Shown here piece by piece: positions 1-64,000 of a DNA stretch of 64,000 nt. Each line of letters starts with the position of its first letter. Position 1 is the stretch's first letter. Origin of the DNA: Agrobacterium tumefaciens. Lineage in GTDB: Bacteria; Pseudomonadota; Alphaproteobacteria; Rhizobiales; Rhizobiaceae. Location: assembly GCA_017744915.1 (NCBI GenBank), contig JAGIAH010000004.1, positions 496,001 through 560,000 of the forward strand, given 5' to 3'. The position numbers were made by a program, and so were the translations under genes. The notes below the pieces were generated by a model. It saw only the letters and a list, made by a program, of their open reading frames with translations. It ran no database searches and was not told where the DNA came from.

Positions 1-195
1 GCTCTCGAAGCGTTTGGCGAGGACATTATCGTTCACCCGATGGCAGTCGTTTCCGATCTGCCAACGAACTACTGGCGTATCGAGGAAGCTCTGGATCAGC
101 GTCCCGTGCGACTGGTTCCTCGTCAGTCCCGCTGGCTTGTGGGGCGACAGTTCCCCGAGGTTCGGCTCGACAAGAAGTACGGATTTAGACCCTAG
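1..195 (+). CDS. C-terminal end of an unidentified protein (cut by window edge)
   Basis: Reading frame 1 is open from the first base and gives 64 residues before a TAG stop. It contains HPMAVVSDLPTNYWRIEEAL and ends KKYGFRP. The start lies outside the window. The sequence is soluble-looking, mixed in charge, and has no motif I can place in a family, so no function is offered. It reads toward the IS66 remnant and repeat that follow. It could be the intact end of a gene or a fragment left by element insertion, and the sequence to the left would decide. Confidence 0.45.
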   Translation, partial: ALEAFGEDIIVHPMAVVSDLPTNYWRIEEALDQRPVRLVPRQSRWLVGRQFPEVRLDKKYGFRP

Positions 196-319
196 TGACT
201 CGGCTTGCCGTAACCGGTGTTCTGCCCCCAGATTGCTGGTTGCCGCCCGATTTGCCATCGGCTTTCCGTGGATGAAGAACGGGAGTTTCTCCATGGAGAC
301 TACATTGGAGATTCTCACA

Positions 320-424
320 ACGAGTAAGTCCGGATACTTCTGGGCGCTGGCACGAGATGATCGTACTTGGGGCGGCGGTGCTCCGCCGGGCGTCGCCTTC
401 ACGTACGCTCCCGGTCGCGGGGGT
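320..424 (+). pseudogene. Remnant of IS66-family transposase (TnpC)
   Basis: About 35 codons in the frame beginning at position 320 read TSKSGYFWALARDDRTWGGG followed by APPGVAFTYAPGRGG. This resembles the conserved tract of IS66-type TnpC transposases (W-x-x-x-R-D-D-R-x-W/F-G-G, then PP-x-V-x-F-x-Y). Nothing upstream or downstream in that frame continues the protein. The match stops exactly where the 93-bp repeat begins. It is a fossil that marks past insertion activity at this border. The assignment rests on motif memory. Confidence 0.55.
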
Positions 425-516
425 ACGGCTTGTCAGCCCACTCTCGCCTTCCCACCACAACAATGCTCAACAGACACCTTATTTCTGTTCGGGAATTAGT
501 GTCAAAGGTCAGTGGC
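424..516. repeat. Left copy of a 93-bp direct repeat flanking the acc-like island
   Basis: Positions 424-516 match 10649-10741 with a constant offset of 10225 and five substitutions, no gaps. The repeat starts tacggcttgtca and ends gtcaaaggtcagtggc. Similarity resumes weakly beyond it (agtggcacgccacactttgt here, agtgacacgccacatctttgt at 10812). A 7-bp hairpin (518-534) follows directly. Both copies point the same way and enclose the whole leftward operon. They may be insertion-element ends or recombination sites. Confidence 0.85.
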
Positions 517-570
517 ACGCCACACTTTGTGGCGCGCTACTGGGTTCGACAGCGCACCACTTGATCGTCC

Positions 571-1560
571 TTAGTGCTTCGGGACAGAGTTCTGCTCGAA
601 ACCGAACCTTAGGCAGTAGCGACGGCTTTCCCCCGATGCCAATCGACCGTCTTCCGATGGGCGAAGATCCGACCTCGGCTCGACACCAAGTGCAAACACC
701 CCTGACTGATAGGCTCGCCATATCGCAAACCTAGGGAGCACCGTCTGATCGTACTCCAGAGAAAGGGTCAGCCCTTGCGAAGCACTGTGGAGCGAAATTG
801 TCGCCCCATGCGGGGTGATGCGGCTGTCGACGAGATCTACTTTCTCCCCGAAGTCGTCGCTCGGTATTGGCGACGTAGAGTTGATTTCATCGACCACCGT
901 CTCCGGGAGACCCGACACCGTCAAGGACTCATCGAGGAAGGGATATCCCACGTTCAGATGGTAGAGGATGGCGTGATCCGATGGCCGAAAGGTCCGGTTC
1001 GTCACCGTGTCCTCGATCGCAAGCGCACCGTCAAAGACCGGAACAATGATCCTGCGATGCAATTCCAGGGTCTCCCCGAACACGCTGGCCTGCCGGACTA
1101 CGGCCTCACAACAGATCGTCGCGGTTTCAATGTCGACACCGTAGCGTAATATTCGCGCCTTCTCAGCGTGAATCCTTCCGTGTTGTGGCAAGCGTCGGGT
1201 GTTCAGGTTGGGATAGTTGAAATGCGCAGTGTCGATTTCATGAGGTCGGCTGTACTGGTCGAGCCCACAGGTCACCATGAAGCCATCAAAATTCCGGAAG
1301 AAGCCCAGGCCCTCCTCTGAGTCTGGATCGTGCGCCGGAAACACCATTTGCGTTGGTGAGTGCCAACCGATGTTGAGGCCCTTGAACGACAGCGCAGAGA
1401 CGTCGAACCCGCGATCCACGGCGATCTCAAACCCAAGACCGACGGCGTTTCTGCCGACAAGCATTCGCTGACCTCGACCAGGACCGTCTTCAAGTATCAT
1501 GAGTCTGACGTCTGCCACGCCGCGAAGATCCGGAGTGCGTCTCAAAAGATCTATGTTCAT
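571..1560 (-). CDS. DUF4432 / aldose 1-epimerase-like protein, last gene of the acc-like operon
   Basis: This 329-residue protein has the galactose-mutarotase-like features of DUF4432 proteins: RGFDVSALSFKGLNIGW near residue 50, a central LPQHGRIH, and LYHLNVGYPFL near residue 200. Members of this fold act on sugars or sugar-like ligands, but DUF4432 substrates are mostly unknown. The start overlaps the Nudix stop by 4 bp (ATGA), so the genes are translationally coupled. As the distal gene of an operon for a sugar phosphodiester, it could mutarotate or epimerise the released sugar, which is inference. No strong terminator follows; only a small hairpin without a T-tract at 518-534. Confidence 0.8.
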   Translation of the reverse strand: MNIDLLRRTPDLRGVADVRLMILEDGPGRGQRMLVGRNAVGLGFEIAVDRGFDVSALSFKGLNIGWHSPTQMVFPAHDPDSEEGLGFFRNFDGFMVTCGLDQYSRPHEIDTAHFNYPNLNTRRLPQHGRIHAEKARILRYGVDIETATICCEAVVRQASVFGETLELHRRIIVPVFDGALAIEDTVTNRTFRPSDHAILYHLNVGYPFLDESLTVSGLPETVVDEINSTSPIPSDDFGEKVDLVDSRITPHGATISLHSASQGLTLSLEYDQTVLPRFAIWRAYQSGVFALGVEPRSDLRPSEDGRLASGESRRYCLRFGFEQNSVPKH

Positions 1561-2126
1561 GTTTGAACCCTTGCGTCAGCAAAAACCATCTCGTGAGCGA
1601 CATCGCGTTTCGCATCCCGACGAACGACGGCCTGGCTTAGGTATAGATCGAGCATCAAGATCAGATCTGCGAGCTCTGATTCGTGGACCGAGGAAGCAGC
1701 ATCGGCCGGTGAGAACCAGCGCATCGTACGTTCTTTTCGTTCGGGGAATTCATCGTCCATTCCGGCCACGTGGAGTAAATGGACATCGACAAGGATTGGC
1801 AGGAGTTCGCCGTCTTGCATCTTCTTGAGGTAAGGGTATCGGCCCCACACCTTCTTTTCTACCGAACCTCGAACGCCGGCCTCCTCCCAAGCTTCAGTAC
1901 TGGCGACCTGATGCGGCATCTTTTTTCGCAAGGGCCATCCCTTTGGGATCACCCATCGGCGACTGTCCCTGCTCGTAATCAGGAGTATCTCGATCTGGCA
2001 ATCATCTCCATCGGCCGTTTGCCGAAAGCAGATTGCCGCGTACTGGGTTCGAGAACGGGAGTACGCGCTTCGCCGCTCCTTTACATCAGAGGAAGGAGAC
2101 TGCTTGGCACCCTGATTGTCCAACAT
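1557..2126 (-). CDS. Nudix hydrolase, diphosphoinositol-polyphosphatase-like group
   Basis: The Nudix box is visible as PKGWPLRKKMPHQVASTEAW continuing EEAGVRG (G-x5 region, then E-x-x-E-E-x-G), with the PKGWP lead-in usual for the DIPP-like branch common in rhizobia. The frame is open to 2276 (GTG), but I prefer ATG at 2126, preceded by AGGA at a usable distance, giving 189 residues. The extra 50 residues of the longer form look unlike any Nudix N-terminus. It sits between the monophosphatase and the DUF4432 gene. The family cleaves nucleoside- or inositol-linked pyrophosphates; its role with an opine-like substrate is unknown. Confidence 0.75.
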   Translation of the reverse strand: MLDNQGAKQSPSSDVKERRSAYSRSRTQYAAICFRQTADGDDCQIEILLITSRDSRRWVIPKGWPLRKKMPHQVASTEAWEEAGVRGSVEKKVWGRYPYLKKMQDGELLPILVDVHLLHVAGMDDEFPERKERTMRWFSPADAASSVHESELADLILMLDLYLSQAVVRRDAKRDVAHEMVFADARVQT

Positions 2127-2312
2127 GAGGGGGCTTCCTGTCATGCCTGGGCATCGATACCCTTTAAGGCTTCGAGTGCGGTCGAAGAGTGAGGCCGATA
2201 TCGTCCAGAGACATCCGGCGTGATGAGTGGTCCGGCTCGATGGCGCCGCGAAATCTGACGCGACGCCGTGCAGCACGAGTGCTTCGACCCAACTATTCGC
2301 AATACGATGTTA

Positions 2313-3131
2313 CTAGACTGCTGCCGACAATGTCTGCAGCAACGGCTTCACCTTACGAAGGAAATCCTCGCTTCCGCACGCGAAGCGGAGTTTTTGGGGA
2401 AGTTCGGTGCGGTCCCAATCAATGGTGTGGGATACGCCCAGGCCAGCGAGGATTGGAAGCGCGGCCATAACGTCCCAGGTCGAGTCACCAACCGAAAGGT
2501 AGCCATCTGTCTCGCCCATAGCCACCTCAAGCAATGAGATGGTGGCAGCTCCACAGAAACGAAAGCTTATACCGAGATCGTCCGAGATGAAGCGTATGAC
2601 CTCGAGGCGGTCCGCCGTTGACACGGATGGGTGGAAGCTGAAGCCCGTAGACGCGCGGGACATGTCTAAAGCCGGAAGAGGCTTGATCGGCTTGCCATTG
2701 AGCTGCGTTGGAACAGTCCGCCCCCCCACAATGGTCAAGTCCCTGACCGGAGCGTGAATGACACCGAATGACGGGCGACGATTCTCGTAGAGGCCGACAG
2801 AGACTGCCCAGTTCTGGCTGCCTCGGACGAAATTGAATGTGCCGTCGATCGGATCGATAACCCAGATCCTGCCCGAAGTGCCAGGTATCTCCCCACCCTC
2901 TTCCCCGAAGACACCATCGTCCGGGAAAGCCTTGCGTAGGCGGGTAATCAGGAAGTCCTCGACCTCCTTGTCGGCCTCGGTCACGAGGTCGAGGTGGCCT
3001 TTGCTTTCAACAGGAAGGTTTGCGAGCGAATGAAAGTACGTGAGCGCCAGTTTCCCGGCCTCCCTGGTGATCTCCTCCACCACGGCCTCGACAGACCGTA
3101 GTGACACGGATGATGATACAATGTCAGCCAC
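2313..3131 (-). CDS. accG: Inositol-monophosphatase-family sugar phosphatase, AccG-like
   Basis: The 272-residue protein carries the metal-binding motifs of the IMPase/FBPase superfamily: GEEGG, DPIDGTFNF and WDVMAALPILAG, in order and with normal spacing. It overlaps the phosphodiesterase gene upstream by 8 bp. In the agrocinopine operon of pTiC58 the matching gene accG encodes a monophosphatase-family enzyme thought to remove phosphate from the sugar phosphate released by AccF. The same step is inferred here from position and family. It could instead act on inositol phosphates or glycerol phosphate. Action is cytoplasmic. Confidence 0.78.
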   Translation of the reverse strand: MADIVSSSVSLRSVEAVVEEITREAGKLALTYFHSLANLPVESKGHLDLVTEADKEVEDFLITRLRKAFPDDGVFGEEGGEIPGTSGRIWVIDPIDGTFNFVRGSQNWAVSVGLYENRRPSFGVIHAPVRDLTIVGGRTVPTQLNGKPIKPLPALDMSRASTGFSFHPSVSTADRLEVIRFISDDLGISFRFCGAATISLLEVAMGETDGYLSVGDSTWDVMAALPILAGLGVSHTIDWDRTELPQKLRFACGSEDFLRKVKPLLQTLSAAV

Positions 3132-3924
3132 GAGCTAGGTCCCTCAATCTGGTTACCTGCACGACGTCGTCGCCGAGGAGTTGGTCCAACTGTCCTTCAC
3201 GAACCCACTGGACGATCTGGGACTCGATATCGACGCCGTATTGCATGAGCTTCTCGTGATATCCGGCGGGAAGATATGTGAACGCAGCGAAACCCTCTTC
3301 GTGGAGCTGGCGCGCCTCACCGCTTGCGAAGTGGTAGACCTCAATGTTCATGGCATCGAGATTGGCCTGCCGCGCGATGGCCGCGGGATCGATCAGGCGC
3401 GAGTGCATCAGACCGACGGTCGGCACCTCGGGAATGGATTCCTTGACCGCCTTGAGCTGGACATAGTCGAATGAGGAAAACTGCATGAGATCGGCGCAGC
3501 CCAGTTCATCGACGAGCGCTCGAAGCTTGGGAAAGAACACGTCGTTCTGGTCGTAGATCTTGAGCTCGACCTGGTAGATGATCCCAAGTTCGCGAGCAAG
3601 CTGGAGAGCATCGCGCAGCCGAGGAACCCGTTCGCCGGCGAACTCCTGGCTGAACCAGCTTCCGGCATCAAGCTTCGAGAGTTCCGAATAGGTCATGTTC
3701 TGCACGACACCGTGACCATCCGTGGTCCGGTCAACGGTCTTGTCGTGCATCAGAATGAGCTCGCCGTCGCTCGTGATGCTGAGGTCGGTCTCGCAGGTGG
3801 CGAGCGGTCCGGCGTATTCGAACGCTTTCCTGAATGCAGCAAGTGTGTTTTCCGGCGCACCGGCGCTATGTCCGCGATGCCCGCCAAGGCGCATCTTCTC
3901 TATGGTCATTCTCAGCGGATTCAT
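3124..3924 (-). CDS. accF: Glycerophosphodiester phosphodiesterase-family enzyme, AccF-like
   Basis: The 266-residue protein shows the GDPD signature: HRGHSAGAPENT near the N-terminus, ETDL, MHDKTVDRTTDG and VELK, which together supply the catalytic histidines and metal-binding acids. There is no signal peptide, so it acts in the cytoplasm on an imported phosphodiester. AAGGAA lies 6 bp before the ATG. It is 15 bp from the second permease gene. By order it corresponds to accF, the agrocinopine phosphodiesterase of Ti plasmids. A plain glycerophosphodiesterase role (glycerophosphocholine or glycerophosphoinositol) is the main alternative. Confidence 0.8.
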   Translation of the reverse strand: MNPLRMTIEKMRLGGHRGHSAGAPENTLAAFRKAFEYAGPLATCETDLSITSDGELILMHDKTVDRTTDGHGVVQNMTYSELSKLDAGSWFSQEFAGERVPRLRDALQLARELGIIYQVELKIYDQNDVFFPKLRALVDELGCADLMQFSSFDYVQLKAVKESIPEVPTVGLMHSRLIDPAAIARQANLDAMNIEVYHFASGEARQLHEEGFAAFTYLPAGYHEKLMQYGVDIESQIVQWVREGQLDQLLGDDVVQVTRLRDLARG

Positions 3925-3939
3925 TTTGTTTCCTTTCGT

Positions 3940-4803
3940 TTAACGGAGTCGAGCGTCGAGACGATCGCGCAGGTAGTCGCCTAGAAGGCTGATGGAGAGG
4001 GTCGTAAGCACGATGACCGCGCCTGGGAACGCCGACAGCCACCAGGCGATCGCCAGGTAATTGCGGCCATCCGCGACCATGAGACCAAGACTGGTGGCAG
4101 GCGGCTGAATGCCGAGCCCAAGGAAGCTCAACCCGCTTTCGAGCAGAATGATTTCCGGGAAATTCACGGTGAACTGAACGATCAGTGGGCCAGCAATGTT
4201 AGGCAGCATGTGCCGCAGGTAAATGCGTCGTGCAGGCACGCCGACGATCCTAGCTGCTTCCGCATAGCCCTCTTCCTTCGCGCTGATGACGAGACCGCGG
4301 GTCAATCGGGCATATCGCTCCCAGTTGGCAAAACCAACGAGAAAGACAAAGAGCAGCGGGCTCGAACCAAGCAATGCCAGCACGCCAAGCGCAATGATGA
4401 TGAAGGGTATCGACGCCATCGCATCGGAGAAGCCCATAATCACGTTGTCGACCCAGCCGCCGAAATGGGCGGCAAGCAGGCCAAGGATCGTTCCGATCAG
4501 AGCGCAGATCAGCGATCCGATGATTGCGATCATCAGGGTCGTCTGCGTAGCGACCAAAAGGTTGCTGATAACATCACGACCCAGGTAGTCGGTTCCCAGC
4601 AGGTGATTGGCCGAGACAAAGGGTCGGGCGAACCGGGCAAGTGGGTCCTGGCTAAGGTAGTCGAATGGCGCTAGCCATCGGGCGGTGACGCCGACGAAGA
4701 CCACTATCGTAATCCACAGGCAGCATAGTGCGATGCTTGCGGGCATGCGGCGAAACGGAGACCAAATCGAGCCTGAGGAGGAGGAAGATGTCGCAATCGC
4801 CAT
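3940..4803 (-). CDS. ABC importer permease, DppC/OppC type (AccE position)
   Basis: This inner-membrane permease has 287 residues from ATG 4803, chosen because AGGAAG lies 7 bp upstream and the previous gene's TGA ends one base before it; a longer frame to 4851 would overlap that gene. It has an N-terminal anchor, the DppC-type N-terminal segment ending LLGTDYLGRDV, and the permease motif EEGYAEAARIVGVPARRIYL that contacts the ATPases. It pairs with the adjacent DppB-type permease. By order it equals AccE of pTiC58, though which letter applies was not checked. Confidence 0.85.
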   Translation of the reverse strand: MAIATSSSSSGSIWSPFRRMPASIALCCLWITIVVFVGVTARWLAPFDYLSQDPLARFARPFVSANHLLGTDYLGRDVISNLLVATQTTLMIAIIGSLICALIGTILGLLAAHFGGWVDNVIMGFSDAMASIPFIIIALGVLALLGSSPLLFVFLVGFANWERYARLTRGLVISAKEEGYAEAARIVGVPARRIYLRHMLPNIAGPLIVQFTVNFPEIILLESGLSFLGLGIQPPATSLGLMVADGRNYLAIAWWLSAFPGAVIVLTTLSISLLGDYLRDRLDARLR

Positions 4804-4804
4804 G

Positions 4805-5722
4805 TCAGTGCTTCCTGATCTTCGGATTGAGGACGGCGTAGAGGACATCAACCGTCAGGTTGATTGCGACCATGAACGCAGTGAACAGCACGATCATCGC
4901 CTGCACGACCGGGAGGTCACCCGTGCTTGTGGCGCTGACGAAGCCGCTGCCAAGCCCCGGCCAAGCAAAGACGGGTTCGATGAGTGCCGAACCGCCAAGA
5001 AGGCCGCTGGCGGTAAAGCCCAGGGTCGTGACCATTGGAATCGCAGCGTTTGGCAATGCGTGCCGAAGGATGACTTCCCAGCTCGGGATGCCGTCTGCGC
5101 GTGCCGCGGCAATGTAAGGCTGGCCAAGTACATCGATGAGCGTCGATCGCATGAACCGTGCGATTGCCGCGGCATTGAACAGGGCGAACGTCGCGATCGG
5201 CAAGACCGCGTGCTTCCAGGTCGTACTCCCCGAGCTGGGAAGAATGCGGATCCACACGGCGAATACGAAGATGAACACGAGCCCCAGAAGAAAGTTGGGA
5301 ATGCTGTAGCCGAGAACCGCTGCGGCCATCACGCCCTTGTCCACGGCCGACTCGCGACGTACGGCCGCAAGGATTCCCGCGGGCACTCCAATCAGGATGC
5401 TCAGAAGAAATGCCGAAACCGTGACGAGGAGCGTCTTGGGGAGTCGCTCGCTGACGACGGTGAAGACGTCTCGTCCGTCGGCAAATGAGATCCCGAAATC
5501 CCCGCGCAGTGCGTTGGCGACATAGATTAGATACTGCTCCGGTATCGACCGATCGAGACCCCACTTGGTATTAAAGGCGGCAAGTGCTTCCGGACCCGCA
5601 TTATCCGAAAGCATCTGCTGGGCCGGATCGCCACTCAACCTCAGAACCACGAATACGAGCGTAACTGTAAAGACAAGGACGACGACTGCTCGAAGGAGTC
5701 TGGCAAGGATGAACGATGTCAT
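4805..5722 (-). CDS. ABC importer permease, DppB/OppB type (AccD position)
   Basis: The 305-residue permease starts at ATG 5722, with AAGGAG 8 bp upstream and a 4-bp ATGA overlap with the ATPase stop; the frame extends to 5797, but that N-terminus is not membrane-like. It begins MTSFILARLLRAVVVLVFTV, a typical DppB first helix, and carries the coupling-loop motif YIAAARADGIPSWEVILRHA. Six membrane segments are apparent. It forms the translocation pore with the DppC-type partner encoded next. Confidence 0.85.
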   Translation of the reverse strand: MTSFILARLLRAVVVLVFTVTLVFVVLRLSGDPAQQMLSDNAGPEALAAFNTKWGLDRSIPEQYLIYVANALRGDFGISFADGRDVFTVVSERLPKTLLVTVSAFLLSILIGVPAGILAAVRRESAVDKGVMAAAVLGYSIPNFLLGLVFIFVFAVWIRILPSSGSTTWKHAVLPIATFALFNAAAIARFMRSTLIDVLGQPYIAAARADGIPSWEVILRHALPNAAIPMVTTLGFTASGLLGGSALIEPVFAWPGLGSGFVSATSTGDLPVVQAMIVLFTAFMVAINLTVDVLYAVLNPKIRKH

Positions 5723-6738
5723 AGCGCCAGCTCCTTTTGCTGAGGCACGACCGACCCGGAAGCGATCGATCGAGGAAACTCTTCGGCTCGGTGACAAGCG
5801 GCCTGCTGGCTACCCACTGCCCTCAGCTCGGGGGTCTCTGTGGAGCATCTCGCAACCGCGAAGGGACAGCGTGATCGGAAGGCGCAGCCCTGTGCTGTCT
5901 TAGTGGCATCAAGTTCTCCCTTGATGGGCGGCTCGATGTTGCGCACGCTCGGATCCATAGTTGGAACCGACGCAAGCAAGGCGCGGGTATAGGGATGGCG
6001 CGGCCATTCGTAGACGGATTTGATGTCACCCGACTCAACTACCCGCCCCAGATACATGACGGCGATCCGGTCGACGAGGTGACGCACAATCCGAAGATCG
6101 TGGGTGATGAAGACGTAGGCGAGATCGAGCTCCTGCCATAACGACCGCAGAAGTGCCACGACCTGTGCCTGAACGGAAACATCCAGAGCCGACACAGCCT
6201 CATCGAAGATCACAAGCTTCGGGTCCAGGATCAGGGCCCGAGCGATGACCACGCGTTGTCTCTGTCCACCCGACATCTGATGAGGATAGCGGTCCATCAT
6301 CGCCTTCGACAGACCCACTCGTTCGAGCATGACGGACGCGCGTTCGTAGGCACCGGATCGGTCAGCTATACGATGGACCAGAAGGCCTTCGGAAATCTGC
6401 TGGCCAATCGTCATCTGCGGGTTCAGCGCTGATAACGGGTTTTGTTGAACCAGTGATGTGCGGATGCGGAACTTCGTCCAGTCTTCTGGACTGCGATCCC
6501 GATGATTGACGCCCTCGAACCAGACGTCGCCGCTCGTTGGGGGCGTCAGACCTAGAAGCAGCCGACCAAGTGTGGACTTGCCGCTGCCCGATTCACCGAC
6601 AATGCCGATACGCTCGCGTTGCGACAACTCGAATGTGATGGAGTTGGCAGCAAGCTGGCTGGTCGGTTTAGCGAAGAACCCCGACTTGTGACGGAAAGCT
6701 TTCGTGAGATCGCGGGTCTGGAGCAAACGCGTGTTCAT
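5719..6738 (-). CDS. ABC importer ATPase, DppF/OppF type (AccC position)
   Basis: The 339-residue ATPase has Walker A GESGSGKST, signature MSGGQRQRVVIARAL and Walker B LVIFDEAVSALD, followed by the oligopeptide-type C-terminal domain (RHPYTRALLASVP; GCAFRSRCPFA). ATG 6738 overlaps the preceding ATPase stop by 4 bp; the longer frame to 6852 is rejected because it runs into that gene. The protein energises import of the ligand delivered by the binding protein at 7737-9302. It lies in one transcription unit with both permeases. Confidence 0.87.
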   Translation of the reverse strand: MNTRLLQTRDLTKAFRHKSGFFAKPTSQLAANSITFELSQRERIGIVGESGSGKSTLGRLLLGLTPPTSGDVWFEGVNHRDRSPEDWTKFRIRTSLVQQNPLSALNPQMTIGQQISEGLLVHRIADRSGAYERASVMLERVGLSKAMMDRYPHQMSGGQRQRVVIARALILDPKLVIFDEAVSALDVSVQAQVVALLRSLWQELDLAYVFITHDLRIVRHLVDRIAVMYLGRVVESGDIKSVYEWPRHPYTRALLASVPTMDPSVRNIEPPIKGELDATKTAQGCAFRSRCPFAVARCSTETPELRAVGSQQAACHRAEEFPRSIASGSVVPQQKELAL

Positions 6739-7679
6739 GCTATCACCGGATGGTAGCAAGAGGCCTCGTGAACGAGACCGACATTGGCAGAGGCCGGAAA
6801 GCGAGCGGAGCATTCTCCGCTCGCGCGCGAACAGCGCGGGTGGAAATGGCATCCTTCCGGGAGACTATCGAGGAGTGGCACCGATCCCGGAATTGGAACC
6901 GGGGGTTCGAGATCATCAGGATCGATGCTTGGCATGCAGTCGATGAGCGCTCGCGCATATGGATGGGCAGGCCGCTGTAGAAGTTCCGCCACAGGAGCCG
7001 TTTCGACAATCTTGCCGCAGTACATCACCGCTGCCCGATCCGCGAGGCGGGCAATGACGCCTAGATCATGAGACACGATCATCAACGCCATCCCCGTCTC
7101 GGCTCTAAGTTCTTCGAGCAGATGGAGAATCTGAGCCTGCATCGTCACGTCGAGTGCAGTTGTCGGCTCGTCAGCGATAAGAAGCTGAGGCTTTGCCGCG
7201 AGCGCGTGCGCGATCATTACACGCTGGTTCATGCCACCCGAGAACTGATGCGGATACGCGCGCAGCCGGCTCTTGGCTCGATCGATACCAACCCGTTCGA
7301 GCAGGCGCATTGCCTCGAACCGGGCGTCATTCCCTATTAGTCCTTGGTGGCGCCAGAGCGCGGATTCCAGATAAAAGCCGATTGTGTGAACCGGATTGAG
7401 GCTGCTTGTCGGATCTTGGAAGATCATCGCGATCGTCGGATCCTTGGATTGGTGGCTATTCGGGTCACGTTCGAATGTCACGGCTCCGCTCGTCCGGACA
7501 ATCCCACGTGGAAGCATGTTGGCAACGGCGTAGCACGTCATGCTCTTGCCACAGCCGGATTCGCCGACGAGACCCAATGTCTGTCCGGCATCCAGGGAGA
7601 AGCTGATGCCGTCGATGATCTTTATTTTACGAGCCGGGACCTCGACGACGAGGTTTTGCACGGTCAAGAGCTTGGGCAT
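6735..7679 (-). CDS. ABC importer ATPase, DppD/OppD type (AccB position)
   Basis: The 314-residue ATPase starts at ATG 7679, with GGGAGA 7 bp upstream; the 27 bases of upstream frame are ignored. It shows Walker A GESGCGKS, signature FSGGMNQRVMIAHAL, Walker B LLIADEPTTALD, and the C-terminal HPYARALIDCMPS and CHFHPRCSRA segments of peptide/opine importers. Two different ATPases encoded side by side are the norm for the Dpp/Opp class. It is separated from the binding-protein gene by 57 bp. Confidence 0.87.
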   Translation of the reverse strand: MPKLLTVQNLVVEVPARKIKIIDGISFSLDAGQTLGLVGESGCGKSMTCYAVANMLPRGIVRTSGAVTFERDPNSHQSKDPTIAMIFQDPTSSLNPVHTIGFYLESALWRHQGLIGNDARFEAMRLLERVGIDRAKSRLRAYPHQFSGGMNQRVMIAHALAAKPQLLIADEPTTALDVTMQAQILHLLEELRAETGMALMIVSHDLGVIARLADRAAVMYCGKIVETAPVAELLQRPAHPYARALIDCMPSIDPDDLEPPVPIPGSVPLLDSLPEGCHFHPRCSRASGECSARFPASANVGLVHEASCYHPVIA

Positions 7680-7736
7680 GGACTGTCTCCCAGAAGCGGT
7701 GCGCACGGATGCGCACCGCGATAACGCTGGATATCG

Positions 7737-9302
7737 TTACGAGAAGCTGAGGTTGTTCCGGAATTCCATCATTTCGAAACTGATGGGCTTCCAGTTGACG
7801 TCCTTGCGAGCGGCATAGACATCGAACGGCTGGTAGAGGATGACCGCGGGCGCTTCTTCTTCGAAGATGTCGCGCATCCGGTTGTAGGCGTCGAAGCGTT
7901 CCTTGCCGTCAGGCAACTGGGACACCTTCACGCAGAGCTCGTTGAACTCAGCAGGAGCCTGCCATCCCCAGCGCTTCTGTACCTGACCCTTCGGTCCGAA
8001 CTCGCAGACCATGGTGGCCCATGCATCGGTCATCCACTGGCCGTTCGACCAGTTGCGGATGTAGCTGTCCGGATCCTTTGGGGCAGCGCCAGGAGCGTAG
8101 ATCTTGGGCACGACGTTGACCCCGATCTGCTTCCACATCTCGATCATCATCATCAAGGCCGGAACCGCGTTGGCGTAATAGTTGCCCATCGTGTGGTAGG
8201 TGATAGGCGAACCGTCGTACCCGCTTTCCTTCACCAGCCGCTTGGCTTCCTCGATGTTGTAGTCCAGCGGCCGGCGATCCGGATCGAAGGTTTTGCCGTA
8301 GTTCGGGAAGTTGAAACCGTGCGGGATGCTTGCCTTGTTCTTCCAAAGTGACTCGACCATGATCGGACGATTGACGGCGAGCGCCAGCGCGCGGCGCAGC
8401 TCCTTCGACTTGAACACGGGCTGGTTCATATTGAAGGTGAACATGTGGAAGTTTTCCACCACGTTCCCACGGGTTTCCAGGTCGGAATAGCCGTTGATCA
8501 GGTCCATGTCGTCAGGGGTGAGCGTCGTGACGATATCGTACTCACCGCTGATCAGCCCGGCGACGCGGGTGGCGGGCTCTGCCACAAGCTGGTAGGTGAT
8601 CTTCGAAGCCGTCGGTTTGGCACCCCAATAGGCGTCATTCGCTTCAACCACTGCTCGGTCGCCAGCGATCATCTCGATGAACTTGTAGGGACCGGTTCCG
8701 ATCGGCTTGTTGCCAAAGGCCACTGGCCCAAGGCTCTTATAGTAGTCCTTGGGAACGATCCGACCCATCCAGGAAGCAACATAGCTTTCGGTGAGGTGCG
8801 TCGGAGTCTTCGTACGCAAGACCACCGTGTACTTGTCCTCGACTTGGGACTCGTCAAAGTCGAGCGAATAGGCATTGCCAAGCGGGATCGCCTTGATCGC
8901 TTCCGGCCCCCACAGACGCTCCGATGAGAAAGTATATGCGACGTCGTCGGCCGTCATTTCCACGCCATTGTGGAACATGACCTTCTGGCGCAGCTTGAAC
9001 CGGACTGACTTCTCGTCGATGCGTTCCCAGCTTTCGGCGAGCGCAGGGATCAGGTCGATGCCGTTGCCAGGCGCGCCGTTTCCGAAGAAATCGCGAACGA
9101 GAAGCGTGTCGAATATCTGGTTGACAATCCGCGGGCCAACGTTGCTGATGGCGTTGACCGGCTCCAGCGTGGCGGGTAGGCCATTCACGCCAATGCGCAG
9201 GGCTTTTCGCTCCTGGGCGAACGCGCATTTGAGGCTCGTGGTTGACGCAAGCGCAGCGACGCCTGCTCCAATGATGAAGTTTCTACGGGTTGACGAAAGC
9301 AT
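7737..9302 (-). CDS. accA: Tat-exported periplasmic solute-binding protein, AccA-like (agrocinopine type)
   Basis: This 521-residue cluster-C (family 5) binding protein starts at ATG 9302, with GGAGA 8 bp upstream; a 7-codon longer form exists. The N-terminus TRRNFIIGAGVAAL is a twin-arginine signal with cleavage likely after AFAQ. The mature protein has the Dpp fold: IPALAESWERI, MTADDVAYTF, GTGPYKF, RRALALAVNR. Stretches such as GLPATLEPVNAISNVGPRIV and KRWGWQAPAEFNELC are very like what I remember of AccA from pTiC58, which binds agrocinopine A and agrocin 84 by a pyranose-2-phosphate motif. The specificity call rests on that memory plus operon order; a dipeptide binder is the alternative. 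Confidence 0.82.
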   Translation of the reverse strand: MLSSTRRNFIIGAGVAALASTTSLKCAFAQERKALRIGVNGLPATLEPVNAISNVGPRIVNQIFDTLLVRDFFGNGAPGNGIDLIPALAESWERIDEKSVRFKLRQKVMFHNGVEMTADDVAYTFSSERLWGPEAIKAIPLGNAYSLDFDESQVEDKYTVVLRTKTPTHLTESYVASWMGRIVPKDYYKSLGPVAFGNKPIGTGPYKFIEMIAGDRAVVEANDAYWGAKPTASKITYQLVAEPATRVAGLISGEYDIVTTLTPDDMDLINGYSDLETRGNVVENFHMFTFNMNQPVFKSKELRRALALAVNRPIMVESLWKNKASIPHGFNFPNYGKTFDPDRRPLDYNIEEAKRLVKESGYDGSPITYHTMGNYYANAVPALMMMIEMWKQIGVNVVPKIYAPGAAPKDPDSYIRNWSNGQWMTDAWATMVCEFGPKGQVQKRWGWQAPAEFNELCVKVSQLPDGKERFDAYNRMRDIFEEEAPAVILYQPFDVYAARKDVNWKPISFEMMEFRNNLSFS

Positions 9303-9356
9303 CTGTTGTCTCCTGCTTGGCAAGATGCTGTTGACGGGTATGGGAATTGGGAGAAG

Positions 9357-10130
9357 TCAGTTCGCGATGACGAACTTTTTCCGCAGCTTCTCGGGGGCCG
9401 CGTCGATAATCGACTTCGAGCCGGAATCGGTCACAATGACCCCGACGTCCTCAATCTTTGTGATGACGGACATGCTTGATTTCGTGAACTTCGAATGATC
9501 CGCGACGACGATGGTGCGCCGGGAAACCTCGATCATAGCTCGTGCAATGCTGGCGTTCACTGGCGTAGAGGTGCAGATTAAGCCCCGGTCAACATCGACC
9601 GACGCCGCATTGAGGATCAGCTTGTCGACATTGAACTGACGAACGAACTGCTCCGCTAAAGGGCCGCCAAACGACCGGTTTGTCTCGAAGTACTCGCCTC
9701 CGACGGTGTAGATGCTCCGGCCTTCGATGCGACTGAGCTCCGCGACGATGTCGAGACCATTGGAGATGAACGTCAGATTGTTCCTCCCGGCCAATGCACG
9801 GGCAACCTCTAGAGCGGTCGTACCGGAATCGAGCAGCACCGTATCACCATCGACGATCATTCCCGATACCGTCTGCGCAATCGCTGCCTTCTCGGCCTGC
9901 TTCCAAACGAGGCGCGCAGCGTTGGTCGCATCGAGAGCGACCTGATTAACGCTGACTGCCCCGCCGTGAGTGCGACGAAGCAGCCCCATCTCCTCTAACT
10001 CACCCAGATCGCGACGGACGGTCGCAACGGAGACATCTAGTCGCTCCGTCAGTGTACGCAGATCCAGGAAGCTCTTCTCTCGAAGCAACTCGACAATCTT
10101 CGCCTGACGATCTTCAGCTTGCGTGAGCAC
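9357..10130 (-). CDS. accR: DeoR-family transcriptional repressor, AccR-like
   Basis: The protein has the DeoR N-terminal winged helix (LTQAEDRQAKIVELLREK, then VATVRRDLGELEEMGLLRRT and HGGA) and the DeoRC sugar-phosphate-sensing domain (DSGTTALEVARAL; ISNGLDIVAEL). I chose GTG 10130, with GGGGGG about 8 bp upstream. The ATG at 10166 lies inside the operator palindrome and has no close ribosome site. That gives 257 residues. AccR of pTiC58 is a DeoR-type repressor of acc and of conjugation genes. Here it heads the operon 54 bp from accA and probably represses itself. The inducer is inferred to be a phosphorylated sugar. Confidence 0.8.
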   Translation of the reverse strand: MLTQAEDRQAKIVELLREKSFLDLRTLTERLDVSVATVRRDLGELEEMGLLRRTHGGAVSVNQVALDATNAARLVWKQAEKAAIAQTVSGMIVDGDTVLLDSGTTALEVARALAGRNNLTFISNGLDIVAELSRIEGRSIYTVGGEYFETNRSFGGPLAEQFVRQFNVDKLILNAASVDVDRGLICTSTPVNASIARAMIEVSRRTIVVADHSKFTKSSMSVITKIEDVGVIVTDSGSKSIIDAAPEKLRKKFVIAN

Positions 10131-10154
10131 GACCAGATTCCCCCCCAATTGAAA

Positions 10155-10182
10155 GATATCGCTCATTTGTTTGAGCGATATC
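10155..10182. promoter_or_regulatory. Putative AccR-like operator (perfect 11-bp inverted repeat)
   Basis: GATATCGCTCA at 10155-10165 is the exact reverse complement of TGAGCGATATC at 10172-10182, with a 6-bp spacer. It lies just after the expected transcription start and before the repressor's ribosome site, a standard place for autorepression. The outer sequence GAAAGATA also recurs on both sides, offset by 4 bp. Confidence 0.7.
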
Positions 10183-10200
10183 TATCTTTCCTCCATGACA

Positions 10201-10228
10201 ACGATATGACAAAAATCCACGATTGCAA
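10201..10228 (-). promoter_or_regulatory. Candidate promoter of the acc-like operon
   Basis: On the minus strand TTGCAA (10228-10223) and TATCGT (10206-10201) are spaced 16 bp, giving -35 and -10 boxes that each match the sigma-70 consensus in four of six bases. Transcription would begin near 10194, just upstream of the palindrome. This is a moderate match only. Confidence 0.45.
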
Positions 10229-10289
10229 GGCAATTATCTGTTTGATGATACGCTTCGCAGTTCGCGCGCTCCTTCAAAAGCAGTTTTTT

Positions 10290-10305
10290 TGAGCGATATC
10301 GATCA
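10290..10305. promoter_or_regulatory. Second putative operator half-site cluster
   Basis: TGAGCGATATCGATCA repeats the 11-bp arm of the main operator and is itself nearly palindromic. Its centre is about 129 bp from the centre of the main palindrome, near 12 helical turns, which would allow repression by looping. This is inference from sequence alone. Confidence 0.5.
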
Positions 10306-10648
10306 TTTACGACCGCCCAGGAATTTCTCTTGCGGTTAAGGATACAAGTCGTCATCCGTCGTCGGCACCTATCCCCTGGCGCCGTTGCTCGGCAATCATC
10401 TTGGGCTTGAGCCGTATCGGGTGGGCAAGGTTAAATGAAGCTCGCAGCATGGAAGACGGAGAGCTTTGGTGCCTCAGGCTCTAAGGCCGTGGTACAACAT
10501 TGGACAAGCCGCGATAGGCAAGCACTTGGCTGACTAGGGGATGCAGTGCCCTGACCGCTTTTTTGGGCGTATTCTCACCATCAACGTCGTAACGGCATTT
10601 TTAGGAATGGCCAATCGAGCTTGGTCAACGTGCGAGGAAAACACCGCT
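10306..10648. other. Gene-free island edge
   Basis: No reading frame here has a credible ribosome site or recognisable product. Short frames are broken by stops. The stretch lies between the operator region and the right repeat copy and probably holds decayed mobile DNA. Confidence 0.5.
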
Positions 10649-10741
10649 TACGGCTTGTCAACCCGCTCTCGCCTTCCCACCGCAACAAGGCTCAACAGAC
10701 ACCTTATTTCTGTTCGAGAATTAGTGTCAAAGGTCAGTGGC
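10649..10741. repeat. Right copy of the 93-bp direct repeat
   Basis: Matches 424-516 with five substitutions and no gaps. Unlike the left copy, it is followed by about 75 extra bases before similarity resumes at 10812. The flank carries the word TGTCA several times (10726-10840), a layout seen at the ends of some insertion sequences. No transposase gene is attached. Confidence 0.85.
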
Positions 10742-10964
10742 GCAATGTCATTCTGGATGGCGCGCGCAAGAAAAAAAGCCGAATGTTTTCAGTGCGCTCA
10801 ATGTCACACCCAGTGACACGCCACATCTTTGTCAGATTGACACGAAGAAATAATTAAGGACTGGCCAACAAAAAATTGGCCAGTTCGAAACCTAAAATGA
10901 GTAAACCAGTATTTTAACGTCTCTCGATCACTAATAGGTGTTCGTAAAATTGAACTGGTTTAAA

Positions 10965-11312
10965 ATGACAAAAACTGCACAGGCCCGTGAGGCATATATT
11001 TTATACAAGCAAAAAAACATCTTAAGACTTATTTTTCATACAATAAAACTATTTTTATACACTGCCGCTCCGGCCACCGTAATAGCGTATTTAACAGACC
11101 ACGTGAGCGGTTTATTCTATATATTAACCCCGTTCTTCATGTATTTTTTCTTTCCGGTCTGGTTCGGATTTTACGTGGCCAGTGCTTTACTGACACAGAT
11201 GTCCGGAGAAAGCCTTGGGAAAGGGAGCTTACTTGGCGAGAATCCGTCTTTTTCCGACGTCACGTTTCATCTCACAGGCTTTAGAGTTAAGGATGAGAGC
11301 GATGAAAATTGA
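10965..11312 (+). CDS. Small AT-rich membrane protein of unknown function
   Basis: The frame gives 115 residues from ATG 10965, or 124 from GTG 10938; neither start has a good ribosome site. A basic N-terminus is followed by three hydrophobic stretches (IFHTIKLFLYTAAPATVIAY; LFYILTPFFMYFFFP; FGFYVASALL) and a polar tail ending KDESDEN. Base composition is far more AT-rich than the neighbours, a sign of transfer. I do not recognise the family. It sits between the repeat and a toxin-antitoxin remnant. Confidence 0.5.
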   Translation: MTKTAQAREAYILYKQKNILRLIFHTIKLFLYTAAPATVIAYLTDHVSGLFYILTPFFMYFFFPVWFGFYVASALLTQMSGESLGKGSLLGENPSFSDVTFHLTGFRVKDESDEN

Positions 11313-11373
11313 GTTCAGAGCCAATAATCGGGTAAAATCGACCGAACCAGATAGGCCCACCTTCACGCCATGA
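11302..11373 (+). pseudogene. Possible internally deleted BrnT-type toxin gene
   Basis: ATG 11302, preceded by AAGGATGAG, opens a 23-codon frame starting MKIEF and ending PTFTP. Its stop overlaps the antitoxin ATG by 4 bp. BrnT-type toxins commonly start MKIE/F and their genes overlap or abut the antitoxin, and the tail FRANNRVKS resembles a degraded end of such a toxin. I infer an in-frame internal deletion. It could also be a chance leader frame. Confidence 0.3.
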
Positions 11374-11630
11374 CCGACGAAGAAGCGGAAGCCAATGCGC
11401 TGGCCGATCCCAACAATCCGCCGCTTTCCGCCGAACAGTTCGCTGCTGCCAAGAAAACGCTCCGCATCAAAATCATCCGCCGGGCGCTGAAGCTGATGCA
11501 GGAAGAGTTTTCTGCGCGCTATCATATTCCACTCGGAACCCTGCGCAATTGGGAACAGGGCCGAAGCGAGCCGGATCAACCGGCCCGCGCCTATCTGAAA
11601 GTCATCGCCGTCGATCCGGAAGAACGGTAG
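11370..11630 (+). CDS. HTH antitoxin-like protein, apparently orphan
   Basis: The 86-residue protein has a C-terminal XRE-like helix-turn-helix: KLMQEEFSARYHIPLGTLRN, then WEQGRSEPDQPARAYLKVI. This is typical of antitoxins paired with BrnT/HigB-like toxins in Rhizobiales. No intact toxin gene is next to it; the preceding 23-codon frame may be its remnant. It may still bind its own promoter. It marks the left end of the ordinary chromosome. Confidence 0.75.
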   Translation: MTDEEAEANALADPNNPPLSAEQFAAAKKTLRIKIIRRALKLMQEEFSARYHIPLGTLRNWEQGRSEPDQPARAYLKVIAVDPEER

Positions 11631-11662
11631 CCGCGCTCCGAAAGGGCGCGGCCTGACCTGCC

Positions 11663-12988
11663 TCACCCCATAAAATCCACCAGCAACTTCACATTCAGCG
11701 CCGCAATCACCACCGCGATCAGCCATGCAAAGGCCGAGAGCCAAAGCGGGGAGCGCAGCTCGCCCATCTTCGTCCGGTCGGCGGTGAACATCACGAGCGG
11801 GAAGACGGCGAAGGAGAGTTGCAGGCTCAGCACCACCTGCGTCAGGATCAGCAGTTCTGCCGTGCCGCTGTCGCCATAAAAGATGGTCACGCCGGCGGCG
11901 GGAACGATGGCGATGGCGCGGGTGATGAGGCGGCGCAACCAGGGGGCGAGCCGCATCTTGAGGAAACCCTCCATCACGATCTGGCCGGCAAGCGTTGCCG
12001 TGACGGTGGAATTGATGCCACAGCACAGAAGCGCCACGCCGAACAGCGTCGGCGCAATGGCAAGACCGAGCAGAGGTGCCAGCAGATTATGCGCTTCGCC
12101 GAGTTCGGCGACATTGGTCTGCCCCGACTTGTTGAAGGTCGCTGCCGCAAGAATGAGGATCGAGGCGTTGATGAGGAGCGCAAACATCAGCGCGATGGTG
12201 GAATCGAGGGTCGCGAATTTCAGCGCCTCGCGTTTTTCGGCAAGGCTATGGCCGATTTCACGGGTCTGCACGATACCCGAGTGCAGGTAGAGATTATGCG
12301 GCATGACGGTGGCGCCGAGAATGCCAAGCGCCAGATAGAGCATGTCGGGATTGGTGACGATTTCGGTCGTCGGCGCAAAACCGAGGATCACCTGCCCCCA
12401 GTCGGGATCGGCCAGCGCCACCTGAATGGCGAAACATACGGCAATAACGCCAAGCAGCGTGATGACCAGCGCCTCCACCCAGCGGAAACCGAGCTTCTGC
12501 AGATAAAGGATCAGGAACACATCAAGCGCGGTGATGAGAACGCCGAGTTCCAGCGGAATGCCGAAGATGAGGTTGAGGCCGATGGCCGTGCCGATCACCT
12601 CGGCGATATCGGTGGCGATGATGGCGATTTCCGCGAGCAGCCACAGCACCATCGCCACGGGTTTCGGATAGGCATCACGACAGGCCTGGGCGAGATCGCG
12701 GCCGGATGCGATCGCAAGACGGGCGCAGAGTGACTGCAGCACAATCGCCATGATGTTCGAAACCAGCGCGACGGTGAGCAGCGTGTAACCGAACTTGGAA
12801 CCGCCGGCGAGCGACGTCGCCCAGTTGCCGGGATCCATATAACCGACCGCAACGAGATAGCCGGGGCCAAAAAAGGCCATTGCCCGGCGAAACGTGCTGG
12901 CATCCGGTTTGATGCGGATCGAACTGTGAACGTCAGACAGCGAGAGGTCATCGCCGTTCCGCCGCCATCCAAAGACAGGCTTGTCCAT
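11663..12988 (-). CDS. mntH: Mn2+/H+ symporter MntH (Nramp family)
   Basis: The 441-residue protein has eleven hydrophobic segments and the Nramp hallmarks [14 protein letters not shown] (DPGN in helix 1) and [10 protein letters not shown] (MPH in helix 6). It imports manganese with protons at the inner membrane. ATG 12988 is preferred over an upstream TTG at 13003. Upstream lies an inverted repeat resembling a Mur-responsive site, fitting manganese repression by the Fur-family protein Mur in rhizobia. Confidence 0.95.
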
Positions 12989-13026
12989 ATTCCAGACTTT
13001 CAAAACAGGAAATCGAATTGGTGCAA

Positions 13027-13045
13027 TTGCAAATCATTCGCATAA
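13027..13045. promoter_or_regulatory. Mur-box-like inverted repeat upstream of mntH
   Basis: TTGCAAATCATTCGCATAA contains arms TGCAAAT and ATTCGCA that match in six of seven pairs around one central base. It lies about 40 bp before the mntH start. The form resembles Fur/Mur sites known for rhizobial mntH and sit promoters. The remaining sequence to the next gene (13046-13317) shows nothing else recognisable. Confidence 0.45.
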
Positions 13046-13317
13046 GCAATATCCGCTGGCAAGTGAAGTTTTACGGGGCATGTCGGTGATGCAGGTCGTG
13101 CGCAGATTGCGCCTTTACCCATCGGCAAGCGGGAATATGGCGCATGACGCCATGGAGGCGCTGAAAGATGAGCCCGTTCAAAACCGTGGATGCCCCATAA
13201 TGGCGGCTGACTTTCGCGCCGCCGCATGGCCTATTGGCCTCGCCCTCGACACCCTGCCGCAACCGGCACGAGGGCGGCCGATACGCTTTCGGCAAGCAGC
13301 CCAGGAGGATTTGCCGC

Positions 13318-13683
13318 ATGAATCTCATTGCCCATGTCGAAATTCCGGTGATCGATCTTGAAAGAGCGATACGGTTCTACAGCGCGGTTTTCGATGTGAC
13401 ATTCGGAGAGATCGTCACGATCCACGACAATAGGATGGCCTATTTCCCCTTCGAGGAGGGAAAGGATGGGGCCAGCGGCGCACTCGCCCAAGGCGAGACC
13501 TACGTTCCCACACAGGACGGCGCGATCATCTATCTCAGCGTCCGGGATATCGACGATGTCCTCGCCAAGGCCCTTGCCCATGGCACCGCGCTTCTGTTTC
13601 CAAAGACCCCCGTCAATGAAAATATCTTCGTCGCTGAAATTTCCGACAGCGAGGGAAACCGCATCGCGGTTCAATCCGCCTGA
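13318..13683 (+). CDS. VOC-family (glyoxalase/bleomycin-resistance fold) protein
   Basis: The 121-residue protein follows a strong AGGAGG at 7 bp. It has the beta-alpha-beta-beta-beta VOC pattern: IPVIDLERAIRFYSAVF at the start, YLSVRDIDDVLAKALAHG in the second module, and FVAEISDSEGNRIAV at the end. Family members are metal-dependent lyases or dioxygenases, or bind drugs. The substrate cannot be told from sequence. It is divergent from mntH. Confidence 0.85.
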   Translation: MNLIAHVEIPVIDLERAIRFYSAVFDVTFGEIVTIHDNRMAYFPFEEGKDGASGALAQGETYVPTQDGAIIYLSVRDIDDVLAKALAHGTALLFPKTPVNENIFVAEISDSEGNRIAVQSA

Positions 13684-13822
13684 TCAGACGCCTTCCCCTG
13701 CGACCGGTCGGGGCGCGGCAGAGGCCTCACGGCCTTGCCATCGCCCCTGCCCCACCGGTGCGGAACGGCCGCACGCATGCCCGCGTTTATCTTTCATCGA
13801 GCAACGATAATCGGGGAAGTTC

Positions 13823-14050
13823 ATGCGACATGGCCATAAATTCAGCCTGGCGAACCATCCGAACCGATGGCCAAAATATATCATGGCGCGTCGAAGGCCG
13901 CGCGACTGGCTGATGACCATCAGCGGCATGGTGCTGCTGGTCATCGTCGCCGCCGCCGTCGCCATGGGTTATCTCGTCATCAGCCATCCCGGCAAGCCGG
14001 AGCCCAATCCCGGCATCGTGGAGGAACAGGCGGTGGAAAACGGCGGGTAA
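13823..14050 (+). CDS. Small single-pass membrane protein
   Basis: The 75-residue protein has a basic N-terminal half (KYIMARRRPRDWL) followed by one hydrophobic helix (LVIVAAAVAMGYLVI) and an acidic, proline-containing tail ending VENGG. The basic side should face the cytoplasm. No family is recognised. The gene converges on the ABC transporter gene with a gap of 21 bp. Confidence 0.6.
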   Translation: MRHGHKFSLANHPNRWPKYIMARRRPRDWLMTISGMVLLVIVAAAVAMGYLVISHPGKPEPNPGIVEEQAVENGG

Positions 14051-14071
14051 TTTGCTGGCGGCACACGCCGC

Positions 14072-15805
14072 TCAGCTGAGACCCGGCAGATGCGCGCTGA
14101 ACTGCGCCTCATGCAGGCGGCTGTAATGGCCCTTGGCGGCCAGCAGCTCGGCATGTCCGCCCGTTTCGGCAATGCCGGTCTGGTCCACCACCACGATGCG
14201 CGAGGCATCGCGGATCGTCGCCAGCCGGTGGGCAATGACGAGCGTGGTGCGGCCCCTGGCAAGCTCGGTCAGCGATTGCTGGATGGCGCGCTCGGTTTCC
14301 GTGTCGAGCGCCGAGGTTGCCTCGTCGAGAATGAGGATCGGCGGGTTCTTGAGGAACATGCGGGCAATGGCAAGACGCTGCTTCTGGCCGCCGGACAATT
14401 TGACGCCGCGCTCGCCGATCACCGTATCGAGCCCGAGCGGCATGGCCTCGATGACGCTGTCGAGCCGGGCGCGCCGGGCGGCATCCATGATCTCGTCATC
14501 CGAGGCACCGAGCCGGCCATATTCGATATTCTCGCGGATCGTGCCGCCGAACAGGAAGACATCCTGCTGCACGATGCCGATCTGTTTGCGCAGCGAGGCG
14601 AGCTTCATTTTCCTGATATCGATGCCGTCGATGGTGATTGCACCGCTGGTGACATCGTAAAACCGCGGCAGAAGCGAGCAGAGCGTCGTCTTGCCGGCCC
14701 CCGAGGGACCAACAAAGGCCACGGTCTCGCCAGCGCCGATCTTCAGGTCGATATTGTCGAGAACCCGTTTGCCCTCGGCATAACCGAAACCGACATGGCG
14801 ATATTCGATATCGCCGCGAAGCAGCGGCGCTTCCACGGCATCCGGCACATCGACGATATCCGGCGCGGTATCCAGAAGCTCGGTGAAACGGCGGAAACCG
14901 GCAATGCCCTTCGGATAGGTCTCGATGACCGAATTGATCTTTTCCACGGGACGGAAGAACACGCCGACCAGCAGCAGGAAGCCGACGAAACCGCCTTCCG
15001 TGAGGCTGCCGGTGAGAACGAACCAGGCGCCGCAGATCATCACGATCATCTGCGTCAGGCGCATGCTCATGTAGCTGAGCGAGGTGCTGGCCGCCATGAT
15101 CTTGTAGGCGTCGAGCTTCGTGCGGCGGTATTTCTGGTTGTCCTTTTCGAACAGCGCGCGCTCGTGGTCCTCATTGGCGAAGGCCTGCACCACCCGCATG
15201 CCACCGACATTTTCCTCGATACGGGCGTTGAAATCCCCCACCCGGCCATAAAGCGCGCGGAAATTCTGCGTCATGCGGCCGCCGTAACGGCTGGTCACCC
15301 AGGCGGTGACCGGCACGACGGCGGCGGTGATGAGCGCCAGCGGCACATTGACCGACATCATCAGCAGGAAGGCGCCGATGAAGGTCATGATGGCGATGAA
15401 CAGATCCTCGGGGCCGTGATGGGCCACCTCGCCGATCTCTTCCAGATCCTTGGTCAGCCGCCCGACCAGATGGCCGGTCTTCTGGTTGTCGAAATAACGG
15501 AAGGAAAGCTTCTGCAGATGATCGAAGGCGAGACGCCGCATATCGGTCTCGATATTGATACCGAGCATATGTCCCCAATAGGTGACCGTCGCCATCAGCC
15601 CCGTATTCAGCACATAGATGAGCAGCAGCCCCACCGAAGCGGCAAGGATGATCGCCCATTCGCCGCCCGGCAGCAGCACGTCCACAAAGGCCTTCACCGC
15701 CATCGGAAAACCGAGTTCGAGCACACCCGACAGAACCGCGCAGGAAAAATCGAGAATGAACAGACCGCGATAGGGACGGTAATAGGCGAAGAAACGGCGG
15801 AGCAT
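14072..15805 (-). CDS. ABC exporter, fused permease-ATPase (MsbA-like)
   Basis: The 577-residue half-transporter starts at ATG 15805 (MLRRFFAYYRPYRGLF); an upstream in-frame start at 15868 adds a non-conserved tail. Residues 1-310 are a six-helix type-1 exporter domain. The ATPase domain has Walker A GPSGAGKTTL, Q-loop IGIVQQDVFLF, signature LSGGQKQRLAIARM and Walker B ILILDEATSALD. It should act as a homodimer in the inner membrane to export a lipid or drug. The substrate is unknown and the gene stands alone. Confidence 0.9.
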   Translation of the reverse strand: MLRRFFAYYRPYRGLFILDFSCAVLSGVLELGFPMAVKAFVDVLLPGGEWAIILAASVGLLLIYVLNTGLMATVTYWGHMLGINIETDMRRLAFDHLQKLSFRYFDNQKTGHLVGRLTKDLEEIGEVAHHGPEDLFIAIMTFIGAFLLMMSVNVPLALITAAVVPVTAWVTSRYGGRMTQNFRALYGRVGDFNARIEENVGGMRVVQAFANEDHERALFEKDNQKYRRTKLDAYKIMAASTSLSYMSMRLTQMIVMICGAWFVLTGSLTEGGFVGFLLLVGVFFRPVEKINSVIETYPKGIAGFRRFTELLDTAPDIVDVPDAVEAPLLRGDIEYRHVGFGYAEGKRVLDNIDLKIGAGETVAFVGPSGAGKTTLCSLLPRFYDVTSGAITIDGIDIRKMKLASLRKQIGIVQQDVFLFGGTIRENIEYGRLGASDDEIMDAARRARLDSVIEAMPLGLDTVIGERGVKLSGGQKQRLAIARMFLKNPPILILDEATSALDTETERAIQQSLTELARGRTTLVIAHRLATIRDASRIVVVDQTGIAETGGHAELLAAKGHYSRLHEAQFSAHLPGLS

Positions 15806-15996
15806 GGCGTGACCTGGGGATCGGGCGCGGCAATCTGACGCCGCAATAAAACGGAGTTTAATTGTCATATTTCAATGCGCGCGCCAAGGCCGATGTTCTA
15901 TTTTTACCAAAATCGTTCAATAGCCTAGGCAATAAACACACAACGGTAATGTGATCGGGTTATATTGCACTTATATGTATCGGTGTGACAGAGTGA

Positions 15997-17274
15997 ATGC
16001 ACCCCTTGAGGGGAGAATGCGAGAAAGAGCCTGCCGTGAGTAACATTGACAGCCGTAAGCCCAGTGGCGAACCGAGATGGCTTGGTCCCGCCAGCCCGAC
16101 GCGGATCGCCCTGATTCCGCCCATTTCGGCTGCGCGCTGGCTGCTCCTTCTGGTCGTTCTTGCGGGCATCTATTTCTTCAACGGCTTCCTGGTTCCGGTT
16201 CTCGCCGCCCTCGTTATCGGCTTCGCCAGCTGGCCGGTCTATACGCGGCTTTTGCGGCAGGTGGGCGGCAACACCACGCTCGGTGCCACCATCGCCATCA
16301 TCCTCATCATTGCCTTCCTCGTGGTGCCGATCTTCATCGCCGCCTCCTATACGGCAACCGAAATCCGCGAATGGTTCGGCTGGGCGGTGCATGTCAACAA
16401 AACAGGCGCGCCCGTGCCGGACTGGATCGCCGCGCTTCCCGCCGTCGGCCCCTGGCTTGGCGACCAATGGGTGAAATATATCGGCACGCCGGGTGCCATC
16501 GGCGAACTCATCCAGCTCGTCAGCGGCGCCAATATCGGCAATATCTACCGGGCGATCCTCGCCGCCGGCAACGGCGCCTTCCACCTGGTGCTGACCCTGC
16601 TCTTCATGCTGATCGCGCTGTTCTTCGTTTATCGCAACGGCGCCGCCTTCACCCGCCAGGTCGATCTGGTGGGTGAGCGCATCCTACCGACACGCTGGGA
16701 ACGCATTTCCCGCGTCGTGCCCGCCACCATCAGCTCCACCGTGACCGGCATGACGCTGATCGCCATCGGCGAAGGCATCATCCTCGGCATCGCCTACTGG
16801 ATCGCCGGCGTGCCCTCGCCCGTCACGCTCGGCGTGCTCACCGGCGTCATGGCGCTCATTCCGGGCGGCGCGCCGCTCTCCTTCACGCTGGTGTCGATCT
16901 ATCTGGTCGCCAGCGGCTCGCCCGCCCATGGGCTCGCGCTCTTCGTCTGGGGTTCGGTCGAACTTTTCATCGTCGACAAGACCATCCGCCCGAAGCTCGT
17001 CGGCGGACCGATCAAGCTGCCTTTCCTGCCCACCTTTTTCGGCCTCGTCGGCGGCGTCAAGACCATGGGTTTCCTCGGCCTCTTCATCGGCCCGGTGCTG
17101 ATGGCGCTGCTCGTCGCGATCTGGCGCGAATGGGTGCGTGAAGTGGAAATTTCCGCTGCCGTCAGCGCCGAGGCTCCACCTCCGCCGCCCACGCAGAACG
17201 ATCCGACCGCAGAGGCCGTTTCGCGTCAGGACGGCAGCGACGAAACAACGGCGTATCGGAAAGCGGCGTTTTGA
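15997..17274 (+). CDS. AI-2E family transporter (PerM-like membrane protein)
   Basis: The 425-residue protein has the AI-2E/PerM layout: N-terminal paired helices (LLLLVVLAGIYFFNGFLVPV), a soluble middle part, then a C-terminal helix bundle with the conserved ALIPGGAPLSF and VDKTIRPKLVG motifs. Members export small molecules or ions, and substrate assignment is unsafe. Start is either ATG 15997 or GTG 16036, the latter having GAGAAAGAG close by. It is divergently oriented from the ABC exporter. Confidence 0.85.
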   Translation: MHPLRGECEKEPAVSNIDSRKPSGEPRWLGPASPTRIALIPPISAARWLLLLVVLAGIYFFNGFLVPVLAALVIGFASWPVYTRLLRQVGGNTTLGATIAIILIIAFLVVPIFIAASYTATEIREWFGWAVHVNKTGAPVPDWIAALPAVGPWLGDQWVKYIGTPGAIGELIQLVSGANIGNIYRAILAAGNGAFHLVLTLLFMLIALFFVYRNGAAFTRQVDLVGERILPTRWERISRVVPATISSTVTGMTLIAIGEGIILGIAYWIAGVPSPVTLGVLTGVMALIPGGAPLSFTLVSIYLVASGSPAHGLALFVWGSVELFIVDKTIRPKLVGGPIKLPFLPTFFGLVGGVKTMGFLGLFIGPVLMALLVAIWREWVREVEISAAVSAEAPPPPPTQNDPTAEAVSRQDGSDETTAYRKAAF

Positions 17275-17342
17275 TTGGTGAAACCGGTGTGAAGGGCGTT
17301 GCCCGGAACACCGGATACACGCCAATTTCAATCCACTCTTCC

Positions 17343-17454
17343 GTCATGCCGGACCTGATCCGGCATCCAGCCACGGCGCGTCTGCGCCGTATTAAGAGTC
17401 TTCCGCGATCAAAGACTTGATCGCACTGGACCCCGGAACTAGTCCGGGGTGACG
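17343..17454. repeat. Palindromic intergenic repeat (REP-like, element A)
   Basis: GTCATGCCGGACCTGATCCGG at the left and the GGACCCCGGAACTAGTCCGG half at the right each form their own short hairpin, with about 60 bp between. This is the common rhizobial palindromic repeat type. It lies between two convergent genes. Confidence 0.7.
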
Positions 17455-17523
17455 TTGAGCGGATGCGGCTGCACCGCAAACCTCCCCGTCACCGGATCAT
17501 GCGATCAAGCCGTGCCTTGGCCC

Positions 17524-17979
17524 TTAAAGCGCCTTCTCCATGAACAGGCTGAGCGGATCAGGCTTATAGGGCGCAAAAGCCTCGATCTCCACAAATCCCG
17601 CCTTGCGGTAAAGGCCGATCGCCTCCGGCTGGCTGATGCCGGTTTCAAGCCGGATGGCGGCAAGACCAAGTTCGGCGCCGCGTGCAACAAGCGTATCCAT
17701 GATCAGCTTGCCGATCCGCAATCCCCGCGCCTCGGGATCAACGAACATGCGCTTCACCTCCGCCGTGCCGTCCCCCGCTTCCACCAGCGCGCCACATCCG
17801 ACCACGCGGCCATCGTGCCGGACCACAAAAAACGAGACATTGTCCTTCTCCAACTGGCCGATATCGACCAGATGATTGCTCTCGGCCGGGTAAAGCGAGG
17901 CCATATAGGCGTTGGAAAGATCGATAAGGCGCAGAACCGCGTCCTGGCGGGGCGTTTCAAGCTTGATTTCGGTGGCCAA
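17524..17979 (-). CDS. GNAT-family N-acetyltransferase
   Basis: The 151-residue protein shows the GNAT core: VKRMFVDPEARGLRIGKLIM (the acetyl-CoA loop R/Q-x-x-G-x-G/A appears as RGLRIG) and ETGISQPEAIGLYRKAGFVE near the C-terminus. It acetylates an amine with acetyl-CoA in the cytoplasm. The substrate is unknown. It is a single gene facing the AI-2E transporter across a repeat element. Confidence 0.88.
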   Translation of the reverse strand: MATEIKLETPRQDAVLRLIDLSNAYMASLYPAESNHLVDIGQLEKDNVSFFVVRHDGRVVGCGALVEAGDGTAEVKRMFVDPEARGLRIGKLIMDTLVARGAELGLAAIRLETGISQPEAIGLYRKAGFVEIEAFAPYKPDPLSLFMEKAL

Positions 17980-18085
17980 TGCGGTGCCTGCTTTCTTTCA
18001 AAAAATGCGTATTTCGTCGTAATATCACTGCAATCCGGATAGATGAGTTTCTAGAGCATTATTCCCGACAGAGGCAACACACACC

Positions 18086-18505
18086 ATGAAAACAGCCCTC
18101 GTTCTCATGACCTTCCTTGGCTGCGACGACAGCGCCACCGATTGCCACTACCTCGCCACCTCGCAGCAACGCTGGACGAGCATCGAACTGTGCGACGCCG
18201 TGTCGGAAAAGGAGCTGGAGCGCTTCGCCAACGCGTCCTATCCGGTCGTGGTGGCCGTGTGCCAGACACCGGGCGACCAGACCCCGCAAACGGCCGGCAC
18301 GCAGCCCCCTGCTGCGGCACCCGCCGATGCGCAGCAGGCAACGGCAGAAGTTACGCCAAAGGAAGAGGAAAGCCTCACCAAACAGGCGATCGGCCGCGTC
18401 AGCCGCATCCTGCCATCCACCGAGGGCATAAAGCATTTCCTGGGAACGCCGGTGAGGATGGTCGAGAACAGCTATTCGTGGATTGCCAAGCGGTTCGATA
18501 AGTGA
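18086..18505 (+). CDS. Hypothetical protein
   Basis: The 139-residue frame starts MKTALVLMTFLGCDDSATDC. The middle (residues 75-95) is rich in Pro, Ala and Gln, and the C-terminus is helical and basic (YSWIAKRFDK). The N-terminal hydrophobic part is too short for a clear signal peptide. The length, codon use and upstream sequence look like a real gene. I do not recognise the family. Confidence 0.55.
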   Translation: MKTALVLMTFLGCDDSATDCHYLATSQQRWTSIELCDAVSEKELERFANASYPVVVAVCQTPGDQTPQTAGTQPPAAAPADAQQATAEVTPKEEESLTKQAIGRVSRILPSTEGIKHFLGTPVRMVENSYSWIAKRFDK

Positions 18506-18583
18506 TTGCAGCGAACCTTCGTTCCTGCGCTTGTCACAGGAATGAAGGCGTGGGGATGCTCCGGCCCGGAAACATCACGAATC

Positions 18584-19738
18584 TTACGCCGCCTCGATCG
18601 AAAGCGCTTCCGCATAATATCTCGCCTTCTGCCGCTCTTCCGCAATGGCCAGCTTGCGCACCGCATGCAGCAGTTCGAACAGCGTTTCCGAGCCGTTGAC
18701 GTCACGGAAATGCGTCAGCAATTCGGCCGAGACGGAGGCCGCGGCTTCAGAAAGCTGCGAGCGGGCGGCACGCCGCCACATCAGCGTCGCCTCGACGAAG
18801 ACGTCAACCATATCCCCCAGAAGACCGATCGACTGGAACAGGGCCTTCAGAGCATGCGGCCGCCCGGTGGCCAGAATGGCGCGCACCTTGCGGTCATCGA
18901 GACCGGAGAGATTGACCATCGCCGCCGTGAAAAACTCAAGCCGCCCCGAACAGACGGCGTGGATGAGCAGCGCCGGCGTCAGTTCCAGCCGCTGGCGCAG
19001 ATGCTCCACCAGCGCCGGCAGTTCCGGTGACGAAACACCGGCAGCGATGAGGATGGTGGCGGAATCCTCCGCCTCGCGGAAAAGACTGTCGGCGCGGTTG
19101 CGTGTGATCATCGCATGAACCAGCGCGGAACCCGCCAACGCCTCGCTGATGCGACCCATCAGCAGATGGCGCGCATCGGCGGGCAGCGCCTCTCGGCGCA
19201 GCAGGAGATCACGGGCATCGGCGTCGCAGCCATGGCGCTCGGCAATGCGCCGGAGCGAAAACGGCGTGATGAAGGCATCGTCGTTTTCGAGCAGGATGAG
19301 GGTTTCCGGCAGGTCGCCGACTTCGGCGAGCGCGGCGCAGACACCGCGCGGCAGGCCCGGCCTTGCGGCGATAAGGGCACGCGTCAGGCTCTCGCCACGC
19401 CCGGCAAGATCGACAAGATCAGCTTCAGTCAGCACCGGCGAACGGGCAATAACCGTGCAGGCGATTTCCGGCTGATCTTCGGCAAGCGAAACGAGAATGG
19501 CGCGCGGCGCGTCATGGGCATCCGCCAGCGCCTCGGCAAGCGCCAGCCGCACGCGTGGTGAAGGGTCATCGAGCAGATAGGTCATCGCCATATAGGCGGC
19601 ATCGCGGTTTTCCCGCGCCATGTCGGACTGCAGATAGGCACGGCCGAGCGCATTGGCGGCTTTTGCCCGCTCGCTCGATCCAGCCTTTTCAGACCAGCGA
19701 AGAAATGCCTGTACGATCACCTGAGCCTCGAAACACAT
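18584..19738 (-). CDS. DUF2336-family protein
   Basis: The 384-residue, largely helical protein has HEAT-like repeats: ANALGRAYLQSDM, LLDDPSPRVRLALAEAL, ARSPVLTEADLVDLA. These are typical of DUF2336 (COG5330), found in alphaproteobacteria. There are no enzyme motifs, so a scaffold role is plausible but unproven. ATG 19738 is used; GTG 19720 (VIVQAFLRW) is an alternative start nearer the conserved region. Confidence 0.85.
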   Translation of the reverse strand: MCFEAQVIVQAFLRWSEKAGSSERAKAANALGRAYLQSDMARENRDAAYMAMTYLLDDPSPRVRLALAEALADAHDAPRAILVSLAEDQPEIACTVIARSPVLTEADLVDLAGRGESLTRALIAARPGLPRGVCAALAEVGDLPETLILLENDDAFITPFSLRRIAERHGCDADARDLLLRREALPADARHLLMGRISEALAGSALVHAMITRNRADSLFREAEDSATILIAAGVSSPELPALVEHLRQRLELTPALLIHAVCSGRLEFFTAAMVNLSGLDDRKVRAILATGRPHALKALFQSIGLLGDMVDVFVEATLMWRRAARSQLSEAAASVSAELLTHFRDVNGSETLFELLHAVRKLAIAEERQKARYYAEALSIEAA

Positions 19739-19849
19739 TCATACAATGGATGACGGCATCATCGCCGCCACCATGTATAAAACTCTAGGCGCAAATGGTT
19801 TACGTTTGGTTCACCATAAAATTTAACCCTTGCCGAAGAAGGGCTATAT

Positions 19850-20460
19850 TTACGGCGCAGTAGAAGGCCGCTGCAGCTGGAATACATCGCTGCCGCCATC
19901 GCAATAATCCATATAGCCCATGCGCGCCACCGGACGCGCAAGCCCCATGTCGATGCGACCATCACGAATGATCGTCTCATCGATATGGATCGCCATAACC
20001 TGCCCGATGACCATCCACGATTCGGTCGGCTTGCCGTCAATGTCCGTGAGCTGCTGGATCTGCGTCGCGCGGCACTCCAGAACCGCCAGTGCCTCGCCTA
20101 CAAAAGGCGCATCCACAACCCGCCCATCGACGGCGGTGAGGCCGGCAAGGGCGAATTCATCAACATCATAGGCAACCGGCGCGGAAGAAGCGTTCATCCG
20201 GTCGACCAGATGGCGGCTGACGAGATTGGCGGTGAAAACGCCGGTCTCCTCGACATTGCGCAGGCTGTCCTTGCGGCCGCTCGAGGAGAACATGACGAGC
20301 TTCGGCCGGTCCGAAATCGCGTTGAAGAAGGAATAGGGCGAGAGGTTCAGGACACCCTCCCTGCCCTTCGAGCCGATCCAGCCGATCGGCCGTGGCGCGA
20401 CAATCGCCTTGAACGGGTCATGCGGCAGGCCGTGCTGGTTGGTATCCGTGGTGTAGAACA

Positions 20461-20461
<1 letters not shown>
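19850..20461 (-). CDS. Flavin reductase-like FMN-binding protein
   Basis: The 203-residue protein fits the flavin-reductase/FMN-binding split-barrel family: PHDPFKAIVAPRPIGWI at the N-terminus, NLSPYSFFNAISDRPKLVMF in the FMN site, and ETGVFTANLVS. It probably reduces FMN with NAD(P)H or acts as a flavin-bound oxidoreductase. The ATG shares one base with the upstream nitroreductase stop (TGATG), so the two flavin proteins are translationally coupled and may work in one process. Confidence 0.88.
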
Positions 20462-21066
<605 letters not shown>

Positions 21067-21151
21067 TCATCGCGAAACTAGGGCCTTGAAATAGCCATGG
21101 CATTGGTTTTGAAGTGAGGCGGGAAAATCAAGAAGTCAATCGGTATCGAAA

Positions 21152-22132
21152 ATGTCGGCAATCAAAATCGCGGCACGTCTGGTCATTGCATGCGCCGCGA
21201 TGGGCGTTTTATCACAAGCTGCTTTTGCGCAGGACGCTTTCAAGGACTTCAAGCAGCTCGGCGGCACGCCGAAAATGCCAAAACTCAACGCTTTCACCGC
21301 CCCTTCCGCTCCCAATGCCCCGACCAGCACCGCACGCGACATCGCAATGGAAGCGAAGCTGACCAGCGAAGGCGAAGCTGTGAAGGAAGGCCTGTCCTGG
21401 CGCGTCTTCAGCCCCATTCCCGGTGCTGACGGCAAGCTGCCGATGCTGGCAAGCTCGGAAGGCGGCTCGGCCGAATTCCATCTGGTGCCGGGCGAATATT
21501 TCGTCAACGTCGCCTTCGGCCGTGCCGGCGTCACCAAGAAGCTCAACGTGCCTGCCTCCGGTAGTGTCCAGAAACAGGTGCTTATCCTCGATGCCGGCGG
21601 TTTCGTGCTGAACGCCGTTGCAGGTTCCGACAAGCAGATTTCCGGCAACCAGCTGAAATTCTCCGTCTATTCCTCGGACGCCCGTCCGGATGGCGAACGC
21701 GGTCTGGTGATGGCCGATATCAAGCCCAACACCATCGTGCGGCTGAATGCCGGCACCTACCACGTGGTTTCCGAATATGGCAACGTCAACGCGGTGGTGC
21801 GCGCCGATATCCAGGTGGAAGCCGGCAAGCTGACCGAAGCGACGCTGCAGCATCAGGCAGCGCAGATCACCCTCAAGCTCGTTTCCGAAGAGGGCGGCGA
21901 AGCCATTGCCGATACGGCCTGGTCGGTGCTGAACGGCGGCGGCGACGTGGTCAATGAAAGCGTCAGCGCCTTTTCGACCATGGTGCTGGCCGAAGGTGAA
22001 TATACCGCCATCGCCCGCAACAAAGACAAGGTCTTTCAGCGCAATTTCAAGGTCACGTCAGGCCGGGATTCGGATGTGGAAGTGCTGATGAAGGACCAGG
22101 CGCCGGAAGACATGACCGGGGATTTTGAGTAG
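21152..22132 (+). CDS. Exported conserved hypothetical protein of Rhizobiales
   Basis: The 326-residue protein starts with a clear Sec signal peptide (ARLVIACAAMGVLSQAAFAQ, cleavage after AFA). The mature part has repeated beta-rich modules with the pattern LVPGEYFVNVAFGRAG, RLNAGTYHVVSEYGNV and LAEGEYTAIARNKDKV. These look like three carboxypeptidase-regulatory or carbohydrate-binding-like beta-sandwiches in tandem. No catalytic motif is seen. The protein is probably periplasmic, with unknown function. Confidence 0.8.
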   Translation: MSAIKIAARLVIACAAMGVLSQAAFAQDAFKDFKQLGGTPKMPKLNAFTAPSAPNAPTSTARDIAMEAKLTSEGEAVKEGLSWRVFSPIPGADGKLPMLASSEGGSAEFHLVPGEYFVNVAFGRAGVTKKLNVPASGSVQKQVLILDAGGFVLNAVAGSDKQISGNQLKFSVYSSDARPDGERGLVMADIKPNTIVRLNAGTYHVVSEYGNVNAVVRADIQVEAGKLTEATLQHQAAQITLKLVSEEGGEAIADTAWSVLNGGGDVVNESVSAFSTMVLAEGEYTAIARNKDKVFQRNFKVTSGRDSDVEVLMKDQAPEDMTGDFE

Positions 22133-22197
22133 CCGACATTGCACATTCATCGTCTCGTCGGAGGCGAGATTGTGCGGAACGACCCACCACCCTCCAC

Positions 22198-22272
22198 GTC
22201 ATCCCCGGGCTTGACCCGAGGATCCATTCACGCCGCGAGACTGTGGATCCTCGGGTCAAGCCCGAGGATGAC
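22198..22272. repeat. Palindromic intergenic repeat (element B)
   Basis: Two 29-bp arms (22198-22226 and 22244-22272) are reverse complements with one mismatch and a 17-bp loop. The core CGGGCTTGACCCGAG is shared in degenerate form with the element at 33690. Confidence 0.85.
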
Positions 22273-22311
22273 TTCAGAGAGCTTTAAGCGTCCCTCACCC
22301 CGCAAACAAAA

Positions 22312-22331
22312 ACGGCCCCCGAAGGGGCCGT
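22312..22331 (-). terminator. Intrinsic terminator of thrS
   Basis: ACGGCCCC and GGGGCCGT form an 8-bp stem with a 4-base loop. On the minus strand the stem is followed by GTTTTTG. It lies 9 bp after the thrS stop. Confidence 0.85.
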
Positions 22332-22339
22332 AACTGTTA

Positions 22340-24343
22340 TCAGGCAACCTGCTTCTTCGCCGCAAACTTGCGCTTGACATCCGGCGGCGTCGCCTCGTCC
22401 ACGAGGCTTGTGATCGCCTCCTCGAGCGACATCGACGTCTGGTTCTGCGAACCGAGACGGCGGATGTTGACGGTGCGCTCTTCCGCTTCCTTGCGGCCGC
22501 AGACGATGATGACCGGAACCTTGGTCACCGAATGTTCGCGGACCTTGTAGTTGATCTTCTCGTTGCGGAAGTCGGTCTCGACCGCCATGCCCGCCTCGCG
22601 CAGCGCTTCGGCAACCTCACGGCCATAATCGTCCGCATCCGAAGTAATGGTGGCAACCACGACCTGAAGCGGCGCGAACCAGAGCGGCATGTGACCGGCG
22701 AAGTTCTCGATGAGAATGCCGAGGAAGCGCTCCATCGAGCCGCAGATGGCGCGATGGATCATCACCGGCTGCGTCTTTTCGGAATTATGGTCGATATAGA
22801 AGGCGCCGAAGCGTTCCGGCAGGTTGAAGTCCACCTGCGTCGTGCCGCATTGCCATTCACGGCCGATGGCGTCCTTCAGCGTATATTCGAACTTCGGTCC
22901 ATAGAAGGCACCCTCGCCCGGCAGGATGCCGGTCTTGATGCGGCCTTCGGACTGTTCCTCGATGGTCTTCAGAACATCCAGCATCACGCTTTCGGCGCGA
23001 TCCCAGAGATCGTCGGAACCAACGCGCTTTTCCGGGCGCGTCGAGAGCTTGACGACGACTTCGCTGAAACCGAAATCCTCATAGACCGAGAGGATCAGGT
23101 CGTTGATGCGCAGGCATTCCGCCGCCATCTGCTCTTCCGTGCAGAAGACATGCGCATCATCCTGCGTGAAGCCGCGAACGCGCATCAGACCGTGCAGTGC
23201 GCCGGAGGCCTCGTAGCGATGCACGGTGCCGAATTCCGCAAGACGGACAGGCATTTCGCGGTAAGACTTCAAGCCATGCTTGAAGATCTGGACGTGACCC
23301 GGGCAGTTCATCGGCTTCAGGGCGAAGACACGCTGATCGGCTTCCTCGTCATCGGGATGGGTAAAGGCATGGGCGGATTTCACCGCGAACATGTTTTCCT
23401 GATACCAGCCCCAGTGACCGGAGGTTTCCCACAGCGACTTGTCCAGCACCTGCGGCGCGTTGACTTCCTGATAGGTATTGGCGAGCCGGCGGCGCATATA
23501 GGCCGTCAGCGTCTGGAACATGCGCCAGCCCTTGCCGTGCCAGAACACGACGCCCGGACCTTCTTCCTGGAAATGGAACAAATCCATTTCGCGGCCGAGA
23601 CGGCGGTGGTCGCGCTTTTCGGCTTCGGCCAGCACATGCAGATAATTGTCCAGCTCTTCCTGCGTCGCCCAGGCGGTGCCATAGATGCGCGACAGCATCG
23701 CATTGTTGCTGTCACCACGCCAATAGGCGCCGGCCACCTTCATCAGCTTGAAGGCAGTGCCGATCTGGCCCGTCGAAGCCATATGCGGACCACGGCAAAG
23801 ATCGAACCAGTCGCCCTGATAATAGATCTTGAGGTCCTGGCCTGCCGGAATGGCATCCACGAGTTCGACCTTGTAGTTCTCGCCCTTGGCGGCAAAGACT
23901 TCCTTGGCCTTCTCGCGCGACCAGACTTCGCGGGTGAACGGCTTGTTGCGCAGGATGATTTCCTTCATCCGCTTTTCGATCTTCGGCAGATCTTCCGGCG
24001 TGAAGGGTTCGTTCTTGGCGAAGTCGTAATAAAAGCCGTTCTCGATGACCGGACCGATCGTCACCTGCGTGCCGGGCCACAGTTCCTGCACGGCCTCCGC
24101 CATGACGTGGGCGGCATCGTGGCGGATGAGCTCCAGCGCACGGCCATCTTCACGCGTAACGATCTCTATTTTGCCATCGGTGATGGTCTCGGACAAATCG
24201 CGCACGGTGCCATCAAGCGCAATGGCGACGGCCTTCTTGGCAAGCGATTTGGAAATGGATTCGGCGACCTCGCGGCCGGTCGTACCGGCGGGGTAGCTGC
24301 GCACGGATCCATCGGGAAATGTAAGGGAAATGGCTTCAGACAT
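22340..24343 (-). CDS. thrS: Threonyl-tRNA synthetase
   Basis: The 667-residue enzyme has the TGS domain first ([20 protein letters not shown]), the editing-domain motif [10 protein letters not shown], the class II core with the zinc-site sequence [20 protein letters not shown], motif 2 ([20 protein letters not shown]) and motif 3 ([20 protein letters not shown]), and the C-terminal anticodon-binding domain. The ATG has AGGAG 9 bp upstream. It charges tRNA-Thr in the cytoplasm. Confidence 0.98.
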
Positions 24344-24469
24344 CGTCTCGTGCTCCTGTCCAGTCCCGCCAACGAATGCGGGTGGTGTTGGAATAATGAT
24401 TTGCCCGCGACAAGCGGACAGGCAGGCTGATAAAGGCTTTTGCCATTGCAGTCAAAGGTGAAGGGCAGG

Positions 24470-24994
24470 TCAGCGAAGCATTTCCGCGAGACCATTGACC
24501 GTATTGGCGTTGCGGGTCGTGCCGATACCAAGCCTTTTGGTGGTCAGGACCGACAGCAGCCTGCTATCGCTCGGTTTCCCCTGAAAATCGATCCACAGGT
24601 CACCGCCGACCACGGCAACCTCTTCCCGCTGACGGGACTTATCGAATAATCCGAGAACTTTCCCGTCCAGCGGCTCCCGCATGACCCGAACGCAGACGTC
24701 AGGCGGATTGCCGTGCGGAAACGGATTATCCGCCGCCAGTTTCAGCCAGTCGCCGCCCGAGCGAACGAGAATATCGACATGTTTGCCGAAACGGGCCTCA
24801 AAGGCACGCTCCAGCCTGTCCTCAATCTCGCGAACAGGTGCCGCCTCAGTGCGAAAAACCAGATTTCCTGTCGCGACAAGCGTCCTGCAGTCGGCAAATC
24901 CCAGCTCTTCCGCCAGCGCCCTGAGATCGGCCATGATGAGCCGCTTGCCGGGGCCAAGCACGATGCTGTGCAGCAGGGCCACATAGTCATTCAT
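24470..24994 (-). CDS. DUF1697-family protein
   Basis: The 174-residue protein fits DUF1697: YVALLHSIVLGPGKRLIMAD, then LGFADCRTLVATGNLVFRT, ending TTRNANTVNGLAEM. The usual RNVGG-type motif near the N-terminus is altered here (HSIVLGP). The family's function is unknown. ATG 24994 overlaps the yidD stop by 4 bp, making a two-gene unit. Confidence 0.8.
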   Translation of the reverse strand: MNDYVALLHSIVLGPGKRLIMADLRALAEELGFADCRTLVATGNLVFRTEAAPVREIEDRLERAFEARFGKHVDILVRSGGDWLKLAADNPFPHGNPPDVCVRVMREPLDGKVLGLFDKSRQREEVAVVGGDLWIDFQGKPSDSRLLSVLTTKRLGIGTTRNANTVNGLAEMLR

Positions 24995-25350
24995 CGATGC
25001 CGGCTCCAGTAACGCCAGGGCATCCACCAGCGCCTGCTGCCACCGAGCTCCTCCGGCACCGGGTCCAGCCCGCCGGTGCCGCCAGGGCCACAGCGCGCCA
25101 CACGAAACAGCGTCATCCAGCCGCCGGCCCAGAGCCCGTGGCGGGCAACCGCCTCATAGCCATATTCGGAACAGGTGGGGATGTGGCGGCAGGAATTACC
25201 AACGAAACCTGACAGTGTGAGCTGATACAGCCTGATGAAGCCGACGCCGAAAAGCCGTCCCGGTGTCTTGGCAAAGCTGCCCGCCCAGTTGCGGGATCGC
25301 CCGGTTTTCACCGCTGTCTGCTGGTGCCGGCAGCCCGGTTCGCCGCACAT
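24991..25350 (-). CDS. yidD: YidD-like membrane protein insertion efficiency factor
   Basis: The 119-residue protein has the YidD signature LIRLYQLTLSGF (written here FIRLYQLTLSGFVG) and CRHIPTCSEYGYEAVARHG. YidD helps YidC insert inner-membrane proteins. The N-terminus carries extra basic and cysteine-containing residues (CGEPGCRHQQ) not typical of short homologues. It overlaps the DUF1697 gene and lies 3 bp after the Fe-S scaffold gene, so the three genes form an operon. Confidence 0.9.
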   Translation of the reverse strand: MCGEPGCRHQQTAVKTGRSRNWAGSFAKTPGRLFGVGFIRLYQLTLSGFVGNSCRHIPTCSEYGYEAVARHGLWAGGWMTLFRVARCGPGGTGGLDPVPEELGGSRRWWMPWRYWSRHR

Positions 25351-25353
25351 CGG

Positions 25354-25800
25354 CTAACCCGCGACGTTGAGGGCCGGCCGGCCTTCGATCTGGTCGAGCG
25401 CATCGACCACCGCCTCAAAGGTCAGCATGGTAGAAGCGTGGCGCGCCTTGAAATCCCGCACCGGCAAAAGCACGCGCATATCCGCAAAACGGCCCGTCGG
25501 TCCCTCACCGTCCTGTTTCAGCATGGCGAGCATATCTTCCCGCGCCTGCCGGATTTCGCCGGTGGAAGCCCCAACGATGTGATGCGCCATGATGGAGGCC
25601 GAGGCCTGCCCCAGTGCGCATGCACGGACTTCGTGCGAAAAAGCCGTCACGGTGCCGTCTTCGACCTTCAGATAGACCTTGAGTTTCGAGCCGCACAGCC
25701 GCGAGTGTTTTTCGGCACTGGCATCGGCATCCTCGAGAACTCCCGTCAGTGGAATATTCCCGGCAAATTCCAGAATGCGATTATTGTAGATATCGTCCAT
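25354..25800 (-). CDS. IscU/SufU-like iron-sulfur cluster scaffold protein
   Basis: The 148-residue protein from ATG 25800 (MDDIYNNRILEFAGNIP) resembles IscU/SufU. It keeps two ligand cysteines, in SRLCGSK and VRACALGQAS. The third cysteine, expected in the C-terminal RHxxC region, appears as RHASTMLTF. A TTG at 25821 is a weaker start. Loss of the third cysteine suggests a variant role. The gene heads the unit that continues into yidD. Confidence 0.82.
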   Translation of the reverse strand: MDDIYNNRILEFAGNIPLTGVLEDADASAEKHSRLCGSKLKVYLKVEDGTVTAFSHEVRACALGQASASIMAHHIVGASTGEIRQAREDMLAMLKQDGEGPTGRFADMRVLLPVRDFKARHASTMLTFEAVVDALDQIEGRPALNVAG

Positions 25801-26080
25801 CGAAGTGTCCGGCGCGCTCAAAAATACCCAAAACGGGACAGGTCAGATTTTTCAAACACAGCGTTTGTCGCAGTGAAGCTTTCCTGCCCTTCATTCTCAT
25901 TATATGCTAACGAGCTTTCTGGACATCAAGCCGTGATCAAATTAACGGCTCCGATACCGAAAAAACAGCATCGGTCTTGCCAAAATGCTGTAAAACAACC
26001 AGATAGCAGCAGCTGCGAACATGAGTTCGCGATGAAAAACGAATTCAGGTGCGGCCTTTACCCGCATCGGGAGAGACGGA

Positions 26081-26707
26081 ATGGATGCGATCGTGAAGAA
26101 TTTCCCCGGCGCTGGCGCAAAACCAGACGTGGCCGAAGCTCGCCCAAGCCAGGCCGAAGCGGAAGAAGCCGTGCGCGTTCTCCTGCGCTGGGCAGGAGAA
26201 AATCCGGCCCGCGAAGGACTTCTGGATACGCCGAAGCGCGTCGCCAAGGCCTATCGCGAGCTTTTTGCCGGTTATGAGCTGAACGTTCAGGACGTGCTTG
26301 GCACGACCTTCGAGGAAGTCGGCGGTTATGACGATGTGGTGCTGGTGCGCGACATCCCGTTCTTCTCCCATTGCGAGCACCATATGGTGCCGATCGTCGG
26401 CAAGGCGCATGTCGCCTATCTTCCGGCCGGCCGCGTGCTTGGCCTGTCGAAGATCGCCCGCGTTGTCGAAATCTTCGGCCGCCGCCTGCAGACGCAGGAA
26501 AACATGACAGCGCAGATCGCAAGATCGATCGAAGAAACGCTGAAACCGCGCGGCGTGGCCGTCATGATCGACGCCGAACATATGTGCATGTCCATGCGCG
26601 GCGTAAACAAGCAAGGGTCCACGACGCTGACCACCAGCTTCACCGGTACGTTCAAGAACGACCCGGCCGAGCAGGTGCGCTTCATGACCCTGGTGCGGAA
26701 CCGCTAA
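26081..26707 (+). CDS. folE: GTP cyclohydrolase I
   Basis: The 208-residue enzyme has the zinc-site motif [20 protein letters not shown], then [20 protein letters not shown] and [14 protein letters not shown]. It converts GTP to dihydroneopterin triphosphate, the first step of folate synthesis. It starts at ATG 26081 after GGGAGAGACGG. It is followed by hisI in the same direction, a frequent rhizobial pairing of two cyclohydrolases. Confidence 0.97.
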
Positions 26708-26831
26708 GCATCGGACCGGAAAGTGTAGCGCGGGTTTCCTGAAACTCGCTGCCCAGACAAATTTTGGAGTGGCGGACTGATTGCATTGTCTCCGCCGCTC
26801 TGAAACCTTCCGCTTTTCTCCCGGGGTAGCC

Positions 26832-27284
26832 ATGTCCATTTCGTTTCCGTCCGCGCCTGCGGACAAGGAAGTGCTCGAAAACGCAGGTCTCTTTTCGCCG
26901 AAATTCGATGCCCATGGCCTCGTTACCGCCGTGGTTACCGATGCGCGCGACGGCGAATTGCTGATGGTCGCGCACATGAATGCGGAAGCCCTGTCGCTGA
27001 CGCTCGAAACCGGCATCGCGCATTATTACAGCCGTTCTCGCGACAAGATCTGGAAGAAGGGCGAAACCTCCGGCAACCTGCAGACGGTGAAGGAATTCCG
27101 CACCGATTGTGATCAGGACGCCGTATGGCTGAAGGTCTCCGTCGCCGGCCATGATGCGACCTGCCATACCGGTCGCCGCTCGTGCTTTTATCGCACCGTC
27201 GAGCTCTCCAACGGCGATGCCGTGACGAAGATCACCGACGATACCCGCCATTTTGATCCGGCCACCACCTATTCCGACACGTAA
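26832..27284 (+). CDS. hisI: Phosphoribosyl-AMP cyclohydrolase
   Basis: The 150-residue enzyme from ATG 26832 has the metal-binding [11 protein letters not shown] motif, [16 protein letters not shown], and the [11 protein letters not shown] motif. It opens the adenine ring of PR-AMP in histidine synthesis. The protein is a stand-alone HisI without a HisE domain, as usual in alphaproteobacteria. The gap from folE is 124 bp. Confidence 0.96.
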
Positions 27285-27379
27285 ACGGCCACCTTCCATC
27301 GGCCGCACCAATTTGCTACCAATATAACGGGTTCCAGGGATTTGGGGGGAGCCCGAAGGAACTGGCAGGGAGTGCGGTC

Positions 27380-28321
27380 ATGTTGGGATGGGGAAATCGT
27401 CACAATCAGCTTGCGGCTGGAAATCCCGAAGCCACCGGCAATGAGCCGCCCGTCACCCAGATCGTCGACAAGCACCGCATTGCGCTCGCTCTTGGTGGCG
27501 GTGCGGCGCGCGGCTGGGCCCATATCGGTGTGCTGCGGGCGCTGGACGAAGCGGGCGTGAAGATCGGCATGATCGCCGGCACCTCGATCGGCGCGCTTGT
27601 GGGCGGTTGTTATCTCGCCGGCAAGCTCGACGAGCTGGAGGAATTCGCCCGCTCGCTGACAATGCGCCGCATTGCCGGCCTGCTTGACCTGACGATCGGC
27701 GGCGGTGGCCTCTTTGGCGGCATGCGGCTGACCAAGCGCATGCAGGAGCATCTGGAAGGCCTGCGTGTCGAAAACCTCGACCACCCCTTCATCGCAGTCG
27801 CCACGGAACTGCGCACCGGCCACGAGGTCTGGATCCATCAGGGCGATCTCGTCACCGCGCTACGCTCCTCCTATGCGCTGCCAGGCATTTTTGAGCCCGT
27901 GCAATGCAACGGCCGCACCCTGATCGACGGCGCGCTCGTCAATCCCGTGCCAGTTTCGGTCTGCCGAGCCTATGAGCAGGCACTGGTCGTTGCGGTAAAC
28001 CTCAATTACGATCTCTTCGGCCGTTCCGCCGTGGTCAAGCACGCCGCCTCGCCGTCGCATGGCGGCGTTGCGCCGGCTGTGGAAAGCCCGCCGCGTCCCG
28101 GCCTGCCGGGCGTCATGGTGCAGGCCTTCAACATCATTCAGGACAGGATTTCGCGCTCGCGCCTGGCAGGCGATCCACCCGATCTGATGCTTCATCCGCG
28201 CATCAATGATATCGGCCTGTCGGAATTCCATCGCGCCAGCGAAGCCATCGACCGGGGATATCAGGAAACACGCGCACGTATTCCGGAACTCGAGCGTATG
28301 CAGCAGGCGTTCCGGCGCTGA
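27380..28321 (+). CDS. Patatin-like phospholipase family protein
   Basis: The 313-residue protein has the patatin features in order: the oxyanion loop LGGGAARGWAHIGVL, the nucleophile elbow GTSIGALVGG (Ser), and the Asp of DGALVNPVP, forming a Ser-Asp dyad. It resembles the RssA/YlbK bacterial group. It likely hydrolyses acyl ester bonds in the cytoplasm or at the membrane; no signal peptide or transmembrane helix is visible. AGGGAG precedes ATG 27380. Confidence 0.92.
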   Translation: MLGWGNRHNQLAAGNPEATGNEPPVTQIVDKHRIALALGGGAARGWAHIGVLRALDEAGVKIGMIAGTSIGALVGGCYLAGKLDELEEFARSLTMRRIAGLLDLTIGGGGLFGGMRLTKRMQEHLEGLRVENLDHPFIAVATELRTGHEVWIHQGDLVTALRSSYALPGIFEPVQCNGRTLIDGALVNPVPVSVCRAYEQALVVAVNLNYDLFGRSAVVKHAASPSHGGVAPAVESPPRPGLPGVMVQAFNIIQDRISRSRLAGDPPDLMLHPRINDIGLSEFHRASEAIDRGYQETRARIPELERMQQAFRR

Positions 28322-28390
28322 GGGCTCCGCGTCACAGATGCCTTCAAGGCCCGAGGGCGGATCGACGAAACACCGGGCTGTGGTGAGATC

Positions 28391-28720
28391 ATGTACTGGT
28401 ATATCTCAATCCTGCCCCCAGTCGTCGAAAGCAAGCTGTACGACACGAATCCACTGATCGAGTTTCTGGAAGGACAGCCTGAACTCAGGCGCACGAACCC
28501 CGTCAGTTTCGGGGCGGCGGACGGTCAGCCGTGGATCGACATCACCATTGTGAAAGGAACGGCTGATGGCAACTGGTCCAGCAGCGGCACATTCATTTCA
28601 CAGTTTAATCGGGTTGAAATCGTCTGCTCTGATTATGAGCAGCAAAACTTCTATGTGGAAATATCGGCCAAAATAGCCGACTTTCTTGCATGGCGACTTA
28701 TCACCAAGGGTGATGTGTGA
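28391..28720 (+). CDS. Small hypothetical protein
   Basis: The 109-residue frame starts MYWYISILPPV and contains PWIDITIVKGTADGNWSSSG and FYVEISAKIADFLAWRL. It looks like a compact alpha/beta soluble protein. No family is recognised. Bases upstream show GTGAGATC rather than a strong ribosome site. Genes of this sort near other short frames are sometimes immunity-like proteins, but nothing here supports that. Confidence 0.5.
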   Translation: MYWYISILPPVVESKLYDTNPLIEFLEGQPELRRTNPVSFGAADGQPWIDITIVKGTADGNWSSSGTFISQFNRVEIVCSDYEQQNFYVEISAKIADFLAWRLITKGDV

Positions 28721-28773
28721 GTCCCGGCCCGAGACTGAAGCTTTTTCCAGCGGTCTGACGCCGGGACACAGGA

Positions 28774-29208
28774 TCATCCGGCAATATAGGCCTTGATATG
28801 CTCGGCCTCGGCCTCGATCTCGCCGATCCGCGCCTTCACCACGTCACCGATGGAGATGATGCCGGCAAGGCGGCCGTTCTCTTCGACCGGAATGTGGCGG
28901 AAACGTCCGCCGGTCATGATTTCCATCAGTTCATCGGTGGTGGAGTTGTGATGACAGCGGATGACGTTCTTGGTCATGGCCACGGACACGGATTGCTGGA
29001 GGGAAACGGCGCCCTGGGCTGCGATGGCCTTTACCAGATCGCGTTCCGTGAAAATGCCGAGAACAACACCATCGCCATCGGTGACGACGACGGAACCGAT
29101 CTTATGCGCATGCAGCGTTCCCGCCGCCTCGCCGATGCTGACTTCCGGACCGACAGTCACGACGTCCCGGCCCTTGCGGTCGAGAAGATCCTTTACGAAT
29201 GTTGGCAT
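28774..29208 (-). CDS. CBS-domain pair protein
   Basis: The 144-residue protein consists almost wholly of two CBS domains: VSIGEAAGTLHAHKIGSVVV with GIFTERDLVKAIA, then NSTTDELMEIMTGGRFRHIP with GIISIGDVVKARI. Such proteins bind adenine nucleotides and regulate partners. A strong GGAGGAAGG precedes the ATG. It is a single gene converging on the hypothetical gene at 28391-28720. Confidence 0.92.
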   Translation of the reverse strand: MPTFVKDLLDRKGRDVVTVGPEVSIGEAAGTLHAHKIGSVVVTDGDGVVLGIFTERDLVKAIAAQGAVSLQQSVSVAMTKNVIRCHHNSTTDELMEIMTGGRFRHIPVEENGRLAGIISIGDVVKARIGEIEAEAEHIKAYIAG

Positions 29209-29364
29209 GCCTTCCTCCTCTTTTCAGCGACCCGCAGCACGCCGCAGTCTCCCCTGGCGGTTGCAAATCATGAGATATGGTGCGCTGAGGTCCGCATGAA
29301 TGCAATCCCGGATGGGACGCGCAAAAGCAAATTTGCGCCACGGCCGACAAGGAGCGTGATCGGC

Positions 29365-30102
29365 TTAACGTGACGGACGATCGAACAGGCCGAAGAACAG
29401 GAAACCCAGCAGGAAGCCGAAGACATGCGCATCCCAGGCGATTTCCCCGCCGACATCACCGAACAGCGGCACGCCCACCGCGATCAGCACATTGCCGAAC
29501 AGCCACATCAACGTGAAGATCAGCACGGTGCGGTTGGCAAGCGCCCCGAAAATGCTCTGCCGCGGCATCAGATGGCCGAAGGAGGCGCTGTATCCGCCGC
29601 GCGCGGGAAAGGCAAAACGGCAGGCCGCGCCCATCAGCGCCGAGACGACACCGGAGGCCCCGATCAGGACCGTGACGTCCCCCCAGTTCAGCGCCGCATG
29701 GCCAAAGGCCGAAACAGCCGCGGAAATGCACCATAACAGCACGAAGCGCACTGTTCCGATCCGGCGCAGAACCGGCGCGCCGAAGGCCATCAGCCACAGG
29801 CCGTTAAAGAGAATATGCTCGACGCCGCCATGCAGGAAGGAATAGGTCACCGGCGTCCAGAGCCATTCCAGCCCCTGCTGGGAGAAAGGCACCGCGTAAC
29901 GCAGCGGAATGAAGCCGAAGGTGAAAATGAACCAGCCATTGCCCTCCTCGGACAGAAGATAGGCGGGAACCACATAGGCAGCGACCAGCGCCGCCAATAT
30001 GCCGACCAGCAGCGTCGGCAGGTTGAAGACGGGATTGTTCGTGTCGTCTTTCGGCTCCGGCGTTTCCGAAACCGGCGGCTGCTCGCCGTCCCCGTAGGAC
30101 AT
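29365..30102 (-). CDS. Rhomboid-family intramembrane serine protease
   Basis: The 245-residue protein from ATG 30102 has a polar N-terminus and six hydrophobic helices. The rhomboid signature is present: HGGVEHILFNGLWLMAFG, the catalytic Ser in GASGVVSALMGA, and the catalytic His in WDAHVFGFLLGF. It should cleave membrane proteins within the bilayer. An upstream start at 30138 is possible but lacks a better ribosome site. Confidence 0.9.
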   Translation of the reverse strand: MSYGDGEQPPVSETPEPKDDTNNPVFNLPTLLVGILAALVAAYVVPAYLLSEEGNGWFIFTFGFIPLRYAVPFSQQGLEWLWTPVTYSFLHGGVEHILFNGLWLMAFGAPVLRRIGTVRFVLLWCISAAVSAFGHAALNWGDVTVLIGASGVVSALMGAACRFAFPARGGYSASFGHLMPRQSIFGALANRTVLIFTLMWLFGNVLIAVGVPLFGDVGGEIAWDAHVFGFLLGFLFFGLFDRPSR

Positions 30103-30353
30103 GATCCCATCCCTGTCTTGGTAGAAATTTGCGTTCACCGAGCAATATAGGAAGCCCGGACGAAAAAAAAGCCGTCCCGCCTTTGCTGCGCGACGCCAAA
30201 CCGCAACCGGTTCAAGCGGCGGGCCAGCGGGCGGTCCGGCTCGTCGGCGCGCCGCAAGATCATGGGGCAGCGCCAGTCAATTGTGCTGACGGAGTATTCC
30301 CCGACATGGCGGCACCCGTGCCACGGGCCATGCCACCGCGCAATCTCAACCCT

Positions 30354-30369
30354 TTGTTAACCTTAACAA
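30354..30369. promoter_or_regulatory. Palindrome TTGTTAA-CC-TTAACAA, CtrA-like half sites
   Basis: Perfect 7-bp arms around CC, 86 bp before the PAS-protein start. Each arm plus the spacer gives TTAACC or TTAAGG, close to the CtrA half-site TTAACC of alphaproteobacteria, but the spacing differs from the classic TTAA-N7-TTAA. The rest of 30103-30455 shows no gene. Confidence 0.35.
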
Positions 30370-30455
30370 ATCCAGTTGGCACGAAAATCGCTACATCACC
30401 AGATACAGGCGTTCGGATGGACATGATGTCTCAAAAACGAACAGGGAGAGATGCT

Positions 30456-31013
30456 ATGAAAAGCATGGCCGGACTGGACATATATGCCTATTGGGATGAA
30501 TTGCGGGGCAGAAACCCCGCCCCCCGGCGCGAGGATATCGATCCCGCGAAGCTCAAACATCATCTCGGCGACCTTTTCATCCTGACGGACAAGGGAGAGG
30601 CCACGCCATTCTTCCGCCTTGCCGGCACCCGCCTCTGTGACCTGTTCGGCCGGGAACTGCGCGACCGGCCGTTTTCGGAACTGTGGCCGCGGGCAAATGC
30701 CACCTTCCCCTGCCGCGTGGCGCGCGGCATCCTGCAGCACCAGTTGCCCGTCGTCTTCGATGTCGAAGCGGAAGACGACCATGGCGCGTCGCCGCTGGCA
30801 TTCGAAATGCTGCTATTGCCGCTGCGCACGGATGCCGACGCTGCCCAAAGGCTGCTCGGCGCGCTGCTTCCCGAACGGCCGCGTCATGAATTCGCCGCGC
30901 CCATCCATTGCCTGTCGATGAAAAGCAGCCGGTTGCTGCGCATGGACATCGCGCCGGCGGGGCATTGGACGGAAATGGAAGCGGCCGCGATACCATTCGC
31001 AGGAAGCATCTGA
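30456..31013 (+). CDS. PAS-domain (PAS_5 type) protein
   Basis: The 185-residue protein from ATG 30456, with AGGGAGAG 5 bp upstream, matches the short rhizobial PAS_5 proteins: AGLDIYAYWDELRGRNPAPR, LKHHLGDLFILT, FRLAGTRLCDLFGRELRDRP. There is no output domain, so it may sense a signal and act on partners. A much longer upstream frame exists but is not supported. Confidence 0.82.
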   Translation: MKSMAGLDIYAYWDELRGRNPAPRREDIDPAKLKHHLGDLFILTDKGEATPFFRLAGTRLCDLFGRELRDRPFSELWPRANATFPCRVARGILQHQLPVVFDVEAEDDHGASPLAFEMLLLPLRTDADAAQRLLGALLPERPRHEFAAPIHCLSMKSSRLLRMDIAPAGHWTEMEAAAIPFAGSI

Positions 31014-31194
31014 CGGATTTCCCGGACTGCGCATGGCCGGGCCGAAAGATTTACGCCGCCCCGGAATCTCGAAAAATAGGTCAAAGCTGTAACGATATTG
31101 CCGATCAGAAAAATTGTAGAGATTAAACAATACAGTCTGTTAACTCGCGCAAGGTAGAAACTGACCGTCATCATTCAATAAAATTGCGCTGCCC

Positions 31195-31812
31195 ATGTTT
31201 TCGTCCCGTTCGGTCAACACCGCCCAAATCCTGCGCCCGGTTGAGGAGCCTCACCTCGACGACGCCGTCCGTGTGTCTTTCACCGGCCGCCTGATGTTGC
31301 CCGACCACGAAGAATATGATTGCACCGCGACCGAGATGACCGCCGAAAGGGCGCAGTTCACCTGCCCGGGCATTGCCCGCACCGGTGATCGCGTCATCGC
31401 CTATCTCCAGCATATCGGCCGGATCGAAGGCACGGTGACATCGCTCACCGCATCGGGTTTCCTCATCGCCATCAATGCGCCGGAGCGCAAGCGCGAAAAA
31501 CTCGCCGCCCAGCTCGCATGGATCGCCAAACGGCAACTGCTCGGCCTGCCGGAAGACCGCCGCCATGACCGCCTGACGCCGCGCAACGCAAAAGCGCAGC
31601 TCGTTCTGGAAGACGGCGTGCTCGTCGCCTGCCGGCTGATCGACCTTTCCCTGTCGGGTGCCGCAATCGAGATCGAAAACCGCCCGCCTCTGGGTAGCCG
31701 GGTTCAGCTCGGCAAGAACATGAGCGGCAAGATCGTGCGCCACTTCATGGAAGGCGTCGCGGTCGAATTCGACCGGGTCCAGTCGCCCGACGCGCTGATC
31801 GAATTCCTCTAG
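31195..31812 (+). CDS. PilZ-domain protein, probable c-di-GMP receptor
   Basis: The 205-residue protein has a C-terminal PilZ domain with RRHDRLTPR (RxxxR) and DLSLSGAAIEIE (D/NxSxxG), the c-di-GMP-binding residues. The N-terminal half (VRVSFTGRLMLPDHEEYDCT; RTGDRVIAYLQHIGRIEGTV) looks like a second, degenerate PilZ module lacking the arginine motif. It lies downstream of the PAS gene in the same direction, 181 bp away. Confidence 0.85.
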   Translation: MFSSRSVNTAQILRPVEEPHLDDAVRVSFTGRLMLPDHEEYDCTATEMTAERAQFTCPGIARTGDRVIAYLQHIGRIEGTVTSLTASGFLIAINAPERKREKLAAQLAWIAKRQLLGLPEDRRHDRLTPRNAKAQLVLEDGVLVACRLIDLSLSGAAIEIENRPPLGSRVQLGKNMSGKIVRHFMEGVAVEFDRVQSPDALIEFL

Positions 31813-32046
31813 GAAATTCCACCGGACACGGCGTGGTTTTACATCCGGAAAACGTGTAAGGTCGTGCGCGTGCAACGCTCCCGACAGGCCGTTCCGCCGG
31901 GCGTGATGTAACCTGACATTGGCGCGGTATTTTCTGCGCGCATTTGCACCAGACCATGGACTCATAATCAACAGGGTTCCCGGACGGCGGTGTGATTATC
32001 GGCACCTGTCCTTTGCGGCGGCGTTCGGCTCAAATGGAAAAAGCCG

Positions 32047-32601
32047 ATGGTGACGACATTCTACGACCTCAGCGTTCCAACCTTCCTGCAGACCGTGAGA
32101 GCGGTTGGAGGCTTTCTCGACCGTGCGGCCCGGCATTGCGCCGAAACCGGCACCGATCCGGATGATTTCGTGCAGGCCCGGCTCTTCGAGGACATGGCGC
32201 CCTTCCACTTTCAGATCGAGGCCGCCTGGCACCATGCCGTATGGGGCGTAGAAGCTGCCCAAACCGGCGTGTTCGAACCGCCCGCCCTGGTGGGCCCCGT
32301 CCCCTTCACCGACCTCAGGGCCATGATGGGCAAGGCGCAAACGGCGCTGGAAGCTTTCATCCCTGATGAGGTCAATAGCTGGGCCGGCAGGGAACTGGAC
32401 CTTCAGATCGGCCCCCGAAGGCTCCGCTTCACATCGGAAACCTTCATTCTCTCGTTCTCGCTGCCGAACTTCCATTTCCATGCCGTGACCGCCTACGACA
32501 TCCTGCGCATGCGCGGCGTGCCGCTCGGAAAACGCGATTATGAGGGACAATTGCGTACCAGGCCGGCCCAGATCACCGCCGAAACCGGCGGGGAAAATTA
32601 G
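32047..32601 (+). CDS. DUF1993-family protein
   Basis: The 184-residue protein fits DUF1993, a DinB-like helical family: FYDLSVPTFLQTVRAVGGFL at the start, ARLFEDMAPFHFQIEAAWHH, and SLPNFHFHAVTAYDILRMRG with metal-type histidines. The function is unknown. The start ATG 32047 directly begins the conserved motif. The gap 31813-32046 shows no gene. Confidence 0.88.
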   Translation: MVTTFYDLSVPTFLQTVRAVGGFLDRAARHCAETGTDPDDFVQARLFEDMAPFHFQIEAAWHHAVWGVEAAQTGVFEPPALVGPVPFTDLRAMMGKAQTALEAFIPDEVNSWAGRELDLQIGPRRLRFTSETFILSFSLPNFHFHAVTAYDILRMRGVPLGKRDYEGQLRTRPAQITAETGGEN

Positions 32602-32985
32602 CCCGCAAACATTTTTTCCGGAAAAAATGCAGTTTTTTCGAAGTTTTTTTCGGCGCTTTTTCGGGTTGTTCCAGCCTGAAACACCCATCCCAAAACGGGA
32701 AATCCGTGTCTCCAGCAGGCGTCGCCGATGGACCGCACAGGATCACGAGAATACCGGCGCACCGAAAACAGCTTTCAATACAGCGATCTAAATGGCTACC
32801 GAAACCCTAAAGTCCGGATGCGTAAAATTGTAATAAAATTTGCTTCAAACACGCATAAAAACTCACTCAAATACAGTTCAAAATAGCGGCTAATTTGCTG
32901 AAATTTAAGCTCAAATTGCACCGCGCAAATTTCCGCAGGGTCAAAATATAGCTGCGAATGTCTCCTCACCACGGGGAGACAAGCA
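32602..32985. other. AT-rich intergenic stretch
   Basis: No credible coding frame is present. The left part has runs of T (32627-32665) without a clear stem; the right part is AT-rich and should hold the promoter of the secreted peptidase gene. GGGGAGACAAGC precedes that gene's start. Confidence 0.5.
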
Positions 32986-33594
32986 ATGAACAAGAACAAC
33001 CGTTTCGTTTTCACTCTGATCGCATTCATCGTCAGCGCCTTCGCACATCAGGCCAGCGCATCGCCGGCCGCCGTCATGCGCGTCATCGGCAAGGCCAATC
33101 CGCCGATCGGCCACTATGAATTCTGCCAGACCTATCAGAGCGAATGCCAGCCGACCTCACTGGACAACGGCCCGATGAAACTGACCGAAGAGCGCTGGAA
33201 GACGATGCTCGACGTCAACTACACCGTCAACACCACCATCACGCCGATGACCGACATGGAAATCTACGGCGTCGAAGAGCGTTGGGCCTATCCCACCACC
33301 GTCGGCGATTGCGAAGACTTCGTGCTTCTGAAGCGCAAGATGCTGATGAACAAGGGCTTCTCCGCCTCCAACCTGCTGATCACCGTGGTTCTGCAGCCGA
33401 ATGGCGAAGGCCATGCCGTCCTGACCGTGCGCACCGATCGTGGCGATTTCGTTCTCGACAACATGCGCAACAAGGTCATGAACTGGTCGGAAACCGAATA
33501 TACCTACCTGAAGCGCCAGGACACGGCCAATCCGGGCCGCTGGGTGAAAATTCAGGATGGCCGCGCCACCACTGCGGTCGGCGGCATCAACTGA
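32986..33594 (+). CDS. Exported transglutaminase-like cysteine peptidase (BTLCP family)
   Basis: The 202-residue protein has a signal peptide (FVFTLIAFIVSAFAHQASAS) and the BTLCP catalytic triad: Cys in TVGDCEDFVLLK, His in GEGHAVLTV and Asp in FVLDNMRN. Relatives in other bacteria (LapG) cleave adhesins in the periplasm under c-di-GMP control; the rhizobial branch is uncharacterised to my knowledge. A strong terminator follows. Confidence 0.9.
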   Translation: MNKNNRFVFTLIAFIVSAFAHQASASPAAVMRVIGKANPPIGHYEFCQTYQSECQPTSLDNGPMKLTEERWKTMLDVNYTVNTTITPMTDMEIYGVEERWAYPTTVGDCEDFVLLKRKMLMNKGFSASNLLITVVLQPNGEGHAVLTVRTDRGDFVLDNMRNKVMNWSETEYTYLKRQDTANPGRWVKIQDGRATTAVGGIN

Positions 33595-33630
33595 CGCCCA
33601 ACCAACAAGAATACCGTCTCCCCAAATAAA

Positions 33631-33656
33631 AAGCCGGCTCCGCAAGGGGCCGGCTT
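33631..33656 (+). terminator. Intrinsic terminator after the BTLCP gene
   Basis: AAGCCGGC pairs with GCCGGCTT around a GC-rich inner stem, followed by a run of T to 33661. A-tract on the left makes it possibly bidirectional. Confidence 0.9.
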
Positions 33657-33689
33657 TTTTTGTTTGCCGATAAACGCCTGACACCCGAC

Positions 33690-33774
33690 GTCATCCTCGG
33701 GCCTGTCCCGAGAATCTAATCACGTCCAGCTCAATCGAAACGTAGCAGATGCTAGGGACAGGCCCGAGCATAAC
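33690..33774. repeat. Palindromic intergenic repeat (element C)
   Basis: CTCGGGCCTGTCCC at the left and GGGACAGGCCCGAG at the right are reverse complements separated by about 45 bp. The core resembles that of the element at 22198. Confidence 0.75.
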
Positions 33775-33840
33775 GGAGGATAGCTTTCAGGACGCCATCA
33801 ACTCGGCCGGCGAAACGAGATTTCTTTCATCTATGGAATG

Positions 33841-34275
33841 TCAGAGCAAACCAAGCTCGGCCAATTCCCGCCGAAGATCGGAAGGCATGTCCTCCCCACC
33901 TCCGCCGCCGCCGAGATCGCGGGGCGCCTCATCGTCCTTCAGGTAACGCCAGCCCTGAAACGGCCGCTTCGGCGCCGGTGAGGTTTCGATGACTTCCGGG
34001 CCGAGAATGAGGTCGCAGCGGGAAATACCGTCTTCGCCCTTGAAGGAGCGGATATCGAGCAGTTTCTGCCGCGCCTGCACCTGTCCCTTGATAACCCAGT
34101 AGAGCGAACCGCCTTCCAGCAATTCCTCGACCCGTTTCGGGATCATCCGGGTGGTGTGCACGCTATGCGGTTCAAGACCGGCTGCTATTGCAGTCAGGGA
34201 GCGATGCGCCACCCACTCCCTCAAATCCTGGAGGGAGTCCGCGCCGACGCAAAGTTTGATGAGATGTAGAGGCAT
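33841..34275 (-). CDS. DUF1489-family protein
   Basis: The 144-residue protein matches DUF1489 of alphaproteobacteria: MPLHLIKLCVGADSLQDL, HTTRMIPKRVEELLEGGSLY, WVIKGQVQARQKLLDIR and PFQGWRYLKDDEAPRDLGG. The function is unknown. It runs in the same direction as sdaA upstream, with a 65-bp gap. Confidence 0.92.
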   Translation of the reverse strand: MPLHLIKLCVGADSLQDLREWVAHRSLTAIAAGLEPHSVHTTRMIPKRVEELLEGGSLYWVIKGQVQARQKLLDIRSFKGEDGISRCDLILGPEVIETSPAPKRPFQGWRYLKDDEAPRDLGGGGGGEDMPSDLRRELAELGLL

Positions 34276-34340
34276 GGTTCTATCAATGCCTTTTTGCGGC
34301 GGGCGTCAAGCATCTGCACGAAGCCTGCCGCCCTGCCCGC

Positions 34341-35744
34341 TCAGCACTCCACAACGTTGACGGCGAGGCCGCCGGTGGAGGTTTCCTTGTATTTTTCGCT
34401 CATGTCATTGCCGGTCTGGCGCATGGTTTCGATACAGGCATCGAGCGGCACGAAATGCTGGCCGTCGCCCTTCAGCGCCAGCGAAGCCGCCGTCACCGCT
34501 TTTACCGCGCCCATGGCATTACGCTCGATGCAAGGCACCTGCACCAGTCCGGCGATAGGGTCACAGGTCATACCGAGATGGTGTTCGAGTGCGATTTCGG
34601 CGGCATTTTCCACCTGCTCGGGCGATCCGCCCATGACCGCGGCAAGACCCGCCGCCGCCATCGCGGAAGCCGATCCCACCTCGCCCTGACAGCCCACTTC
34701 CGCACCGGAGATGGAGGCATTGTGCTTGATGATGCCGCCGATGGCCGCTGCCGTCAGCAGGAAATCGCGCACGTCATCGACGCTCGCATCCTCATGGAAA
34801 TGCCGGAAATATCTGACCGTGGCCGGCACGACGCCCGCCGCGCCATTGGTCGGCGCGGTGACGACGCGCCCGCCGGCGGCATTTTCCTCGTTCACCGCCA
34901 TGGCGTAGACGCTCAGCCAGTCATTCGCCATCACCGGGTTCATCCGGTTGCTGCGCCATTCCGCATTCAGCTTCTCGTAGATGGAGCGGGCGCGGCGGCG
35001 CACCTTCAGGCCGCCCGGCATGATGCCATCCACTTTCAGCCCGCGCTCGATACAGCCATTCATGGCTTCCCAGATCTGGTCCAGCCGCTCGTTCAATTCC
35101 TCGCGGGTGACCACCGTTTCCTCGTTGGCGCGCTTCATCTGGGCGATGGTGCGGCCGGAGCGGGCAGCCATATCCAGCATTTCCCGCGCGGTCGCGAAGG
35201 GATAAGGCACACGCGGCCCGTTGTCGATGGTCTTGCCGCGCTGCTTGATCGCTTCCAGTTCCGTATCGGTCACGACGAAACCGCCGCCGACGGAATAATA
35301 GATACGCTTGATAAGCAGCCTGCCCTGACTGTCGAAGGCGGAAAAGGTCATGCCATTGGCATGGCCCGGCAGCGGGTTCTTCTTGTCGAAGATCAGATCC
35401 TCCGCCGGACGGAATACATAGGACGGATGGCCGGGCGGCGATACGGCGCCAGCCTCTTCAACCTTTCCGATAATCGCATCCATGGCATCGGGATCGACAA
35501 GGTCCGGCCGCTCGCCGGTCAGGCCAAGAATGACGGCACGCCCGGTGCCGTGGCCGATGCCGGTAAAGGCAAGCGAGCCATGCAGGCTGACCTTCAGCTG
35601 CGAGACGGATGCCCCCGCCGGACGCGGCCACTCGTCGCTGAGGATCAGCGCCAGAAAGCGGTTGGCCGCCGTCATCGGCCCCATCGTATGGGAGCTCGAA
35701 GGACCGATACCGATCTTGAAGACGTCGAAGACCGAAAGAAACAT
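34341..35744 (-). CDS. sdaA: L-serine dehydratase, single-chain iron-sulfur type
   Basis: The 467-residue enzyme has the beta domain first ([34 protein letters not shown]), then the alpha domain with cluster cysteines in [34 protein letters not shown] and the C-terminal VNVVEC. It deaminates serine to pyruvate and ammonia using an oxygen-labile 4Fe-4S cluster. The length fits the fused SdaA type. Confidence 0.96.
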
Positions 35745-35922
35745 GAAATTCGTCCTGAATGATAATGGAATCCACCACCATCATATCCAAAGCCGCGACG
35801 GATCGCCACAAAAGAGCGGCAGCGGTTTGCGCAGCCGCGACATCCGGGGCCCGCAAACGAAAACAGCACGGTTTCCAAAGGAAAACCGCGCCGTTTCAAA
35901 ACCCGTCATTCAGGAGAAGTGC

Positions 35923-36024
35923 TTATGGGCTGCCAAAAATGTACGTCAATGCGAGAAAAGCGGCAAAGCCTGCAAGTGCGCGCAAGGTGACGCCCCAGCA
36001 GGATTTCTGAGCGGTTTCTTCCAT
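35923..36024 (-). CDS. Small membrane protein (33 residues)
   Basis: ATG 36024, preceded by GGAG at 5 bp, opens a 33-codon frame MEETAQKSCWGVTLRALAGF continuing AAFLALTYIFGSP. It has a short polar head and one hydrophobic helix. The ribosome site, composition and hydrophobic pattern favour a real gene over the longer frames on either strand. No family is known to me. Confidence 0.5.
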   Translation of the reverse strand: MEETAQKSCWGVTLRALAGFAAFLALTYIFGSP

Positions 36025-36399
36025 GATTACTCCAGCTATTCACTCTCCGGGGGATCTTCAAGACCCGGCCCGTGGAGGAAGCATTTATTAAAATCCGACG
36101 GCGAAGGCAAATGCAAAAAGCGGCTAAATGAAGGCGTTTTCGACAAGCTGCCATTCGCCCCGCGCATAGGTATATGAAAAAACAAGGCGTTAGCTTGGAG
36201 GTCGCATCGACGCCGTTTCAGTGATCGCCGCAATTTGGACTAAAGTGTAACCGTTATTTAAAGGTTTCGCACAAACCCCTGTTGAAAACCCCTATGGCCG
36301 GCACGTTTCGGTCGAACATCCGCATCCGGACTTCGCGCCTTGAAAGGCTGCGGCCTCTGCTTTATCGACGGAGGCAACGGCAACGATGCGAGTCACTCC

Positions 36400-36750
36400 A
36401 TGCAGCAGGCATCCTCCTTTCCCGACCGCGAAACGGTCGCGTCGAAACTGACTTCGCTGACAAGCGAGAATAAGGCCTGGGTATTGCTGCTTATGGAAAA
36501 CGCGCTGCAGGATGAAAACCTGCTGGCCGGCCTTAATCTCTATCTCGACCAGCAGAGCAATGCCCGCTTCCTCAACAGCCTGAAGCTGGAAGTGACCGGC
36601 GAATGGCTGGGCGGCAATGCCCCTGCCCGCCTTCAGATACGCCTCATGGAAACGGCCAAGGCCAGCCAGCACCCCGCCTATCTTGCCTTCCGCAAGGGGC
36701 TGACGGCATCGGCCGGTCTCGAAAACGCCTATCCGAAGGCGCCGATCTGA
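36400..36750 (+). CDS. Hypothetical helical protein
   Basis: The 116-residue frame from ATG 36400 contains LTSENKAWVLLLMENALQDE, LYLDQQSNARFLNSLKLEVT and YLAFRKGLTASAGLENAYPK. It appears all-helical and soluble. The upstream frame continues to a TTG at 36340. No motif or family is recognised. It converges on the DUF2233 gene with a 9-bp gap. Confidence 0.55.
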   Translation: MQQASSFPDRETVASKLTSLTSENKAWVLLLMENALQDENLLAGLNLYLDQQSNARFLNSLKLEVTGEWLGGNAPARLQIRLMETAKASQHPAYLAFRKGLTASAGLENAYPKAPI

Positions 36751-36759
36751 TTTTCCCGA

Positions 36760-37524
36760 CTAGTCCGGCACCCTGTCGACGACAGCGATGATCGGCCCCA
36801 TGGGAAACAGCCCGTCCCGCCTGTTCATTGCCGGAATGTCGACGCTGGAAATCGTACCGTCGAGATAAAGCGCATTGGGCGCATCCAGCACATCCCTGAA
36901 CAGGGTGGCGAAATCATAAAAACGCACGGTATTTTCCGAAATGGCGAAATGCACCATGCCGTCGCGGGAGATGCCGACGCCGTTGCGCCGCTTCAGACTG
37001 TCGCTATCGGGCAGGAAACGCGGATGCAACTTGCCGTCGATGACCAGCATCGGGCCGGACTGGGTGGCGAAATCGGGTTTCGGCGCCGCGGCCTGATAGG
37101 CCTCGGTCTCCAGCACGCCGGCCGTGGCGCCCTTCAGATAAAACACGCCATTCGGCAGAAGATGAAAATTGCCCCAGCCGCCACCGGTAATGATCGGCGC
37201 ACGCTCGACGCCGTTTTCGACAAAGAGCCCGACGGGGGAATAATCCGAATGGTACATGCCACCATTCATGGCAAAGACGCTGAACATGTGCTGCCGCCAG
37301 AGCGCGGAGGAAAGATCGGCGAAGGAACGATATCCCTGACCGGAGACATGATCGCGATCATAAATCCGGATCGTGCTCCTGGCCGGATCGAAACTGCAGA
37401 CGGTGTAGCGGCCGCCCGCGTGGTCCACGGTCTTGCAGAAATCCACCTGTCCGCCCGCCTCGGCCGAAAACGGCAGCAACAGGGGCAAAAGCAGCTTTGC
37501 CAGTTTCTTGATCGATCCGTTCAT
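36760..37524 (-). CDS. Exported phosphodiester glycosidase-family (DUF2233) protein
   Basis: The 254-residue protein from ATG 37524 has a signal peptide (LAKLLLPLLLPFSAEAGG) and the NAGPA/DUF2233 core: FAMNGGMYHSDYSPVGLFVE, GGWGNFHLLPNGVFYL, TQSGPMLVIDGKLHPRF and LYLDGTISSVDIP. The family is named for uncovering enzyme, which removes GlcNAc from a phosphodiester. Bacterial substrates are unknown; an envelope sugar phosphodiester is plausible. Confidence 0.88.
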   Translation of the reverse strand: MNGSIKKLAKLLLPLLLPFSAEAGGQVDFCKTVDHAGGRYTVCSFDPARSTIRIYDRDHVSGQGYRSFADLSSALWRQHMFSVFAMNGGMYHSDYSPVGLFVENGVERAPIITGGGWGNFHLLPNGVFYLKGATAGVLETEAYQAAAPKPDFATQSGPMLVIDGKLHPRFLPDSDSLKRRNGVGISRDGMVHFAISENTVRFYDFATLFRDVLDAPNALYLDGTISSVDIPAMNRRDGLFPMGPIIAVVDRVPD

Positions 37525-37631
37525 GCCCACCCCGTGATTCTCGTCAGGGGAACATTCGCAGGGAAATTCGGTCAAAGAAAAGGCGCCACCCCTGTTTCAG
37601 GATGACGCCGGATTTTTAAGGGGAGATGCTG

Positions 37632-37793
37632 TCAGCGGCGGGCGGCGCGGTCCACACTGCGGCCGGCGTCCTGCGTCGCATTCACGGCATTCGCCGTATC
37701 CCGGCCCATGCCACGAATGGTGTTGCCGCACGAACTCAAGGTTACGACGGTCAACAGAGCCACGAAAACGGTCGAAAGAATGCGTGTGATCAT
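37632..37793 (-). CDS. Entericidin-like small lipoprotein
   Basis: The 53-residue protein from ATG 37793 begins ITRILSTVFVALLTVVTLSS and then CGNTIRGMGRDTANAVNATQ. TLSSC is a lipobox, so Cys22 should be lipidated after cleavage. The G-N-T-I-x-G-x-G-x-D motif is that of the entericidin/EcnAB family, often stress-induced. The longer frame to 37892 has no signal. Confidence 0.85.
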   Translation of the reverse strand: MITRILSTVFVALLTVVTLSSCGNTIRGMGRDTANAVNATQDAGRSVDRAARR

Positions 37794-37984
37794 TTGAACT
37801 ACTCCCCTATGGCTTGCCGTCCAAAGACAAGCACCGATGTGATATGCGTCACAATAACGTGAGTCCTGAAAATCGGTTCCAGCGCATTTCAAAAATTCCC
37901 GTCGATGAAAATTAACAGGGTTTTGAAATTTTCCGAGGGAAACTCGTCACTTGCATCATGGTTTGGGAAAAGTCCGTGGGTGAT

Positions 37985-38761
37985 ATGACTGACTTCAACA
38001 ATCGGCTTCTGGTAATGACCGCGGGCGGCCTGAACCCGAATGTCATGATCAACGCGCTGGCCGGGCGTTTTCCGGATATTCACGTCTTCCAGGAAGAGCC
38101 CGAAAGCAAATCGGCCATTCTGAGACGGCGGGCGCGGCGGCTCGGCTGGATTGTCGCCATGGGCCAGATGGCGACGATGATCGCCTCCCGGCTCAGCAAA
38201 CGCTTCACGGTTCGGCGCGGCAACGACATCATCGCCGAACACGGCCTTTCTCCCGACCTTCATCCCGCCATTCCCGTCACGCAATTCACCTCGCTCAACG
38301 ATGAGGACTGCCGCACGGCGGCCAATCTGCTGAAACCGGCGGCGATCTTCACCATTTCCTGCCGTCTGCTGACACCGGCCACGCTGCAGGCCCTGCAATG
38401 CCCGGTCATCAATTTTCATGCCGGCATCAACCCCGCCTATCGCGGCCAGATGGGCGGCTACTGGGCGCTGGTGGAAAAGGACCGGGGCAATTTCGGTGCA
38501 ACCGTGCATCTGGTGGACAAGGGCGTGGATACCGGCGCCACGCTTTACGAAAAACGGCTGAAACCATCACCTTCCGACACCATCGCCACCTATCCGCTGC
38601 TTCTCACCGCTGGTTCGGTCGATATTGCCGTCAGCGCTATCGAAGACGCCCTTTCCGGCAGCCTTGCGCCGCAGCCACCCTCTCCCGGAAAATCGGTGCT
38701 GCGCTTTCCGCCGACGATCTGGACCTGGCTGTGGAATGGCCTGACCAAACGGATCTGGTGA
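37985..38761 (+). CDS. Formyltransferase-family protein
   Basis: The 258-residue protein has a C-terminal-type formyltransferase core: CPVINFHAGINPAYRGQMGG and FGATVHLVDKGVDTGATLYE, with the catalytic Asn-His-Asp arrangement of Fmt/PurN enzymes. It is not Fmt itself, which is longer and carries a tRNA-binding domain. Formyl-tetrahydrofolate as donor is inferred. ATG 37958 is an alternative start. It is followed by a MetF-like gene, suggesting one-carbon chemistry. Confidence 0.8.
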   Translation: MTDFNNRLLVMTAGGLNPNVMINALAGRFPDIHVFQEEPESKSAILRRRARRLGWIVAMGQMATMIASRLSKRFTVRRGNDIIAEHGLSPDLHPAIPVTQFTSLNDEDCRTAANLLKPAAIFTISCRLLTPATLQALQCPVINFHAGINPAYRGQMGGYWALVEKDRGNFGATVHLVDKGVDTGATLYEKRLKPSPSDTIATYPLLLTAGSVDIAVSAIEDALSGSLAPQPPSPGKSVLRFPPTIWTWLWNGLTKRIW

Positions 38762-38866
38762 ACGGATACGGGAAAACGGCGCAGGCCGGACAATCCGGCA
38801 CAGCTTCGTCGCAGATGCAGGGCTGTCCTGCCGCAACGGGCAAAGACTTCGCCGAAAAACCGGTGC

Positions 38867-39787
38867 ATGATAATGAAAAGGATCACGCACAAATTGCCCG
38901 ATATTTCCACCGCCTCTCCCATTCCCGCCTCCATCGAAGCCTCGCCCGCGCAGGTGCTTGGCCCCAGCAGCCTTGCCGGTCTTTTTCCGCAGGGCGTGCG
39001 GGTCTATCTCACCGATACCGGAGCGGCATCACAGGAAAGGCTCGTTGATGCGGCGAGGCATCTGCGCGATCTCGGTTACGAGCCGGTGCCACATCTGGCG
39101 GCGCGGCGCATCCCGTCGCGTGCGGAATTTGAGGAACAGGTCAGGCGGCTCGTCGACGAAGCGGGCGTAACGGATGTGCTGGTGGTGGGCGGCGGTGTTG
39201 ACAGGCCTGCCGGTCCCTTCGCAGCCAGCATGGACATGCTGTCCACCGGCATTTTCGACCGTTACGGCATAAAACAGATCGCAATCGCCGGACACCCCGA
39301 AGGTAGTCCCGATTTCAGCGAAGAGACGGCGATGGCCGCGCTGCAGCTGAAACGCGATTTTGCCGAAAGAAGCGATGCGACGATGCGCATCGTCACCCAG
39401 TTCGGCTTCGATCCGGCGCGTTTCATCGCCTGGGCGGAAGGACTTGCGGCATCAGGAATTGCGCTTCCGGTGCATATCGGCGTTTCCGGCCCGGCCAAGA
39501 TCACCACGCTGCTGAAATATGCCGCGCTCTGCGGCGTCGGCAACTCCATCGCCTATCTCAAGAAGAACGCCCTTTCCCTGACGACCCTGGCCAGGGGCCA
39601 TTCGCCGGAAAGCGTCGTCGGACCGATCGAGCGGCATTGGCAGGCCAATCCGCAAGGGCCGATCCGGCAGATTCACGTCTTCCCCTTTGGTGGGTTGCAG
39701 ACATCGTCCGACTGGCTGGTCAGCCGCGGAAGCTGGCAGGCGAACGATACGGGCCGTGCCGCGCCTGCGGATTCGGTGGCCGTCTAA
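38867..39787 (+). CDS. Methylenetetrahydrofolate reductase-like protein
   Basis: The 306-residue protein resembles MetF in its FAD-barrel features: GIKQIAIAGHPEGSPDFSEE, MRIVTQFGFDPARFIAWAEG and LPVHIGVSGPAKITTLLKYA. It is more divergent than housekeeping MetF and belongs to a branch found near C1 and methylated-amine genes. It probably interconverts methylene- and methyl-tetrahydrofolate. It is 105 bp after the formyltransferase gene. Confidence 0.8.
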   Translation: MIMKRITHKLPDISTASPIPASIEASPAQVLGPSSLAGLFPQGVRVYLTDTGAASQERLVDAARHLRDLGYEPVPHLAARRIPSRAEFEEQVRRLVDEAGVTDVLVVGGGVDRPAGPFAASMDMLSTGIFDRYGIKQIAIAGHPEGSPDFSEETAMAALQLKRDFAERSDATMRIVTQFGFDPARFIAWAEGLAASGIALPVHIGVSGPAKITTLLKYAALCGVGNSIAYLKKNALSLTTLARGHSPESVVGPIERHWQANPQGPIRQIHVFPFGGLQTSSDWLVSRGSWQANDTGRAAPADSVAV

Positions 39788-39833
39788 GGCCCTTCGGCGC
39801 GACGGACGATGCCCGCCGCGTTGATCCTCTGGC

Positions 39834-40730
39834 TTATGCCGCCTTGGCGACCTCGACAAAGGCGTTGCGGATGCTCTCGGCCACCGCAAGAACGGGACGC
39901 GACGCCTTGTCGCCCATGATCAGGCGAATATCGAAACAGCCAAGCTCCGGAAGCCCCTCCTTGTCGCTCAGAATGACCAAGTCATTCTGCACATAGGATC
40001 GCGGCAGGGGTGCGATGGCGAGATCGGCGGCAATCGCGGCGCGCTGCGCCATGGTGTGGCCGCTCAAATAGGCGACACGGAAATTGCGGCCGCGCTTCTC
40101 CAGCGAATGGATCGCCTCCGACCGCCAGATGCAGCCTTCTTCCCAGATAGAGATCGGCAGCGGATCGCGCAGATAGGCCGTGCCGCATTTCGCACCAGCC
40201 CAGACGAGACGTTCGCGCATCAACACCTCGCCCGTATCCCGCAGCGGATGCGAGGCACAGTTGACGAGAGCGAGATCCAGCCGCTGTTCGTCCATGCGCT
40301 TGTAGAGATTGGAACTGGAATCGATGGTGACATCGATCATGATGCCGGGGAAGGCTTCAGCAAAACGCTTGAGAATGCCGGGCAGCAGACCGCGCTCGCC
40401 AATATCCTCCGGCGCGCCGAGACGCACGACGCCGGACAGTTCCGGCATGACGAAACGCGACACCGCCTCGTTGGATAGCGCGATCATACGCCGCGCATAG
40501 GTCAGAAGCGTCTCGCCATGCGCCGTCAATGTCACCGAGCGGGCATCGCGCAGGAACAATGTCGTCTTCAACTGTTCCTCGAGTTTCTTGATCTGCATGG
40601 AAACGGCCGAAGGCGTTCTGAACACCACTTCCGCAGCGGTGGAGAAATTTCCCGTTTCGGCAATGGCGACGAAGGTTCTCAATATGTCGTTATCCAGCAA
40701 CGGCAGCGGTTGGCGGAAAGTCACGGTCAT
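39834..40730 (-). CDS. LysR-family transcriptional regulator
   Basis: The 298-residue protein from ATG 40730 has the N-terminal LysR winged helix (LRTFVAIAETGNFSTAAEVV, then TPSAVSMQIKKLEEQLKTTL) and an effector domain starting GVVRLGAPEDIGERGLLPGI. The frame is open to 40901, but that extension is not LysR-like. It converges on the MetF-like gene with a 46-bp gap. The effector is unknown. Confidence 0.9.
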   Translation of the reverse strand: MTVTFRQPLPLLDNDILRTFVAIAETGNFSTAAEVVFRTPSAVSMQIKKLEEQLKTTLFLRDARSVTLTAHGETLLTYARRMIALSNEAVSRFVMPELSGVVRLGAPEDIGERGLLPGILKRFAEAFPGIMIDVTIDSSSNLYKRMDEQRLDLALVNCASHPLRDTGEVLMRERLVWAGAKCGTAYLRDPLPISIWEEGCIWRSEAIHSLEKRGRNFRVAYLSGHTMAQRAAIAADLAIAPLPRSYVQNDLVILSDKEGLPELGCFDIRLIMGDKASRPVLAVAESIRNAFVEVAKAA

Positions 40731-41010
40731 GGCACGCACCTTCAAATATTTTGATTTATAGATGGATATCATTTCGTTTGATTGAATGTCAACAAGCGCG
40801 CACCATCCGGGACATCGATAAACGGGGTGGAATGAACCTCGTGGGAATGAAGCACTGGCATGGCACGAACCGAAATGTTCCCCCTCGCCGCCGCCGGTCA
40901 TTCATTCTCAATATTGATGAATGACATAAGATTCATTCTCTTGCCTGATGAAAGAGGCAGGCACATACCGAAGTCGTAAACAGGATCGTGGTTCAGGAAA
41001 GGATCAAGAC

Positions 41011-41229
41011 ATGACCATGATACATCATCTGCCGGTGACAAACCGCTCTCAGCACCATCCCTCGCCCAGCGGCTGGCTCGATCGCCTGTCGGACCATGTG
41101 TCGGCCCGTTACGCGGCATGGCGCCGTGAAAGGATGCTTCGTGCACTGGAGTCATTGCCGCCTGAAACATTGAAGGATATCGGATGGCCGACGACCGAAA
41201 CCACCCGCATACACGCCATCCGCAAATGA
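41011..41229 (+). CDS. DUF1127-domain small protein
   Basis: The 72-residue protein ends in a DUF1127 motif: RRERMLRALESLPPETLKDI followed by GWPTTE. Small arginine-rich DUF1127 proteins in Agrobacterium affect phosphate and carbon metabolism through RNA turnover. ATG 41011 starts MTMIHHLPV; an upstream frame to 40948 is unlikely. It is divergent from the LysR gene. Confidence 0.85.
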   Translation: MTMIHHLPVTNRSQHHPSPSGWLDRLSDHVSARYAAWRRERMLRALESLPPETLKDIGWPTTETTRIHAIRK

Positions 41230-41500
41230 TGGCCAACCGATGGCTCGCAACCTCTGCATGTGTTGCGAGCCGCCACCGCCGCCCCTGAGTGACAGGATCA
41301 GAGGCGCAAAATTACCTGCCTGTTTTGCATGCGACACATCGCCCGTTTTAAGGGCTTGTCGCAAAATTTGCATATTTCAAAAGCTATTTTTTGACAGCTC
41401 CGATTCCGAGGCGTATTTTTCGTTAAAGATGTCGTAATCAGGACATCCAGAAGACCAATTCCAAGGGAGGAATTGCGTATTCGCAACGGAGCACGGGCAA

Positions 41501-42538
41501 ATGAGCAAGAACTCCCAGAAGAAACGCTCAATCGTCTTTTTTCTCATTCCGCAATTTACCATGCTGCCATTCGCCGCAGCGGTTGAAACGCTTCGCATCG
41601 CCAACCGAATGTTGGGCTATGAGGCCTATGAATGGCGCCTCTCCTCCCTCGACGGCCAGAAGGTCATGTCGTCCAGCGGCATCTGTCTTGAGGCCGATAC
41701 CTGTCTTGCCGACGAGCGGCGCTACGTCAGCGGCGAGAACCGCCCGGAAATGGCAATCATCTGTTCGGGCATTGATGTGGACCAACACATCAACAAATCC
41801 GTCAATGCCTGGCTGCGCGAAGCCTATAATCGCGGCATCGCCATCGGCAGCCTCTGTACCGCCGCACATATCCTCGCACAGGCCGGCCTGCTGAACGGCA
41901 AGCGCTGCGCGATCCACTGGGAAAACCTGCCCGGCTTTTCCGAGGCCTTCCCGCAGGTGGAAGTTTATGCGGACCTCTTCGAAGTCGACAGCAACATCTA
42001 TACCTGCGCCGGCGGCACGGCGTCACTGGACATGATGCTGAGCCTGATCGGACAGGATTTCGGCGAGAACCTCGTCAACCGTGTCTGCGAACAACAATTG
42101 ACCGATCGTGTGCGCAGCCCCAACGACCGCCAGCGCCTGCCGCTGCGCGCGCGGCTTGGCGTGCAGAACAGCAAGGTCCTGTCGATCATCGAATTGATGG
42201 AAGGCAATCTCGCCGAGCCGCTGTCGCTGCTGGATATAGCCGATGCCGCCGATCTGTCACGCCGACAGGTGGAACGCCTCTTCCGGCAGGAAATGGGCCG
42301 CTCGCCCGCGCGTTATTATCTCGAAATCCGCCTCGACCGCGCACGGCATCTGCTGATCCAGTCCGCAATGCCCGTCGTTGAGGTTGCCGTCGCCTGCGGC
42401 TTCGTCTCCGCCTCGCATTTTTCGAAATGTTACCGCGAGATCTACAATCGCACGCCGCAGCAGGAACGCGCCGAACGCAAACTGCTGATGAGCGCCTCGC
42501 GAATGGCAACGGCGAGCCAGGGCAAGGCCGCACACTGA
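41501..42538 (+). CDS. GlxA-family AraC-type regulator (GbdR-like)
   Basis: The 345-residue protein has an N-terminal DJ-1/PfpI-like domain (FFLIPQFTMLPFAAAVETLR; IGSLCTAAHILAQAGLLNGK; YTCAGGTASLDMM) and a C-terminal AraC domain (LLDIADAADLSRRQVERLFR; ACGFVSASHFSKCYREIYNR). This is the architecture of GbdR, ArgR and CdhR, which sense betaine, arginine or carnitine. GGAGCACGGGCAA precedes the ATG. The target is unknown; the nearby MetF-like and formyltransferase genes are candidates. Confidence 0.9.
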   Translation: MSKNSQKKRSIVFFLIPQFTMLPFAAAVETLRIANRMLGYEAYEWRLSSLDGQKVMSSSGICLEADTCLADERRYVSGENRPEMAIICSGIDVDQHINKSVNAWLREAYNRGIAIGSLCTAAHILAQAGLLNGKRCAIHWENLPGFSEAFPQVEVYADLFEVDSNIYTCAGGTASLDMMLSLIGQDFGENLVNRVCEQQLTDRVRSPNDRQRLPLRARLGVQNSKVLSIIELMEGNLAEPLSLLDIADAADLSRRQVERLFRQEMGRSPARYYLEIRLDRARHLLIQSAMPVVEVAVACGFVSASHFSKCYREIYNRTPQQERAERKLLMSASRMATASQGKAAH

Positions 42539-42722
42539 CGAGGCGGCTGGTGTTTGCACAGGATCGAGCATGATCCAGTGCCGACCGGTTTAAGTCTCAA
42601 GGCAGGCTGCATTTTCGGCTGAACCCCGCGAGAAACAATGTCGTGCCCTTGTCCGGACATCTGAGCCGGACAGTAACCGGTCAAGTCAAGGTGACGGCCA
42701 CCGGAACCCCATCATCCTGAAT

Positions 42723-44198
42723 TCAACCAAACGGCCGAACCGCATGGGCAAGGTCTTCCGCCGTCATGCCGGCACCCGCCCTGCTGCCCGCCTCCCCATG
42801 CAGCCACACGCCGGCGGCAGCCGCTTCGAAGGCCGGCGCGCCCTGCGCGAGCAGAGCGCAGATAATGCCGGCCAGCACGTCGCCTGATCCGGCCGTGGCA
42901 AGACTTGCCGGCGCATTGGTGTTGACGAGAGCCCGGCCATCAGGCCCGGCAATCACCGTATCGGCCCCCTTATAGACCAGCACCGCGCCGCTGCGGGCCG
43001 AGGCGACCTGCGCCTTCTCGATCTTGCTCAACGCCCTGTCTGCGGCAAGATCGGGAAACAGCCGCGCAAACTCGCCCTCATGCGGCGTCAGCACGAATTT
43101 GCCCGTGCCGGATGTGATGCGCTCGAACAGGCTTTCCGGGCGATCCTTGAAAGCCGTAATGGCATCGGCATCCAGCACGACCGCCCTGTCTCCAAGCAGG
43201 GACACGAATTGCCGTGCCTTTTCGAGATCGCCGAAACCTGGCCCGAGAACGAAGGCGCCGTGGCGCCGGTCGTCGAGCCACAGGCGCAGATCGTCGGTAT
43301 CGTCCATGACCGTGTTCATTACCGCCGTCAGCGTCATCGACAGCACATCGAGCGCTTTCTTTGGCGCCGCGACCGTGACGATGCCCGCCCCCGCCTTCAG
43401 CGCGGAAAGCGCCGTCATGCGGCTTGCGCCCGTCGCATGCGCCGGACCGGAAAAGACGGTCAGATGCCCGCGCCGGAATTTATGGGTCTCCATATCGGCA
43501 TGGGGCAAGGCATTCCGCCAGACCAGCGGGTCGTTTTCAGCAACCGATCCCGCATGGGCGGCAAGGATGCGGCCGGGTATGCCGATATCGAACACCTCAA
43601 GCGTTCCGCACAGTTCCCGCCCCGGCATCAGCAGATGGCCCGGTTTGCGCGCCATGAAGGTTACGGTGCGTTCCGCCCTGAATGAGGCACCGAGAGGTAC
43701 GCCCCGCCTGCCACAGAGACCGGAAGGCAGGTCAACGGCGAGAACAGGCACGCCTGCCTTTGTCACCGCATCAATCATCCGGACAAGTTCGTGCGGAACA
43801 TCGCGGGACAATCCCGCCCCGAAAACCGCATCGATCACCACATCGCCGCCGGCGGGCGCATAATCGCCGAGCGGCAGCGGCGTCACCCCGCTCCGTTCGA
43901 ATGCCACCCGCGCATCGCCCTTGAGTGCGGCCGCATCGCCGAGATGATGAACCGCAACCGCCGCGCCGCTTTGTACAAGCGCCCGCGCCGCCACGTAACC
44001 ATCACCGCCATTATTGCCGCCACCGCAGAGCACGACAAAACGCAGCGCCTGCGGATAGTGCCGCAGCGCAGAAGCGGCGACCGCCTGCCCCGCCCGCTCC
44101 ATCAGATCATAAAGCGGAATGCCGGATTGCCCGGCCGCCGCATCGATGCGGGCCATCACGGCCGGGTCGAACAGGGAAAGGTACAGGAGGGATGTCAT
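42723..44198 (-). CDS. nnr: Bifunctional NAD(P)H-hydrate epimerase / ADP-dependent dehydratase
   Basis: The 491-residue enzyme fuses an N-terminal epimerase (VVLCGGGNNGGDGYVAARAL) to a C-terminal dehydratase with FVLTPHEGEFARLFP and ATAGSGDVLAGIICALLAQG. It repairs NAD(P)H hydrates. The fused form and length are standard. It is divergent from glnB and convergent with the GlxA regulator gene. Confidence 0.95.
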   Translation of the reverse strand: MTSLLYLSLFDPAVMARIDAAAGQSGIPLYDLMERAGQAVAASALRHYPQALRFVVLCGGGNNGGDGYVAARALVQSGAAVAVHHLGDAAALKGDARVAFERSGVTPLPLGDYAPAGGDVVIDAVFGAGLSRDVPHELVRMIDAVTKAGVPVLAVDLPSGLCGRRGVPLGASFRAERTVTFMARKPGHLLMPGRELCGTLEVFDIGIPGRILAAHAGSVAENDPLVWRNALPHADMETHKFRRGHLTVFSGPAHATGASRMTALSALKAGAGIVTVAAPKKALDVLSMTLTAVMNTVMDDTDDLRLWLDDRRHGAFVLGPGFGDLEKARQFVSLLGDRAVVLDADAITAFKDRPESLFERITSGTGKFVLTPHEGEFARLFPDLAADRALSKIEKAQVASARSGAVLVYKGADTVIAGPDGRALVNTNAPASLATAGSGDVLAGIICALLAQGAPAFEAAAAGVWLHGEAGSRAGAGMTAEDLAHAVRPFG

Positions 44199-44481
44199 GT
44201 CCCGATCATCCCTTCAAAACGCCGGAAAGGCAATCGATACAAAAATAAGCAGATAGCCAAGTCCAAATAATAATCAAATGCACAAAATATAAACAAACAG
44301 GCATCGCTCCACTTACGCATTCCAAAATATTCAGAATTGCTAAAACAATAAGAATTCACAGAAATGCTGATGGATTTTTCGGGTTCCGGAGAGAAATTGG
44401 CTGGAAAACCGCCAAAACCGAATGCATTTTGTGTCGGAAAGCCGGGTGAGCGAAGTTTTTTCTTCACGCCCGCTTCCGATC

Positions 44482-44497
44482 TGGCACAATACGTGCA
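44482..44497 (+). promoter_or_regulatory. Sigma-54 promoter of glnB
   Basis: TGGCACAATACGTGCA matches the RpoN consensus TGGCAC-N5-TTGCA with GG and GC at the required spacing. It lies 60 bp before glnB, fitting NtrC-dependent nitrogen control. The rest of 44199-44556 is AT-rich and may hold NtrC sites, but no clear one was found. Confidence 0.75.
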
Positions 44498-44520
44498 TTC
44501 TTGTGGCAGAGCGGGAATAA

Positions 44521-44895
<375 letters not shown>

Positions 44896-44966
44896 TCAAG
44901 AACGTCCCGAGCCGGGGAGGCTTGGGTTTTCACCTCGTCATCATCACACTCAAGGAAAACGTTTAA

Positions 44967-46376
44967 ATGACGACCGCAAACGATATCTTGAAGCAGATCA
45001 AGGATAACGACATCAAGTTCGTGGACCTGCGCTTTACCGACCCCAAGGGCAAGCTGCAGCACGTCACCATGGATGTTGTCTGTGTGGACGAAGACATGTT
45101 CGCCGATGGCGTCATGTTCGACGGCTCCTCGATCGCCGGCTGGAAGGCCATCAACGAGTCCGACATGGTGCTGATGCCCGATCCGGCCACCGCCCATATC
45201 GACCCGTTCTTCGCCCAGTCCACCCTGGTCGTCCTTTGCGACATTCTCGACCCGGTTTCGGGCGAAGCCTATAACCGCGACCCGCGCGGCACCGCCAAGA
45301 AGGCTGAAGCCTACCTCAAGGCCTCCGGTATCGGCGACACCGTCTTCGTTGGCCCTGAGCCCGAATTCTTCGTCTTCGACGACGTGAAGTACAAGGCAGA
45401 CCCCTACAACACCGGCTTCAAGCTCGACTCGTCCGAACTGCCGTCCAACGACGACACCGACTACGAGACCGGCAACCTCGGCCACCGTCCGCGCGTCAAG
45501 GGCGGCTATTTCCCGGTTCCGCCGATCGACAGCCTGCAGGACATGCGTTCCGAAATGCTGACGGTTCTGGCCGAAATGGGCGTTGTCGTTGAAAAGCACC
45601 ACCACGAAGTGGCTGCCGCACAGCACGAGCTGGGCGTGAAGTTCGACACGCTGGTTTCCAGCGCCGACAAGATGCAGATCTACAAGTACGTCGTGCACCA
45701 AGTCGCCAATGCCTATGGCAAGACGGCAACCTTCATGCCGAAGCCGATCTTCGGCGATAACGGCTCGGGCATGCACGTTCACCAGTCGATCTGGAAGGGC
45801 GGCAAGCCGACCTTCGCTGGCGACGAATATGCGGGCCTCTCCGAAAATTGCCTCTACTACATCGGCGGCATCATCAAGCACGCCAAGGCCATCAACGCCT
45901 TCACCAACCCCACCACCAACTCCTACAAGCGTCTGGTGCCGGGTTATGAAGCGCCGGTTCTGCTTGCCTATTCCGCGCGCAACCGCTCTGCATCGTGCCG
46001 TATTCCCTTCGGCTCCAACCCGAAGGCAAAGCGCGTCGAAGTCCGCTTCCCGGATCCGACCCAGAACCCCTATCTCGGTTTTGCGGCCATGCTGATGGCC
46101 GGCCTCGACGGCATCAAGAACAAGATCCATCCCGGCAAGCCGATGGACAAGGACCTTTACGACCTTCCTGCAAAGGAACTGAAGAAGATCCCGACCGTCT
46201 GCGGCTCGCTGCGCGAAGCGCTGGAAAGCCTCGACAAGGATCGCAAGTTCCTCACCGCCGGCGGCGTGTTCGACGACGACCAGATCGACTCGTTCATCGA
46301 GCTGAAGATGCAGGAAGTCATGCGTTTCGAAATGACCCCGCATCCGGTCGAATTCGACATGTATTACTCGGCCTGA
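44967..46376 (+). CDS. glnA: Glutamine synthetase I
   Basis: The 469-residue GSI has [19 protein letters not shown] near the N-terminus, the ATP-binding [39 protein letters not shown], and the adenylylation-site region [12 protein letters not shown] with its Tyr. It makes glutamine from glutamate and ammonia as a dodecamer. It is probably cotranscribed with glnB and regulated by adenylylation. AAGGAAAACG precedes the ATG. Confidence 0.98.
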
Positions 46377-46415
46377 TCGGCCTTTCGGGCGCTCCCCGGG
46401 GCGCTCGATCCATCT

Positions 46416-46441
46416 CGGCGGTTTTCTACGGAAAGCCGCCG
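46416..46441 (+). terminator. Probable intrinsic terminator of glnA
   Basis: CGGCGG and CCGCCG close a stem with T-rich and A-rich inner arms, followed by TTTTCTATTC. It lies 40 bp after the glnA stop. Confidence 0.7.
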
Positions 46442-46472
46442 TTTTCTATTCTGCCGAATGTGACATAAGCCC

Positions 46473-47393
46473 ATGCCGACGAAGCCAGCATCTCAGCCCA
46501 CACGCCTCACGGACTGGCTCATTTTTCTGGCGGTGCCGCTTTTTTTCTCCAGCAACGTCATCTTCGGCCGGGGCGTCGTCGGCGAGGTCTCGCCCTTCAT
46601 CACCGCCTTCATCCGCTGGATGGGCTCTACCCTCATCATCGCCCCCTTCATGATTGCCGACTGGCGCAACTGCCTTGCCTTCCTGCGGCGGAAAACGCTG
46701 CTCTGGCTCGTTCTCGGCATTCTCGGCATGGGCATCTGCGGCGGCGTGGTCTATTGGGGCCTCACCATGACAACGGCCGCCAACGGCACGCTGATCTACA
46801 CCACCTCGTCGCTGTTCATCATCCTGTTCCAGCGCGTCTTCCAGGGACGTCCGATCCGGAAGCTTGAAGTGGTGGGCATGGTCATCGCCTTTGCCGGTGT
46901 CGCGGCCATCGTGCTCAAGGGCAATATCTCCGCTCTCAGGCACATGAATTTCAACATCGGCGATTTCGCGATTTTGACGGCGGCGATCGCCTTTGCCATC
47001 TATTCTCTGCTGCTGCGCGATCCCGCGGCGCGGCAGATGGCGTCCTTCAGCCTTTTCGGCCTGATCGCATTTTCCGGCGCGCTGGTGCTTCTGCCACCGG
47101 CGGCACTGGAACTGGCGCAGGGCGGCATGCTGCCCGCCACCGGCACGGCCTGGGCGAAGATCGGTGGCATCATCCTCTTCGCCTCGCTTCTGGCCTTTTA
47201 TTGCTTCACCCATACGGTGCGCGTTTTTGGACCCGCCACAGCCGGCATCACGCTATACATGATGCCGCCGGTCTCGATCTTGATGGCGACGCTGTTCCTC
47301 GGCGAGACCTTCGAGACCTATCACGCCATCGGCATCGTGCTTGTCACCGGCGGCGTCATCCTCGCCACAGCACCGATCGGCAGAAAGCGCTGA
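46473..47393 (+). CDS. EamA (DMT superfamily) membrane transporter
   Basis: The 306-residue protein has ten hydrophobic helices in two EamA repeats: LAVPLFFSSNVIFGRGVVGE opening the first and IALMP-like LLAFYCFTHTVRVFGPATAG in the second. Such proteins export amino acids, nucleobases or drugs. The substrate is unknown. It lies directly after glnA but beyond a terminator. Confidence 0.88.
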   Translation: MPTKPASQPTRLTDWLIFLAVPLFFSSNVIFGRGVVGEVSPFITAFIRWMGSTLIIAPFMIADWRNCLAFLRRKTLLWLVLGILGMGICGGVVYWGLTMTTAANGTLIYTTSSLFIILFQRVFQGRPIRKLEVVGMVIAFAGVAAIVLKGNISALRHMNFNIGDFAILTAAIAFAIYSLLLRDPAARQMASFSLFGLIAFSGALVLLPPAALELAQGGMLPATGTAWAKIGGIILFASLLAFYCFTHTVRVFGPATAGITLYMMPPVSILMATLFLGETFETYHAIGIVLVTGGVILATAPIGRKR

Positions 47394-47480
47394 GCATGGC
47401 GGCTGACCGGCGTCAGAACCGCTAGGTCTTGATATTTCGCATTCCGACACCAACTACTATTGGGAAAGGAAGTACATGCC

Positions 47481-47810
47481 ATGAAACACAGAAACGCAAA
47501 ATTCACGCTGGGCGAGATCGTCCGCCACAAGGTGTTTCCGTTCCGCGGTGTGGTGATCGACGTGGATCCGGAATATGCCAATACCGAGGAATGGTGGAAC
47601 GCCATCCCCGCGGAAATCAGGCCGGATCGCGACCAGCCCTTCTATCATCTTCTGGCCGAAAACGAGGAGACGGAATATGTCGCCTATGTTTCCGAGCAGA
47701 ACCTCGTGCACGACGAAGACGAGACGCCGCTGAGAAATCCCAATATCGGCCGCATCTTCGACAAGTCGCCGAACGGCGAATGGCGCCCGAAAATGTCGAC
47801 GGCGCATTGA
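47481..47810 (+). CDS. hspQ: Heat shock protein HspQ (YccV-like hemimethylated-DNA-binding domain)
   Basis: The 109-residue protein from ATG 47481 has FTLGEIVRHKVFPFRGVVID, VDPEYANTEEWWNAIP and YHLLAENEETEYVAYVSEQN, the HspQ/YccV pattern. AAGGAAG lies 8 bp upstream. In E. coli HspQ is an adaptor and specificity factor for Lon. An in-frame start at 47460 is less likely. Confidence 0.93.
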   Translation: MKHRNAKFTLGEIVRHKVFPFRGVVIDVDPEYANTEEWWNAIPAEIRPDRDQPFYHLLAENEETEYVAYVSEQNLVHDEDETPLRNPNIGRIFDKSPNGEWRPKMSTAH

Positions 47811-47860
47811 CGTCCGCCAGACATCTCCCCGCCCTCCCAGGGGCATAAAATGCGCATAAA

Positions 47861-47888
47861 AAAACCGGTCTGTCGCCAGACCGGTTTT
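47861..47888 (-). terminator. Intrinsic terminator of ialB
   Basis: AAAACCGGTCTG and CAGACCGGTTTT form a perfect 12-bp stem with a TCGC loop. On the minus strand it is followed by a run of T. It lies 24 bp after the ialB stop and may also stop hspQ transcription. Confidence 0.92.
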
Positions 47889-47912
47889 GTCATTGTTGAT
47901 GCTTCGCAGCGA

Positions 47913-48569
47913 TCAGGGCTTCGGCGCGCCCTTGGCGGCATCCTGAGCGGCTTCCAGCTTCTTGCGGGCCTCTTCAGCCTTCTTCTGCATGCCTTCCTGC
48001 AGGCTGCGCTGGCTTTCGGCCAGCTGCGACTGGGTGATCGCCGGGCCGTCATAGGCGCCGGTGAAGCCGGAGAGCGCGATCTTGATGGGGTTTGGCGCGC
48101 GGCGGAAGTTGATGGAGGTGAAGACCACCTCGCTACCCTTCTTCAAGGAAGCGATCATGGCGTCCGTCAGCGGAACTTCGGCCGTGCACTTGTCGGGAAG
48201 GCAAACGGCGTAGTCGAGCTTCTGGCCCTTGCCGCCGTCGATCTGCATCATCACGCCCGGAGGAATGAGACGCGCGGTCGGAACGGAAACCTGCAGCAGC
48301 TTGCGGTTGACCTTACCTTCAACGGTGATGAGGCCGACAGCGGTGATCATCTGGCCGTTCTGGGCGAGAACCACGTTCTGCACGACGCAGACATCGTTGT
48401 CTTCCTGCTTGGAGCAGGTCTTGAACCAGCCGAGCGGCGGGGCGCCAGCGCCCTGAGCGGCCGGAGCAGCATCCTGCGCCTGCGAAATGGCCGGAGCGGA
48501 AACCGCGCCCAGAGAGAGGACCAGAGCGGACAGAGCCGTCCGGGTGAATGTGTTTGCCTTGTGCATCAT
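47913..48569 (-). CDS. Invasion associated locus B (IalB) family exported protein
   Basis: The 218-residue protein has a signal peptide (ALSALVLSLGAVSAPAISQA) and the IalB core: WFKTCSKQEDNDVCVVQNVV, IPPGVMMQIDGGKGQKLDYA, VCLPDKCTAEVPLTDAMIAS. The paired cysteines suggest disulfides. The C-terminal tail is Lys/Ala-rich and helical. Role in plant-associated bacteria is unclear despite the name. Confidence 0.92.
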   Translation of the reverse strand: MMHKANTFTRTALSALVLSLGAVSAPAISQAQDAAPAAQGAGAPPLGWFKTCSKQEDNDVCVVQNVVLAQNGQMITAVGLITVEGKVNRKLLQVSVPTARLIPPGVMMQIDGGKGQKLDYAVCLPDKCTAEVPLTDAMIASLKKGSEVVFTSINFRRAPNPIKIALSGFTGAYDGPAITQSQLAESQRSLQEGMQKKAEEARKKLEAAQDAAKGAPKP

Positions 48570-48875
48570 AAGAGTTCCGTCTCCTGAATGTCTGCCAGAA
48601 CAGAACCGTTAAGACCCTGTTCGCCGATGGCGGTATCCTTCTGCCCGTTCAACTGTCGTTTAAATGAGGCAAATGCGTGACCCGTCTCTTCCGGCCACCC
48701 TGTTACATGCCGATCGCGGCGATATCCAGCACTTCTTTAACTTTTTCTTGAGCGGACCCAAGATTTCCCGCCCTTGCATGGGTCATGCAATGTCCGTGTG
48801 CTACATATCTGCCAGAATCATGACGATAAACGGGTCGTGACGCACATCGGACGGACAGTTAGACAGGATAGTGAC

Positions 48876-50723
48876 ATGCGCAACCTTGCGGCCCTCATCC
48901 CCGCATTGTTCCTTTTGGGATCATCCCTGCTTCCCGCCGGGGACGCCCTGGCGCAACCGCTGCACGGCATCTCCATGCATGGCACGCCGGAGCTTCCCGC
49001 GGACTTCAGGCACCTGCCTTATGTCAATCCGGACGTAAAAAAGGGCGGCCGCATGTCCTATGGCGTCGTCGGCACCTTCGACAGCCTCAATCCCTTCGTG
49101 CTCAAGGGAATGCGCACCACCGCACGCGGCGTCTGGGACCCGGAATTCGGCAATCTCCTCTACGAATCGCTGATGCTGCGCTCCAGTGACGAGCCCTTCA
49201 GCCTTTACGGTCTGCTCGCCGAAACCGTGGAGTGGGATGAGGAGCGCAGCTTCATCCAGTTCAACATCAATCCGAGCGCAAAATGGTCCGACGGCCAGCC
49301 GGTGACGCCGGATGATGTGATCTTCACCTTCAACCTCTTGAAGGAAAAAGGGCGGCCTCCGTTCAACAGCCGTCTGGACGGCGTGGCGAAAATGGAAAAG
49401 GTCGGTGATCGCGGCGTGCGTTTCACCTTCAACGACAAGGCGAACCGCGAAACGCCGCTCATTCTCGCCTCCTCCACGCCGATCCTGCCGAAACATGCGA
49501 TCGATCCGGAAAAATTCGAGCAGGCAGGCCTTGGGCCGGTTGTCGGCTCGGGTCCATACCGAATCAAGACCCTGCGGCCGGGCGAGCGAATCATCTGGGA
49601 ACGCAATCCGGATTATTGGGGCAAGGACGTTCCCGGTAAGGTCGGCTTCGACAATTACGACGAGATCAGCGTGACCTATTTCCTTCAGGTCACCACCATG
49701 TTCGAGGCCTTCAAGAAGGGCGACATCGACATCTATCCCGAAGGTGACGCCATCAACGGCACCTCTGATACGTCCCATTGGGGACAGGCCTATAATTTCC
49801 CGGCCGTCCATCGTGGCGATATCGTCAAGGACGTCTTCCAGCCGCGCCTGCCGACGGGCATGTTCGGCCTCGTCTTCAACACCCGCCGCGCCGTCTTCGC
49901 CGATGAAAAGGTGCGCGAAGGCCTGTCCTATGCGCTCGATTTCGAATGGCTGAACCGGAACATCCTCGGCGGTTCCTTCAAACGCACCCAGAGCTACTGG
50001 CAGAATTCCCCGCTCGGCGCCTATGGCAACGCCGCAGATGAACGCGAGCTTGCCCTGCTTGGCGACGCGGCGAAGACCATGCCCCCGGAATTGCTGGCCG
50101 GCACCTATGTCATGCCGGAGACCGACGGCACAGGTGCGGACCGCAGGGTTCTGAAGATGGCCGTCGACAAGCTGAAAGAGGCCGGATACCGGATCAAGAA
50201 TGGCAGGATGTCCGACGCCAATGGCCGTCAGCTCGCCTTCGAGATCATGACCCAGAACCCGGCGCAGGAACGCATCGCGCTTGCCTATCAGCGCTCGCTG
50301 AACCTGATCGGCGTCGCCATGGGCATCCGCTCGGTCGATGACGGGCAATATCAGGCCCGCTCGAACAGCTTCGATTACGACATGATCATCCGCTCCCTGC
50401 CCTCCTCGCTTTCGCCGGGCATGGAGCAGCTGAACCGCTGGAACTCGCTTTCGCGCGATGCGCAGGGCAGCTTCAACTATGCGGGTGCGGCCAATCCCGA
50501 TATCGACCGGATGATCGAGGCGCTGCTGCAGGCGCGCTCGACGGAAGATTTCCAGGCGGCAGTGCGCGCCTATGACCGTCTGCTCGTTGCCGGCCACTAC
50601 ATTATTCCGCTCTATTACATCGGCGCACAGTGGGTCGCGCGCTGGAAATATATCGACCGCCCGGATATGACACCGATATCAGGCAATCAGAAACAGACTT
50701 GGTGGGATGCGCGGGCGCAATAG
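48876..50723 (+). CDS. yepA: Orphan family-5 peptide-binding protein, YepA (murein-peptide uptake)
   Basis: The 615-residue protein from ATG 48876 has a signal peptide (LIPALFLLGSSLLPAGDALA) and the YejA-like branch features: GISMHGTPELPADFRHLPYV, GGRMSYGVVGTFDSLNPFVL, SYWQNSPLGAYGNAADEREL and QLNRWNSLSRDAQGSFNYAG. No permease or ATPase gene is near. In A. tumefaciens a lone YejA-type protein, YepA, serves the YejBEF importer in peptidoglycan recycling and AmpC control; I recall it four genes after glnA, as here. YejA-like oligopeptide or microcin uptake is the alternative. Confidence 0.78.
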   Translation: MRNLAALIPALFLLGSSLLPAGDALAQPLHGISMHGTPELPADFRHLPYVNPDVKKGGRMSYGVVGTFDSLNPFVLKGMRTTARGVWDPEFGNLLYESLMLRSSDEPFSLYGLLAETVEWDEERSFIQFNINPSAKWSDGQPVTPDDVIFTFNLLKEKGRPPFNSRLDGVAKMEKVGDRGVRFTFNDKANRETPLILASSTPILPKHAIDPEKFEQAGLGPVVGSGPYRIKTLRPGERIIWERNPDYWGKDVPGKVGFDNYDEISVTYFLQVTTMFEAFKKGDIDIYPEGDAINGTSDTSHWGQAYNFPAVHRGDIVKDVFQPRLPTGMFGLVFNTRRAVFADEKVREGLSYALDFEWLNRNILGGSFKRTQSYWQNSPLGAYGNAADERELALLGDAAKTMPPELLAGTYVMPETDGTGADRRVLKMAVDKLKEAGYRIKNGRMSDANGRQLAFEIMTQNPAQERIALAYQRSLNLIGVAMGIRSVDDGQYQARSNSFDYDMIIRSLPSSLSPGMEQLNRWNSLSRDAQGSFNYAGAANPDIDRMIEALLQARSTEDFQAAVRAYDRLLVAGHYIIPLYYIGAQWVARWKYIDRPDMTPISGNQKQTWWDARAQ

Positions 50724-50759
50724 CCTGCCGTCGCCAGGTCCAGAGCAAGGAACTAAGCC

Positions 50760-51428
50760 ATGGAACGCATCGTCATCGACGTGGTATCGGATATGGTCTG
50801 CCCATGGTGCTATCTCGGCAAGGCCAGGCTCGATCTCGCCATCGCCGAGGTGCAGGATGAAATCAGCGTCGACGTGAACTGGCGCCCCTATCGCCTCAAC
50901 CCGGACTATCCGCCGGAGGGCGTCGACCAGAAGGCTGCTCTGGAGGAAAAGCTTGGCAAGGAGCGCCTGGAACAGGCCCATGCCACGCTGGTGCAGCTCG
51001 GCAAGGAAGTCGGCATCAACTACGATTTCGATGCGATCAAGATCGGCCCGAACACACTCGACGCCCATCGCCTGTCGCTCTGGGCACATTCGGAAGGCCG
51101 CGACGTGCAGGAAAAGGTCGTGACCGGCCTGTTCAAAGCCAATTTCGAGGAAGGCCGCAATATCGGCGACCACGCCGTATTGGCTGACGTCGCCGCAAAG
51201 GCCGGCATGGATGCGAAAGTGGTCGAGCGGCTGCTTGCCTCCGATGCGGACAAGGACACGGTCGTTGCAGAAATAGACGCCGCGCAGCAGATGGGTGTCG
51301 CTGGCGTGCCGTTTTTCATCCTCGATCAGAAATACGCCATAAGCGGTGCACAAACGCCTGACGTCCTGATTGCTGCACTGCGGGATATTGCAAAAATCAA
51401 GGCGGACGAGCATAGATCGATGAACTGA
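50760..51428 (+). CDS. FrnE-like DsbA-family oxidoreductase
   Basis: The 222-residue cytoplasmic protein has the thioredoxin-fold motif DMVCPWCYLGKARLD with a CPWC active site, then NTLDAHRLSLWAHSEGRDVQ, and the cis-Pro region GVAGVPFFILDQKYAISGAQ. This is the FrnE/DsbA-like group (COG2761), linked to oxidative-stress resistance in some bacteria. It lies 36 bp after yepA and may be cotranscribed. Confidence 0.92.
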   Translation: MERIVIDVVSDMVCPWCYLGKARLDLAIAEVQDEISVDVNWRPYRLNPDYPPEGVDQKAALEEKLGKERLEQAHATLVQLGKEVGINYDFDAIKIGPNTLDAHRLSLWAHSEGRDVQEKVVTGLFKANFEEGRNIGDHAVLADVAAKAGMDAKVVERLLASDADKDTVVAEIDAAQQMGVAGVPFFILDQKYAISGAQTPDVLIAALRDIAKIKADEHRSMN

Positions 51429-51479
51429 CGGTCGAACCACCGGCGGTTTTCAGCAACTCGATTTTTCGCCGGTGTTTCC

Positions 51480-52412
51480 GTGTCCGACAAGACCCTGAAA
51501 GGCATTCTGCTCGCCTTTGCCGCCTTCGCTGCCTACGCCTGGAGCGATGCCAGCGTTAAACTCATAGAAGGCCAGATTTCGCCGATCGAATCGGCCTTCT
51601 TCGGCGCCCTGTTCGGCCTCATCGCCCTGCCCTTCATCCGCAAACGCAATGATCGCTGGGTGGATGTGGTGAAGACGACCAACCGGCCCTTGTGGATCAT
51701 CCGCTTTTTTGCCGCCGGCACGGGTGCGGTCGGCAGCGTCACTGCCTTCACCCATCTTTCCATGGCCGAAGCCTTCGCGCTGATCTTCCTGCTGCCTTCC
51801 TTCGTCACCATCATGTCGGTGGTGTTTCTGAAGGAACAGGTGGGCATCCGCCGCTGGTCGGCCGTCATCATCGGTTTTCTCGGGGTTCTGGTCATCCTGC
51901 GGCCGGGCTTCCGTGAACTCGGCGTCGGCCATCTCGGCGCCATCATCGGCGGCTTCAGCGGCGCGCTCAGCATCGTCATCTTCCGCGCCATGGGCCCGTC
52001 GGAAAAGAATGTCTCGCTATATGGGGCCGGCGTGCTGGGCTGTCTCACCATCAGCGGCATCGCCATGGTGCCCACCTTTGTCATGCCGGGCGGCGAGCAA
52101 TGGCTGCTGCTGGCGGGATATGGCCTGCTCGGCGCACTCGGCAACGTCCTGGTCATGTATGCCGCCCAATATGCGCCTGCCGCCATGATTGGCCCGACGC
52201 AATATAGCCAGATGCTCTGGGCCATCCTGTTCGGTTATCTGATTTTCGGTGACCGTATCGACAGCTGGATGCTGGTGGGCATCGCCCTCATCGTCGGCTC
52301 CGGCCTGCTGACACTGATCCGTGAGAAGCAGAGAAAAGTGCCGCTGCCCGCCTCCATCGCCGCAACCGACCAGAACGTGGCCGTGGGGATCACACCGGAA
52401 GACGGACGCTGA
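51480..52412 (+). CDS. EamA (DMT superfamily) membrane transporter
   Basis: The 310-residue protein starts at GTG 51480 (MSDKTLKGILLAF) and has ten hydrophobic helices in two EamA repeats, with WSDASVKLIEGQISPIESAF and TQYSQMLWAILFGYLIFGDR. It is related in type, not closely in sequence, to the transporter at 46473-47393. The substrate is unknown. It follows the FrnE-like gene by 51 bp. Confidence 0.88.
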   Translation: MSDKTLKGILLAFAAFAAYAWSDASVKLIEGQISPIESAFFGALFGLIALPFIRKRNDRWVDVVKTTNRPLWIIRFFAAGTGAVGSVTAFTHLSMAEAFALIFLLPSFVTIMSVVFLKEQVGIRRWSAVIIGFLGVLVILRPGFRELGVGHLGAIIGGFSGALSIVIFRAMGPSEKNVSLYGAGVLGCLTISGIAMVPTFVMPGGEQWLLLAGYGLLGALGNVLVMYAAQYAPAAMIGPTQYSQMLWAILFGYLIFGDRIDSWMLVGIALIVGSGLLTLIREKQRKVPLPASIAATDQNVAVGITPEDGR

Positions 52413-52470
52413 CGCCTAAAGAATGCGAAGAACCGGCGACGCGTATTCTCGTCGCCGGTATGGCATTCGG

Positions 52471-52815
52471 TCAATCACAAACCCTGACCCGATACATGTC
52501 GCCCCAGGCATTCTGCCTCCAGGCCACGTGGCAGCGCGGATAGACCGGCTGGTAAACAACTGGCGGGCCGTAGGCCGGTGCAGCATAAACGGGCGGACCG
52601 TAGGCGGGCGCGTAATAGGCGGGGCCATAAGCGTAACCGGGATGTCTTGCCCCGGCGATAAGCGCTCCGCCGATGATCGTGCCGGCAATGCCCGCGGCAA
52701 GGCCGCGGCCGAAATTATTGCGCGCTTCCGCCTGGCTGGTGGTGGCAATTGTGGTGCCCGCAATTGTCAAAGCAACCAGACCAGCGGTGGCAAACCTGTT
52801 GATGTTGGTCCACAT
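52471..52815 (-). CDS. Exported Gly/Tyr/Pro-rich small protein
   Basis: The 114-residue protein has a signal peptide (AGLVALTIAGTTIATTSQAE), a glycine-zipper helix (GLAAGIAGTIIGGALIAG), then repeats of the form YGPxYYAPAYGPPVY, and a C-terminal HVAWRQNAWGDMYRVRVCD with two cysteines. Similar rhizobial proteins are envelope-associated and named BA14K-like. The repeats make function hard to predict. Confidence 0.8.
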   Translation of the reverse strand: MWTNINRFATAGLVALTIAGTTIATTSQAEARNNFGRGLAAGIAGTIIGGALIAGARHPGYAYGPAYYAPAYGPPVYAAPAYGPPVVYQPVYPRCHVAWRQNAWGDMYRVRVCD

Positions 52816-53000
52816 CGTCCTGCTCCTTCATGACCCGGCGGCATCCACTGATCCGCCGCACCGGGTACGAAACTGAGACTACGCCCGCGAAGGCTACCGG
52901 CAGATGTCCGTTTCGTTACATCGCGGTAATTTTCGCTGAAGGGAGCGGGTTGGGTTTTCGGGGTTTGGCCATTTGGCAACTGACCGAAGGTGGGTGCGGT

Positions 53001-53161
53001 TTACCCCCCTCTGCCCTGCCGGGCATCTCCCCCTCAAGGGGGGAGATCGGCAGAAGGCTCTCTCGTCGCTTCGTCCTCAGACGTTGAGATAGGGGAAACC
53101 TCGCCGCAGATCGATCTCCCCCTTTGAGGGGGAGATGCCCGGCAGGGCAGAGGGGGGTGAA
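53001..53161. repeat. Long imperfect palindromic intergenic element (element D)
   Basis: Arms at 53001-53049 and 53112-53161 are near-complete reverse complements, with the core CTGCCCTGCCGGGCATCTCC and its complement, closing a loop of about 62 bp. This is a common rhizobial repeat type, unlike elements A to C. It fills most of 52816-53207; no gene is present there. Confidence 0.85.
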
Positions 53162-53207
53162 GCCACACGCACCTAGGCCTGCTGTGAATGCTCCCGAAAG
53201 CTCAAAT

Positions 53208-56200
53208 CTACGACCGCGCCAGTTCAGCAAGCTGCGTCATGATCATCGCCGCACCCGTCAGCCGCTTTTCCGGCGTCGGCAGATCGCGGTTAAGGAACAG
53301 GCTGTGATCAGGACGGATTTTCGCCATGGAGCCCTGCTTGCCGATGTAACCGACCAGCGCCGCCGGATTGGGGAATTCCTTGTTGCGGAACTGCACAACC
53401 ACACCCTTCGGTCCGGCATCCAGCTTCTCGACATTGGCAATGCGGCAGAGCGACTTGATGTAGACGATCTTGAGGAGGTGCTGCACCTCTTTCGGCAAGG
53501 GGCCGAAACGGTCGATCATTTCAGCACCGAAACCGTCGATCTCGCTGATATCGGCAAGCTCGCCAAGACGGCGGTAAAGACCCATGCGCAGATGCAGATC
53601 GGGAACGTAATCTTCCGGGATCATGACGGACGTGCCGACAGAGATTTGCGGCGACCAGCCGCTATCCTGCACCTGCTCGTCGCCCTTCACTTCGGCAACC
53701 GCCTCTTCCAGCATCTGCTGGTAAAGCTCGAAACCGACTTCCTTGATGTGGCCCGACTGTTCTTCACCGAGCAGATTGCCCGCGCCGCGAATATCGAGGT
53801 CGTGGCTCGCCAGCTGGAAGCCGGCACCGAGCGTGTCGAGCGATTGCAGCACCTTCAGCCGGCGCTCGGCAGTCGTTGTCAGCACCTTGTTGACCGGCAG
53901 GGTGAAGAGCGCGAAGGCGCGCACCTTGGACCGGCCGACACGGCCGCGCAGCTGGTAAAGCTGGGCGAGACCGAACATATCGGCGCGATGCACGATCAGC
54001 GTGTTGGCGGTCGGCACGTCGAGGCCGGATTCGACGATGGTGGTCGACAGCAGCACATCATATTTGCCATCGTAGAAGGCATTCATGATGTCTTCGAGTT
54101 CACCCGCCGGCATCTGGCCATGCGCCACCGCCACCTTCAGTTCCGGCACGTCCGATTGCAGGAAAGCGTGAATATCGGCGAGATCGGCAAGGCGGGGGCA
54201 GACATAAAAACTCTGGCCGCCGCGATAGTGCTCGCGCATCAGCGTCTCGCGGATAACGAGCGGGTCAAACGGCGAAATGAAGGTGCGCACCGCCATGCGG
54301 TCCACCGGCGGCGTGGTGATGAGCGAAAGCTCGCGCACGCCCGTCATCGCCAGCTGCAACGTACGCGGAATGGGCGTCGCAGACAGCGTCAGCACATGCA
54401 CGTCGCTCTTCAGCTCCTTCAGCCGCTCCTTGTGCTTCACGCCAAAATGCTGCTCTTCGTCGATGATGAGCAGGCCGAGATTGGCGAAGTTGATGCCCGC
54501 ACCGAGCAGCGCATGGGTGCCGACAACGATATCGGTCTTGCCATCCGCCACTTCCTTTTTCGTCAGCGTCAGTTCCTTGGAGCCGACAAGGCGCGAAGCC
54601 TGCTGCACCCGGATCGGCAGGCCACGGAAACGTTCCGAGAAAGTGCGGAAATGCTGGCGGGAAAGCAACGTAGTCGGCACCACTACCGCCACCTGCACGC
54701 CGTTCATAGCGGCAAGGAAAGCGGCGCGCAGCGCCACTTCGGTCTTGCCGAAACCGACATCGCCGCAGATAAGGCGATCCATCGGCCGGCCGGCACCGAG
54801 ATCTTCGCGAATGGCCTCGATGGCGTTCAGCTGGTCTTCCGTCTCATCATAGGGGAAACGGGCAGCAAATTCGTCATAAAGTCCGTCGGGGGCCGCCAGC
54901 ACCGGCGCATGGCGCACCAGACGCGCGGCCGCAATGCGGATAAGCTCATCGGCCATGTCGAGCAGGCGCTTCTTGAGCTTGGCCTTGCGCATCTGCCATG
55001 CGCCGCCGCCAAGCTTGTCCAGCTGCGCTTCCGCCGCATCCGAGCCGTAACGGGAAAGAAGATCGATGTTTTCAACCGGCAGGAACAGCTTGGCATCGTC
55101 GGCGTAATGCAGTTCCAGACAGGCGCGCGGCGCGCCCGCCGCCTCAATGGTGCGCAGGCCGACGAAGCGACCGATACCATGTTCGGCATGAACGACCAGC
55201 GAGCCCTCATCCAGCCCCGCCACTTCCGAGATGAAATCCGCCCCGCGCTTGCGGCGCTTGGAGCGCCGCACCATGCGGTCGCCGAGAATGTCCTGCTCGC
55301 CGATGACAGCGAGCGTCCCGGTTTCGAAACCCGCTTCGAGGCTGAGAACCGCCGAGGCCGCCTCGCCCTTGCCGAGCTTCTCCACCTCTTTGAGCGAAGT
55401 GACCGGCTTGATCTTCTCAAGCCCGTGTTCGTTGAGCACCTGCAGCAGCCGGTCGAGCGAACCTTCCGACCAGCCGGTGATCAGCACCTTCCAGCCCTTG
55501 GCGCGGCGCTCGGCAATATGCTTCACCGCGAGATCAAAAACATTGACCCGTTCTTCGCTCTCACCTTCGGTTGGCGGACGCGCCCAGCGCGGCCCGACAT
55601 GGGCGTCCAGCGTGGCGACCGGGCGACCTTCGCTGTCTTGCTCGTTGAAGGGTGTCAGGCGTACGGCGTTGACGGCGGCAAGTGCCGCATCGAAGCTCTT
55701 GCCGTCGAGATAGAGCTGGCCGGGCGAAACCGGCTTATAGGGCGCACCCTGCGTCGACCCCTTGGTTTCACCGGAAGCACGGCGCGCATCGTAATAATCG
55801 AGCACCAGCTTGGAGCGCTCTTTTGCCGCCTCGCGCGCCGTGTGATCGGTGACGATGCGGAAGCCCTTCAGATAGTCAAAGGTGGTTTCCAGCTGTTCGT
55901 AAAACAGTGGCAGCCAGTGCTCCATGCCGGCATAACGGCGGCCCTCGGAGACGGCCTGATAAAGCGCATCGTCACGCGTCGCCGCGCCGAACAGCGACAG
56001 ATAATTCTTGCGGAAACGGCTGATCGTATCCGGCGTCAGCGTCACTTCGCTCATCGGATTCAGATCGAGCGAGCGCGCCTGGCCGATTGTGCGCTGGCTG
56101 GCGGGATCGAAGGTGCGGATGCTTTCCAGCGTATCGCCGAAGAAATCGAGCCGCACCGGCTCTTCCGTGCCCGGCACAAAGACATCGAGAATGCCGCCGC

Positions 56201-56705
56201 GCACGGCGAATTCGCCCACTTCACGCACCGTCGCCACCCGGTCAAAACCGTTGCGCTCCAGCCGCGCGGCAATCTCTTCCATGCGGATCTGGTTGCCGGG
56301 CCTGGCCGAAAAGCCGAGGCTCTCGATGATTTCACGCGGCGCCATTTTCTGCAGCATGGCGTTGACGGTGACCAGCACGATGGCCGGATGCGGTTTCTTC
56401 GCATGGGCAATGAGACCGGAGAGCGCGGCGAGCCTGCGCGCCGAGGTGTCGGCGCTCGGTGACACACGGTCATAGGGAAGGCAATCCCACGCCGGCAGCG
56501 TCATGACCGGAATGTCAGGTGCGACGAAACCGAGTATCTGTTCGAGATCGGCGACCCGCTGGCCATCCGACATCACGTAAGCCACCGATGTCCCTGCCCG
56601 CGCCATGTCGGCCAACAGCAGGGCTTCCATGCCGGAAGGCACGTTTCCGATGGTCAGCGGCGTATCGGCCGACGACACCAGCTTTGCATCGAATCCGGCT
56701 ATCAT
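53208..56705 (-). CDS. mfd: Transcription-repair coupling factor
   Basis: The 1165-residue protein has the UvrB-like N-terminal region, the RNA-polymerase-binding domain (ELHYADDAKLFLPVENIDLL), a RecG-like helicase core with Walker A GDVGFGKTEVALRAAF and DEEQHFGVKHKERLK, and the TRG motif region QLYQLRGRVGRSKVRAFALF. It removes stalled RNA polymerase and recruits UvrA. ATG 56705 follows sdhE by 3 bp. Confidence 0.97.
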   Translation of the reverse strand: MIAGFDAKLVSSADTPLTIGNVPSGMEALLLADMARAGTSVAYVMSDGQRVADLEQILGFVAPDIPVMTLPAWDCLPYDRVSPSADTSARRLAALSGLIAHAKKPHPAIVLVTVNAMLQKMAPREIIESLGFSARPGNQIRMEEIAARLERNGFDRVATVREVGEFAVRGGILDVFVPGTEEPVRLDFFGDTLESIRTFDPASQRTIGQARSLDLNPMSEVTLTPDTISRFRKNYLSLFGAATRDDALYQAVSEGRRYAGMEHWLPLFYEQLETTFDYLKGFRIVTDHTAREAAKERSKLVLDYYDARRASGETKGSTQGAPYKPVSPGQLYLDGKSFDAALAAVNAVRLTPFNEQDSEGRPVATLDAHVGPRWARPPTEGESEERVNVFDLAVKHIAERRAKGWKVLITGWSEGSLDRLLQVLNEHGLEKIKPVTSLKEVEKLGKGEAASAVLSLEAGFETGTLAVIGEQDILGDRMVRRSKRRKRGADFISEVAGLDEGSLVVHAEHGIGRFVGLRTIEAAGAPRACLELHYADDAKLFLPVENIDLLSRYGSDAAEAQLDKLGGGAWQMRKAKLKKRLLDMADELIRIAAARLVRHAPVLAAPDGLYDEFAARFPYDETEDQLNAIEAIREDLGAGRPMDRLICGDVGFGKTEVALRAAFLAAMNGVQVAVVVPTTLLSRQHFRTFSERFRGLPIRVQQASRLVGSKELTLTKKEVADGKTDIVVGTHALLGAGINFANLGLLIIDEEQHFGVKHKERLKELKSDVHVLTLSATPIPRTLQLAMTGVRELSLITTPPVDRMAVRTFISPFDPLVIRETLMREHYRGGQSFYVCPRLADLADIHAFLQSDVPELKVAVAHGQMPAGELEDIMNAFYDGKYDVLLSTTIVESGLDVPTANTLIVHRADMFGLAQLYQLRGRVGRSKVRAFALFTLPVNKVLTTTAERRLKVLQSLDTLGAGFQLASHDLDIRGAGNLLGEEQSGHIKEVGFELYQQMLEEAVAEVKGDEQVQDSGWSPQISVGTSVMIPEDYVPDLHLRMGLYRRLGELADISEIDGFGAEMIDRFGPLPKEVQHLLKIVYIKSLCRIANVEKLDAGPKGVVVQFRNKEFPNPAALVGYIGKQGSMAKIRPDHSLFLNRDLPTPEKRLTGAAMIMTQLAELARS

Positions 56706-56708
56706 GTT

Positions 56709-57020
56709 TCAGGCTTTCAGGGTTTCGGCGGTGACGAGATCGAAATCGGGACGGTAAGAGGCGATCTTTTCAAACAGCGGCGTCTGGAATTTTTCCGGGA
56801 TGGCAAGCGCGCCCGTCACCATCTTGACGAGGTCGTTATCCTCTTCTGCCATGATGACTTCCAGCTCATCCAGCTGCTCATCGGAAAGCCCGGAAATGTT
56901 GTCTTCCGCAAATTGCCCGAGCACCAGATCCATCTCGCGAATGCCCCGGTGCCAGCAGCGGTAAAGAATCCGCCGGCGTCTCGGATCAAGGTCGGCACTC
57001 GTGCGCACCAGTCCAGTCAT
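56709..57020 (-). CDS. sdhE: Succinate dehydrogenase flavinylation factor SdhE
   Basis: The 103-residue protein has the DUF339 signature ILYRCWHRGIREMDLVLGQF, where RGxxE is needed for FAD attachment to SdhA, then ADENISG-like EDNISGLSDEQLDELEVIMA. ATG 57020 has AAGGTG 6 bp upstream and is preferred to GTG 57029. It is cotranscribed with mfd and divergent from recG, as in other Rhizobiaceae. Confidence 0.93.
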   Translation of the reverse strand: MTGLVRTSADLDPRRRRILYRCWHRGIREMDLVLGQFAEDNISGLSDEQLDELEVIMAEEDNDLVKMVTGALAIPEKFQTPLFEKIASYRPDFDLVTAETLKA

Positions 57021-57209
57021 CGCATTCACCTTTCGGTTGACTAATCAACAACGTGTTGACTGCGACCTCCTATAGAACAAGAAGCGAACGCTTGGGAACC
57101 GGTTTTTATCGAAATAATGCCGCAGCAGTGAAAATCTGCCGGTGATAAACCCTGTTTGTCGGGCGCCAAGTCTTGCATAACGCGTCCCCTTCCCTGATTT
57201 TGCTGACCC

Positions 57210-59315
57210 ATGCGCCCGGCCATTCTCGATCCGCTGTTTGCCTCCGTTTCCACCCTTGCCGGTGTGGGGCCGAAGCTTGCCGATCTTCTGGCGAAGCTCT
57301 TGAGCCGGGAAAGCGCTGACGACACCCGCGTCATCGATCTTCTCTTCCACGCGCCGTCGAACGTCATCGACCGCCGCAACCGCCCCGGCATCGCGCTTGC
57401 CGCACCCAGCGCCATTGTCACCATCCAGGGACGAGTCGCCAGGCACCAGCCGCCGCCACCCGGAAACCGCTCCGCACCCTATCGTGTTTTCCTGCATGAC
57501 GAGACGGGTGAACTGGCGCTGACCTTCTTCCGCGCCAAGGGCGACTGGCTGTCCAAGGCCCTGCCTGTCGATGAAGAGGTTCTCGTCAGCGGCAAGGTGG
57601 ACTGGTTCAATGGTCGCGCCTCCATGGTGCATCCGGATTTCATGGTGAAGCTTTCCGAGGCGGAAAACCTGCCTCTGGTCGAAGCCGTCTATCCCATGAC
57701 CGCCGGTCTCTCTCCCAAGGTGCTGCGGCGGGCGATCGAAGGTGGGCTGTCGAAGCTGCCGGCCTTTCCGGAATGGATCGACGAGACGCTCAAGACCCGC
57801 CAGGGTTTCGGCGATGTCGCTTCGAGCTTCCGCGAATTGCACGATCCGCGCGACAGTGCCGATATCGAGCCGCAAGCCCCGGCGCGCAGGCGGCTTGCCT
57901 ATGACGAATTCCTTGCCGGGCAATTGTCCTTGGCGCTGGTACGTCAGCGGCTGCGCAAGGTGGCGGGCCAACCAATCCGCGCCAAGGGCGATATCGCCGC
58001 AAAAATCCTGTCACAGCTGCCCTTCTCGCTGACGGCAAGCCAAAGTGCAGCGGTGAAGGATATCCTCACCGATATGGCCGGCGAAGACCGCATGTTACGG
58101 CTGTTGCAGGGCGATGTCGGTGCCGGCAAGACGCTAGTGGCGCTGATGGCCATGGCAACGGCGGTGGAGGCCGGCGGACAGGCGGTGCTGATGGCGCCGA
58201 CCGAAATCCTCGCCCGCCAGCATTATGCCACCATCTCCAAACTCGCTCAGGCGGCGGGCATCACCGTCGAAGTGCTGACCGGCCGTACCAAGGGCAAGGA
58301 GCGCCGCGAGATCGAGGAACGGGTCGCTTCCGGCGAAGCGCAGATCGTTATCGGCACCCATGCGCTGTTTCAGGACAGCGTGAGTTACAAAAACCTCGTG
58401 CTGGCCGTGGTGGACGAGCAGCACCGTTTCGGCGTGCATCAGCGCCTGCGCCTCACCGCCAAGGGCATCACGCCGCATATGCTGGTCATGACCGCCACGC
58501 CCATTCCACGCACGCTGGTTCTGGCCGCCTTCGGCGATATGGATGTCTCCAAGCTCACCGAAAAGCCGGCCGGTCGCAAACCCATCCAGACGGTGACGAT
58601 CCCCACCGAGCGCATCGGCGACATTGTCGAGCGGCTGCGCGCGGCGCTGAAAGATGGCAAGAAGGCCTACTGGATCTGCCCGCTGGTGGAGGAAACGGAA
58701 GAGTCCGACCTGATGTCGGCGGAAGAGCGGCACGCGGTTCTCTCGCAGATGCTCGGCGCCAATATTGGCCTCATCCACGGCCGCATGAGCGGCCCGGAAA
58801 AAGACGCCGCCATGCTGGCCTTCAAGAACGGCGAAACCCGGCTGCTGGTGGCAACGACGGTGGTGGAAGTCGGCGTCGATGTGCCTGACGCGACAATCAT
58901 GGTCATCGAACATGCCGAACGTTTCGGCCTTGCCCAGCTGCACCAGCTGCGCGGCCGTGTAGGACGCGGCGATGAGGCCTCCACCTGCATCCTGCTCTAC
59001 AAAGGCCCGCTCAGCGACAACGGTCGCGCCCGGCTCTCCATCCTGCGTGACAGCGAGGACGGCTTCCTGATCGCGGAAGAGGATTTGAAGCTGCGCGGTG
59101 AAGGTGAGCTGCTCGGCACCCGCCAGTCCGGCACGCCGGGCTTCCGCATAGCCAGCCTTGAAGCCCATGCCGACCTTCTGGAAATCGCCCGCAAGGACGC
59201 GGCCTATGTCATAGAGCGCGATCCCGAACTCACGGGCCCGCGCGGCAGTGCGCTGCGCACCCTGCTCTACCTGCACCGCCGCGACGAAGCGATCCGCTTC
59301 CTGCATGCCGGCTGA
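57210..59315 (+). CDS. recG: ATP-dependent DNA helicase RecG
   Basis: The 701-residue helicase has the N-terminal wedge domain (GVGPKLADLLAKLLSRESAD; MVHPDFMVKLSEAENLPLVE), Walker A LLQGDVGAGKTLVALMAMA, the DEQHRFGVHQRLRL motif and the C-terminal QLHQLRGRVGRGDEASTCIL. It remodels stalled forks and Holliday junctions. It is divergent from sdhE-mfd. Confidence 0.97.
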   Translation: MRPAILDPLFASVSTLAGVGPKLADLLAKLLSRESADDTRVIDLLFHAPSNVIDRRNRPGIALAAPSAIVTIQGRVARHQPPPPGNRSAPYRVFLHDETGELALTFFRAKGDWLSKALPVDEEVLVSGKVDWFNGRASMVHPDFMVKLSEAENLPLVEAVYPMTAGLSPKVLRRAIEGGLSKLPAFPEWIDETLKTRQGFGDVASSFRELHDPRDSADIEPQAPARRRLAYDEFLAGQLSLALVRQRLRKVAGQPIRAKGDIAAKILSQLPFSLTASQSAAVKDILTDMAGEDRMLRLLQGDVGAGKTLVALMAMATAVEAGGQAVLMAPTEILARQHYATISKLAQAAGITVEVLTGRTKGKERREIEERVASGEAQIVIGTHALFQDSVSYKNLVLAVVDEQHRFGVHQRLRLTAKGITPHMLVMTATPIPRTLVLAAFGDMDVSKLTEKPAGRKPIQTVTIPTERIGDIVERLRAALKDGKKAYWICPLVEETEESDLMSAEERHAVLSQMLGANIGLIHGRMSGPEKDAAMLAFKNGETRLLVATTVVEVGVDVPDATIMVIEHAERFGLAQLHQLRGRVGRGDEASTCILLYKGPLSDNGRARLSILRDSEDGFLIAEEDLKLRGEGELLGTRQSGTPGFRIASLEAHADLLEIARKDAAYVIERDPELTGPRGSALRTLLYLHRRDEAIRFLHAG

Positions 59316-59327
59316 AAGTGAACGCCC

Positions 59328-59600
59328 ATGAACATGATCGACCCCCGCCGCCCGCCACCCGCCTTCCGCAAGGGTTATGCGCTCTGCTCGCCGCAGAATA
59401 TCCTGCAGCCCGACACATTTGCGAAAAGCGAGAAAAAGGCGATCGGCAAGGCGTTCAAGAAGCCCGGCCGCAAAAAGGCATGGGCAGAGGCGCTGGAACA
59501 GGGCTGGAGCGTGCGGCTGGTCTATATGCGGCTTTTCGTCCCCGTATTCCACGCGACCAATACCGGGTCGGAAGTGGATGATATGGATGACGAGGATTGA
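59328..59600 (+). CDS. Small conserved hypothetical protein
   Basis: The 90-residue protein contains PPPAFRKGYALCSPQNILQP, a basic middle (KKAIGKAFKKPGRKKAWAEA) and an acidic C-terminus ending DDMDDED. It starts 12 bp after the recG stop and is probably cotranscribed. The charged, proline-rich sequence gives no clear fold. I do not recognise the family beyond an impression of rhizobial conservation. Confidence 0.65.
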   Translation: MNMIDPRRPPPAFRKGYALCSPQNILQPDTFAKSEKKAIGKAFKKPGRKKAWAEALEQGWSVRLVYMRLFVPVFHATNTGSEVDDMDDED

Positions 59601-59624
59601 CCATGAAATCTGGAGACTGTTTGG

Positions 59625-59915
59625 CTAAAGCGCCGAAGGCCACCGCTGCGATGTGTGGATGATCGTCAAAATTTCGATATCCTCGCCCACGCGATAGGCA
59701 ATGATGTAGGAAATGTCGGAAAGCACGGCTTCCCGTGTTCCTCTGATTCGTTCGACCCGCCCCATTGCTGGCTGCTCCGCCAATATATCAACCGCTGAAA
59801 CAATGCGGGAAATCACCCGGGCTGCAGCCGCTGGATTATCCTTTTCGATATGCGCACCAATTTCATCGAGCCGTCGCAGCGCCCGTAAGGTCCAACGAAT
59901 TCGCCGGTCACTCAT
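59625..59915 (-). CDS. ParE/RelE-superfamily toxin
   Basis: The 96-residue protein has the ParE pattern: IRWTLRALRRLDEIGAHIEK, AAARVISRIVSAVDILAEQP, GRVERIRGTREAVLSDISYI and a C-terminal EILTIIHTSQRWP. ParE members inhibit gyrase; RelE members cut mRNA. The start overlaps the antitoxin stop by 4 bp, giving antitoxin-first order. Confidence 0.88.
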   Translation of the reverse strand: MSDRRIRWTLRALRRLDEIGAHIEKDNPAAAARVISRIVSAVDILAEQPAMGRVERIRGTREAVLSDISYIIAYRVGEDIEILTIIHTSQRWPSAL

Positions 59916-60157
59916 GACGGCCGAGTAGATCTTACATATTTTCTAACAATGTTTGCGAGATCCTCAGGCGTCCCGAACTCGCCGCGATCGGCTTCCGCCA
60001 CACCGGCCTCGATCTCTGCAAGCTGCCACTCCTCACGGGCAACAAAGTCCTCAATCGCCCGCGCCGCCATGTAGGATCGCGACCGATCAAGTTTTTCCGC
60101 CAACTGGTCAAGTTTGTCGGCAACCTCATCAGGCAGACGCACAGTGAATGCAGTCAT
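59912..60157 (-). CDS. Ribbon-helix-helix antitoxin (CopG/ParD-like)
   Basis: The 81-residue protein starts TAFTVRLPDEVADKLDQLAE, a ribbon-helix-helix DNA-binding fold, and then RSRSYMAARAIEDFVAREEW. ATG 60157 is chosen because the fold begins there; the frame extends to 60229. The C-terminal part should wrap the toxin. An inverted repeat upstream suggests autoregulation. Confidence 0.88.
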   Translation of the reverse strand: MTAFTVRLPDEVADKLDQLAEKLDRSRSYMAARAIEDFVAREEWQLAEIEAGVAEADRGEFGTPEDLANIVRKYVRSTRPS

Positions 60158-60173
60158 GATCGCAACCTCTTTC

Positions 60174-60198
60174 GGTTCACCACGATTATTAGTGAACC
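60174..60198. promoter_or_regulatory. Inverted repeat, likely toxin-antitoxin operator
   Basis: GGTTCAC and GTGAACC are perfect 7-bp arms 11 bp apart, 16 bp upstream of the antitoxin start. A further GGTT/AACC pair follows to 60215. This is a typical site for a ribbon-helix-helix autorepressor. Confidence 0.55.
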
Positions 60199-60274
60199 AC
60201 ATTGGTTCGTCAACCGTATGGCCTTTCATTCTGCCGTGAGAATGGAGGAACGAGCCTGGCGCCTCGCAACGCCT

Positions 60275-60943
60275 TCAAACCGGCGCGATCATCTTCGGCG
60301 GCGTGAAATCAGGCGCCACGATACCGCCGGAAATCAGCAGTTTCGCCGCATCTTCCGGCGTCATGTCCAGCATCACGATCTTGTTTTTTGGCACGAACAG
60401 CAGGAAACCCGCCGTCGGCACCGGTGTCGGCGGCAGGAAGACGGCGACCATCTGCTGGCCCATCTCGTTGAAACGATAGGCCAGTTCGCCCTTGGCATCG
60501 GAGGCGACGAAGACCATGGCCCAGGTGCCGGAGGACGGAAACTCGATCAGGCCGACCTTCTTGAAGGAGTTCGAATGCTCCTTCAGAACCGATTCAAACA
60601 GCTGCTTGATGCTCTTGTAGATCGGCCGCACCAGCGGCATGCGGTTGAGGATGGACTCGCCGAAACCGACGATCCATTTGCCGATGAGGTTGTTGCCGAG
60701 AAAGCCGATCAAGGTGATGCCGATGACGGCGATCAGCAGGCCGAAACCGGGGATTGCCACATCGAAATATTGCTCGGGGTCGTAACGGGCGGGAATATAG
60801 GGTTTCACCCAGCTATCCGCCCATTGCAGGAAACTCCACACCAGCCACATGGTGATGGTGACGGGCGCAAGGATCAGGACACCCGTGAGGAAGCTGTTGC
60901 GCAGACGGGCTGCGAAGGAGATTTTGACTGGAATATCGGTCAT
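60275..60943 (-). CDS. DUF502-family membrane protein
   Basis: The 222-residue protein has two N-terminal hydrophobic helices (SFLTGVLILAPVTITMWLVW; GFGLLIAVIGITLIGFLGNN) and the DUF502 motifs ILNRMPLVRPIYKSIKQLFE, TWAMVFVASDAKGELAYRFN and VPTAGFLLFVPKNKIVMLDM. The function is unknown. Relatives occur in plants and many bacteria. Confidence 0.9.
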   Translation of the reverse strand: MTDIPVKISFAARLRNSFLTGVLILAPVTITMWLVWSFLQWADSWVKPYIPARYDPEQYFDVAIPGFGLLIAVIGITLIGFLGNNLIGKWIVGFGESILNRMPLVRPIYKSIKQLFESVLKEHSNSFKKVGLIEFPSSGTWAMVFVASDAKGELAYRFNEMGQQMVAVFLPPTPVPTAGFLLFVPKNKIVMLDMTPEDAAKLLISGGIVAPDFTPPKMIAPV

Positions 60944-60956
60944 TTACCGTTCGGAA

Positions 60957-61460
60957 TTAAGCGTTGTCGCTATCGAAACCCGGATGAAAACCGACAATGC
61001 CGGATGGAGTTCCGCCATGCAAGCGTAAGGCCAACAAATATTTGTCAGGAATGCCCCTGCTGTGCAGACCCTCGAAATGCCGGAAACCGAAGCGGCCGTA
61101 ATAGTCGGGATCGCCGGCCAGAACGCAGCCGGCGGCCTCAAGCCGATCCAGCGTGGAAAGTCCCTCCCGCACGAGGCGCGAGCCTATTCCCTCACCCTGC
61201 CTGTCCGGAGCGACCGAGATCGGCCCGAGCGCAAACCAGCGGCCTTCCACACCGGGCAGGGAGACGGGCGAAAAAGCGACGTGACCGACGATTTCCCCGC
61301 CATCTTCCGCCACCAAGGAAACGGTCAGCGCCCCCGCCTTGCGCAGCCGGTCAACGATCAGATGTTCCGTCTGGTCGCTGAATGGCATATTCCGGAACGC
61401 GGCTTCGGTTAGCGTTCCGATCGCCTCTTCGTCGCCCTGCCGCTCCGGCCGGACGATCAT
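60957..61460 (-). CDS. GNAT-family N-acetyltransferase (YhbS-like)
   Basis: The 167-residue protein shows IVGHVAFSPVSLPGVEGRWF, ALGPISVAPDRQGEGIGSRL with the acetyl-CoA Q-G-E-G-I-G loop, and AGDPDYYGRFGFRHFEGLHS, the YhbS-type pattern. The start overlaps the glmS stop by 4 bp, so it is coupled to glmS. The substrate is unknown. Confidence 0.92.
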   Translation of the reverse strand: MIVRPERQGDEEAIGTLTEAAFRNMPFSDQTEHLIVDRLRKAGALTVSLVAEDGGEIVGHVAFSPVSLPGVEGRWFALGPISVAPDRQGEGIGSRLVREGLSTLDRLEAAGCVLAGDPDYYGRFGFRHFEGLHSRGIPDKYLLALRLHGGTPSGIVGFHPGFDSDNA

Positions 61461-63283
61461 TCCACCGTCACCGATTTCGCCAGATTGCGCGGCTGGTCCA
61501 CATCCGTACCCATGAAGACAGCGGTGTGATAGGCAAGCAGCTGGATCGGCAGCGAGAAGACCATCGGCGCGATCAGTTCGTCGACATTGGGCAGAGTGAT
61601 CGTCGCCATGGTGTCGAGCTTGGAGGCCGCCGCCCCCTTCTCATCGGTGATGAAGATGATCCTGCCACCGCGCGCGGCGACTTCCTGCATGTTCGACACC
61701 GTCTTTTCGAAGAAGCGGTCGTGCGGCGCAATGACGATAACAGGCATGTTCTCGTCGATCAGCGCGATCGGCCCATGCTTCAGCTCGCCGGCGGCATAAC
61801 CTTCGGCGTGAATATAGGAAATTTCCTTGAGCTTCAGCGCGCCTTCCAGCGCCAGCGGGAAGCTGGTGCCACGGCCGAGATACAGCACATCCTTGAAACG
61901 CGACAGATCGCGCGACAGCGCCTCGATCTGCGGCTGGATGACGTTCAACACCTTGCTCATGATGCGCGGCATCTCGATCAGATGCTGCACCAGCTGCTTT
62001 TCCTCACCCGGTTTCAGCGTGCCGCGAGCCTTGGCCGCAGCAACGGCAAGCGAAGCCAGCACCGCGAGCTGACAGGTGAAGGCCTTGGTGGAGGCGACGC
62101 CGATTTCCGGGCCGGCGAGGATCGGAAAGATCGCATCCGATTCGCGCGCCATGGTCGATTCCCGCGTATTGACCACCGCGCCGATCTTCAGCCCCTCCTG
62201 CTGGCAATAACGGAGCGCCGCCAGCGTATCGGCGGTTTCACCCGATTGCGAAATGAACAGCGCCGCCTGCGTGGGGACGAGCGGGATTTCGCGGTAACGG
62301 AATTCCGAAGCGACATCGATTTCCACCGGCAGGCGGGCATAACGCTCGAACCAGTATTTGCCGATCAGGCCAGAGAGATAAGCCGTGCCGCAGGCGGAAA
62401 TGGCAAGCCCGGAAAGCTTGGCGAAGTCGATGGCCTTGTCGGCCTGCTTCACTGTCTTGGAAGCGAAATCCACATAGTGGCTGAGCGCATGGGAAATAAC
62501 TTCCGGCTGCTCGTAGATTTCCTTTTCCATGAAGTGGCGATGATTGCCCTTGTCGACCACGAAGGCCGTCGCCTGCGAAATCTGCCGCTCGCGCTTCACC
62601 GGCTTGCCGGAGAAATCGATGATTTCAGCACCCTGCCGGGTGACGATGGCGCAGTCGCCATCCACCAGATAGGTGATCTCGTTGGTGAAGGGCGAAAGCG
62701 CGATGGCATCGGACCCGAGGAACATTTCGCCGCGGCCATAACCGACGGCAAGCGGCGGGCCGGAGCGGGCCGAAAGCAGCGTGCCGGGGTCGTCCTGGAA
62801 CATGACGACCAGCGCATAAGCACCGGTGACGCGGTTCAGCATCTTCAGCATCGCTTCGCGATGGCCAAGGCCCTCACGCGTATATTTGGCCAGAAGCTGC
62901 GCCACCACCTCGGTATCGGTCTGGGTGGTGAAGGTGGCGCCCTCGGCGGTCAGCTCATCGCGCAATTCGGCGAAGTTTTCGATGATGCCGTTGTGAACGA
63001 CGGCCACGCCTTCGACGAAATGCGGGTGAGCGTTGGTCTCGTTCGGCACGCCATGGGTCGCCCAGCGTGTATGCGCAATACCGACGACACCCGGCAGCGG
63101 CTTTTCCGAAACCAGCTTTTCCAGATTGAACAGCTTGCCTTCCGCCCGGCGGCGGTCCATCGCGCCATTGTCGATGGTGGCGACACCGGCCGAATCGTAA
63201 CCGCGATATTCGAGACGCTTCAGCGCATCGACAAGCCGTTCAGCAACGGGCTCAGTTCCGACAATTCCGACAATTCCGCACAT
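61457..63283 (-). CDS. glmS: Glucosamine-6-phosphate synthase
   Basis: The 608-residue enzyme begins MCGIVGIVG with catalytic Cys2 of the glutaminase domain, then two SIS domains (SACGTAYLSGLIGKYWFERY; YLGRGTSFPLALEGALKLKE) and the C-terminal DQPRNLAKSVTVE. It makes glucosamine-6-phosphate for peptidoglycan and LPS. It follows glmU in the same direction. Confidence 0.98.
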   Translation of the reverse strand: MCGIVGIVGTEPVAERLVDALKRLEYRGYDSAGVATIDNGAMDRRRAEGKLFNLEKLVSEKPLPGVVGIAHTRWATHGVPNETNAHPHFVEGVAVVHNGIIENFAELRDELTAEGATFTTQTDTEVVAQLLAKYTREGLGHREAMLKMLNRVTGAYALVVMFQDDPGTLLSARSGPPLAVGYGRGEMFLGSDAIALSPFTNEITYLVDGDCAIVTRQGAEIIDFSGKPVKRERQISQATAFVVDKGNHRHFMEKEIYEQPEVISHALSHYVDFASKTVKQADKAIDFAKLSGLAISACGTAYLSGLIGKYWFERYARLPVEIDVASEFRYREIPLVPTQAALFISQSGETADTLAALRYCQQEGLKIGAVVNTRESTMARESDAIFPILAGPEIGVASTKAFTCQLAVLASLAVAAAKARGTLKPGEEKQLVQHLIEMPRIMSKVLNVIQPQIEALSRDLSRFKDVLYLGRGTSFPLALEGALKLKEISYIHAEGYAAGELKHGPIALIDENMPVIVIAPHDRFFEKTVSNMQEVAARGGRIIFITDEKGAAASKLDTMATITLPNVDELIAPMVFSLPIQLLAYHTAVFMGTDVDQPRNLAKSVTVE

Positions 63284-63385
63284 ATATTTCTCCAGACGGC
63301 GATCTCTTCGCCGGAACTACTAACCGTTTCCGTGAAATCGGCAATTATGCCGCCGGTCACTTTCAGTATCGTTTGGTAACGTCTC

Positions 63386-64000
63386 TCAGGACGATTTTTT
63401 CTTCGCTTCTTTCAGCGCTTTCGCCCGCTCACGCACAACGGTCGCCCGGCCCGGCTTCACTTCCTGCCGTGCGCGCCCAAAGGCTAGCGCATCATCGGGC
63501 ACGTCATCGGTAATCACGCTGCCGGAAGCGATATAGGCCCCCTCGCCAATCGTCACGGGAGCGACCAGCGACGAGTTCGAACCGACGAAGCTGTTCGCAC
63601 CGATGCGGGTTTCCGCCTTGTTGTAGCCGTCATAATTGCAGGTGATAGTGCCGGCACCGATATTGCTGCCAGCACCGATGAAGGCATCGCCGATATAGGT
63701 CAGGTGATTGACCTTGGCGCCCTCGCCGATCTCGGCCTTCTTGACCTCACAGAAATTGCCGACCTTGGCATTGGCGTGCAGGTTCGCACCCGGCCGCAGC
63801 CGCGCATAGGGGCCGACCGTCGCACCTTGCGCGACATGCGCACCTTCCAGATGCGAAAAGGCGTGGATGACCGCGCCAGACTCGATGGTCACGCCGGGGC
63901 CGAAGACGACATTGGGCTCGATCAGCGCATCCTGTCCGATCTTCGTATCGAAGGAGAGGAAGACGGTCTCGGGCGCGATCATCGATACGCCATCGACCAT
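63386..64000 (-). CDS. glmU: GlmU, C-terminal part (cut by window edge)
   Basis: The visible 204 residues are the left-handed beta-helix acetyltransferase part of GlmU: hexapeptide repeats ([20 protein letters not shown]), [40 protein letters not shown] and [20 protein letters not shown]. The N-terminal uridylyltransferase lies beyond position 64000. It is 102 bp from glmS and likely in one operon for UDP-GlcNAc synthesis. Confidence 0.96.

What the first reader, a model, noticed from the sequence alone, without database searches (positions are those of the whole stretch)
571..2276. acc-like operon extended by a Nudix hydrolase and a DUF4432 epimerase-like gene
Two extra enzymes follow the phosphatase gene, the last coupled to the Nudix gene by a 4-bp overlap. 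They are not part of the Ti-plasmid acc operon as I recall it. DUF4432 could process the released sugar. The Nudix enzyme could act on a nucleotide-linked cargo, which raises the speculative option of detoxifying agrocin-like nucleotide antibiotics taken up through the same importer.
Basis: inference. Interest (0 to 1): 0.6.

Follow-up and report, generated by a model that had tools for sequence, protein, structure and literature searches.

The report
Opine operon with phosphate-linked Nudix gene
The two extra genes at the end of this agrocinopine-use operon are a frequent, little-studied tail of such operons in Agrobacterium and its relatives: one looks like a sugar mutarotase, the other belongs to a Nudix family often found beside phosphate transporters, so the operon probably couples opine use to phosphate balance rather than to antibiotic defence.

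Summary
The genes are real: a DUF4432 gene (571-1560) and a Nudix gene (1557 to about 2126), minus strand, joined by ATGA, behind accR-accABCDEFG. Seventeen AccA pocket positions match C58 AccA. The claim that the pair is foreign to Ti-plasmid acc operons is wrong: pTiC58 and pTiBo542 carry both, and 132 of 155 matching plasmid records hold accG-Nudix-DUF4432 in one place. Of 25 acc loci in GTDB genomes, 12 have both, 1 Nudix only, 3 DUF4432 only, 9 neither.

DUF4432 resembles galactose mutarotases, with invariant His-His-Glu; it probably acts on the released pyranose. The Nudix is nearest, distantly, to diphosphoinositol/polyphosphate hydrolases. Of 79 relatives found in 71 genomes, 42 lie within 1.5 kb of a Pit-family phosphate transporter gene (0.08 expected). 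The acc Nudix group joins copies opposite PhoU_div-Pit. A PHO box precedes accR. I therefore read the Nudix as a phosphate-homeostasis enzyme, substrate open. Agrocin 84 detoxification is not supported: pTiC58 has an intact copy, and agrocin 84 inhibits such strains.

Here the operon sits among chromosomal genes, inside an insert with inverted TGTGGCG ends; two congeners show the empty site.

The parts
571..1560 (-). DUF4432 gene, galactose-mutarotase-like; candidate catalytic H127, H201, E294
   Evidence: PF14486 1.6e-52; only PDB sequence match 3ty1; fold search of a low-confidence model finds 3ty1 and GalM structures first; invariant residues
1557..2126 (-). Nudix gene (ORF opens at 2276; likely start ATG 2126 or 2144); DIPP/DDP1-like
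   Evidence: PF00293; PDB matches DDP1/DIPP; start from homologues and sequence
2313..3131 (-). accG, inositol-monophosphatase family
   Evidence: PF00459 1.1e-47; 62-87% identical to accG of other acc loci
3124..3924 (-). accF, GDPD-family agrocinopine phosphodiesterase
   Evidence: PF03009; 95% to pTi C16/80, 85% to pTi-SAKURA accF
3940..4851 (-). ABC permease (accE by position)
   Evidence: PF00528
4805..5797 (-). ABC permease (accD by position)
   Evidence: PF00528
5719..6852 (-). ABC ATPase (accC by position)
   Evidence: PF00005
6735..7706 (-). ABC ATPase (accB by position)
   Evidence: PF00005
7737..9323 (-). accA, agrocinopine-binding protein; 17 of 17 pocket positions checked identical to C58 AccA
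   Evidence: best PDB match AccA 8ch1, then 4ra1; residue map
9357..10166 (-). accR, DeoR-family repressor (true start probably about 12 codons downstream)
   Evidence: PF00455 and PF08220; homology begins at residue 1-13, most often 13
10166..10189 (.). 24-bp repeat, copy 1; candidate AccR operator (inference)
   Evidence: direct repeat D3, 88%
10284..10307 (.). 24-bp repeat, copy 2
10195..10212 (-). PHO box TTGTCATATCGTTGTCAT, 2 mismatches of 14 scored positions
528..550 (+). left inverted end TGTGGCGCGCTACTGGGTTCGAC of the insert that holds acc
10803..10825 (-). right inverted end TGTGGCGTGTCACTGGGTGTGAC
424..516 (+). 93-bp direct repeat, copy 1
10649..10741 (+). 93-bp direct repeat, copy 2, 95% identical

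Best explanation
This is an agrocinopine-type (pyranose-2-phosphate diester) import and catabolism operon with its frequent two-gene tail. Inferred pathway: AccA-E import the opine; AccF cuts it to sucrose (or another moiety) plus arabinose- or glucose-2-phosphate; AccG removes the phosphate; the DUF4432 protein, a mutarotase-like enzyme, interconverts anomers of the released pyranose or its 2-phosphate so that it flows on. The opine is also a phosphorus source: the operon carries a PHO box and releases orthophosphate. The Nudix enzyme belongs to a family that often accompanies phosphate transporters; it most likely hydrolyses a pyrophosphate-bond compound tied to phosphate status (polyphosphate, a dinucleoside polyphosphate or a related molecule) and so helps the cell handle phosphate when this organophosphate is used. 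Shown here: gene order, recurrence, families, binding-pocket identity, PHO box, the Nudix-transporter association and the Nudix group. Inferred: every enzyme activity, and the exact Nudix substrate.
For: AccA pocket: 17 of 17 positions checked identical to C58 AccA (residues named in section 8 of PMC4526662). The tail recurs: 132 of 155 plasmid records, 12 of 25 GTDB acc loci; pTiC58 and pTiBo542 are annotated with it. Close DUF4432 relatives (at least 45% identity) lie beside accG or a GDPD gene in 7 of 7 fetched loci (window included); 23 of 23 more distant ones show no acc-type gene within about 1.5 kb. pAtK84b has a different AccA (33%) but the same accF-accG-Nudix-DUF4432, plus a TIM-barrel, an aldose epimerase and a sucrose phosphorylase-like gene. 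Nudix: DDP1/DIPP are the best PDB sequence matches; 42 of 79 places lie within 1.5 kb of PF01384 (expected 0.08) and 42 of 67 PF01384 places have such a neighbour; 5 lie within 2.5 kb of PhoU_div (expected 0.03). acc group 99/98, joined at 96/94 with three PhoU_div-Pit-linked copies and one unlinked. In the 25 GTDB loci an Na/Pi gene or fragment of it lies in the stretch of 11 of 13 loci with the Nudix and 1 of 12 without (near-copies included). PHO box: 15 of 28 regions with at most 2 mismatches against 6 of 560 control pieces. acc is activated by phosphate limitation (passage of PMC4086400 citing Kim 2008). dN/dS medians 0.17 (Nudix, 8 pairs) and 0.15 (DUF4432, 4 pairs).
Against: No enzyme was assayed. 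9 of 25 acc loci lack both genes, and pTi-SAKURA and S. meliloti M270 have broken Nudix genes, so the Nudix is dispensable. The Nudix box departs from the consensus (K for the first E, T for the R), and the relatives depart too, so even its chemistry is not certain. The window has no phosphate transporter that I recognised beside acc; the only Na/Pi match in the genome is on another contig. 33 of the 79 Nudix places are near no phosphate-transporter or acc gene that I found. Two of the five PhoU_div-linked Nudix copies and the Na/Pi-linked one fall elsewhere in the tree, whose root is arbitrary. The DUF4432 model is poor in the active-site region and its Foldseek list also holds YidC and glycosidase domains. 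Mutarotation is spontaneous, so the need for an enzyme is unproven.
Confidence: 0.6

Rival explanations
1. The Nudix enzyme (with or without DUF4432) detoxifies agrocin-84-like nucleotide antibiotics that enter through the same importer.
For: The AccA pocket predicts uptake of agrocin 84; a Nudix protein in the same operon could meet the drug inside the cell.
Against: pTiC58 has an intact Nudix in its acc operon though strains with nopaline-type Ti plasmids are inhibited by agrocin 84 (passage of PMC4231840). The links described are phosphoramidates (passages of PMC4526662, PMC5059758). Known immunity is a resistant LeuRS (abstract and passages of PMC5059758). Many relatives of the Nudix sit with phosphate transporters.
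Confidence: 0.04
2. The Nudix enzyme acts on the pathway itself, for example on a nucleotide sugar or a sugar pyrophosphate formed from the released arabinose or glucose.
For: It seems to travel with accG and DUF4432 rather than with accA and accF: correlation of dN distances 0.82 with DUF4432 and 0.69 with accG, 0.38 with accA and 0.32 with accF (pAtK84b left out, no correction for shared ancestry).
Against: Nearest solved relatives are DIPP/DDP1, not ADP-ribose or nucleotide-sugar hydrolases; the family's commonest context is phosphate transport.
Confidence: 0.2
3. The Nudix gene is a hitch-hiker left by recombination with an Na/Pi cotransporter-Nudix unit, with little function in agrocinopine use.
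For: A Nudix lies behind an Na/Pi gene in pAoF64/95, in L085 and as a fragment in L031; it is absent from 12 of 25 GTDB acc loci and broken in two plasmids.
Against: One well-supported group, an open frame through the match in 22 of 24 loci and dN/dS well below 1.
Confidence: 0.15

Closest known systems
acc operon of pTiC58 / pTi-SAKURA / pTiBo542
   Same: Same gene order accR-accA-G-Nudix-DUF4432 (Nudix broken in SAKURA), PHO box in the three; AccA pocket of C58.
   Different: Here among chromosomal genes, inside a small insert. The genome's only Na/Pi match is on another contig and no close sucrose phosphorylase was found (best 29%); traR was not searched.
acc/arc region of opine-catabolic plasmid pAtK84b
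   Same: accF-accG-Nudix-DUF4432 with 62-82% identity.
   Different: AccA only 33% identical; TIM-barrel gene between Nudix and DUF4432; Na/Pi, aldose epimerase, sucrose phosphorylase-like and traR genes follow.
DDP1 / DIPP Nudix hydrolases
   Same: Best PDB sequence matches.
   Different: Distant (34 bits single sequence, 44 bits profile); Nudix box lacks the first E and the R of the consensus.
Galactose mutarotase (GalM) and 3ty1
   Same: Fold of the low-confidence model and His-His-Glu residues.
   Different: DUF4432 is a separate Pfam family; substrate unknown.
[quoted passage not shown]
   Same: A Nudix gene among phosphate transport genes (passages of PMC7866108).
   Different: Not compared by sequence; no opine operon.

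Membership tests
agrocinopine catabolism (acc) operon | AccA pocket for pyranose-2-phosphate | tested here: met
   17 of 17 positions checked identical to C58 AccA
agrocinopine catabolism (acc) operon | accR-accABCDE-accF-accG order | tested here: met
agrocinopine catabolism (acc) operon | growth on agrocinopine; AccF/AccG activity | not testable with these tools
Pho regulon | PHO box upstream | tested here: met
   (consensus CTGTCATN4CTGTCAT recalled)
Pho regulon | PhoB-dependent expression | not testable with these tools
   activation of acc by phosphate limitation is reported (passage of PMC4086400)
Nudix hydrolase | strict box GX5EX7REUXEEXGU (recalled) | tested here: not met
   K at the first E and T at the R; EAWEEAG kept; relatives also depart, a few keep the R
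Nudix hydrolase | Pfam NUDIX above cut-off | tested here: met
   21.9 against 21.1 bits
DIPP/DDP1 subfamily | closest solved relatives are DIPPs | tested here: met
DIPP/DDP1 subfamily | hydrolysis of inositol pyrophosphate or polyphosphate | not testable with these tools
galactose-mutarotase-like (DUF4432) | PF14486 match and mutarotase-like fold | tested here: met
   model mean pLDDT only 60.8
galactose-mutarotase-like (DUF4432) | catalytic His, His, Glu | tested here: inconclusive
   H127, H201, E294 invariant in 9 and in 10 sequences; equivalence to GalM H96, H170, E304 (numbers in PDB titles; roles recalled) rests on order, equal 74-residue His spacing and alignment to 3ty1, not on a reliable model

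The most novel reading that the evidence does not exclude
Rhizobiaceae use a DIPP-type Nudix family as the off-switch of a pyrophosphate-based phosphate signal (polyphosphate-like or a still unknown bacterial compound) that governs Pit and Na/Pi transport, and opine plasmids captured one copy so that catabolism of a phosphorus-rich opine resets this signal: a bacterial counterpart of eukaryotic inositol-pyrophosphate phosphate signalling.
Probability: 0.1. Interest if true: 0.75.

Novelty: new member of a known kind. Interest (0 to 1): 0.42.

Why it matters
It gives two overlooked genes of a classic system (agrocinopine use, quorum-sensing control, agrocin 84 uptake) a testable role, shows that in most acc plasmids examined the operon runs two genes past accG, and points to a phosphate-transporter-linked Nudix family in Rhizobiaceae. 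I did not find the function of the acc tail or this link described in the papers held; only some hits were opened, mostly as passages, and the primary acc papers are not held.

Tried and rejected
Rejected: (1) agrocin detoxification, see rivals. (2) A lost Nudix-box Arg as a special trait of the acc Nudix: the two chromosomal copies of the same genome also lack it, and a few acc copies keep it. (3) A tRNA or other known RNA as integration site for the 93-bp repeat: none found (whole window, 1-12000). (4) The N-terminal part of the long Nudix ORF as a remnant of an Na/Pi gene: no Na/Pi hit in the window. (5) Nudix fold search: model mean pLDDT 54.0, not searched. (6) Relatives of the insert's ends in the plasmid collection: none for 10620-10830; for 380-600 no whole-length match, and in the 15 listed of 20 records only the first 44-46 bases, annotated IS66 transposase in 6 of the 15. 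DUF4432 in print: two papers hold the word, neither opened.

Limits: plasmid counts include many near-identical nopaline plasmids, and the 25 GTDB loci include near-copies (L016/L017; L024/L025/L030/L038; L032/L033). In one search, 30 regions were listed and 2 (L005, L006) dropped for short upstream DNA; near-copies L017, L025, L030, L033, L038 and also L040 and L007 were not given; some of the 28 share one sequence, and control pieces were drawn at random from the same loci. The tree holds 57 rows, of which L090 and L122 are the same place twice and L011/L032 near-copies. L085 was labelled acc before its context was read; it lies behind an Na/Pi gene, no accG seen. dN correlations ignore shared ancestry. 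Expectations assume uniform placement in 4.7-Mb genomes.

Full report
OBSERVATION. The window holds, on the minus strand, accR (10166-9357), accA (9323-7737), two ABC ATPases, two permeases, accF (3924-3124), accG (3131-2313), a Nudix gene and a DUF4432 gene (571-1560). The last two share ATGA. The Nudix ORF opens at 2276, but homologues and an AGGA before ATG 2126 favour a start at 2126 or 2144. The operon is an acc operon by sequence: AccA is nearest to solved agrocinopine-binding proteins, and the 17 pocket positions that I checked equal those of C58 AccA (residues from section 8 of PMC4526662. That text calls position 504 Glu; the C58 record translated here has Trp, and the window has Trp too).

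NOT AN EXOTIC EXTENSION. In pTiC58 accG is followed by a gene annotated NUDIX hydrolase and one annotated aldose 1-epimerase family protein; the Nudix is in frame. pTiBo542, an A. vitis pTi, pB19.1.4a and a clover Rhizobium plasmid have the same tail. pAtK84b has it with a TIM-barrel gene inserted, downstream of a quite different AccA (33%). In pTi-SAKURA and an S. meliloti plasmid the DUF4432 gene is whole and the Nudix broken. Others differ: the closest relative by accF, pTi C16/80, shows neither gene; pRiA4 has a DUF4432 fragment before a Nudix; pAoF64/95 has DUF4432 behind accG and its Nudix elsewhere. Of 155 plasmid records matching AccG+Nudix+DUF4432 (E up to 1e-40), 132 hold at least 80% of the query in one place; 139 records hold AccA at E up to 1e-150. 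Of 25 loci found with AccA in GTDB genomes, 12 have both genes behind accG, one (L037) the Nudix only, three DUF4432 only (L035 elsewhere in the locus, L039, L040 in pieces), nine neither. So the tail is usual on the plasmids but dispensable. One paper notes the pAtK84b ORFs Arad_14120 and 14121 (the TIM-barrel and Nudix genes) as genes of the ACC region, without function (PMC6546132, section 22).

DUF4432. The only PDB sequence match is a putative aldose 1-epimerase, 3ty1. A predicted model (mean pLDDT 60.8, residues 67-133 under 50) finds 3ty1 first (TM-score 0.59 on the query, rmsd 6.3), then galactose mutarotases, but also YidC and glycosidase domains. H127, H201 and E294 are invariant. 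In 394 genomes of the family, 137 have a DUF4432 match. Of the 30 loci fetched, the seven with at least 45% identity (the window among them) lie next to accG or a GDPD gene; the other 23, at most 41%, show no acc-type gene within about 1.5 kb. Two of the distant ones sit between a xylose-isomerase-like TIM barrel and a dehydrogenase. This favours a role on the released sugar.

NUDIX. The best solved relatives are DDP1 and DIPPs. The genome has two further copies. One (52%) lies opposite PhoU_div and a PF01384 Pit transporter, with a PHO box of one mismatch between them. The other (49%) lies beside another PF01384 gene. In 71 genomes the profile finds 79 places in 59 genomes. Forty-two are within 1.5 kb of PF01384, 0.08 expected; 42 of 67 PF01384 places have such a neighbour. 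Two more are next to an Na/Pi gene and two are in acc operons; thirty-three are near none of these that I found. On a tree of 57 rows the 19 acc-labelled rows form one group (99/98). It joins (96/94) with four rows, three of them opposite PhoU_div-Pit and one, L087, not linked in its stretch; the other two PhoU_div-linked rows and the Na/Pi-linked L116 lie elsewhere, and the root is arbitrary. Na/Pi genes or fragments lie in the stretch of 11 of 13 GTDB acc loci with the Nudix and of 1 of 12 without, and a Nudix of this group lies directly behind one in pAoF64/95 and L085.

REGULATION. An 18-bp PHO-box-like site starts 76-89 nt before the accR homology start in 26 of 28 regions; 15 of 28 have at most 2 mismatches and 20 of 28 at most 3, against 6 and 15 of 560 control pieces. 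Activation of acc by phosphate limitation is reported (passage of PMC4086400). The primary paper (Kim 2008) is not held.

AGROCIN. The importer here should accept agrocin 84 (inference), but detoxification by the Nudix is unlikely: pTiC58 has an intact copy in the same operon, the links described are phosphoramidates, and known immunity is a resistant LeuRS.

WHERE IT SITS. The rest of the window reads as chromosomal genes (my reading of the translations, not a family search). acc is bracketed by a 93-bp repeat found twice in the genome and by inverted ends TGTGGCGYGYYACTGGGTNYGAC at window 528-550 (+) and 10803-10825 (-); a third copy lies at C21:495321, and none, with up to 2 mismatches, in 38 congeners. 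Two congeners have the left flank next to the right flank, so about 11.5 kb were gained; TCTTTG stands on both outer sides. I recognised no transposase gene within the insert, but only the acc ORFs and one left-hand ORF were given to Pfam. The mobility mechanism is inferred.

CONFIDENCE. Anatomy and recurrence: high. DUF4432 as mutarotase-like: about 0.7. Nudix as phosphate-homeostasis enzyme: about 0.6; substrate open.

Noticed in passing
window 528-10825 and C21:495321-506825: The acc operon lies in an insert with 23-bp inverted TGTGGCG ends and TCTTTG on both outer sides; two congeners show the uninterrupted site. It looks like cargo of a transposon without its own transposase.
   Followed up: partly
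C21:495320-496195 (L077 15321-16196), left of the window and window 1-195: A first, 1.2-kb segment with the same left end holds an ORF with a weak patatin start motif (E 0.047, below cut-off) that looks like fused gene remnants.
   Followed up: partly
L079, L113, L117 (PhoU_div-Pit loci): Nudix genes stand opposite PhoU_div-Pit with PHO boxes of 0-1 mismatch between them; 42 of 67 Pit-family genes in 71 genomes have a Nudix of this family within 1.5 kb.
   Followed up: yes
window 10166-10189 and 10284-10307: 24-bp repeat upstream of accR, next to the PHO box; candidate AccR operators.
   Followed up: no
   Followed up: partly
acc loci with Nudix and DUF4432: accA and accF distances correlate at 0.96 but only weakly with Nudix (0.38, 0.32), as if accG-Nudix-DUF4432 is exchanged as a block.
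   Followed up: partly
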